Shown here: positions 1-32,393 of the stretch, piece by piece
Position numbering within the stretch: position 1 is the stretch's first letter
Layout of the letters: every line of letters begins with the position of its first letter
Source: a virus
IMG/VR virus record: IMGVR_UViG_3300030430_004373
Location: 1 to 32,393 of that record
Reading direction: 5' to 3' (one strand)
Length of the DNA stretch: 32,393 nucleotides
Program-made: the position numbers and the translations under genes
The notes under the pieces: generated by a model
What the model was told of the DNA's origin: nothing
Database searches by the model: none
Seen by the model: only the letters and a program-made list of their open reading frames with translations

Positions 1-2
1 CC

Positions 3-725
3 CCCGGAATAGCTGATAGTAGTGATGCAACGGCTATTACTATTACAAGTAGTGAACAAGTAGGAATAGGCACAACAAGCCCTGTTGCAACCTTACAAGT
101 AAAAACACAAGCAGACGGTAACTTAGCTTTTCAAAACTCAACATCTGTAACTGGTGGTGTTAAACTAAATTGTTTTAACGATGCAGCAAATGCTAGTTCT
201 CCATTCGAAATTGATGGTTCTAGTTTGCAGTTTAATATTGCTTCAAGTATTAAAGCAAGAATAGATTCTGATGGTTTAAAGTTTGGCTCAGATACTGCAG
301 CAGCAAATGCCTTTGATGATTATGAAGAAGGTACTTTTACACCAGCTTTCTCCGCTACAGGATTAAGTGTTACACATGACCTTCAAAATGGTTTATACAC
401 AAAAATAGGAGATACAGTAAATTTTTGGATTTTACTTGGAACTGATGCTAAATCGGGTAGTAGTAGTTCTTATGGTTTGACAATTACAGGACTTCCATAT
501 GCTTGTAAAAACACAGCTAGTTCATTTGTATCTGGTGCTGTAGGTTTAGCTTATACTTGGACTTCAAATGAACAAAGTATGAAATGGTTTATAGGTGCAA
601 ACACAAGCATAATTGCTTTATATGCTGGTGACTCAAATGCTGGTGGTACTATTACACCTGCTGATATGGGAACTACTTCTAATGACAATAGACTATATAT
701 ATCTGGAAGCTATAAAACAGATTAA
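3..725 (+). CDS. Tail fibre protein, 5'-truncated by window edge
   Basis: The reading frame is open from the first complete codon at base 3, so only the C-terminal 240 residues are present; the TTG at 225 is internal, not a start. Near the N-terminal edge there is GIGTTSPVATLQV, a signature seen repeatedly in phage fibre and trimeric adhesin-like stalks, followed by the segment DDYEEGTFTPAFS, which is widespread at the start of C-terminal fibre or receptor-binding domains. Composition is rich in Ser, Thr, Gly and Asn, as expected for beta-structured fibres. It heads a rightward block of fibre and tail genes. Role (host recognition) is inferred from these motifs and from context. Confidence 0.85.
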   Translation, partial: PGIADSSDATAITITSSEQVGIGTTSPVATLQVKTQADGNLAFQNSTSVTGGVKLNCFNDAANASSPFEIDGSSLQFNIASSIKARIDSDGLKFGSDTAAANAFDDYEEGTFTPAFSATGLSVTHDLQNGLYTKIGDTVNFWILLGTDAKSGSSSSYGLTITGLPYACKNTASSFVSGAVGLAYTWTSNEQSMKWFIGANTSIIALYAGDSNAGGTITPADMGTTSNDNRLYISGSYKTD

Positions 726-743
726 TTTTTAACGAGGAATATT

Positions 744-1028
744 ATGGCAATAACAAAAGAAACAGTAGTAGATAAAATTGAAGTACTTGAAATGGGTTCA
801 GTACAAGTTAGAACTGCTACTAAAATAGTAGAAGATGGGAATGAACTTAATCGTTCTTTTCATAGACATGTTTTAGAACCAAGTGTAAAAAATGATGACA
901 CTTGGGAAGATACTGACATATCTGGTGAAGATGCAAAAGTTCAAGCTATCTGTAATGCTGTATGGACTGATGAAGTTAAAACAGCTTTTCAAGAAATGAG
1001 AGATGCTCAAAATACTTTAGGAGAGTAA
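744..1028 (+). CDS. Small conserved protein of the tail-fibre cluster
   Basis: A 94-aa protein beginning MAITKETVVDKIEVLEMGS, with a GAGGAATAT ribosome-binding region just before ATG 744. It has no membrane segment or Cys motif; the N-terminal half is beta-rich (VQVRTATKIVEDGNE) and the C-terminal half looks helical and acidic (EVKTAFQEMRDAQN). Similar short proteins often accompany fibre genes in marine phages. It sits 18 bp after the truncated fibre gene and 1 bp before the next. It may be a fibre accessory or assembly protein, but no function can be assigned. Confidence 0.75.
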   Translation: MAITKETVVDKIEVLEMGSVQVRTATKIVEDGNELNRSFHRHVLEPSVKNDDTWEDTDISGEDAKVQAICNAVWTDEVKTAFQEMRDAQNTLGE

Positions 1029-1029
1029 T

Positions 1030-2103
1030 ATGGTAACAAAAGTAGATGCATCCGTTGTAGGAGACCAAGTATTAGGTCGCAGGAATCTTATCATTAATGG
1101 TGATATGAGAGTTGCTCAAAGAAGCACTAGCTCAACGGGAAGTGGTGATTATGTATTAGATAGATTTTATAATGACTATAATGGTGGTACTGTTACTTAT
1201 GCACAATCTTCTTTAAGTAGTTCAGATACACCTTACTCACATGGATTTAGAAAGTCTATGAAAGTTACTAATACCTCTGCGGGTAGCGATGCTGCAGCTA
1301 ATTATGTAAGATTTCAACAAAGAATAGAAGCACAAAGCTTAGCTAATAGTGGTTGGAATTACACCTCGGACACCTCTTTTGTTACTTTAAGTTTTTGGGT
1401 TAAAAGTAGTTTAGCTGGAACATACGCTGTATGTTTGAAAAATATTGAAAGTAGTGCATCAGAAGATTATTCTTTTGAATTTACACTTACTGCAAATACT
1501 TGGAAAAAAGTTACCCATGCAATAAAAGGTAATTCTGAAATTGTTTTTGATAACGATTCGGGTGAGGGATTAAGAGTTGAGTGGTTTCCATATTTAGGCA
1601 CAACCTTTACAACTTCAAGCAAGACTTTAGAAACGTGGGGTGCTTACTCATCTTCAGCCCAAGGAAAAGATTATGGTCAAAATTGGTCGGCTACAGCTAG
1701 TGCAACTTTTGAAGTTACAGGAGTTCAGCTAGAAGTAGGAGATAGGGCTACACCTTTTGAACATAGAAGTTTTGATGAAGATTTAATTTTATGTCAAAGA
1801 TATTATCAAGAGTTACCTATTAAGGACCGAACATTTGTTCAATACAGCTCAACAGATTACGCATATGGCGGTAATATAAATTATTGGCAACCAATGAGAG
1901 CAGCACCTACAGTTACAGGCGGTGCTAATGCAGACGTATATCCAAATGGAGCAGCTAGAATAACAACTTCAGGTTTAGTATCTTTACAAAGCCCTACTTA
2001 TAATAGTTCTGAAGCTAATGTTTATCACACCACTTTAGGTAATTCTTATACAGGTTATTTTGTCAGGTCAGATAATCTAAAATTAAGTGCGGAGCTTGTA
2101 TAG
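1030..2103 (+). CDS. Tail fibre / receptor-binding-type protein
   Basis: A 357-aa protein. Near residues 16-30 it carries RRNLIINGDMRVAQR, a recurring N-terminal signature of phage tail and fibre proteins with jelly-roll, carbohydrate-binding-like domains. The middle (about 100-245) has alternating beta-strand patterns and SFWVKSS and VTGVQLEVGDRATPFEHRS, the latter a common end-of-domain motif in this family. From about 250 (LCQRYYQE) it continues as a typical fibre C-terminal segment. Start ATG 1030 follows the preceding stop by one base. It is probably a second adhesin or a fibre-tip subunit; the ligand is unknown. Confidence 0.8.
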   Translation: MVTKVDASVVGDQVLGRRNLIINGDMRVAQRSTSSTGSGDYVLDRFYNDYNGGTVTYAQSSLSSSDTPYSHGFRKSMKVTNTSAGSDAAANYVRFQQRIEAQSLANSGWNYTSDTSFVTLSFWVKSSLAGTYAVCLKNIESSASEDYSFEFTLTANTWKKVTHAIKGNSEIVFDNDSGEGLRVEWFPYLGTTFTTSSKTLETWGAYSSSAQGKDYGQNWSATASATFEVTGVQLEVGDRATPFEHRSFDEDLILCQRYYQELPIKDRTFVQYSSTDYAYGGNINYWQPMRAAPTVTGGANADVYPNGAARITTSGLVSLQSPTYNSSEANVYHTTLGNSYTGYFVRSDNLKLSAELV

Positions 2104-2292
2104 ATGGAAACAATAATTAACATTACATCTGTTAGATATACAAAAGATATAATATCTGATGAGGTTTGTGGCATTATTGCTGTTATAAATGGAGAAACGT
2201 CTACAGTTCCTTTAGACGAGGGCAATGTACATTACAATGAAATTATGAGACGAGTAGAAGCAGGAGAGCTTACGATAGAGGAGGCAGAGTAA
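2104..2292 (+). CDS. Small fibre-cluster protein, unknown function
   Basis: A 62-aa protein starting directly after the stop of the fibre gene. It reads as beta-strands around an INGETSTVPLDEGNVHYNEI core, then a short acidic helix (RRVEAGELTIEEAE). Small proteins with the pattern INGxxxxVPxDxxNxxYxEI are common next to phage fibre genes; their job is not established. Its last base overlaps the next start (TAATG), so translation is probably coupled. Confidence 0.75.
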   Translation: METIINITSVRYTKDIISDEVCGIIAVINGETSTVPLDEGNVHYNEIMRRVEAGELTIEEAE

Positions 2293-2519
2293 TGTCTGAA
2301 ATAGAAAAAGTAACCTTAGATGGAATTACTTACAAAGTAGATGATTTGACTCCAAAAGTAAAAGAGCTTTTCAATTTTACTATAAAGCTCCAAGATGATT
2401 TACAAGAAAAAGCATACGAATTAAAAAAGACGGAAAATGCTAGAAAAGAATCTATGCGAGAACTTAAAGAAGCTATTACAGAAGATAAAATACCTGTCTT
2501 TACAGAAACAACAGAGTGA
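2292..2519 (+). CDS. Small coiled-coil phage protein
   Basis: A 75-aa protein beginning MSEIEKVTLDGITYKVDDLT, a short beta-hairpin-like segment, followed by a long amphipathic helix (about residues 22-65) rich in Lys, Glu and Leu that would form a coiled coil. The ATG is coupled to the previous stop by TAATG. This layout (DGxxYxVxDL then helix) recurs in phage structural clusters, without known function. It ends inside the overlap with the next small membrane protein. Confidence 0.7.
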   Translation: MSEIEKVTLDGITYKVDDLTPKVKELFNFTIKLQDDLQEKAYELKKTENARKESMRELKEAITEDKIPVFTETTE

Positions 2520-2680
2520 ATGATTCGGATGAAAAATATTCTGACGAGGATTTAAAACTCAACATACACAATCTTTATAAGCACCGCTGGGTCTGGTACC
2601 ATACCTTATTAGGAGTGCTTTTACTCAATACAAATATTTTATTAGTAGGAGTGCTGGTAGCAATAATAAATCTCAAATAG
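2516..2680 (+). CDS. Small membrane protein before the holin, GTG start
   Basis: A 54-aa ORF starting at GTG 2516, overlapping the previous stop by four bases (GTGA). The N-terminal half is acidic and polar (NDSDEKYSDEDLKLNIHN), then YKHRWVWYH precedes a hydrophobic stretch of about 25 residues (LLGVLLLNTNILLVGVLVAI) that would span the membrane. The ATG at 2520 is in another frame and stops quickly, so GTG is favoured. Position directly before the holin suggests a role in lysis or membrane insertion, for example as a holin partner or spanin-like factor; this is inferred only from topology and neighbours. Confidence 0.6.
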   Translation: MNDSDEKYSDEDLKLNIHNLYKHRWVWYHTLLGVLLLNTNILLVGVLVAIINLK

Positions 2681-2688
2681 AGGCAAAA

Positions 2689-3108
2689 ATGATAGACAAA
2701 TTTTTATCTCCTATCACAGGGCTGATAGATAAATTAGTTCCAGACAAAACAAAAAAAATGGAACTTGAACACGCAATCAAGACTCAAATGTTTGAGTTGT
2801 CAAAACAACAAAACGAGATTAATTTAGCACAAGCCAAACATGCTTCTGTCTTTGTGGCTGGGGCTAGACCCGCAATCATGTGGGTGGCTTGTTTGGGCTT
2901 AATGTGGAGCTTCTTCTTAGCCCCTATGTTGAATTGGATAGTAGCAATATCGGGCTCATCAATACAACCTCCTGTCTTAAATACTGAAGGACTAATGACT
3001 TTAACTTTATCTTTACTTGGTCTTGGTGGCTTGAGAACAGCTGAAAAATGGAAAGGTGTAGCTCGTAACAATATGCGAGAAGAAAACTTCAAAGACGATT
3101 TAAGATAA
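2689..3108 (+). CDS. Holin of the 3TM (gene-transfer-release) type
   Basis: A 139-aa protein. After an amphipathic charged N-terminus (residues 1-48) comes the family-like segment AGARPAIMWVACLGLMWSFF (about 58-77), further hydrophobic segments around 78-90 and 100-115, and the closing motif LGLGGLRTAEKWKGVARNN. This arrangement matches the 'holin of 3TMs' family known from gene transfer agents and many alphaproteobacterial phages. It would form inner-membrane lesions that allow lysis. No endolysin gene is recognised in the window, so the muralytic partner must be elsewhere or unrecognised. ATG 2689 lies eight bases after the previous stop. Confidence 0.8.
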   Translation: MIDKFLSPITGLIDKLVPDKTKKMELEHAIKTQMFELSKQQNEINLAQAKHASVFVAGARPAIMWVACLGLMWSFFLAPMLNWIVAISGSSIQPPVLNTEGLMTLTLSLLGLGGLRTAEKWKGVARNNMREENFKDDLR

Positions 3109-3109
3109 C

Positions 3110-4783
3110 ATGGCTGGATTTAAAATTTCATTTTTTAGCGGACTCAGTGAAAAGATTTCACCTAGATTGCTACCTACTGATGTAGCACAAAATGCACAAA
3201 ATGTTTTTTTAGATTCAGGAAGAATTGAAGGTATTAAGGTAGACACAGACCATTCCTCAGAGGCAGCGGACCCAGATACACATCCAGCTTCTCACATATC
3301 AGCAAGTACAAAAACTATATTTCAAGCTACAACTAATGAGTGGCTAACATTTACAGAAGATGTTGATATTATTAGAAGCCCAATAAAACAAGATTCTTTT
3401 AATAGAATTTATTTTACGGGTAATGGTGGCTTTCCTAAATATGGAGGTCAAGCTAATTTAATAAGTGGTTCTGGACCTTATCCAGCCGCTTCATTTAGAT
3501 TGGGTTTACCAATACCAGCATCTATATCATCTATATCTGTTGATAATTCAGCTGTTCCTAATGCAAGTGTTTCCTCAAGGGCTTATGTTTATACAGAGAT
3601 TACAACTTTCGGTGAAGAAGGACCTCCTTCGGCAGTAACAACAAATCAAATAGTAGATGCAGCAGATGGAGCTACAGTCACATTAGGATTTCCAGCAGCA
3701 AGTTCAGGTAATCTTAGTATTGCAAAAAGAAGATTATATAGGACAGATGTGAATGGTTTGTTTAGATTTGTTACTGACATAGCTGGTACATCCTCAGGAA
3801 ACTTTACAGAGGCAGTTGTTGATAGTTTGCTTGGTGAAGAATTAGAATCAAGTGATAATCTGGCTCCTCCAGATGATGACACATCTTCTCACCCTGACGG
3901 TCCAATGCTTGGAATTACTGCTATGCCAAATGGAATTACAGCTGGATTTGCTGGTAAAACTTTATTGTTTAGTGAATCTTACTTGCCACATTCTTTTCCA
4001 GAAGCTAACCAATTGACAAGCAGAGATGACATTGTAGGTATAGCTTCAATAGCACAAGGTTTATTAGTTACTACAACAGGAAAACCTTTATTAGTTTCTG
4101 GTACAGACCCTAGTGCTATGGGGATGGTAGAAATAGATGCAAACCTGCCTAATGCAAACAAGAGGTCTTTAGTAGATATGGGTGAATACGCTATTTATAG
4201 TTCACCAGATGGTTTGGTTTCTGTTTCGTCAAACGGTGTTCAAGTTGTTACAGAACAAATTTTTACAAGAGACCAATGGCAAAATTATTATCCTACAAAC
4301 ATAGAAGCTTACGAATACGAAGGAAAATACATAGCTTTTACTTTTGATGGCTCTAACAATGCAACAAAAAAAGGATTTATTTTTGACCCTAGAGGCGGTA
4401 AGAATGCTTTTGTAAATTTAGATTTTTATGCTACAGCTGGATATAACGACAGACTTAATGACATTCTATTTTTAGTGATAGACGGAAACCTAAAAGCTTT
4501 TGCTCAAGGGACTGCAGCCAGAACTTATTTATGGAAGTCAAAAGACTTTTATAGCAATATAGATATTTGTCCTTCAGTAGCAAAAGTGAATGCCGAATCT
4601 TACAGTTCTCTCACTTTTAAATTATTTGCTGATGGAGTTTTAAAACATACACAAACTGTTACAAACGGTAATTTTTTTAGATTACCAAGCGGTTATAGAT
4701 GCAAATCAATAGAAGTGCAATTAGAAGGCACAGACACTATCAATGAGGTTTGTGTTTATGAAAGCCCACAGGAAATAACATAA
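3110..4783 (+). CDS. Phage tail structural protein (557 aa)
   Basis: The N-terminus KISFFSGLSEKISPRLLPTD followed by VAQNAQNVFLDSGRIEGIK resembles a conserved start in tail proteins of short-tailed marine phages, where the protein is thought to form part of the tail tube or nozzle. Around residues 145-200 a fibronectin-like segment (AYVYTEITTFGEEGPPS) is visible. The remainder is beta-rich with no membrane segments. It starts one base after the holin stop and its last base overlaps the next start (TAATG), so it belongs to one translational unit with the central-fibre gene. Tail function is well supported by family resemblance; the exact position in the tail is inferred. Confidence 0.7.
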   Translation: MAGFKISFFSGLSEKISPRLLPTDVAQNAQNVFLDSGRIEGIKVDTDHSSEAADPDTHPASHISASTKTIFQATTNEWLTFTEDVDIIRSPIKQDSFNRIYFTGNGGFPKYGGQANLISGSGPYPAASFRLGLPIPASISSISVDNSAVPNASVSSRAYVYTEITTFGEEGPPSAVTTNQIVDAADGATVTLGFPAASSGNLSIAKRRLYRTDVNGLFRFVTDIAGTSSGNFTEAVVDSLLGEELESSDNLAPPDDDTSSHPDGPMLGITAMPNGITAGFAGKTLLFSESYLPHSFPEANQLTSRDDIVGIASIAQGLLVTTTGKPLLVSGTDPSAMGMVEIDANLPNANKRSLVDMGEYAIYSSPDGLVSVSSNGVQVVTEQIFTRDQWQNYYPTNIEAYEYEGKYIAFTFDGSNNATKKGFIFDPRGGKNAFVNLDFYATAGYNDRLNDILFLVIDGNLKAFAQGTAARTYLWKSKDFYSNIDICPSVAKVNAESYSSLTFKLFADGVLKHTQTVTNGNFFRLPSGYRCKSIEVQLEGTDTINEVCVYESPQEIT

Positions 4784-6069
4784 TGGCAGAAAATTTATTA
4801 AAAGGCGGAGAAAAAAGAAAAGGAGCAGTAGGTTCTTTTCCTGTCCCACAAGAATTTAGCCCAGCAGAGAAAAGATGGGCTCAATCTGTAAATGATTCTT
4901 TACAGCAACTTACAGGAGAAAAAGGAAACAAACTTGATAGTGCTGTTACTTTTGCAGACTTAATAAATTCAGGTCTAGCAGAAACTCTTAACATACAAAT
5001 TCTTGGCGGTGGTGGCTCCCTTGTAAGTGATAGTGGTGGTGTCAATATACTTAAATCAGTTACAGATGGAGGGATAGATTTTCCAACAGCACCTACAGGT
5101 GTGAGTGCAGATGGAGCATTTAAAAATATTATTATTGATTGGGATTATCCAAATTACCAAGGTCATTCACATACAGAAATATTTGTTGCTGATACTAACA
5201 GTTTTGCTTCAGTGGAAATTTCAAAAGGAAGATTGTCTCCAAAATTTTTAGGACAAACTACAGCAACAGTTTTAAATCATGCAGTAGGAAATAATCAAAC
5301 AAAGTTTTATTGGATTAGACACATAAATAAAAATGGAGTGGCAGGACCCGTGCACAGCACTACAGGGGTAACTGCTACAACTGTAGGGATTGATACAGTA
5401 GACTTTCAAGATTTAGCAGTGACAAGTGCAAAAATTGCAAACTTGGCAGTTGATTCTGCAAAAATTGCAGACTTGGCTGTAACAAATGCAAAAATAAGTG
5501 AATTGAACGCAAGTAAAATTACTGCGGGGTTTTTAGTCGCAGATAGAATACAAGCACAAAGTTTAGATATTGGCGGAAAAGCAGCAAGTGGCACTATGGG
5601 TAAAGTTGCTTTTACAGAAGTAGAACAAAACAATTCTCCACCAAACGTAGCATTTGACTTGACAGATTTCTTTGGAGGAAATCCTTTGACAACAGCAGCT
5701 GGAGCTAATATGACTAATTTGGTGAACTTCCAAGTAGATTTTCCAAGTCATTCTGGAAGTGCTGCTAAAAATTATGTAGCAGTTTGTTCTTTCAAACCTT
5801 TGGGTTCATTTCCTGTAGGATGCCAAATCATAAGTACATTTAGTATGGTTAGCAGCCCTGTTGCTTCAACGCAGCCAAGCATTTTTCAACAACTTGTAAG
5901 CACAGAATCACTAACAGGTTCGCAAGTAATGATGACTTTGCTGGTATCTGTACCCTCTGGTGCTACAAGATATTTTAGAGTGCACGGTAATTTTAAAAAC
6001 GTAAATCTTTTTGGAACTCAAAGAGGCTTTGGAGATATTGCTGTTCATGTAACAGGATTGTCAGCATGA
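4783..6069 (+). CDS. Central tail fibre / tip protein with FN3-like domain and tandem repeat
   Basis: A 428-aa protein. Residues 1-60 are a charged adaptor-like segment; about 98-200 form a fibronectin type III-like domain (PTAPTGVSADGAFKNIIIDW ... TKFYWIRHINKNGVAGP). Residues 210-239 are three tandem 10-residue units (DLAVTSAKIA, NLAVDSAKIA, DLAVTNAKIS), followed by ELNASKITAGFLVADRIQA, a pattern seen in the C-terminal part of lambda J-like host-specificity proteins. The last 150 residues are a beta-rich tip domain. It probably forms the trimeric central fibre contacting the host. It is followed by a tail assembly chaperone-like gene overlapping it by 4 bp. Confidence 0.75.
   Translation: MAENLLKGGEKRKGAVGSFPVPQEFSPAEKRWAQSVNDSLQQLTGEKGNKLDSAVTFADLINSGLAETLNIQILGGGGSLVSDSGGVNILKSVTDGGIDFPTAPTGVSADGAFKNIIIDWDYPNYQGHSHTEIFVADTNSFASVEISKGRLSPKFLGQTTATVLNHAVGNNQTKFYWIRHINKNGVAGPVHSTTGVTATTVGIDTVDFQDLAVTSAKIANLAVDSAKIADLAVTNAKISELNASKITAGFLVADRIQAQSLDIGGKAASGTMGKVAFTEVEQNNSPPNVAFDLTDFFGGNPLTTAAGANMTNLVNFQVDFPSHSGSAAKNYVAVCSFKPLGSFPVGCQIISTFSMVSSPVASTQPSIFQQLVSTESLTGSQVMMTLLVSVPSGATRYFRVHGNFKNVNLFGTQRGFGDIAVHVTGLSA
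5410..5499 (+). repeat. Three tandem 30-bp repeats inside the tail fibre gene
   Basis: Units 5410-5439, 5440-5469 and 5470-5499 encode DLAVTSAKIA, NLAVDSAKIA and DLAVTNAKIS. The repeats are diverged at DNA level mainly at third positions while the protein pattern is kept, which fits selection on a coiled or helical fibre stem. Changes in repeat number would alter stem length. Confidence 0.8.
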
Positions 6070-6317
6070 TTTATATTCGAGGTAAAAATCAAGACGGGAA
6101 AGAATATGGAGATGTTCTGGTTGTTTCTGAACATATCAGAGAAAAAAGAAATGCCCTCTTAGCAGCAAGTGATTGGACCCAAGCTGCAGATAGCCCTTTA
6201 TCTGATGAAAAGAAAACAGAGTGGGCTACCTACAGACAAGAGTTAAGAGACGTTACTCAATCTCTTACTGAGTCAAGCAAGGTAAGTGATATTGAGTTTC
6301 CTACACCTCCTGCTTAA
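6066..6317 (+). CDS. Phage tail assembly chaperone-like protein
   Basis: An 83-aa protein whose core RNALLAASDWTQAADSPLSD and the following WATYRQELRDV match the tail assembly chaperone family often encoded next to fibre genes (pattern RxxLLxxSDWTQxxDxPL...W..YRQxLRD). It overlaps the central fibre gene by four bases (ATGA), indicating coupled expression. Members are small cytoplasmic or structural accessory proteins attached to fibre function. Its 3' end overlaps the convergent gene at 6301 by 17 bp. Confidence 0.8.
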   Translation: MIYIRGKNQDGKEYGDVLVVSEHIREKRNALLAASDWTQAADSPLSDEKKTEWATYRQELRDVTQSLTESSKVSDIEFPTPPA

Positions 6318-6756
6318 TTTTACTAAGCTTTTCTATAACCAACTTAGTCATACGCAATTCCAAAGCTGCGTGTTCTGCACAATGAGGTCTTTTGCTTCCT
6401 TTATATTTTTCATGGTGCATCCAATGAGAAAAATCATGTGTCAAACAAGCCCAGCCTGTATCGGTATTAATGTTGTAAACATTTTTCTTACTCCAAGTTC
6501 TCCAATTATGTCTACGACCTGTTTTGTTTTCAAAAACAAACGGACATTTCTTTTGGAGGGTCCTTCTATAAATTTGACGACAAATTGATTTAGCCAACTT
6601 GTAATCTATTTTATTTAATTCAAAAGGATTATCCTGACCTGTAAAATAATACCAATCAACTTTTTTTCGTACTTCAGTAGCTGTCGAATGACCATTAGAT
6701 AACCAAATATTATTTATCTTTTCATAAATATTCAAAGATTCTTTGGAAGTTTTCAT
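6301..6756 (-). CDS. Zincin-like protein with HxxxH motif, unknown role
   Basis: A 151-aa protein on the opposite strand to the late genes. Residues about 90-125 read NVYNINTDTGWACLTHDFSH then WMHHEKYKGSKRPHCAEHAALE: an HxxxH pair, further His residues and HAALE, a layout like small zinc-binding, zincin-type proteins in phages (GWxxLxHDxSHxxHxxxxP...H...HAxxE). Metal binding is plausible; peptidase activity is not shown, since the glutamate of a classical HExxH is replaced by Asp (HDFSH). The N-terminal half (residues 1-75) is helical and basic. It overlaps its upstream partner by 4 bp and shares the promoter at 6991. Confidence 0.6.
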   Translation of the reverse strand: MKTSKESLNIYEKINNIWLSNGHSTATEVRKKVDWYYFTGQDNPFELNKIDYKLAKSICRQIYRRTLQKKCPFVFENKTGRRHNWRTWSKKNVYNINTDTGWACLTHDFSHWMHHEKYKGSKRPHCAEHAALELRMTKLVIEKLSKIKQEV

Positions 6757-6956
6757 TTGACCTCCATAGGTGCGATGTGAAGAATATCTTTAATAGCATC
6801 TTGCAGATTGTGAGCTTCATACACAAGACTAGACCCAGAGGCTACTCTTCTGTCAGAAACTATCCATTTATGTTTATTCTCTAAATAAGAGAAATCGAAG
6901 TGTATGTCTTTTTTTTCAACAGGACATTCAACTGTTATTACAAATTTATCAATCAT
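6753..6956 (-). CDS. Small unknown protein, first gene of the leftward pair
   Basis: A 67-aa protein starting MIDKFVITVECPVEKKDIHF. The start at 6956 is preferred because AAAGGAG lies seven bases upstream; the longer version from ATG 6998 would run through the conserved promoter element at 6991-7007. The sequence is mainly beta-strands (FVITVECP, IHFDFSYLE, KWIVSDRR) with a C-terminal helix. No family is recognised. The ATGA overlap at 6753 couples it to the zincin-like gene, so the two probably act together. Confidence 0.7.
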   Translation of the reverse strand: MIDKFVITVECPVEKKDIHFDFSYLENKHKWIVSDRRVASGSSLVYEAHNLQDAIKDILHIAPMEVK

Positions 6957-6990
6957 TTTTTTCTCCTTTATTTGATTGTTAAAATCTAAG

Positions 6991-7007
6991 TGTATCATAC
7001 TATTACA
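6991..7007 (-). promoter_or_regulatory. Conserved leftward promoter/operator element, copy A
   Basis: Read on the minus strand it is TGTAATAGTATGATACA. GATACA would serve as a -10 hexamer with TTTGCA 16 bp upstream as a weak -35. The same element occurs at three other leftward units (21061, 21764, 32007). Its GATAC lies 36 bp before the start codon at 6956. TGTA and TACA arms nine bases apart give dyad symmetry, so a regulator may bind here. Confidence 0.65.
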
Positions 7008-7046
7008 TCCAATGCAAATCTATTTAGACCAGCAAGTATAAGGATT

Positions 7047-7061
7047 GCTTTGATACAAAGC
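7047..7061. promoter_or_regulatory. Perfect inverted repeat before the GNAT gene
   Basis: GCTTTG-ATA-CAAAGC is a six-bp perfect inverted repeat with three-base centre, 30 bp upstream of the acetyltransferase ATG. No T-tract follows on either strand, so it is more likely an operator or leader hairpin than a terminator. It contains TTGATAC, reminiscent of the -10 part of the leftward element. Function unknown. Confidence 0.35.
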
Positions 7062-7090
7062 TTAAAAAATGGTATCTTCTTAGAAACTGT

Positions 7091-7549
7091 ATGATTATTA
7101 GGCAACTTGAGCTAGATGATTATCATCAATGCCTTGAGATAGGAAAAGGCTTTCAAGAGAATAGTGTTTTTTCTATAGCTGGATGGGATAGTGATAAATA
7201 TAATAATCTGATAATTCAAGGAGTTGATGCAAGTTCAGATGTTTTTGCTTGTGTTGCAGACCTAGAAGGAAAAATCATTGGCATATTTTTTGGATATGTA
7301 AGTGAATATTTTTTTTCCAAGAAGATTTTAGCTCAAGACCTAATAGTTTTATTTTTACCTGATTATAGAAGCAATGCTTATGAGGGATTAAAAGTTATGT
7401 TAGAAAGATTTGAGTCTTGGGCAAAACAAAAAAATGCTGTTGAAATTTGCATTGGTGCTTCAACAAATCAGGTAAGTGAAAACTATAAAAAATATTTAGA
7501 ATCAAACGGATATACAGACGTTGGATTCATAACAAAAAAGAGGATTTAG
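7091..7549 (+). CDS. GNAT-family N-acetyltransferase
   Basis: A 152-aa protein of usual GNAT length. It starts MIIRQLELDDYHQCLEIGK, the typical beta1-alpha1 opening; beta strands follow at FACVADLEGKIIGIFFGYV (about 56-74), then the catalytic-core region QDLIVLFLPDYRSNAYEGLK (about 94-113), where acetyl-CoA phosphates would be bound by the RSNAYEGL loop, and a C-terminal AVEICIGASTNQ ... YLESNGYTDVGF segment. Acetyltransferases of this kind are often found between structural genes of podovirus-like phages; the substrate is unknown. It opens the internal-virion-protein operon and the next gene starts one base after its stop. Confidence 0.8.
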   Translation: MIIRQLELDDYHQCLEIGKGFQENSVFSIAGWDSDKYNNLIIQGVDASSDVFACVADLEGKIIGIFFGYVSEYFFSKKILAQDLIVLFLPDYRSNAYEGLKVMLERFESWAKQKNAVEICIGASTNQVSENYKKYLESNGYTDVGFITKKRI

Positions 7550-7550
7550 T

Positions 7551-8153
7551 ATGTGCGGTGGCGGTGGCGGAGGCGGTCCAGCCTCAGTAAAAGATACAGC
7601 GGCTCAAAAAAAATTAGCAGAACTTGCTGCTAAAAGATTTAATCTTTATCAAAAATATTTTGTTCCGCTTGAAAATCAATATATATCAGATGTTTTTAGT
7701 TTGGGAGATGATTCTTCTTTTGAAAGCGTTGATGCGTTCATTAATGCTTTGCAACAGCCAGAATATCAAGCTACAAGAAAAGGTATTCAAGCTGAAGCTT
7801 TTGCAAGAGGTATGGACCCAACAAGCGGTCAATATCAAGGTAATGTAGAAAATTTACTCACACAGGCTGCCAGAGGAGGTGCTCTTGGTGCGGCAGAGGC
7901 TCAGTCTGGACAAGTTGATAGAAAATATCAAGGCATACAAAACGTAATACAGATGGGACAAGGACAAGCAGGACAGGCTATTGCTGGATTGGGAGATGTT
8001 GCAACTCTAGCTCTCGAAAGAGCAAAATCAGAAGCTAAAACTGCAGCCACAGATTATTTTGCTAGACAATCAACTTTAGGTACTGCTGTTGGCACAGGAG
8101 CTGGTTTATACATGGCATCAGGAGGATTCACTTCAGGGGGCACAAATACATGA
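7551..8153 (+). CDS. Internal virion protein, MCGG-glycine type
   Basis: A 200-aa protein beginning MCGGGGGGGP, a Cys-Gly rich start seen in small internal or ejected virion proteins of T7-like phages. The body is helical and Ala/Gln rich (LAELAAKRFNLYQKYFVPLE; about residues 25-44), with AARGGALGAAEAQSG, and a small hydrophobic Gly-rich stretch at the C-terminus (TAVGTGAGLYMASGGF). It is probably delivered into the host envelope with the DNA. Overlaps the next gene by four bases; the two share layout (YxxxFLPxE then Arg/Ala-rich helices) and may be paralogues. Confidence 0.65.
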   Translation: MCGGGGGGGPASVKDTAAQKKLAELAAKRFNLYQKYFVPLENQYISDVFSLGDDSSFESVDAFINALQQPEYQATRKGIQAEAFARGMDPTSGQYQGNVENLLTQAARGGALGAAEAQSGQVDRKYQGIQNVIQMGQGQAGQAIAGLGDVATLALERAKSEAKTAATDYFARQSTLGTAVGTGAGLYMASGGFTSGGTNT

Positions 8154-8680
8154 GTAATGGTTTGGTGCAAGGAGATGGTGATATTAATATTCCAACTTAT
8201 TCAACTTCTATGAATACGGAACCTTTGTTTGGATATGATGTATCACCTGTTTATACAAATCCTTATACAAATGTTTTTGTAGACCCGACTACAGAAGGAG
8301 ACTTTGGTGCACAAGAAACTCTTGCAAGATTATATGATGCAGAATTTCAAGATTACTTACAAAGATTTTTGCCCGTAGAACAACAACTTATGTTTGACAT
8401 GCAAGAAGGCTTTGCCGAGCAGCAACAAGCAGAAATAAATCGAGCTCAAAGAACAGCCGCAAGAACATTTGCAAATATTAGAGGACAAGAACAAAGAAGA
8501 AGAGCAGGTTTTGGAATGAATGTTGGCGGCAATACAAATGCAGCTCTTGACCGTGCAGAAACAGGGGCAATTGTTGCGGCTAGAAATTTTGCTAGAATGA
8601 GAGCAGAAGAGAGAAGATTACAACTTTTATCAGGCGGTCTTGGTAGTATCGCACAACAAAGAACTTCAACAACGATATAA
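8150..8680 (+). CDS. Internal virion protein, helical, probable paralogue of the preceding one
   Basis: A 176-aa protein starting in the ATGA overlap. Residues about 60-85 (LARLYDAEFQDYLQRFLPVE) echo the Y..KYFVPLE segment of the upstream protein; residues 95-165 are Arg, Ala and Gln rich helices with a glycine interruption (GFGMNVGGNTNAALDRAETG). No enzymatic motif or membrane segment is seen. Context between a GNAT gene and the ejection proteins supports a virion role; the exact position is unknown. Confidence 0.6.
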   Translation: MSNGLVQGDGDINIPTYSTSMNTEPLFGYDVSPVYTNPYTNVFVDPTTEGDFGAQETLARLYDAEFQDYLQRFLPVEQQLMFDMQEGFAEQQQAEINRAQRTAARTFANIRGQEQRRRAGFGMNVGGNTNAALDRAETGAIVAARNFARMRAEERRLQLLSGGLGSIAQQRTSTTI

Positions 8681-8682
8681 AT

Positions 8683-8970
8683 ATGGCTAAAGGGTTAATA
8701 GGAATAGGAAGAGTTCAAAAAGAACAAGCAATGAGAGCTCTTACCGAATCTGCTAAGTTAGAAGCAGAGCAACAAATAGCAAACGAAGCTTTAGAACAAC
8801 AACGACAAATGGCTGAAGCACAAACAAAAGGTACACTTGCAGGAACAGGTGCCGCTATAGGTTATATGGCTGGTGCAAGTGCAGGAACAATTGGTGGTGC
8901 TGCAGGTGGTCCTGTTGGAGCCGTTATTGGTTTAGTAGGCGGTTACTTACTTGGGGAGCTTTTTAGTTAG
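8683..8970 (+). CDS. Glycine-zipper small virion/membrane protein
   Basis: A 95-aa protein. Residues 10-48 form a Gln/Glu/Ala-rich helix likely to coil; residues 50-92 are a glycine-zipper hydrophobic region (GTGAAIGYMAGASAGTIGGA then GPVGAVIGLVGGYLLGELF), able to insert in membranes. Such proteins in ejection clusters may help form the DNA channel across the cell envelope; this is inferred. The next gene starts immediately after its stop. Confidence 0.6.
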   Translation: MAKGLIGIGRVQKEQAMRALTESAKLEAEQQIANEALEQQRQMAEAQTKGTLAGTGAAIGYMAGASAGTIGGAAGGPVGAVIGLVGGYLLGELFS

Positions 8971-10578
8971 ATGTCTGGTCATTTTTTTATTCAAGGATTT
9001 GATAGTGCAATGCGTTCTATGCTTTATGCTGGAAGGTATTCAAGAAATTTAGCCGAAGATGAATTAGATAAAGAGAAGCTAGAGATAGCAAGGCTTCCTT
9101 TTGAAGATTTGCAAGAATCAGTAGAAAGTGGAGATGCTACATCATTAGAGACAGAAACTTTTGCCTCTATAAAAGAAAAAAAATACGCTGCTGACATAAA
9201 TCAATTAACGTATGAAACTTCTTTGAGAACATCAGAGCTTCAAGGTTCACAACTTAACAGAGCTTTTCTTTCTGATGCTTTTGGTTATTTAACAGACGTA
9301 GCTACAAGAATAGAAAGTGAAGAGTTAAAAAGAGGCACAGGAACTTATGATGCTGCATTAGATATTGCTGTTGATTATTTTGACAAAATTAGTGATGATG
9401 GTTACGACTTGTACGAAACCATAAGTCCAAAATATGTAAAAGCTATAAAATCAGCAAAAGATTCTTTAGCTCTTTTACAAGCTGGAAATCCAGAAGGTCT
9501 TACAGCTTTACAACAAAATGTAGAGTCTCTCAATGTTATTTTTAAACCAAAAACAACAAAGTATTTTGGTAAAGAATTTGTAAGTGAAGACGGAAATTTT
9601 AGTGGCACCATTTTAGATGTCGATATAAATTTAGCCGATACACAAATAACAGAAAATGCAGAGTCTGTAATAGTTAGAGGTAAGTTTACAGTCAGAGACC
9701 AAAACATTTATAAAGCATCAATAGATGCAGGAGAAAGTAAAGAACAGGCAGAAGCCAAATCAACAAGAGTGTTTGATAGTTTTATGCCAGACATAACTAC
9801 AGACATCATTAAACAAAGTAACGCTAACAAAGGTGATGCTGTGCAAGTTTCTGTTAAAGATATGGTAGATTTTGCAGGTAGCAATATCCAGCTTGTGACA
9901 GCTCTTTTACAAGAAGGCAATCCAGAACTATTTAAATTTGTTGCAGAGGCGAAAGAGAATTCTTATCGTAAAACAAATGTGCTTGATGCTGCAGATATAG
10001 CTGACATAAATGTAAAAGCTGCAGAATTATTTGCTGATAGTTATGATGCAAACAGAGATGCTTTCATTGCAAAAGGGGGTCTAAACCTTTTAAATAAAAT
10101 TAAACGAAATCCAAATAGCAAAAGTACAGCTTTTGAGTTAAGAAAAATCTTAGAAGCATTAGGTCCAAAAAGAAATGAATTTACAAAATTTATTGAAGAC
10201 CATCCTGATAAAAATTTCCGTGAAGAAGGCTTAAAAATATGGACAGGTGGTCAGGAAGAATCTTCAATTTTTAATGCTTACATAAATACTTTTCCAAGCA
10301 AAGCTGACATAAGAGCAGACTTAATGGCGGGGCAAGATGTAACTCCAAACCCTTTTCCTGCTGTTCCACAAACAGAAACTCTTACTTTTAGAAAAGGTAC
10401 AGAAACATTTGAAATATCTACAGCTAATGTAAATACTGCACTTACTAACCTTGAAAGTAAATATGGAAAAGATTTTCTTGATGCAGAAATTGCAACAATT
10501 AAAAATGTAGCAAAAGCAAAAAATATTGAGTTGCAAGAAAAAGAAATTTTATTTTTATTACAAAAAACATTGAGGTAG
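8971..10578 (+). CDS. Internal virion (ejection) protein, 535 aa
   Basis: The N-terminus MSGHFFIQGFDSAMRSMLYA is a short amphipathic stretch, after which the protein is almost wholly soluble and helical, acidic and Lys-rich, with no catalytic motif seen. Length and position just before a giant internal protein match T7 gp15-like ejection proteins of short-tailed phages, although no specific sequence signature is claimed. Translation is likely coupled with neighbours: it begins one base after the upstream stop, and the giant gene starts five bases after its last codon. Confidence 0.6.
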   Translation: MSGHFFIQGFDSAMRSMLYAGRYSRNLAEDELDKEKLEIARLPFEDLQESVESGDATSLETETFASIKEKKYAADINQLTYETSLRTSELQGSQLNRAFLSDAFGYLTDVATRIESEELKRGTGTYDAALDIAVDYFDKISDDGYDLYETISPKYVKAIKSAKDSLALLQAGNPEGLTALQQNVESLNVIFKPKTTKYFGKEFVSEDGNFSGTILDVDINLADTQITENAESVIVRGKFTVRDQNIYKASIDAGESKEQAEAKSTRVFDSFMPDITTDIIKQSNANKGDAVQVSVKDMVDFAGSNIQLVTALLQEGNPELFKFVAEAKENSYRKTNVLDAADIADINVKAAELFADSYDANRDAFIAKGGLNLLNKIKRNPNSKSTAFELRKILEALGPKRNEFTKFIEDHPDKNFREEGLKIWTGGQEESSIFNAYINTFPSKADIRADLMAGQDVTPNPFPAVPQTETLTFRKGTETFEISTANVNTALTNLESKYGKDFLDAEIATIKNVAKAKNIELQEKEILFLLQKTLR

Positions 10579-10582
10579 CTAA

Positions 10583-13500
10583 ATGGCTACACGAAAAGAA
10601 CTTAATGAAATTTTAGTTGAATTAGAACCAACTGAAAACATTCTTGAAGAAGAAGAAGAAGAAGAGAAAGAACAAGATTCTGTTTTTGTTAATATTGCAG
10701 AAACTCCTACGTCTGAAGAATTAGATAAAGAACAAGAAAAGAATTTATCTGCAGATACTTTAGATTCAATAGCAAAAGAAGTAGAAGTAAAAAAAAGTTT
10801 TAGAGGTCCATCCTTTTTTGAGTCACAAGGTCCTGCTTTTTCAACAACTTCTTTTGAAGGGATGCCTGACCCAGAAAAACTCAAATCAGACCTTTCAAGT
10901 CTTTATGATTCTTTTACAGGATTTTTTACAGATGTCATACCAGCAGGTTTAAAATCTACTTTTCCTACAGTAGCTAATGCAATAGATATTTATAGACAAA
11001 GAAGAATGACAGAAAATCTTGGAGTTGCAATAGGTGAAGTTGAACCGCCAAGAGAATTTTTTTCTCCAAATCCTTTTATTTTTTCTGATTTAGAAATAGA
11101 TGTTAAAAAAGATGAATACAGAAGATTTCAAGAAGAAACTTGGAACAATACTCCTATAGAAAAGAAAGCAGAAATTGCAGAAAACTTTTTACAGGGTTAT
11201 GAAAAGCTAGAAGCAAGAATACAGGAAAGAGAAAAATATATTAAAGACATTTATGAATCTCATGGTTTAGGGAAAAAAGGTTCCGCTGCTGCTTCAGGGG
11301 TTACGTCTTTTGCACTTATGGCTCCTGCACTAATAGCAACCGCAGCAACTAGAAATCCAAGTTTTGTATATGGGATGTTACCTGCCTTTGGCTTTTTAGA
11401 AGGCTCTGCAACTTACAGAGAATCTATGCAAAGTGGTTTGACACATAGAGAAGCCGTTGATGCTGCTAATTTGTCTGCCGCTTTTGAAATTGGTACCGAA
11501 ATGCTTCCTTTGCCTTATGTGACAAAAGGTCTTACCGCATTTAGAGAAATGAACAAAGATAAATTAAAAAATGTAGTTTTGAACGGTTTTGCAAGTTTAG
11601 GAACAGAATTAGGCGGAGAACAATTAAATACTTTTTTACAAGAAACAAACAAAGCTGTTAGAGGTGTAAAAAATGAACTAAATATAGCTTGGAACCTAAA
11701 AGATGACCCAACCTATCAAGGACCTAGTTGGGTTGATGTATTAAGAGATAATGCCGAAATGACAGCTATAGCGACACTTGTTGGTGCTGGTGGTCTCGTT
11801 ACAACTCAAGGTGCTGTTGCATATTCTCCAGAAATAAAATCATTTTTAAATTCATTGGACCCAAATTTAGCTAGAAGGATTTCAAGAGAACTCGATACCA
11901 TGTCAAGGGAAGTAGAATCTAACTTTCATGCAATGGATGACACATTTTTAGATTTGGCTAAATTTGTAAATAGACAAGGAATATTAGGTAAAAACTTTGG
12001 AAAATTTACACCTAATGAACCAATTGATTTACAAAACCCGAATATAGAACAGCTTCTAAATCCTTCAAGAGAAAGTTTTGAGTTTGGTCCTCCTGATTTT
12101 CTTGTTGATTCTGAACTTGTTAAAAACTTATTAAAAAACGACCAGAATATAACTGAGCTGTCAGAGGAAGAAAAACTTCTTGCTTCAATTTATACAGAAG
12201 CTTTATCAGAGGACATGGGTTTAGATATAGAAGATTTTTTACTTACTAATAAAAATGTTTTAAATATTATGGGTGTTTCTCCAGCTGAAATACTAGACTC
12301 AGAATCTTTCAATCAACAAGTAAAAGACTTTGCAGATAACATTCAAGAAAGAATTACCACAGCAAAAGACAATGTGAAAGAAAATTTACAAAAAGATTTA
12401 GAGACATTAAATAAGTTTATAAATTTTGTTTCATCTGCAGAGACGACAACACCTCAAGCAGTAAGTGCATCCAGAGATATTACAAGAGATGAGTTTCCCG
12501 ACACAGAAGAATATAAAGCACCAATAAAAACTTTGCAAAGTTTTGAATTCAGCGAAGCAGACTCACCTGTCATAGAAGCTTCTCAAGAAGAGTTAAATAC
12601 TATCAAAGAAAACTTTGTTAATGACCTTTTAACTAAGCAAAGCGAAAAAGGTGCAGGATTTATAACAATTAGCGAGTTGCAAGAAACGGAAACGACACAA
12701 GAGGAGGGATTAAGCTTTGAAGTGTTTATGCAAAATTTAAAAGAAACAAATTTGTACAACATACCTGAAGAGGACATAAAAAATATTATTGAAATATCTC
12801 GAGGCAATTTAGAGTTACCAGAGCCAGAATATGCAAAAGATAAAAATATTCAGCCTTCATTAACCTTTCAGGAGCTTAAAGTTGTTGGTAGATATAGAAG
12901 CCCAACGGAAGCAGAAGATTTAAGATTGGCAGAAATTTTGAATATAGCTTTCTCTCTTGGTGTTCCTGAAAAAGCTTTTACAGGTGTTAATGGAATAAAA
13001 ATTCTTAAAAACAAAATTGATGAGTCTCTTAGAGGCGAGTATTACCATAGCAGTGCAAACATTACACTTGATGAAGAATATTTTAATACAGAACAAAATA
13101 AAAATTTTTTAAATTACAATGCAACGGGTACTTTGCTGCATGAGTTAGCACATCACATTGACTTTTCTTACAATCAACGCCCTGATGGCTCTGGAATATC
13201 TCTGGCATTTAACTCCCCACTTTTTGCTTTTCCTGACTTTAAAAAAGAAAACGTAAGATTTGCAGCTAGTGGTCAAAAATTAGAAGAGTTTTCTTTTAAA
13301 ACGGGTGGTGAAGTTTTTAACGAAATATATAATATTTATCGAAACGCAAATTTACAGATACAGTTAGATACTTTGGCATTTGGCAGAAGTATGTCCGAAG
13401 GAGAAGCTAGATTTGAAGCTGGTTTAAAAAATAAAAAAACAGGGGGCTTGTTATCTTATCCAATGCACAGCCTTTTTGTTCATGCTGAAAACGCTTTTAG

Positions 13501-16500
13501 AGTGGCTGCAGTAAGGAAACAAATAAAAGAAGGTGATATTACAATGACACCTGAATTGGAGACTGCACTAAATGAAGTAGAAGGCTACTACAATAATTTT
13601 GGCTTGGCATCTTTGCGAGTTCCGAAAACAACAGAAGAACAAAATAACTTTCCTGAGTTTTTGGCTGCAGAAATGTTTGCACAAGTATTTGCATTAAAAT
13701 ATACTAATTCTGAGTTCTTTAAGGCAAATGCACCAAGAACCACAAAATTAATAGAAGATATAGAAAATGCAATCAGTCTCAACACCTTTAACGAAGTTAG
13801 TAGCGGATTACGAACTGCTTTTGGGTACGATAGTTCCCAGCCAGATTTTGAAATCTACAGACTCAACAAGTCTTTCCTCAACACTAACAGAAGCTTTAGA
13901 GAACAACAAGAAAGTGAACGATTGGGAGAAGATGATAGAACAGATGCAACAGACACAAGAGACGGGCAAGTTACAACAACTAGAGAGGAAGAACGACTTA
14001 GACCGACTACAGGCGAACAAGGCAGCACTCAAAGTTCAAGAGCTGTCGGGTCTGAAACTCTAACTCCTAGAGATGAATCTTCGGGTCATGCCGCAGATTT
14101 TGTCCCCCCACAATACGGACCCCCAGCACACGATTTAAATCAGGAAGCTACAGAAGAATTTACTACAAAAGGCTATTCTGTTTATTCTTTTGATGCAGGG
14201 GAAAACTATGAAAAGTTAAAATATTTTCTTGACGGCAGGTATCAAGAAGAAAGACAGTTAATAAACAAGCTGTTAGAAATAAAAGGTAATCCTGATGCTA
14301 TTTTGACCGTTTATCGAGCAGCTCCTACTGCAGAATTAAGATACGGTGATTTGGTTACATTGACTAAAGAAGATGCAGAGTTTGAAGTAGAAGAATCCAA
14401 AATTACACAAGAACAAATAAATAAAGCAAACAGAGAAAGATTAAGAGAAGAAGATATAGAAAAAAAAGGTGCAGTAGATTTAATCGCTGAAAGAAATAGA
14501 AATATTATGGATAGCCTTTTCCAACCTCAAGATGTAACTCCATCTAAATTACATACTTATGAAATTAGAGCTGGAGATATAAGATTTGATGGCAATGGCG
14601 GACTTACAAGATGGGGCTTTTTCCCTTCAAATGTAGTTGATATAAAAGGTGACAAACCAGCTAAATTAATTAGTTCTAAAAGAAAAGATGCAAAGGAACC
14701 AACTAAAACTCAAGATGAAATAAATAAAGAAAATGCTTTGCTCGATGCAATAGAAGCTGGACAAGTTAGGAAACCCCCAGAAGGACCTCCTCCTCCGCCA
14801 AAAGGACCAGACCCTAATGATGAATTCACGATACCCCAACTAGGTTTTTATAAAGACCTTGTAGAAGCTATTAACATTAAAGTTGCAAATAGATTTGGCA
14901 GACAATGGACTCTTGAAGAAAGCATGATTGAGCAGTTTGGTGAAGCAGGTGTTGTTGAAAGATTAAATCAATTAGGATTAGACCCTGATGCAAAAGATTG
15001 GAGGGTCACGACACAGACAGACATCTATCAAGGTAGAGTTAAAGATTTACTTAGAGACTTACAAGAAGTTTTTTATGAGCCTATGCTTAAATTTTTAACT
15101 TTGAATGCGATAAATGAGACTAAGTATAATCACTTTGTTTACAGTCTTCATGCTCCAGAAAGAAACGCTTATTTGCCTACAAAGTTTACTGAAGATATAG
15201 CAGAAACAGAAGCAGAATTACAAAGATTAGAAGCTGACCCTGATGCTGCAAAGCAAGATATAACAAATATAAAAAGAAAGCTTACTACTTTAAAAAATAA
15301 AATGAAAAAAGCTGAGAGTGGTTCTGGTATGACCACAGAACAAGCAGTTAAAAACTTAGAAGGTTATGGCATCGAATACAGCAATGGAGTTGCAAAACCA
15401 AAAAATAAAAAAGGTGAAAAATATTTACAGGCTTATGAAGACTTTCATAAACCAATGATTGAATATATGCGTAAAGTCTATAACGACTCAGGCTTAATTA
15501 CACAAGAAAGAATTTCAGATTGGAATGAAAGGTACAATTATTATGTTCCTCTCAAAGGCTTTGCAGAAGACACTTTGATAGACCCGAAAACGGGAAGAGA
15601 AATAAAAAGACTCAGCACAAATAATAATTTAATTAAATCCCAAATGACTGTTTCTGGTCCAACGGTAAGAAAAGCTAAAGGTAGAGAATCTTTAGCTGAC
15701 TCACCTTTACAACAATCTGTCGTAGACACTATCTCAGCATTAGTGCAAAGCCAAAAGAATGTAATAGTTAAATCTTTAGCCGATTTATCAAGGGCTTTTC
15801 CTAATGACCAATTTTGGCTTGTTGTTGAAGAGGCTGGTCAGTTAGAGTCTGTTGATGCTTCATGGGATGACTCCAAAGGCAAAAGTAGAGTTGGCTTTAA
15901 AGAAGACGGAGTACAAAAATATGTAGAAATCTATGACAAAAGATTAGCACAAGGCTTTGATGATTTTGATAACACAATAACAAATCCTTTTATGAAGGGA
16001 ATGAGATTTGCTACTAGATATTTATCAATGGTGAATACATCTTTAGACCCAGCCTTTATGATTAATAACTTCATAAGAGATGTGCAAACTGCTTATTTTA
16101 ATTTATTAGCAGAAGAAGAAATAACTAACGGAAGAGCAAAAGGTTTAGATATATCTAAAAAATATTTCACATCTAAAAATATTTTAACTAACTCAGCCCT
16201 ATTAATTAAATTTGAAAAAAATAAAACTCTTGCAAATAAATCTATGAGAGAAGAGATGGCTGAAATGCAAAGAGAGGGTGTAGAAATAAACACTGACACA
16301 ATAAAAGAACTTGGACAAAAGTATGGTCTTTCAGAAAATTTAATTTTAAAAAATGCAAAAATGCTTTTGTTTAAAAAATACGGTGGAGAGACAGGATATA
16401 TTGACCAAAAAAATGTTGAGCAAATGACAAAGGAATTTGAAACTCTAAGGGATATTTACTCTGGCTCAATCAAAGCAAAACCTAAAAAAGTTTTATATGA

Positions 16501-18070
16501 CTCTTTGGCAATCATAGAAAGATTTAATTCAGGTGTTGAGAATGCAGCTAGATTTACTGCTTTTGAGGGATATATAGAAATGATTGGCGGGATTGATGTG
16601 GCTACTCCAAAAGATTTTGAAAAAGCAGCTGTCTTGGCAAAAAACCTTACAATAAACTTTAACAGAATGGGAACTATGGGTCCTACAGCAAACGCACTTT
16701 ACATGTTTTTCAATGCTTCAATACAGGGTTCTGTTAATGTATTTAGAGGTCTAATAGGAAAAGAAAAATCATCAAGAAAAGTAAAAGCAACAGCAGCTTT
16801 AGGTTTGTTAGGTTCGTTATCTACTATGTGGAACATTCTTTATGGAGCAGAAGACGAAGATGATGGTGTTAATTGGTATAAAAAAATACCTGATTGGGAA
16901 AAACAAACTAAATTTATTTTTATGTTTCCAGATATAGATGTTTCTGAGGGTAAGGTACAGATTGATAAATGGGGAACAGGCTCTAAATATTATTTAATTT
17001 CTGATAAAGGAGAAAGAAAGTTACCAATAGGTTTGGGTATTCCAAAGCCTTATGGCTATGCACTGTTCCATGACTTAGGCAGAATTACAACAGAATATGC
17101 TTTAGGCAAAGTTGTAGATAATTATGATGTTTCTTTTCAAGAAGCATCAAGAGACTTAGCCGAGTCTTTACTACATAATTATGCACCTTTAACTTTCTCT
17201 GATAGAGACTCATTTGGGGAAACTGCAACAGTTACTTTTACTCCTTCAGTAGCAAAACCTGTAGTAAATTGGATGCAAAATAAAGACCATTTTGGTTCCC
17301 CTATTAAAACAAGCGAAGATGTAAGAACACTGATTGGCGATACTATGCCAAGGAGTTATAACCAATCACAAAAAGCTTTTGAATTTACTAAAGGTATGAC
17401 TCGTTTTATAAATGATTTAACAGGAGGCAATCAATTTTATTCTGGTGCAGTTGATATAGACCCAAGAACATTACAATATTTTATTGAAGAAGTTACAGGT
17501 GGAACAGGAAGAACTGCTTTTAGATTTTATGAAGCTGGAAAACAATTAACAACAGATTTTACACAGCCAAGTACAGATATTCTTGGAGTGAGAAGGGTGT
17601 TGGCTGGACCCAGAGATTATGTAGATTCTGAAATCTATGAAAGAAATGTGCAAGAGGTACTAAAATTTCAAGGTGCAATGAGAGAATTTGCAGACACTGA
17701 CATAGATGAAGAAAAAATGTCGGAAACTGAAGAAGAATTTAGAAAAAGAATTGGTTCTGGTTTAGAAGATTTGACACTTACAGGTCCAGAAGAAGAAAGA
17801 AAAAAAATGAGAGAGTCTGGGTATGTCTCAATTTACGATGAAACAACTAAATTTATAAAAGAAAAAAATAAAGAATTAAGGCAGTTAAATTTAGATTATC
17901 AGGCAGCTGAAGATTATGATGAAAAAATGGAATTAGAAGCTGAGAAAAAACAAATACAGCTAGATATTTTAGTGAAGAAAAAGAATTTTAATCAAGAATT
18001 TAATGAAATTAAAAAAATGATGGAAAAAGAATTAAAAACAAAAAAATCCGAAGAGGATGAAGAAGATTAG
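10583..18070 (+). CDS. Giant polyvalent-type internal virion protein with HExxH peptidase and ART-like domains
   Basis: A 2495-aa protein, the largest gene here. Residues 1-60 are Glu/Asp rich. About 233-300 hold hydrophobic, Ala-rich helices (SFALMAPALIATAATRNPSF, then GSATYRESMQSG), typical of large ejected phage proteins. A zinc-peptidase motif HELAHH lies at 853-858 (His853, Glu854, His857). About 1240-1345 (YRAAP at 1244, GDLVTLTKEDA, then AGDIRFDGNG and WGFFP) resemble ADP-ribosyltransferase domains of polyvalent proteins. A Pro-rich linker follows near 1400. From about 1815 (SLDPAFMINNFIRD) to 2050 (NFNRMGTMGP ... FFNASIQGS) it resembles a C-terminal 'large polyvalent protein-associated' domain. 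Residues 2400-2495 are charged coiled coil. It probably enters the host with the DNA and modifies host targets; domain assignments are by eye. Confidence 0.75.
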   Translation: MATRKELNEILVELEPTENILEEEEEEEKEQDSVFVNIAETPTSEELDKEQEKNLSADTLDSIAKEVEVKKSFRGPSFFESQGPAFSTTSFEGMPDPEKLKSDLSSLYDSFTGFFTDVIPAGLKSTFPTVANAIDIYRQRRMTENLGVAIGEVEPPREFFSPNPFIFSDLEIDVKKDEYRRFQEETWNNTPIEKKAEIAENFLQGYEKLEARIQEREKYIKDIYESHGLGKKGSAAASGVTSFALMAPALIATAATRNPSFVYGMLPAFGFLEGSATYRESMQSGLTHREAVDAANLSAAFEIGTEMLPLPYVTKGLTAFREMNKDKLKNVVLNGFASLGTELGGEQLNTFLQETNKAVRGVKNELNIAWNLKDDPTYQGPSWVDVLRDNAEMTAIATLVGAGGLVTTQGAVAYSPEIKSFLNSLDPNLARRISRELDTMSREVESNFHAMDDTFLDLAKFVNRQGILGKNFGKFTPNEPIDLQNPNIEQLLNPSRESFEFGPPDFLVDSELVKNLLKNDQNITELSEEEKLLASIYTEALSEDMGLDIEDFLLTNKNVLNIMGVSPAEILDSESFNQQVKDFADNIQERITTAKDNVKENLQKDLETLNKFINFVSSAETTTPQAVSASRDITRDEFPDTEEYKAPIKTLQSFEFSEADSPVIEASQEELNTIKENFVNDLLTKQSEKGAGFITISELQETETTQEEGLSFEVFMQNLKETNLYNIPEEDIKNIIEISRGNLELPEPEYAKDKNIQPSLTFQELKVVGRYRSPTEAEDLRLAEILNIAFSLGVPEKAFTGVNGIKILKNKIDESLRGEYYHSSANITLDEEYFNTEQNKNFLNYNATGTLLHELAHHIDFSYNQRPDGSGISLAFNSPLFAFPDFKKENVRFAASGQKLEEFSFKTGGEVFNEIYNIYRNANLQIQLDTLAFGRSMSEGEARFEAGLKNKKTGGLLSYPMHSLFVHAENAFRVAAVRKQIKEGDITMTPELETALNEVEGYYNNFGLASLRVPKTTEEQNNFPEFLAAEMFAQVFALKYTNSEFFKANAPRTTKLIEDIENAISLNTFNEVSSGLRTAFGYDSSQPDFEIYRLNKSFLNTNRSFREQQESERLGEDDRTDATDTRDGQVTTTREEERLRPTTGEQGSTQSSRAVGSETLTPRDESSGHAADFVPPQYGPPAHDLNQEATEEFTTKGYSVYSFDAGENYEKLKYFLDGRYQEERQLINKLLEIKGNPDAILTVYRAAPTAELRYGDLVTLTKEDAEFEVEESKITQEQINKANRERLREEDIEKKGAVDLIAERNRNIMDSLFQPQDVTPSKLHTYEIRAGDIRFDGNGGLTRWGFFPSNVVDIKGDKPAKLISSKRKDAKEPTKTQDEINKENALLDAIEAGQVRKPPEGPPPPPKGPDPNDEFTIPQLGFYKDLVEAINIKVANRFGRQWTLEESMIEQFGEAGVVERLNQLGLDPDAKDWRVTTQTDIYQGRVKDLLRDLQEVFYEPMLKFLTLNAINETKYNHFVYSLHAPERNAYLPTKFTEDIAETEAELQRLEADPDAAKQDITNIKRKLTTLKNKMKKAESGSGMTTEQAVKNLEGYGIEYSNGVAKPKNKKGEKYLQAYEDFHKPMIEYMRKVYNDSGLITQERISDWNERYNYYVPLKGFAEDTLIDPKTGREIKRLSTNNNLIKSQMTVSGPTVRKAKGRESLADSPLQQSVVDTISALVQSQKNVIVKSLADLSRAFPNDQFWLVVEEAGQLESVDASWDDSKGKSRVGFKEDGVQKYVEIYDKRLAQGFDDFDNTITNPFMKGMRFATRYLSMVNTSLDPAFMINNFIRDVQTAYFNLLAEEEITNGRAKGLDISKKYFTSKNILTNSALLIKFEKNKTLANKSMREEMAEMQREGVEINTDTIKELGQKYGLSENLILKNAKMLLFKKYGGETGYIDQKNVEQMTKEFETLRDIYSGSIKAKPKKVLYDSLAIIERFNSGVENAARFTAFEGYIEMIGGIDVATPKDFEKAAVLAKNLTINFNRMGTMGPTANALYMFFNASIQGSVNVFRGLIGKEKSSRKVKATAALGLLGSLSTMWNILYGAEDEDDGVNWYKKIPDWEKQTKFIFMFPDIDVSEGKVQIDKWGTGSKYYLISDKGERKLPIGLGIPKPYGYALFHDLGRITTEYALGKVVDNYDVSFQEASRDLAESLLHNYAPLTFSDRDSFGETATVTFTPSVAKPVVNWMQNKDHFGSPIKTSEDVRTLIGDTMPRSYNQSQKAFEFTKGMTRFINDLTGGNQFYSGAVDIDPRTLQYFIEEVTGGTGRTAFRFYEAGKQLTTDFTQPSTDILGVRRVLAGPRDYVDSEIYERNVQEVLKFQGAMREFADTDIDEEKMSETEEEFRKRIGSGLEDLTLTGPEEERKKMRESGYVSIYDETTKFIKEKNKELRQLNLDYQAAEDYDEKMELEAEKKQIQLDILVKKKNFNQEFNEIKKMMEKELKTKKSEEDEED

Positions 18071-18073
18071 AAA

Positions 18074-18137
18074 GCAGGACAAGCTATTAACATAACCTAT
18101 TTAGGGGAGAAAAATATGAAAAAATCTCTTGCCCTGC
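18074..18137. other. Inverted repeat and mini-ORF between late genes and integrase
   Basis: GCAGGACAAG (18074-18083) and CTTGCCCTGC (18128-18137) form a 10-bp inverted repeat with one mismatch and a 44-bp centre; as minus-strand RNA the mismatch becomes a G-U pair. The centre holds AGGGGAGAAAAATATG, a good ribosome-binding site leading to a 10-codon ORF (18116-18148, MKKSLALPKV). The site lies next to the 3' end of the integrase gene, a usual position for a phage attachment site or an intergenic terminator, but no U-tract or tRNA-like core is seen. Assignment as attP is speculation. Confidence 0.3.
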
Positions 18138-18151
18138 CGAAGGTCTAGTCA

Positions 18152-18952
18152 TCAAGATACCAGACTATTTGATACCTCACAAGCATCATTAAGATAATCT
18201 TTTGACAAATGTGCGTATCTAGTCACGATATTAAAATCTGACCAACCTCCTAAAATCTGTAACGTATGTAAAGGTGTACCATTTTGTACATGATGTGAAG
18301 CCCATGTGTGCCTTAAATCATGCCAACGCATACCTTTCAAACCAGCTTTATCTAATGCTTTATACCAGCCTGTATTAGATGCTCTGGTTATTTTTCTACC
18401 TGCATAGGTAAAAACATAGGGACCTTTCCTGTCAATGCTGCTTAAAAGCTCTTTGCATTTTTTGTTTAAAGGTACACATAAAACTTTACCGTTTTTTGTT
18501 TCTGTACCTTCTATAGCTACTTGGTCCTCTACTATTTGTTCCCATCTAAGATTGAGGCAGTTAGACATTCTTACTCCTGTCAATAAGGAGAAAATGAAAG
18601 GCTTTTTTAAATGCTCGGGGAGATGAACATAAAGCTTTTCAATATCCTCTTGCGAAAAGTAGTGTGACTTTTTGGGAGAATTATCGACACTTTTCACGAA
18701 AGGCTTGGTATCTAACCACCCCAACTCTTCATAAGCAAAATTAAGTATTGCTCTGAAGAAACTTAAATATCTATTGACTGTACCTGATTTACCCTTGATG
18801 CCAGACCTTATGGCAGCAATGTCAGCTCTAGTCAAAGAATTTAAGTCTTTATTTTCTAACAATGGGTCAAAATATTTTCTGTATGAAAAATCATTCTTTC
18901 CCATCTTTTTAAATCTGTAATATTCTTTAAGTGCTTCTTTCCAAGTCTTCAT
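18152..18952 (-). CDS. int: Tyrosine recombinase (phage integrase)
   Basis: A 266-aa integrase, short for the family. Residues 1-95 form the core-binding SAM-like domain (AALKEYYRFK-like start, then TVNRYLSFFRAILNFAYEEL). The catalytic domain shows Arg128 (TGVRMSN), Lys153 (ETKNGK), His211 and Arg214 (WHDLRHTWASHH), Trp237 (LGGWSDFN, in the place of the second His, as in Cre) and Tyr246 (TRYAHLS) as nucleophile, so it looks active. No arm-binding domain is obvious. The start follows AAGGAGAAAAATAA by normal spacing. It would catalyse site-specific integration and excision, making a temperate life style likely. Convergent to the giant virion gene. Confidence 0.93.
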   Translation of the reverse strand: MKTWKEALKEYYRFKKMGKNDFSYRKYFDPLLENKDLNSLTRADIAAIRSGIKGKSGTVNRYLSFFRAILNFAYEELGWLDTKPFVKSVDNSPKKSHYFSQEDIEKLYVHLPEHLKKPFIFSLLTGVRMSNCLNLRWEQIVEDQVAIEGTETKNGKVLCVPLNKKCKELLSSIDRKGPYVFTYAGRKITRASNTGWYKALDKAGLKGMRWHDLRHTWASHHVQNGTPLHTLQILGGWSDFNIVTRYAHLSKDYLNDACEVSNSLVS

Positions 18953-19040
18953 TTATTTTTCTCCTTTTTTTTAATTGATGTCTTATATTATCCAAGCTCT
19001 TTTGGGATAATTTTCCTGCATGTTTAATTTTAGTTTTCAT
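18927..19040 (-). CDS. Small basic protein overlapping the integrase start
   Basis: A 37-aa ORF (MKTKIKHAGKLSQKSLDNIR ... QLKKRRKINEDLERST) that begins in a four-base ATGA overlap with the stop of the upstream 454-aa gene and ends 26 bp inside the integrase gene. It contains the integrase ribosome-binding site. The sequence is helical and basic; a small DNA-binding protein such as an excisionase or integration helper can be imagined, but no family signature is seen. Coupling supports a real gene; small size leaves doubt. Confidence 0.45.
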   Translation of the reverse strand: MKTKIKHAGKLSQKSLDNIRHQLKKRRKINEDLERST

Positions 19041-20401
19041 ACTGTTTCTAATTCACCTACTTCATCATTTATGTTTACAACATAGTCTTTTGTTACTACA
19101 CCTATTTCTTTGTTACCAACCCAACAAGCTTTTCTCCAAACAAAACCATTAACAGCATTTTTGCCTGTAGACCTCATAAGATGCCCTCTTCTAAAATGTA
19201 ATCTTTTTTTATGTCCTTGTAATTTTGATTCGCTTGAAACTTCGTCTGGTATATTCAAAGAAACAATGTAATGTTCAAATTTTGGTTTTTGTGATGGTCT
19301 ATTTTTGTATGGATTTTTTTTGTTAAAAACTTTAGTGCTTGGCTGTACAAACCCTTGTCTTTTGCAACTTACACAAGCATCTTTAAAATCAGGATTAAAT
19401 AAAATACCAATACCAATAACGGTATTTAAAACATGTTCCAATGTGCTTACAAATGGTGAAGCTCTTGATATTGCAAAATCAACATCTGTAAAAGTTTTGA
19501 TTCTTTCATTTCTTTCTTTTCTTGCTTCCTCTACATATTCATCTTTGTAAATACTTTGATGTCCATGCTCTGTAACTCTATGTGGTGTATATAAATGTGT
19601 AATTATATTTGGTAAGTTTTTTTCCCAAGCACAAAACGGGTCATTAGGAATCAAAGGTATAGGAAAAATAAGACCCGTTTCGAGCATACTAACTTTGACT
19701 TGATTACCAATTGGAACCCAAAATTCTTGGGGAAGAAAAAAAGACCTCCTTCCTGTCAATACTTTTTTAACTTCTTCCTCTAGGCTATCATTCAAAATAT
19801 CTTTTTTAATTTCATCTTCTAAACAATAAGAAAAAGTGACTGTGCATTTTAACCAAGAATCAAATTCAAAATTTGTCATTTGGTCAAAACTCTTGAGAGC
19901 TTCTTTAGGAACCTGTGCTTTTTTCACTAAAGTATCTCTTATGTAATTATGTTTTTCTGCTTTGGAATATTCTTCTATTGCTAAGATAGTTGTGAAAAAA
20001 GGATGTTCTTTAATAATCAAACATTGTTCAGACGGAACTCTAATTACTAAGTCTTCAAAAAATTTATTGACTGTAGTATTGTTTGGCATTACATCCAGCA
20101 AAGTAGTCATATTATAAGAAAACTTTGTTGATTTAAGCCATTTATCATATTCATCTCCACAAACGCTAATAAACTTTTCTAAAGAATCATCAAATACATA
20201 ATCGGGTCCTGTTTGTTTCAGACCCGCCATATTGCCAAGCATATTTAAATTTATTAAATCAGCATAGTTTTTATTGTATTTTTTTCTTATTTGTTCTCCT
20301 TGACTTATAGAACTTCTATCAAAATTTAAGTTAAGAACGTCATGAGCATGATAAAACCCACTTGAAAGTTGTTGCTTGTTTCTTAATCTATTACCCCTCA
20401 T
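19037..20401 (-). CDS. 454-aa phage protein of unknown function with RRGH C-terminal motif
   Basis: No family is recognised with confidence. The first 300 residues are mixed helices and strands without membrane segments; a lone CxxC sits at about 370 (DACVSCKRQG). The C-terminal 50 residues carry KKRLHFRRGHLMRSTGKNAV, then FVWRKACWVGNKEIGVVTKDY; similar 'H..RRGH.R...G...W....VG....G.V.KDY' endings are found in many unannotated phage and plasmid proteins. The conserved His and Arg residues suggest a nucleic-acid or nucleotide binding or catalytic site, unproven. It lies upstream of the integrase and overlaps neighbours on both sides by 4 bp. Confidence 0.7.
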   Translation of the reverse strand: MRGNRLRNKQQLSSGFYHAHDVLNLNFDRSSISQGEQIRKKYNKNYADLINLNMLGNMAGLKQTGPDYVFDDSLEKFISVCGDEYDKWLKSTKFSYNMTTLLDVMPNNTTVNKFFEDLVIRVPSEQCLIIKEHPFFTTILAIEEYSKAEKHNYIRDTLVKKAQVPKEALKSFDQMTNFEFDSWLKCTVTFSYCLEDEIKKDILNDSLEEEVKKVLTGRRSFFLPQEFWVPIGNQVKVSMLETGLIFPIPLIPNDPFCAWEKNLPNIITHLYTPHRVTEHGHQSIYKDEYVEEARKERNERIKTFTDVDFAISRASPFVSTLEHVLNTVIGIGILFNPDFKDACVSCKRQGFVQPSTKVFNKKNPYKNRPSQKPKFEHYIVSLNIPDEVSSESKLQGHKKRLHFRRGHLMRSTGKNAVNGFVWRKACWVGNKEIGVVTKDYVVNINDEVGELETV

Positions 20402-20592
20402 TGCATCATACCTTCGTCATCTTTATTAAGAAGTTGTTTAAGTTTTTCATTCCACATTTTTTTAAACTCTGGATTTTTTGCTGCAATCTCTGCTTCTTTT
20501 AAAGCCACAAATCTTTCTGACAAATGTCTGTGCTGTAGTATTTTTCTCCAGCTGCTTTCTGGTAATTTGTATATCTTAGAATTATCTTCCAT
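20398..20592 (-). CDS. Small helical protein, unknown
   Basis: A 64-aa hydrophilic, helical protein (MEDNSKIYKLPESSWRKILQ ... KNPEFKKMWNEKLKQLLNK). Its stop overlaps the start of the 454-aa gene by four bases and its start lies 11 bp inside the preceding zinc-ribbon gene, so it is read as one translation unit with both. It may be a partner or regulator of the 454-aa protein; there is no direct evidence. Confidence 0.65.
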   Translation of the reverse strand: MEDNSKIYKLPESSWRKILQHRHLSERFVALKEAEIAAKNPEFKKMWNEKLKQLLNKDDEGMMQ

Positions 20593-20755
20593 TTTTCTTT
20601 CTCTCTTCTCTTTGTTTTTCTTTAAAACACTCAGTACAAATTTGACTTTCTTTTACAGACCAAAGACCTTCATCTTCTTTTACTTGTTCTGAGCATTCAT
20701 CACAAATATATTTAATACCTGTAATTTTTCCGTTCTGATAAATAATTAATTCCAT
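20582..20755 (-). CDS. Small zinc-ribbon protein
   Basis: A 57-aa ORF beginning MELIIYQNGKITGIKYI and carrying two CxxC knuckles (CDEC at 18-21, CTEC at 40-43) followed by a basic tail (KEKQREERKKNGR). Four cysteines in this spacing form a zinc ribbon or DksA-like finger fold. The start is coupled to the upstream stop by TAATG at 20753-20757. Likely a small nucleic-acid or protein binding factor. Confidence 0.6.
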   Translation of the reverse strand: MELIIYQNGKITGIKYICDECSEQVKEDEGLWSVKESQICTECFKEKQREERKKNGR

Positions 20756-21018
20756 TATTTCAACCTAACAATTTTATTCTTATATATTCTGCCAACAAAG
20801 TTTTCAGGTTTGTTTTCTTTAAAGTCATTGAAGAGACTCTTGCTGCCAAAGACTGCCCTCTTTGCATAAACTACTTTATGTCCGTCTGCTTCCAGCTCTT
20901 TGACATAAGCATCCATCTCTTTATTTATTTCAATATCTCCTTCTACAGTTTGCTCCCAAACTAATTGCTTGGACCCGTCAGGTAATTGGATTTGTATTTT
21001 GAAGTTGCTATATTCCAT
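20755..21018 (-). CDS. Small unknown protein behind promoter copy B
   Basis: An 87-aa protein (MEYSNFKIQIQLPDGSKQLV ... NFVGRIYKNKIVRLK), alternating beta-strands and one helix (NKEMDAYVKELEADGHKVV). The ATG follows AAGGAG with normal spacing and lies 43 bp downstream of the conserved promoter element at 21061-21077. It is the first gene of the unit that runs leftward through the zinc ribbon, the 454-aa gene and possibly the integrase. No family recognised. Confidence 0.7.
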   Translation of the reverse strand: MEYSNFKIQIQLPDGSKQLVWEQTVEGDIEINKEMDAYVKELEADGHKVVYAKRAVFGSKSLFNDFKENKPENFVGRIYKNKIVRLK

Positions 21019-21060
21019 TTTTTCTCCTTAATATGTTATTTAATGGTTTATGTGTTAAGA

Positions 21061-21077
21061 GTATCACACGATTACAA
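21061..21077 (-). promoter_or_regulatory. Conserved leftward promoter/operator element, copy B
   Basis: Minus strand reads TTGTAATCGTGTGATAC, followed by TCTTAACA. GATACT is the -10 candidate; CTTGTG-like bases stand near -35. It agrees with copies A, C and D in TGTAATnGTrTGATAC. It should drive the gene starting at 21018. Confidence 0.65.
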
Positions 21078-21102
21078 ATGACACAAGCATTTAATTAGAG
21101 CT

Positions 21103-21201
21103 CCCTCTGTGGCAAATTAACCCACATATATGTACCACTAATGTTTCGTGGTGTAAGAGTACAGGTATCACACACATTTGCCTAGATACGACACCAGAGG
21201 G
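21103..21201. ncRNA. Structured non-coding segment with nested stems and possible pseudoknot
   Basis: This 99-bp part of a 214-bp gene-free stretch shows nested pairing: CCCTCTG (21103-21109) with CAGAGGG (21195-21201); GGCAAAT (21111-21117) with ATTTGCC (21176-21182); TGTAC (21131-21135) with GTACA (21159-21163); and ACCAC (21134-21138) with GTGGT (21148-21152). GTATC (21165-21169) can also pair with GATAC (21185-21189) across the second stem, a pseudoknot. A partial promoter element (GTGTGATAC on minus) lies inside. It matches no RNA class I can recognise; the expressed strand is unknown. Confidence 0.45.
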
Positions 21202-21232
21202 AAAGCACCGATTTTTGGAGGTACCCTTATCT

Positions 21233-21454
21233 TCAATTAAAATCATTTTTTTTGACTACTTCCAAAGTATTTCCAGCACTGTTGCTGCTATGATAAATAG
21301 CAGACATTATTCCTTCTTTTGTCACAGGAAAATCAAATTCTTTGAATGTTAAGTGTCCTTCATCTTGAGATTTAAAAAATGCTTTTGCTTCTCTTTTAGA
21401 TTCAAACCATGTGGTTTGCTCATGATTTATATCTTCAACTAAATATAATTTCAT
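21233..21454 (-). CDS. Small unknown protein
   Basis: A 73-aa protein starting MKLYLVEDINHEQTTWFESK, a beginning common in small early phage proteins: two beta-strands, then a helix (REAKAFFKSQ) and acidic loop. AAGGAG precedes the ATG. It overlaps the upstream gene by four bases (ATGA). Family and function are unknown. It is the last gene before the structured segment at 21103-21201. Confidence 0.65.
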   Translation of the reverse strand: MKLYLVEDINHEQTTWFESKREAKAFFKSQDEGHLTFKEFDFPVTKEGIMSAIYHSSNSAGNTLEVVKKNDFN

Positions 21455-21726
21455 TGTTTTCTCCTTTTTTTATTGTTAGCTTCTCGAACTGATTCGTTTT
21501 CTGCAGAAAACCATTCTTCAATAATTTGTTTTTTCAATTCTTGCTCAGATAAACCTGTATTATTTTCTATAATATTTAAATGTTTTTGAGCAACTACTAA
21601 AGTTTTGTAATTGTGAAAACTTTCATTAGTCAAAGTGAATTTATAGTTTGGACCTGAATAATAAACTACGTTATCTAGCATTTCTGCAGACATTCCATAA
21701 TCTATTACTTGTTTTTTATTTTTCAT
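21451..21726 (-). CDS. Small unknown protein behind promoter copy C
   Basis: A 91-aa protein (MKNKKQVIDYGMSAEMLDNV ... EEWFSAENESVREANNKKRR) with a basic start, central beta-strands (YYSGPNYKFTLT) and a long helical, charged C-terminus. AGGAGAAAATATG gives a strong start; the promoter element at 21763 lies 38 bp upstream. No family recognised. Confidence 0.65.
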   Translation of the reverse strand: MKNKKQVIDYGMSAEMLDNVVYYSGPNYKFTLTNESFHNYKTLVVAQKHLNIIENNTGLSEQELKKQIIEEWFSAENESVREANNKKRRKQ

Positions 21727-21762
21727 ATTTTCTCCTATATGAATTGTTGTTTAAGTTGTAAG

Positions 21763-21779
21763 TGTATCACACAATTACA
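21763..21779 (-). promoter_or_regulatory. Conserved leftward promoter/operator element, copy C
   Basis: Minus strand reads TGTAATTGTGTGATACA with TGTA and TACA arms nine bases apart. TTTGGA stands 17 bp upstream of the GATACA as a weak -35. It should drive the genes at 21726 and 21454. The intergenic sequence upstream, 21780-21823, holds another TTGTGTGAAAT-like stretch on the plus strand but no full copy. Confidence 0.65.
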
Positions 21780-21823
21780 AATAATTCCAAATAGTTTTGT
21801 GACAATTGTGTGAAATCTTTTGA

Positions 21824-22282
21824 TTAAAATGTATTTACAGTGTATTTCTTAAATAATTTTATAGGAATCAAACAAGCTATCTTGGCTTGTGTATCTCCAT
21901 CCCCTGTAATTTTTTGTGACTTTATATTGTTAATTAAAATACATTCAAGTATTTTTTTTGGTGTGGTCCACATTATTTCTTTGCCTGTATCTATAGCCCA
22001 ATAATCTGCTTCAGTCGCTAACAGTGCTGATGGTTTTTTAAACATAAACAACTCTATTAAAATGTTGCCTGTTTCTTGTGATTTATAATCAAACTTAACT
22101 TCAATTTTTTTATCTACCTCTGGCACAAAAATATCATACTTTGAAAATTTTCTAGGTATTAAAACAGCTGATGGATATTTTTTTTGTATTGAAGAAAGAA
22201 CTTTTTGTTCAATGTTTTTGCCAATAATTAAGTCGCTATAAAAAGCTTCTTGACTATTTTTTTTGTAGTTCCTTGTAGTCAT
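21824..22282 (-). CDS. PD-(D/E)XK-like nuclease
   Basis: A 152-aa protein. The core KYDIFVPEVDKKIEVKFDYK (about residues 48-67) has Asp in YDIF and the Glu-Val-Lys triad typical of the PD-(D/E)XK nuclease fold; the following strand ILIELFMFKKPSALLATEAD and YWAID fit the rest of the fold, and a Glu near residue 25 could be the helix-1 acid. It could act as a Holliday-junction resolvase or branched-DNA nuclease in the recombination set; specific type is not determined. Its start overlaps the preceding gene by 29 bp. Confidence 0.6.
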   Translation of the reverse strand: MTTRNYKKNSQEAFYSDLIIGKNIEQKVLSSIQKKYPSAVLIPRKFSKYDIFVPEVDKKIEVKFDYKSQETGNILIELFMFKKPSALLATEADYWAIDTGKEIMWTTPKKILECILINNIKSQKITGDGDTQAKIACLIPIKLFKKYTVNTF

Positions 22283-22733
22283 CCTCAGATAACAAAGACT
22301 TCACTGAGACTTCGTTGAAAGCGTGGTCAGAAGAAGTTATTTTTTTTGCAATTTCAATACACTTTAAATCAGAAGATGTGACTTCAGATTGAAATGTAGC
22401 AGCATTTATTACAGTCAAAAGCATATCTCTGACAGTGAGATTATCTATTTTAGAAATTTTTGAAAGTTGCTTCCATCTATATTCTTGAGATTCAAGCTGC
22501 CTTATTTTAAAGCCTTGACCTGCATTTTTTAGATTGATTAGTTTTCTTTTTAAGGATGAGTAAGTATTCCAATTTGTAATATCTTCCTGCTCTCTTCCAC
22601 AACTTTTACACCTAAAGTCTCCATAAGTTGTAGTGCATACTCCCCTGCAAGGAGAGCCAGACAAACTAGCTTCCCCTTGTATTGATGAGAGCCTTGCTGA
22701 ATTTGCAAGACTCTTTTCTGAGTTAGTTTCCAT
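22254..22733 (-). CDS. DUF1289-like cysteine-motif protein with long C-terminal extension
   Basis: A 159-aa protein. Residues 27-60 read SPCRGVCTTTYGDFRCKSCG, REQEDITNWNTYSS: the pattern SPCxxxC...C..CGR...EI..W is that of DUF1289-type small proteins, which usually are only 60-80 residues long. Here a helical C-terminus of about 95 residues (LKRKLINLKN ... VKSLLSEDDYKELQ) is added. The Cys cluster probably binds a metal. Function unknown; context with nuclease, SSB and exonuclease suggests nucleic-acid work. Upstream, 22734-22816 has no gene but holds a TATAAAAT -10-like site and a 7-bp hairpin (AGAAAGA, TCTTTCT). Confidence 0.55.
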   Translation of the reverse strand: METNSEKSLANSARLSSIQGEASLSGSPCRGVCTTTYGDFRCKSCGREQEDITNWNTYSSLKRKLINLKNAGQGFKIRQLESQEYRWKQLSKISKIDNLTVRDMLLTVINAATFQSEVTSSDLKCIEIAKKITSSDHAFNEVSVKSLLSEDDYKELQKK

Positions 22734-22816
22734 CTTACAAATGAGAAAGAATTAATCTTTCTGGGCTAATTTTATAGAAAAAATGGTGTTTTGTATATCT
22801 TTTGTAATTAAAAGAA

Positions 22817-23176
22817 TTAAAACGGAATATCAGTGTCTCCAAACTCTTCTACCGCCATTTCTTTTTGCTCTGTTTGTTGTTGTTTAATAGGGCTAAAAGA
22901 AAAACTCATTGCTGGTGCTTTTTCACTAGCACCTGCTTTTCTGGTCCAAGCGTTTACAAACACATCTACTTTGATGCCTGTAATATCACCACTTCCATTT
23001 CTAATTAAATATTTTTCTATGTTATCAACAGTGTTGTAACCTTTAGGGTCATTATCTAAATTAGTTGTAGATAAAGTAATGTTAGCCCTGCCTTGATGTG
23101 TTGCAGAATTTTCATTCTTTTTATCCTTATTGCCCCATACAGAGCCCCTATTTGTGTTGTCGAAAGTTTTAGTCAT
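22817..23176 (-). CDS. Single-stranded DNA-binding-like protein with SSB acidic tip
   Basis: A 119-aa protein starting MTKTFDNTNRGSVWGNKDKK, with a beta-rich body (ANITLSTTNL, GIKVDVFVNAW) and a disordered Gln/Glu-rich tail ending EEFGDTDIPF. That acidic end with DIPF is the hallmark of bacterial SSB C-terminal tips which dock replication and repair partners. The fold is not a textbook OB signature, so it may be a phage SSB substitute. It stands 16 bp after a RHH-like gene and next to YqaJ and ERF genes, giving a recombination set. Confidence 0.65.
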   Translation of the reverse strand: MTKTFDNTNRGSVWGNKDKKNENSATHQGRANITLSTTNLDNDPKGYNTVDNIEKYLIRNGSGDITGIKVDVFVNAWTRKAGASEKAPAMSFSFSPIKQQQTEQKEMAVEEFGDTDIPF

Positions 23177-23192
23177 TTTTTACCTCTTATGT

Positions 23193-23387
23193 CTAAAGTT
23201 TCTTGTTTTCCTCTGCCTGAACATATCTTCCAATGATTGCTTTTAAACAAGAAGATATACTTCTTGCATAAAACTCATGGTCCATAGTTTCAGTAAGGTC
23301 CTTTAATGCGTTGTAATCTTTCTCAGAAATCCTTGAAAGAACAACTTTGTTTGTACTCTTTTGAGTATCTTGCATTTCTACTGCCAT
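23193..23387 (-). CDS. Small protein, possible ribbon-helix-helix type
   Basis: A 64-aa protein: KVVLSRISEKDYNALKDLTE then SISSCLKAIIGRYVQAEENK. A beta-strand followed by two helices of this size is compatible with a ribbon-helix-helix DNA-binding dimer, but the match is only in layout. It lies between the SSB-like and YqaJ genes in the same leftward unit. A regulator of the recombination operon is one option. Confidence 0.5.
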   Translation of the reverse strand: MAVEMQDTQKSTNKVVLSRISEKDYNALKDLTETMDHEFYARSISSCLKAIIGRYVQAEENKKL

Positions 23388-23389
23388 TT

Positions 23390-24349
23390 TTACTCCTCTA
23401 TTAGTTTTGTATAGATTCTTGTGTCCCCTTCTTGTCTATATTTTTCAATAACTTCAAAGGGTATGTTTTCCTCCTTAACAAGATTAGAATAATTGACCCT
23501 GCCTTTGGCTTGTGTCATGTGGCATCTAACCTTTCCATTTTTAGTTAATGTTTCAAAGGAACCTTTATTTTCTGCAACCAGCTCTTTTGCTAGTTCTTTT
23601 TTTCTTTTTTCTAATTCGTCTTTCTTTGTAGATATTTCTGCCAAAGCAATTTGTATCTCTGCCAACTCTTCAGTCTTTTCTGTATTTTCTACTTCCTTAT
23701 ACTGAATACCAACTCCGTCTCTATCTGCAGACCAAGATGAAATATATTTAGGGTCCTGACATGCTTTGTGATACCAATCTATAAATTCTTTTGCTTTGGG
23801 TATGTACGTCTTCGCCCACTGTGGTTCTCTCTCTACCCATTCTTGATGGTATTCTGTATCGCTATACCATTGAAAAAACAACATCTCATCTAGGTCCATG
23901 CACTCCATGCCAAGCTGCATTTGATGCCAATAGTTTCTTTTTTCCTCACGAACATTTGTACATGGTTTTGTTTGTGGACATTTAACTTCAACTGCAGACG
24001 TTTTGCCGTTCCTGCCTTTTACAAGCACACCATCTGGAGACATACCCATCCAATCATATTCAGGATGCACAACAAAAGATGGCTGCACTATTTGATAGCC
24101 TAACTTCTCTAATGTTTTCAAAGCCTTTGGTTCATTTTCTTTACCCATAGCTATTGCATAAAGTGCTCTTTGGTCAAACGGGTCTTGTGGAAGCTTCTTC
24201 CATTCTCTATACATATCTCTACCCATTGCATCCCATTGGTCTCCTTTGAGCCAGATATGCTCTTTGACTGCTCCTGCAAACCTAGTCCCTGTAATTCTGT
24301 TGGTCCTTTGGTCGTGCCAAGCCTGTGAGCCTTGTACTATGTCAGACAT
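23390..24349 (-). CDS. YqaJ/lambda-exonuclease-like recombinase nuclease
   Basis: A 319-aa protein. The YqaJ signature is present in order: GSQAWHDQRTNRITGTRFA (7-25), GKENEPKALKTLEKLGY (69-85), MSPDG with Asp106, and AVEVKCPQ with Glu121 and Lys123 forming the metal-dependent catalytic site. HQMQLGMECMD (about 143) gives the next helix. The C-terminal part (about 215-265) is a coiled coil (EISTKKDELEKRKKELAKEL), longer than in lambda Exo. It would resect double-stranded DNA 5' to 3' to make ends for the ERF annealing protein encoded one gene upstream. Confidence 0.85.
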   Translation of the reverse strand: MSDIVQGSQAWHDQRTNRITGTRFAGAVKEHIWLKGDQWDAMGRDMYREWKKLPQDPFDQRALYAIAMGKENEPKALKTLEKLGYQIVQPSFVVHPEYDWMGMSPDGVLVKGRNGKTSAVEVKCPQTKPCTNVREEKRNYWHQMQLGMECMDLDEMLFFQWYSDTEYHQEWVEREPQWAKTYIPKAKEFIDWYHKACQDPKYISSWSADRDGVGIQYKEVENTEKTEELAEIQIALAEISTKKDELEKRKKELAKELVAENKGSFETLTKNGKVRCHMTQAKGRVNYSNLVKEENIPFEVIEKYRQEGDTRIYTKLIEE

Positions 24350-24597
24350 TCTTCCTCCTGCACATCAAAAGCGTTCTTGAAATTTTCTACTATTTTGCGT
24401 ATTTGTTCGTCTGAATATTCATAATAAATTCCGCCTTCATTCCAGAAAAATATTCCGTCTTCTAAAATTCCGTGTTCTTTGTGAATTAATTTTATTCTTG
24501 TCGGTAACTCTTCAAAATATGACCAATTATCATGACCATATTTTAATATTGAGTAAGCTGATATATGTTTTTTTAATGTGTAATCAGTTTTTATCAT
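24337..24597 (-). CDS. Small unknown protein between ERF and YqaJ
   Basis: An 86-aa protein (MIKTDYTLKKHISAYSILKY ... IFFWNEGGIYYEYSDEQIRK) rich in aromatic residues, with a helical C-terminus. It overlaps the ERF gene by four bases and the exonuclease gene by 13, so co-translation is likely. No family recognised; it may help the annealing pair. Confidence 0.65.
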   Translation of the reverse strand: MIKTDYTLKKHISAYSILKYGHDNWSYFEELPTRIKLIHKEHGILEDGIFFWNEGGIYYEYSDEQIRKIVENFKNAFDVQEEECLT

Positions 24598-25250
24598 TTA
24601 GCATTCTCCGTTTTTTTATTTTTAGATTTTAATTCTTCAACTTTATTTTTAATTACTTTTAAAGTTTCTTCATCTCCAGATAAAGTAGCTGCTTTGGTGT
24701 AATTTTCTATAGTAGATTTGTACTCGCTTTCATCTGCTTGTTCTATTGCTGCAAGAAAAGCATCTCCAGAACTTCTTTCTGGCACAAATTCGTTTGATTC
24801 TTCTTTTGGAGCAGCTGATTTATTTTCTGATTCATTGTATTCTTCTTCTGGTTCTCCCTCAGAAAAAGGCACACAAAATGTCGAGAGCAAAGATGTTTTA
24901 AAAGCAAAACTTTTTGCGGCTTCTAAATCTTTTCCTTGTTTAGATTTTGATTGACCAGCATACATCACATCAACATAGCTTCCATCTTCACATGACACAA
25001 ACCTCAACGTGCCAGATATTTTTGTCATAGTCACCCCGCCATCAAAAACTTTTGTACTAATTTCTAAATTAGGCTGGATAGCGGTTAATATTTTATTTTG
25101 CCTGAGTGGTTTTGAAAATGACTCAATTACTTGGTCAATAGTTCTGTAGTCGTAATTATTAAAACTATTATGACCTTCTTTTTTTATTCCTTCTTTGTGT
25201 ACATATTCTTGTACATTTTGAAGGGCTTCATAGATTTTTGTTTTACTCAT
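24594..25250 (-). CDS. erf: ERF-family single-strand annealing protein
   Basis: A 218-aa protein. The N-terminal 125 residues fit the ERF recombinase family: helix ALQNVQEYVHKEGIKKEG, then NNYDYRTIDQVIESFSKPLR, strand-rich middle, and GQSKSKQGKDLEAAKSFAFK, the family's K-rich loop followed by the AxxxAxK helix and TFCVPF. Residues 135-218 are acidic, Ser and Glu rich, and variable. It would anneal complementary single strands made by the YqaJ exonuclease, with SSB nearby. It is the first gene of the leftward recombination unit, divergent from the replication genes. Confidence 0.85.
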   Translation of the reverse strand: MSKTKIYEALQNVQEYVHKEGIKKEGHNSFNNYDYRTIDQVIESFSKPLRQNKILTAIQPNLEISTKVFDGGVTMTKISGTLRFVSCEDGSYVDVMYAGQSKSKQGKDLEAAKSFAFKTSLLSTFCVPFSEGEPEEEYNESENKSAAPKEESNEFVPERSSGDAFLAAIEQADESEYKSTIENYTKAATLSGDEETLKVIKNKVEELKSKNKKTENAK

Positions 25251-25351
25251 TTAGACCTCCGTAAAACACAATGATACAGAAAATTAGTTTGATTTCAAAT
25301 AATTCTTTACTATTTTTTTTTGCTGTGGCAAAGTTCATTTCAGAGGTCTAC

Positions 25352-25999
25352 ATGTCACTTGAATACATAACTAAAGTCTTAACTGCTCAAGTAAATCCTA
25401 CACAAAAATTAATCTTAATAGTCCTTGCTAATTATTCTGACGAATATGGAGAATCATATCCTTCACATAAAAGACTTACTGAACTAACGGGGCTATCTCT
25501 GTCTGCGATAAAAGACAATCTCAAAAAACTCAGAGCTCAAGGATTTATAGATTGGGAACATAGAGTGAATGACAAAGCTGAATACACTAGCAATCTTTAT
25601 AAAATCTTAGGTGGGTCGGGAGAAAACCTAGGTGGGTCGGGAGGTGGCTACAATACTAAAACATATACTAAAGAAATATATATATTAGATTTGGATGAGA
25701 TTAATTCTATCTTCAAAGAAAAATGCGACAAAAGTTTTTATCAACACAGTGCCAACTCATTCAAGGCACAGCCGAGATACAAAGAGTTAAGAGAATTAGC
25801 TAGAAAAGGTTTGGTCTCGCCCAAAACGGGGGAGAAAATAAATTTGAACACAAAAGAATTTTGGAATAAATATTTTGAAATAGCCAACTCAGAAGGTCAT
25901 AAAAAATGGATTAGGTCTTATTGGGATAAAAAGCCAAGCCTTATGACTATGCTGGGTATAAATCAATTTGAAGCAATCATTGAAAGGAGATACGGATGA
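25352..25999 (+). CDS. O-like winged-helix replication initiator candidate
   Basis: A 215-aa version starting MSLEYITKVLTAQVNPTQKL at ATG 25352, preceded by AGAGG; an upstream extension from 25271 (27 residues, hydrophobic) is less likely. Residues 10-80 form a winged helix (KLILIVLANYSDEYGESYPS, LTGLSLSAIKDNLKKLRAQG, FIDWEH) as in the N-terminal DNA-binding domain of phage replication O-type proteins. A Gly-Ser linker (LGGSGENLGGSGGG, about 86-100) leads to a C-terminal domain (FKEKCDKSFYQHSANSFK ... FWNKYFEIANSEG). It overlaps dnaB by four bases, so it may load the helicase at an origin. The divergent region 25251-25351 must hold promoters for both directions. Confidence 0.65.
   Translation: MSLEYITKVLTAQVNPTQKLILIVLANYSDEYGESYPSHKRLTELTGLSLSAIKDNLKKLRAQGFIDWEHRVNDKAEYTSNLYKILGGSGENLGGSGGGYNTKTYTKEIYILDLDEINSIFKEKCDKSFYQHSANSFKAQPRYKELRELARKGLVSPKTGEKINLNTKEFWNKYFEIANSEGHKKWIRSYWDKKPSLMTMLGINQFEAIIERRYG
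25608..25643 (+). repeat. Two 15-bp direct repeats in the O-like gene, possible origin iterons
   Basis: TAGGTGGGTCGGGAG occurs at 25608-25622 and at 25629-25643, 21 bp apart, two turns of the helix. They are GC-rich in an AT-rich genome and are followed by a strongly AT-rich stretch (about 25650-25700). In lambda the origin iterons lie inside the O gene and are followed by an AT-rich unwinding region; the layout here is similar. They are in frame, encoding LGGSGEN and LGGSGGG, so a simple linker duplication is the rival view. Confidence 0.6.
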
Positions 26000-27318
26000 A
26001 GTCTTTATACATAAAAGAAAATGCAAACTTAGAATTAGAAAGCAACGTAATTGGTGCCATGATTTTAGACAATAAGTTTTTTATACAAGCACAAGACAGA
26101 GGATTACAGCCGTCTGATTTTACAGTTCTTGCATTCCAAAAGACTTACGAAATTATGGTTGAGAAACAAGGCATAGATATTGTTTCTTTACAGGACCATC
26201 TCAATAAAGAAATGTTTGAAAAGGTCAGATTAGCTACCGCTGAAGGCATCATTATTGATGACATCTCGTATTGGGTTTCTCTTATGCAAGATGCGACAGC
26301 AAACAGAAAACTATTACAGTTAGCAAAAAAGATTCCTGATATTGTTCATCAAGATATAAAAATCGAAGAAAAAATTAGTAAAATAAATGAGCATTTAATT
26401 GGAGATAGAATAACCAAAGCAACAGGTTCACCAAAAAAAATATCACAAATATTTAATAATGTTGAACATGAACTTACAAATGCAAACGAAATAAATAAAA
26501 ATTTAATAAAGACAGGGTTCCAAACTTTAGATAATAAAATCAAAGGCTTCAGGTCGGGTGATTTGATAATCATTGCTGGAAGACCTGCTATGGGTAAAAC
26601 TACTTTTGCTCTTAACATTGCAACAAATTCAGTCATACAAGGTAAGAATGTTTTAATTTTTAGTTTGGAAATGACAAACGAGCAGCTGTTGAAAAAGATT
26701 ATTTCTGCACAAGCTGAACTATCTATGGATTCATTGCTTACAGGTGATTTAGATACTGAAGGTTGGTATAAATTTGGAGAGACTAAAAATTATTTTGAAG
26801 AAAAAAATATGTTTGTATATGACAAGTCTCCAATCACAATTGAAACGCTTGTTAATAAAACTAAAACATTACAAGCAGTCATGGATATTGACTTGATTGT
26901 TGTGGATTATTTACAGCTTCTTATGACATCAAACAAAGCACCAAGCAATTCAGATTCAAGAGCTTCATCAATAAGTTATATATCTAATTTACTGAAAGGG
27001 TTGGCTAAAGACATTGGCTGTCCTCTAATCAGTCTCTCCCAGCTATCACGGGGTGTAGAAGGAAGAACTGATAAGAGACCAATCCTTTCAGACCTTAGAG
27101 ACTCAGGGTCGATAGAACAAGATGCTGACATGGTTATTATGCTCTATCGAGATGAATACTACGATTCATTGTCTAACGACACCGCAGAAATTATAATTAG
27201 AAAAAACAGATTAGGAGATTCTGGACAAGTAGATTTAGGTTTCAACGGAGCATATTCTAAGTTTCTTGACCCAGAGGAGGTGGCATTCGGGAGAATAGAA
27301 GAAGAGGGACCGATTTAA
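25996..27318 (+). CDS. dnaB: Replicative DNA helicase, DnaB family
   Basis: A 440-aa helicase. N-terminal domain: NLELESNVIGAMILDNKFF and FTVLAFQKTYEIM (about 10-55). RecA-like domain from about 170: Walker A GRPAMGKTT (195-203; Lys201, Thr202), IFSLEMTNEQLLKKI, Walker B LIVVDYLQLL (300-309; Asp304), LSQLSRGVEGR (347-357) and LSDLRDSGSIEQDADMVIML (364-383) with the arginine-finger region. All key residues are present, so an active 5'-3' hexameric helicase is expected. It follows the O-like gene by a four-base overlap, a loader-helicase pair as in lambdoid phages. Confidence 0.93.
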   Translation: MKSLYIKENANLELESNVIGAMILDNKFFIQAQDRGLQPSDFTVLAFQKTYEIMVEKQGIDIVSLQDHLNKEMFEKVRLATAEGIIIDDISYWVSLMQDATANRKLLQLAKKIPDIVHQDIKIEEKISKINEHLIGDRITKATGSPKKISQIFNNVEHELTNANEINKNLIKTGFQTLDNKIKGFRSGDLIIIAGRPAMGKTTFALNIATNSVIQGKNVLIFSLEMTNEQLLKKIISAQAELSMDSLLTGDLDTEGWYKFGETKNYFEEKNMFVYDKSPITIETLVNKTKTLQAVMDIDLIVVDYLQLLMTSNKAPSNSDSRASSISYISNLLKGLAKDIGCPLISLSQLSRGVEGRTDKRPILSDLRDSGSIEQDADMVIMLYRDEYYDSLSNDTAEIIIRKNRLGDSGQVDLGFNGAYSKFLDPEEVAFGRIEEEGPI

Positions 27319-27656
27319 TGGAGCATCAAGCAGAAAACTTTCATCAACAAATAAGAGATATTATTCCTGAATTAAAACAAGCAAGAATAAATGTTTTTCA
27401 AAAAGAAGTTTTGCTAAAAAAAGTTTTTTATGTGGAGCTTGTAAAAGCAAAAGACGAAGGAGAAAGAAGTTATAATGCACAAAAAGCAAAAGCAGAATCA
27501 ACAGAAGAATACTACGAAGCATCATTGGCTGTCGCTGTTGCAAAAGCTGAATACGATTCTTGTCAAGCTAAAATGAAAGCAGCAGATATGCAGTTTGAAG
27601 AGTGGCGGACAAAGATGGCAAACTTAAGGTCGGAGAGAAGCAGATATGGAGCTTGA
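27318..27656 (+). CDS. Small helical coiled-coil protein
   Basis: A 112-aa, almost entirely helical protein, rich in Lys, Glu, Ala and Gln (FHQQIRDIIPELKQARINVF ... YYEASLAVAVAKAEYDSCQA). Its start is in TAATG with the dnaB stop. A coiled-coil adaptor working with the helicase is possible; no family recognised. Confidence 0.65.
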   Translation: MEHQAENFHQQIRDIIPELKQARINVFQKEVLLKKVFYVELVKAKDEGERSYNAQKAKAESTEEYYEASLAVAVAKAEYDSCQAKMKAADMQFEEWRTKMANLRSERSRYGA

Positions 27657-27855
27657 AAAAAAAATAGACAAAATGTCAGTTCAAAACTTTCAAAACTTTG
27701 CACACAATTTATGGATTGAGTGTAATGTAGAAAGAAAAAATTGGGGTGAAGATAAAATTAGTTATATGGATTATGTCATAAATAATTTACAATTTTTATA
27801 CGATGAGTATGAAAGGCAGAAGTCCGAACAAAGAAGAAAAGATTTGGATGTCTAA
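27646..27855 (+). CDS. Small unknown protein
   Basis: A 69-aa protein (MELEKKIDKMSVQNFQNFAH ... MDYVINNLQFLYDEYERQKS), helical and charged. It overlaps the previous gene by 11 bp and the HNH gene by 53 bp. Conserved Trp and aromatic positions (LWIECNVERKNW) suggest a compact fold. Function unknown. Confidence 0.6.
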   Translation: MELEKKIDKMSVQNFQNFAHNLWIECNVERKNWGEDKISYMDYVINNLQFLYDEYERQKSEQRRKDLDV

Positions 27856-28120
27856 AATTATTGAGCAAGGATGTATTGTTTGCAGACTAGAACATGATGT
27901 TTATACACCCGCTGAAGTCCATCATATTGATGGCAAAGTTAAGCCACAAGCACATTTAAGAACACTTAGTCTTTGCCCCAATCATCACCGCATGGGTTTG
28001 AACAATGAGCTTATTGTTTCAAGGCATCCTTACAAAGCTGAGTTCGTAAAACGCTACGGCACAGAGATAGAATTATTAAACAAACTGAAGGATTTAGTAT
28101 GGAAGAGCTCAAGATATTAG
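27803..28120 (+). CDS. Ref-like HNH nuclease
   Basis: A 105-aa protein. GCIVCRLEHDVYTPAEVHHI contains CxxC and the AEVHHI DG core, then LSLCPNHHRMGLNN, the His-rich part of an HNH/treble-clef fold; this order matches the P1 Ref (RecA-dependent nuclease) family widely found in phages. It would nick or cut DNA, perhaps on RecA filaments. ATG 27803 or the second ATG 27809 may be used; overlap with the upstream gene is large either way. Confidence 0.75.
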   Translation: MSMKGRSPNKEEKIWMSKIIEQGCIVCRLEHDVYTPAEVHHIDGKVKPQAHLRTLSLCPNHHRMGLNNELIVSRHPYKAEFVKRYGTEIELLNKLKDLVWKSSRY

Positions 28121-28197
28121 TAATTTTATTAACATCATTGGTCGCTACTTTTGTTTATTTTTATATTATGAAAATTGAAGAGTTGTTATTAATGTAA
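28099..28197 (+). CDS. Small single-TM protein
   Basis: A 32-aa ORF: MEELKILVILLTSLVATFVY, then FYIMKIEELLLM. A hydrophobic segment of about 20 residues makes one membrane helix with an acidic N-terminus. It overlaps the HNH gene end by 22 bp and its stop is coupled (TAATG) to the next gene. Its role is not known; small phage TM peptides of this type can alter host membranes. Confidence 0.45.
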   Translation: MEELKILVILLTSLVATFVYFYIMKIEELLLM

Positions 28198-28388
28198 TGC
28201 CAATTAAATATAAAAGAAGTCAAAAACACAGAGATAAAAATACAGGAAAAATTTCTGTAGAACATTTTTATTTAAAAGCTTTAGATTTAAAAAAATTAGA
28301 AGAGATATTTGACAATGAAAACACTGCAAAAAAGTTAAAACAAAAAGTGAAAAACGAAATTGTCAAAAGAAAAAAAACAAGCGTATAA
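28197..28388 (+). CDS. Conserved small basic phage protein
   Basis: A 63-aa protein beginning MPIKYKRSQKHRDKNTGKIS, then EHFYLKALDLKKLEEIFDNE and a Lys-rich C-terminus. Proteins with the pattern MPIKYKxSQKxxD..TGK occur in many marine phages, without known function. It starts within TAATG with the stop of the TM peptide. Confidence 0.7.
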   Translation: MPIKYKRSQKHRDKNTGKISVEHFYLKALDLKKLEEIFDNENTAKKLKQKVKNEIVKRKKTSV

Positions 28389-28686
28389 ATACAAGCACAC
28401 TAAAAGAGATGGTGAGCCAAACTTCCTTAACTATTCTTACGAAATAGCTTTATTGAAAAGTCATGAAGAACGAATCAAATACATGTCAGATATAGATGAA
28501 AAGTATCATGATTCAGTGTATCTTACTTGTATGCAGATGGGATTAGCCAAGACAATCTCAAACTTGCCAACTCGGGAAGAAAGAAAAAAAGCTTGGCAAG
28601 AATTACCAGAGCATAATATTACATTTAAAAATATGAAAGACATGGTTTATCATAGAGTACTAAATATATTTAAGGAGAAACAATGA
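28360..28686 (+). CDS. Unknown phage protein, TTG start
   Basis: A 108-aa protein (SKEKKQAYKYKHTKRDGEPN ... PTREERKKAWQELPEHNITF). TTG 28360 is used because the ORF has no better start before the conserved body; it overlaps the preceding gene by 29 bp. It is helical and mixed in charge. No family recognised. It ends in an overlap of four bases with the next gene. Confidence 0.55.
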   Translation: MSKEKKQAYKYKHTKRDGEPNFLNYSYEIALLKSHEERIKYMSDIDEKYHDSVYLTCMQMGLAKTISNLPTREERKKAWQELPEHNITFKNMKDMVYHRVLNIFKEKQ

Positions 28687-28865
28687 AAGGTGTAAATCAC
28701 TACAAAAAAGACGGAACTTTACATAAAGGAGGTACCCACAAAATGGGTGATGGTTCGCTGCATACAGGAGCCACACACACAGCAAAGAGTGTAAAGCTTT
28801 TTCACTATAATGAGCTTTCAAAAAAAGCCAAGACAAAAGCTAGAACTTTTTGGGGTAAAAAATAA
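28683..28865 (+). CDS. Small conserved GGTHK-motif protein
   Basis: A 60-aa protein with an internal short repeat: KDGTLHKGGTHKMGDGSLHTG, that is DGTLHKGG.HK and DGSLHTGATH, then KSVKLFHYNELSKKAKTKAR. Proteins with this repeated DGxLHxG pattern are frequent in marine phages; function unknown. AAGGAG at 28674-28679 precedes the start. Confidence 0.65.
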   Translation: MKGVNHYKKDGTLHKGGTHKMGDGSLHTGATHTAKSVKLFHYNELSKKAKTKARTFWGKK

Positions 28866-29011
28866 TGGATGTTATTGGTTGGATAATTCTTATAGCAATT
28901 AGCTTATGGGTTGTTAATGCTTATTTAAAAGTAAAACACATAGATTTACATGATAAAATTTCTTTGTTAATACAAGATTATTGGGATAATCTAAGAAATT
29001 ATTTTAAATGA
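28865..29011 (+). CDS. Small membrane protein
   Basis: A 48-aa ORF in TAATG overlap with the previous stop: MDVIGWIILIAISLWVVNAY forms one TM helix at the N-terminus, then a soluble tail (LKVKHIDLHDKISLLIQDYW). It ends in ATGA overlap with the next. Function unknown; position next to a second TM ORF group hints at membrane work. Confidence 0.5.
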   Translation: MDVIGWIILIAISLWVVNAYLKVKHIDLHDKISLLIQDYWDNLRNYFK

Positions 29012-29121
29012 ATAAGAACAAAACAAATAAACCCGTGCCCGTAAAAAAGGGAGGTCTTGGAAGGAACATTTTAGTTCATTCTGGTCACGTTTACGGTTGC
29101 GGCAAATCAAGAAACAAATAA
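29008..29121 (+). CDS. Tiny basic protein
   Basis: A 37-aa ORF: MNKNKTNKPVPVKKGGLGRN, then ILVHSGHVYGCGKSRNK. It starts in the ATGA overlap. KKGGLGRN and HSGHVYGCG look ordered enough to be a real peptide; nothing more can be said. Confidence 0.45.
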   Translation: MNKNKTNKPVPVKKGGLGRNILVHSGHVYGCGKSRNK

Positions 29122-29156
29122 ATAATTGAAGGTCTGTTGTAAAATGAATAACAGAT

Positions 29157-29522
29157 ATGCCGTCAATTGAACTTAGTGAATATTACATAGAACTTATTGG
29201 GTTTTTACTAACCCTGCTAGTAGGTTTATCAATCAAAGATTGGGCTACAAGCTTTATCAAAGGCTTGATGTTTCGCTTTGGCAGTTTAAAAGAAGGTGAC
29301 AAAATAATTGTTGATGACAAAGAAGGAATGCTTGTCAAGATTGGTACCCAAGAAACAATAATTGCTTTGTACACAGACAAAGGTTTAGTTTGGAGATATG
29401 TTCCAAACACTCGCATCCCCATGTTAAACTTATCTAAGGTTGTTGATTCAGAATTACATCAAGATAGTAAGATAGAAAAGGCAACAAAAATAAAAAAATT
29501 ATTACAAGAAACAGAGGATTAA
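29157..29522 (+). CDS. MscS-like small channel-type protein
   Basis: A 121-aa protein. Residues 5-40 are hydrophobic (YYIELIGFLLTLLVGLSIKD), corresponding to a single pore-like helix region; residues 40-85 read FRFGSLKEGDKIIVDDKEGM, LVKIGTQETIIALYTDKG and WRYVPNTRI, the beta-domain pattern of small-conductance mechanosensitive channels (F..G.L..GD.I.V...G.V..IG...T......G....VPN). It is far shorter than host MscS (about 280 aa), so it might be a minimal channel or inhibitor that mixes with host subunits; this is inferred. Confidence 0.6.
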   Translation: MPSIELSEYYIELIGFLLTLLVGLSIKDWATSFIKGLMFRFGSLKEGDKIIVDDKEGMLVKIGTQETIIALYTDKGLVWRYVPNTRIPMLNLSKVVDSELHQDSKIEKATKIKKLLQETED

Positions 29523-29523
29523 T

Positions 29524-29604
29524 ATGGGAATGGGCTACGGAAAAAAAATGAAAGGTAAAACTTATGGTGGCAAAAAGAAAACCAAGAAAAAGAAAAAAAA
29601 GTAA
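29524..29604 (+). CDS. Tiny Lys-rich protein
   Basis: A 26-aa ORF beginning MGMGYGKKMKGKTYGGKKK and ending in a run of lysines. Peptides starting MGMGYGKK occur repeatedly in marine T7-like phages. It starts just after the MscS-like stop and overlaps the next gene. A DNA or RNA condensing role is possible. Confidence 0.5.
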   Translation: MGMGYGKKMKGKTYGGKKKTKKKKKK

Positions 29605-29770
29605 GTCTAGGGTAAATGAGGCTGGTAATTACACTAAGCCTGAAATGCGTAAAAGACTTTTTTATAAAATCAAAGCTGGAAATAAAGGAGGTCGCAGCGG
29701 TCAATGGTCTGCCAGAAAAGCTCAAATGTTAGCAAAGCAGTACAAAGACAAGGGAGGCGGCTATCGCTAA
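29564..29770 (+). CDS. Small basic protein, RKAQMLAKQYKxKGGGYR type
   Basis: A 68-aa protein (VAKRKPRKRKKSKSRVNEAG ... GQWSARKAQMLAKQYKDKGG), strongly basic. The ending QWSARKAQ.LAK.YK.KGGGYR is found at the C-terminus of small proteins in many phages; possibly a DNA- or virion-associated protein. It overlaps the Lys-rich ORF by 41 bp. Confidence 0.7.
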   Translation: MVAKRKPRKRKKSKSRVNEAGNYTKPEMRKRLFYKIKAGNKGGRSGQWSARKAQMLAKQYKDKGGGYR

Positions 29771-29783
29771 ACAGTCGCATCAA

Positions 29784-29852
29784 GTGAAAGAGTCTAAAAA
29801 ACTTTTAAAACTTAAAAAGATGCAACAAAAAGACAAACGACACGAACAATAA
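29784..29852 (+). CDS. Possible tiny basic ORF
   Basis: In the 81-base gap a basic frame (VKESKKLLKLKKMQQKDKRH) ends in TAATG coupling with the next gene. GTG 29784 is the nearest regular start; an ATC at 29763 lies behind a good AGGGAGG but would be an unusual start. Low confidence. Confidence 0.3.
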   Translation: MKESKKLLKLKKMQQKDKRHEQ

Positions 29853-30103
29853 TGCCTTTAAAAAAATCACAAAAATCTCTCAAACTTTGGACCAAACAAG
29901 ATTGGAGAACTAAATCGGGGAAGCCTTCTACTCAAGGGAAAAAAGCTACAGGTGAAAGATACTTACCAGCCAAAGCAATAAAGGCTATGTCTGCTGCTGA
30001 GTACGCTGCCACATCAAGAAAAAAAAGAGCTGACACTAAAAAGGGAAAGCAGTTTTCAAAGCAGCCTAAAAGAGCAAGAAAAATAACTAAGAGATACAGA
30101 TAA
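29852..30103 (+). CDS. Small basic conserved phage protein (DUF5872-like)
   Basis: An 83-aa protein: MPLKKSQKSLKLWTKQDWRT then SGKPSTQGKKATGERYLPAK, AIKAMSAAEYAATSRKKRAD and a basic end. WTKQDWRTKSGKPSxQG...ERYLPxxAIKA is a pattern of a family I recall as DUF5872, present in phages and some large viruses; function unknown. It overlaps the next start by one base (TAATG). Confidence 0.7.
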   Translation: MPLKKSQKSLKLWTKQDWRTKSGKPSTQGKKATGERYLPAKAIKAMSAAEYAATSRKKRADTKKGKQFSKQPKRARKITKRYR

Positions 30104-30414
30104 TGGCTAAAGCTTCAGAAGCAAAAAGAGTAAGTGGCGGGGTCGTTTATCGGGGAAAAAAATTTAGTGGCTTCAATAAACCAAAGAGATATACGGGCAA
30201 AGGTAATTACAAAAAAGAAGTTCTAGCTAAGAAGGGAGATGAAATAAAAATAGTTAGATACGGTCATAAAGATTATAGACATAATTATTCCAAAGAAGCC
30301 CGTAAAAATTACTTAACACGGTCTGCAGGTATAAAAGATAAATCAGGTAAACTAACAAAGAACGATAAATTCTCATCAAATTATTGGTCGAGAAAAGATT
30401 TATGGAAAGCATGA
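30103..30414 (+). CDS. Conserved basic phage protein with SxAGIKDKSGKLTKND motif
   Basis: A 103-aa basic protein: KRVSGGVVYRGKKFSGFNKP, KKGDEIKIVRYGHKDYRHNY, then ARKNYLTRSAGIKDKSGKLT and NDKFSSNYWSRKDLW. The second half is strongly conserved in marine phages, often near small basic ORFs; function unknown, perhaps DNA or RNA binding. Ends in an ATGA overlap with the next gene. Confidence 0.7.
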   Translation: MAKASEAKRVSGGVVYRGKKFSGFNKPKRYTGKGNYKKEVLAKKGDEIKIVRYGHKDYRHNYSKEARKNYLTRSAGIKDKSGKLTKNDKFSSNYWSRKDLWKA

Positions 30415-30593
30415 AAATTTTTTTAACAGAGTTTCAACATCGGGGAAAGGTCATGACGGGTCCAATTCTTTATGCCAATTCGTTTGAAGAAGCACAAGAA
30501 GCCGCAGATGAATACGGTCTGGAAGTTGTTGGAGAACTGACGGATGTTTATATTCCTCCGTCTGATTTTTCTGGTGAAAGAACTTTGCACTAA
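30411..30593 (+). CDS. Small acidic protein
   Basis: A 60-aa protein starting MKIFLTEFQHRGKVMTGPIL at the ATG in the ATGA overlap; alternative starts are ATG 30402 and TTG 30384. The rest, ANSFEEAQEAADEYGLEVVG, then ELTDVYIPPSDFS, forms a compact beta-alpha-beta layout common in small early phage proteins. No function known. Confidence 0.6.
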   Translation: MKIFLTEFQHRGKVMTGPILYANSFEEAQEAADEYGLEVVGELTDVYIPPSDFSGERTLH

Positions 30594-30751
30594 TGATTTT
30601 ATATACTGAAAAAGAATTAATAGCAGCTTATAGAATTCACATAAAAGATTTAAAAAAAGTACCTAATGTTTCTATCCCAACGCTAGAAGAATTTAGAATT
30701 ATTTTTGAAGACTATTGGAAAGAAGAAATAGACAATGAGCAAAAAAGATAG
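30593..30751 (+). CDS. Small helical protein with IPTLEEFR motif
   Basis: A 52-aa ORF in TAATG coupling: MILYTEKELIAAYRIHIKDL then VSIPTLEEFRIIFEDYWKEE. LYTEKELxxAY....IPTLEEFRxxFE is a frequent signature in small phage proteins of unknown role. Ends 17 bp inside the next gene. Confidence 0.6.
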   Translation: MILYTEKELIAAYRIHIKDLKKVPNVSIPTLEEFRIIFEDYWKEEIDNEQKR

Positions 30752-30950
30752 CATAGCCTTGAGGCTTAAAAAGAGGGGCTACAGCGGGGGGAAAATAAAA
30801 TGGGTACCCAATAACATACATGGTAAAAGTCCAACGCTTAGAGGCTGGTTATTAAAGCTTGAAGATGATTCTGAATGGCAGGTACTCGGAACTAATTATG
30901 AAGATGCTATAAAAAAAATAGACTCACTCCAAATCAAGCAAAACGTCTGA
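30735..30950 (+). CDS. Small protein, last of the rightward early unit
   Basis: A 71-aa protein (SKKDSIALRLKKRGYSGGKI ... WLLKLEDDSEWQVLGTNYED), basic at first, then beta-rich with a C-terminal helix. No family recognised. Its 3' end overlaps the convergent ORF at 30924 by 27 bp; no strong rightward terminator is seen before 31158. Confidence 0.6.
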   Translation: MSKKDSIALRLKKRGYSGGKIKWVPNNIHGKSPTLRGWLLKLEDDSEWQVLGTNYEDAIKKIDSLQIKQNV

Positions 30951-31100
30951 GACTATATCAATAGCATTCATTGCTTTTATTATGTCTGCTTCACTCAAGT
31001 CTTCTGGATAACCTTCTAAAATGTTCTTGTCCTGTATGTCAATTTCTTTACCTTCTTTCAGTGTTCTTGCTACTTTGATTATTGATTCTTTGATTAACAT
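30924..31100 (-). CDS. Small helical protein, downstream of the leftward terminator
   Basis: A 58-aa ORF (MLIKESIIKVARTLKEGKEI, DIQDKNILEGYPEDLSEADI) with sensible codon use and helix pattern. Weak ribosome-binding site. It lies after the leftward terminator at 31158, so it needs its own promoter or readthrough; a TTGTCA box stands upstream but its -10 is poor. Confidence 0.45.
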   Translation of the reverse strand: MLIKESIIKVARTLKEGKEIDIQDKNILEGYPEDLSEADIIKAMNAIDIVSDVLLDLE

Positions 31101-31154
31101 AGGACCAATGATATTAACGGATATAAAAATAAATTAATAGACTTGACAAACAAA

Positions 31155-31179
31155 AAAGGCAGCCCGAAAGCTGCCCTTT
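31155..31179 (-). terminator. Rho-independent terminator for the leftward unit
   Basis: On the minus strand the sequence is GGCAGC, loop TTTCGG, GCTGCC, followed directly by TTTTTT. The six-bp GC stem, extended by AAA/TTT with one bulge, plus a U-tract make a classic terminator after the gene ending at 31196. On the plus strand the T-tract is weaker (CTTTATGTTT), but it may stop rightward transcripts too. Confidence 0.85.
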
Positions 31180-31195
31180 ATGTTTCATTCTTTAC

Positions 31196-31345
31196 TTAGA
31201 AAATTTCTGCTAAATATTCTTTGTTCCTGCCTTCTCTTACTTGAGCATAACCTGCTTCAAGATGAGAGTGAAACCCTGTTTTTTTATACAGTTTTTTTTG
31301 TGCATTTAGTCTTTTAAGTCTAAGTCTTTTTTGTTTTGTATTCAT
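31196..31345 (-). CDS. Small basic protein
   Basis: A 49-aa ORF: MNTKQKRLRLKRLNAQKKLY, then KKTGFHSHLEAGYAQVREGR. Strong AAGGAG before the ATG, and an ATGA overlap with the upstream zinc-ribbon gene. The first half is basic helix, possibly nucleic-acid binding. Last gene before the terminator. Confidence 0.6.
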   Translation of the reverse strand: MNTKQKRLRLKRLNAQKKLYKKTGFHSHLEAGYAQVREGRNKEYLAEIF

Positions 31346-31596
31346 TTTTTCTCCTTGTTTTCTTGACTGTATCTGTAGTCAATCATGTCAAAAACAAACT
31401 GTTGTATAAAAACTAATTCAGCATGAGATAGCTTTCTAAGATAGTTTTGTGTTTTATCAAGAATGCTTTTTTCCCAACCAGAATCATAGCCGCATTTTTT
31501 ACAGAACAAATTGACACCGCTTTCGCTACACCAAAATGAATCCGCTTCTTCACTGCCGCATTCAGGGCAAACTCCTTTACAATGTGCTCCAGACAT
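31342..31596 (-). CDS. Zinc-ribbon protein
   Basis: An 84-aa protein with CPECGSEEADSFWCSESGVN and LFCKKCGYDSGW: two CxxCG knuckles (residues about 10-13 and 32-35), a zinc ribbon, followed by a helical C-terminus (LSHAELVFIQQFVFDMIDY). It could bind DNA, RNA or a protein partner, for instance as a small phage regulator or host takeover factor; not determined. One-base overlap with the upstream gene. Confidence 0.65.
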   Translation of the reverse strand: MSGAHCKGVCPECGSEEADSFWCSESGVNLFCKKCGYDSGWEKSILDKTQNYLRKLSHAELVFIQQFVFDMIDYRYSQENKEKK

Positions 31597-31961
31597 TAAG
31601 ACACCTCCTTTTGTTCTGCTTTTTCTTCTTCAATATCAAAAGCTTTAAAAAAATCATCTGACAATTCAACAATCGTTTCCTTATCTTCTTTTGATAGGTT
31701 TTTTAATTCCCCATCGTAGCCTGAAAATTCTGAAACTCCATCGACATAATTATCAATTCTATAAATCCAATCAAAAAATTCTCTCGAATATTCAGAAGCA
31801 AAATTTTTGTCTTTGAAAAATCCAAGAGTATTTACGTCTTCTGGGTTGAAGTATGTAAACAACTCTAATTGGTCTGAATGTTTTGCGTAAGAATATTCGC
31901 AAATCATTTGCATGATTGTGATTTCTTGCATACTAAATTGTCTAAGTTTTTTGTTTGTCAT
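31596..31961 (-). CDS. Unknown acidic protein, first gene behind promoter copy D
   Basis: A 121-aa acidic protein (MTNKKLRQFSMQEITIMQMI, then aromatic-rich FDWIYRIDNYVDGVSEFSGY and an acidic tail). CGGAGAAAAATATG gives the start, 46 bp downstream of the conserved element at 32007. No family recognised; an acidic, DNA-mimic-like protein is one possibility but unsupported. Confidence 0.6.
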   Translation of the reverse strand: MTNKKLRQFSMQEITIMQMICEYSYAKHSDQLELFTYFNPEDVNTLGFFKDKNFASEYSREFFDWIYRIDNYVDGVSEFSGYDGELKNLSKEDKETIVELSDDFFKAFDIEEEKAEQKEVS

Positions 31962-32005
31962 ATTTTTCTCCGTTTTAAAATGTTAATTAAGTTTATGAAT
32001 CTAAT

Positions 32006-32022
32006 GGTATCACACGATTACA
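32006..32022 (-). promoter_or_regulatory. Conserved leftward promoter/operator element, copy D
   Basis: Minus strand reads TGTAATCGTGTGATACC, followed by ATTAGAT. TTTGAA stands 16 bp upstream of GATACC. The core is identical to copy B over 16 bp. It is placed between the gene at 32042 and the gene at 31961, so the downstream unit has its own promoter. Confidence 0.65.
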
Positions 32023-32041
32023 TTAGATTCAAATATATTTT

Positions 32042-32272
32042 TTATAGTTGGACCTCCTTATAATAAATTTTATCTATACTTATCAAAAATCCATTACCAC
32101 CTACTGAAGGTAATATTCTGATAAAACCTTTTTGTAAGCCTTCTGCAAAGTATTTAGGATTTTTTAGAAGGTCGTGCAAAGAAGATTCTGTCAGTTCATT
32201 CTCTCCACGGGTTTCTAATTCAATACTTACATCTTGTGTCCAAGATTTAAAGTAGCTTATTCTTTTTTTCAT
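32042..32272 (-). CDS. Small unknown protein expressed behind the hammerhead ribozyme
   Basis: A 76-aa protein from ATG 32272 (MKKRISYFKSWTQDVSIELE ... KGFIRILPSVGGNGFLISID). AGGAGAAAAATATG supports this start; the ATG at 32287 would put the ribosome-binding site inside the gene. The protein alternates strands and one helix (SSLHDLLKNPKYFAEGLQ). No family recognised. Its leader carries the self-cleaving ribozyme and a small hairpin, so its message is expected to start with a processed 5' end at about 32323. Confidence 0.65.
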   Translation of the reverse strand: MKKRISYFKSWTQDVSIELETRGENELTESSLHDLLKNPKYFAEGLQKGFIRILPSVGGNGFLISIDKIYYKEVQL

Positions 32273-32303
32273 ATTTTTCTCCTGCATTTCTGCAATTATG
32301 TTT

Positions 32304-32317
32304 GGGAATCATTTCCC
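32304..32317 (-). promoter_or_regulatory. 5' leader hairpin just after the ribozyme cleavage site
   Basis: GGGAA, loop of four, TTCCC: five perfect pairs, beginning six bases after the predicted cleavage point. It would stand near the new 5' end of the mRNA and could protect it from RNase E or limit start-site access. It may also be part of an extended helix I. Confidence 0.5.
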
Positions 32318-32386
32318 GCACTAGACCTGCTTTTTCGGGGGGAAAGAAAAAACAGGTTTCGACTCATAAAGTCTCGTCAGTAGTGC
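32318..32386 (-). ncRNA. Hammerhead self-cleaving ribozyme (helix I open, type I layout)
   Basis: Read on the minus strand: helix I GCACTA; core CTGACGA (CUGANGA); helix II GACT-loop TTATG-AGTC; core GAAA; helix III CCTGTTTTTTC-loop of nine-GAAAAAGCAGG; cleavage triplet GTC; helix I closing strand TAGTGC. All invariant bases are in place: C3U4G5A6, G8A9, G12A13A14, the A15.1-U16.1 pair and C17. Helix III is 11 pairs plus A-U, including one U-G wobble that exists only in minus-strand RNA, fixing the strand. Cleavage is predicted after the base opposite 32324, giving an mRNA that starts opposite 32323. Sequence beyond 32393, possibly part of helix I, is not visible. Confidence 0.9.
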
Positions 32387-32393
32387 TTTAAGC

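Follow-up and report, generated by a model that had tools for sequence, protein, structure and literature searches.

A type I hammerhead ribozyme as probable punctuation in a leftward accessory operon of a temperate phage

What does a hammerhead ribozyme do between two genes of a phage operon? The DNA considered here, referred to as the window, is the whole of a 32.4-kb linear virus record (32,393 nucleotides [nt]) with genes for tail and internal virion proteins, a tyrosine integrase, Erf- and YqaJ-like recombination proteins, an O-like initiator, and DnaB. Its source is a temperate tailed phage, and nucleotide comparison with known phages returned short, chance-like pieces only. The structural module includes a giant 2495-aa protein (positions 10583 to 18070, plus strand). 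Past convergent rightward genes lies a leftward operon that runs from a hammerhead through genes for proteins of 76, 121, and 84 aa to a terminator-like stem-loop (Table 1). A first-pass annotation made from the letters alone had proposed that this hammerhead lies in the leader of a small, early-type gene, that such a placement is rare, and that it may act as an mRNA processing switch.

Read along the minus strand from 32386 to 32318, the sequence contains all invariant hammerhead core positions and three helices, in the order GCACUA-CUGACGA-GACU(UUAUG)AGUC-GAA-ACCUGUUUUUUC(...)GAAAAAGCAGGU-C-UAGUGC. Helix I (GCACUA/UAGUGC) pairs 32386 to 32381 with 32323 to 32318 and is followed by the core segment CUGACGA at 32380 to 32374. 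Helix II is GACU(U)-UAU-(G)AGUC, after which come GAA and then A15.1. Helix III is ACCUG-U-UUUUUC/GAAAAA-G-CAGGU, with a single U-G pair; as the first-pass annotation had observed, the plus strand would have A-C there. The core that defines the class (C3 U4 G5 A6 N7 G8 A9 and G12 A13 A14) is present as CUGACGA and GAA; the core-closing pairs A15.1-U16.1, N10.1-N11.1, and N1.1-N2.1 are A-U, G-C, and A-U; and H17, which in this class is not G, is the C at 32324. Both sequence and fold give a type I topology, with helix I open and loops closing helices II and III. Minimum-free-energy folding of the minus strand predicts the hammerhead structure (-23.6 kcal/mol; z, -2.7), and the same structure is obtained with the leader included (-33.6 kcal/mol; z, -3.7). 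The boundaries and the cleavage position that had been proposed are correct by hammerhead numbering. Since sequence, fold, and an independent-model match agree on a complete core and three helices, the element is, as judged from its sequence, a genuine type I hammerhead.

Table 1. Features of the leftward operon, all on the minus strand of the window
Feature	Positions	Strand	Basis or remark
Putative upstream-gene end, GCUUAAA (7 nt before helix I, up to the record end)	32387..32393	-	Inferred from relatives
Type I hammerhead ribozyme (helices I, II, and III plus catalytic core)	32318..32386	-	Sequence; fold; RF03152, 29.5 bits; covariance model R1, 40.8 bits
Predicted cleavage site, 3' of C17 (32324); 3' product begins at U32323	32323..32324	-	Hammerhead numbering on sequence
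HP1 hairpin, GGGAAAUGAUUCCC, directly after helix I	32304..32317	-	Compensatory changes in relatives; fold
HP2 small hairpin, UGCAGAAAUGCA, adjoining the Shine-Dalgarno sequence with a slight overlap	32283..32294	-	Fold; relatives
Shine-Dalgarno sequence, AGGAG	32283-32279	-	Sequence
Gene for 76-aa orphan protein, behind the hammerhead	32042..32272	-	No relatives found
Gene for 121-aa protein, further down the same operon	31596..31961	-	Homologue in L074/L210 directly behind the orthologous hammerhead
Gene for 84-aa protein with zinc-ribbon-like cysteines, last in the leftward operon	31342..31596	-	
Terminator-like stem-loop and T run at the end of the leftward operon	31154..31179	-	

The independent model, R1, was a covariance model built from 26 equal-length phage hammerheads, with the window and its orthologues left out. 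It finds the window hammerhead with an E value of 3.5e-13, a figure that is only rough because calibration was short. One further R1 match in the window, at 2535 to 2575 (14.9 bits), has mismatched helix pairs and was taken as chance, leaving one hammerhead, at the end of the record. The compensatory changes in helices I to III that had been suggested as a check are present among relatives: in the 26 equal-length sequences, both partners vary at 14 of 17 pairs, with 144 double-changed cells versus 43 in shuffles. These 26 rows were chosen as fully paired, so that the percentage of paired positions carries no evidential weight there. Among 135 core-pattern matches not chosen for pairing, all three stems occur in 78, where shuffled interiors would give 0.03. 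A mechanical scan for the hammerhead core plus three stems made 159 matches when run on the window plus the first 120 viral loci; on the same set it gave zero matches with any of five cores mutated at one base or when the sequences were reversed, and 300 dinucleotide shuffles of the window gave no structured match. The true pattern of the core alone marks at least 120 stretches in viral contigs; with A6 changed to T, it has 24 matches across all viral contigs, none of them structured.

At gathering score, Rfam has no match for the window hammerhead. The best permissive match is RAGATH-1-hammerhead (RF03152), at 29.5 bits (E = 0.0059) against a gathering threshold of 56.3, and Hammerhead_1 (RF00163; gathering threshold, 34) has no match in the window even at E ≤ 10. 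The first-pass annotation had named the lack of an above-threshold hit as grounds for rejection. It is not a valid refutation, because only 1 of 24 structured relatives (from the L007, L087, and L092 loci) passes the gathering score, an L087 copy that matches Hammerhead_1. The window element shares with RF03152 the open helix I, the short helix II, and the core ACUGANGAG...CGAAAC...GUCUA; it differs in that the model's first 21 positions, upstream of helix I, are unmatched, and the model stops at helix I and hence excludes HP1 and HP2. With Hammerhead_1 it shares topology (open helix I) and core, but its helix I is without the internal loop for the classic loop-loop contact.

The gene behind the hammerhead starts at 32272, 51 nt past the predicted cleavage site, with a good Shine-Dalgarno sequence; an alternative ATG at 32287 is without one. 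The ribozyme thus does lie, as proposed, in the leader of a small gene that runs leftward. As for its being of an early type, the evidence points neither way: searches of Pfam, PHROGs, phages, and viral contigs turned up no relative of the 76-aa protein. Because this gene offered no homologues to compare, we based comparisons on the hammerhead and on DnaB instead. DnaB relatives on viral contigs with sufficient flank mostly carry hammerheads, all on the strand opposite dnaB and nearly always 4.4 to 8 kb beyond it (5.06 kb in the window; 9.6 kb in L145). Between 1 and 14 hammerhead matches are present in 19 of 20 long records, and the nearest relatives of the window have 2 to 5 at its array position. 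The densest arrays, with 14 matches each, are in L087 (record G013) and L092 (G012), and each L092 copy stands just before a Shine-Dalgarno sequence and start codon. At 12700 to 12772 (minus strand) of L149, a hammerhead has a repeated GAGCGAAACU segment and an inserted second helix III, apparently a recent rearrangement with its neighbor.

The closest comparison comes from five orthologous loci (L074, L209, L210, L211, and L212), which together with the window have ribozymes 96 to 100% identical, an intact core, and the leader retained; compared with the window's hammerhead alone, their copies are 96 to 99% identical. All five share an upstream gene, which in L210 encodes an ArdC-type protein (ArdcN, 4e-18; MPTase-PolyVal, 3e-41). 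In L074, L210, and L211, GCUUAAA is the last Ala codon and the stop codon of this anti-restriction gene, and we infer from these relatives that the same letters at the edge of the window are its end as well. What follows the hammerhead varies: the 76-aa orphan in the window, a homologue of the 121-aa protein in L074 and L210, and three further unrelated genes in L211, in L209/L127/L208, and in L212. In homologous loci, then, the core is kept and the downstream gene changed, which is the reverse of the broken core with a retained gene that the first-pass annotation had named as grounds for rejection. When junctions with the same upstream gene were compared, using gene calls from a simple script and counting related genomes repeatedly, both sides had a hammerhead in 222 comparisons and one side only in 67 (counted from the hammerhead-bearing side), which indicates that a hammerhead is tied more closely to its position than to the gene behind it. 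In the window, an inverted repeat, GAAUCUAAUG...CAUUAGAUUC, whose arms enclose a 14-nt loop (32030 to 32021 and 32006 to 31997, minus strand), separates the genes for the 76-aa and 121-aa proteins; its site corresponds to the hammerhead position directly before the 121-aa homologue in L074 and L210.

The leader placement that had been called rare turns out to be the rule in a large class. Phage contigs yielded 229 distinct structured relatives, and the mutated-core and reversed controls none. A downstream gene follows 221 of the 229 unique hammerheads, its start a median of 30 nt after the predicted cleavage site; for 195, a Shine-Dalgarno sequence is present. A nearby gene with Shine-Dalgarno sequence and ATG is found on the sense strand in 177 cases and on the antisense strand in 0. 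These downstream genes fall into 158 clusters, and 144 representatives have few Pfam or PHROGs matches, ArdA, an ArdC-type protein, and MazG included. Upstream, an open reading frame ends between -53 and +23 of helix I in 150 of 221 cases, with peaks at -4 to +2, at +10, where the stop is the UGA of CUGANGA, and at +20, where it is a UAA in loop II, and the flanks beyond are nearly empty of such ends; in some copies the stop codon of the upstream gene is part of the catalytic core itself. In bacterial and archaeal genomes, the pattern of the window's subfamily has no matches, and the general pattern is mostly chance (5 of 116 loci structured). Those five type I hammerheads (L251, L280, L295, L327, and L340) are on assembly contigs from sources that include a Nitrososphaeria metagenome-assembled genome and Flavobacterium sp. 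A45; some stand just before a Shine-Dalgarno sequence, and they are perhaps prophages.

Within this class, the window belongs to a subfamily with a distinctive leader. Relatives in general have a conserved UNAWU in loop II and almost always an A before helix I, features that bear on a possible type I tertiary contact between loop II and the periphery of helix I; copies of the window's subfamily have G as the last base of loop II and HP1 after helix I. Most copies whose helix I reads GCAC... bear HP1 0 or 1 base past helix I, followed by AAACA. HP1 thereby occupies the place that conserved A residues hold in other phage hammerheads, and it may influence the speed of the ribozyme. All HP1 pairs are kept in 14 distinct versions, versus 72% for shuffled arms. 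HP1 tends to occur in copies whose loop II has G as its final base (19 of 23 copies with G versus 5 of 134 without; Fisher P = 2e-16, uncorrected for shared ancestry). HP2 reads UGCCUUCGGGCA and UGCCCUAGGGCA in relatives, three versions in all, with pairing kept. A limited literature search, which the original RAGATH paper lay outside, found no earlier description of the fused stop codon, of HP1, or of the association between HP1 and loop II, and these are possibly new leader features.

Taken together, the intact core and helices, their covariation, the sense placement between stop codon and Shine-Dalgarno sequence, the conserved position, and the independence from downstream gene identity argue that the hammerhead is most probably punctuation in the leftward accessory operon, its self-cleavage splitting the mRNA between genes. 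Once transcribed, it would cleave the polycistronic transcript 3' of C32324. The message upstream of the cut, which in relatives carries the ArdC-type anti-restriction gene, would gain a 3' end made of helices II and III with a 2',3'-cyclic phosphate, and the downstream message would begin with a short 5'-OH leader containing two small hairpins and the Shine-Dalgarno sequence. With the stop codon of the upstream gene in contact with the ribozyme, the geometry suggests that a ribosome terminating there would cover helix I and the core, so that cleavage should wait until it departs. Such processing would serve to uncouple the stability and translation of neighboring genes. Self-cleavage of comparable prophage arrays has been demonstrated both in vitro and inside E. 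coli cells (PMC3088659), which, with the conserved core, makes cleavage in the cell probable here too. More tentatively, and with the balance somewhat against it, the phage-specific subfamily may be a gene-to-gene adaptor in which the stop codon is fused to the ribozyme, terminating ribosomes gate cleavage, and HP1, co-evolving with loop II, forms a protected 5' end on the released message.

Several other roles would also place a hammerhead here. The DNA could be the edge of a gene cassette that serves recombination, with RNA cleavage secondary; one orthologous hammerhead and leader before five different genes, behind a shared upstream gene, would fit a cassette edge. With genes called as above and related genomes again counted repeatedly, however, the share of pairs with a common upstream gene that also keep the downstream one is 29% at junctions with a hammerhead, 33% at junctions of the region without one, and 66% elsewhere. 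The region turns over fast and the hammerhead adds nothing detectable, so we rejected it as a recombination hotspot and consider the cassette-edge reading very unlikely. Hammerhead cleavage leaves 5'-OH and 2',3'-cyclic phosphate ends, which chemically allow ligation. The main product might accordingly be a stable or circular RNA, with RtcB or the ribozyme itself joining the ends of a two-hammerhead unit, and many relatives do have hammerheads flanking a gene on both sides. The window has no second hammerhead downstream before the terminator-like stem-loop, on which the other end of a unit would have to rest, and Perreault et al. sought spliced or circular products and found none (PMC3088659); we regard this role as very unlikely.

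A role as ligand- or condition-responsive switch for the 76-aa gene would fit the leader position adjoining the Shine-Dalgarno sequence and the structure that HP1 and HP2 give the leader. Against it, helix III and its loop range from 14 to 62 nt among relatives with no conserved sequence, unrelated genes follow the same hammerhead, and Rfam at gathering score gives no known riboswitch. Of the mRNA processing switch originally suggested, the processing is thus probable; the switch, for want of a conserved aptamer-like part, is highly improbable. We give still less credence to an inactive relic, or a hairpin that merely protects the 3' end of the upstream mRNA. Helix III is indeed strong and hairpin-like, but the core is intact in ribozymes nearly identical across the six orthologous loci, and structured copies occur without core mutants while the helices covary.

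Punctuation of the operon by self-cleavage also agrees with earlier work. Phage hammerheads flanking single genes were already described in 2011, and the window element joins that kind: in prophages, clusters flank single genes or short gene blocks with ardA nearby, and mRNA processing was proposed (PMC3088659). Common to both are several hammerheads in one phage operon around genes of variable identity (one in the window, more in its nearest relatives) and a nearby anti-restriction gene, although this is ArdC in the nearest relatives of the window instead of ArdA. The present phage group differs in being known from viral contigs only, in being all type I, in having its hammerheads placed between a stop codon and the next Shine-Dalgarno sequence, and, in one subfamily, in the covarying hairpin after helix I. 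A limited literature search found no papers on hammerheads in marine phages. As current Rfam thresholds miss most phage members, such hammerheads are overlooked in phage annotation. More than 200 copies with a repeated geometry of stop codon, ribozyme, leader, and Shine-Dalgarno sequence, and a defined operon beside an anti-restriction gene, now make up a hammerhead group in which ribozyme-made single-gene messages, and their timing relative to translation, are directly testable.
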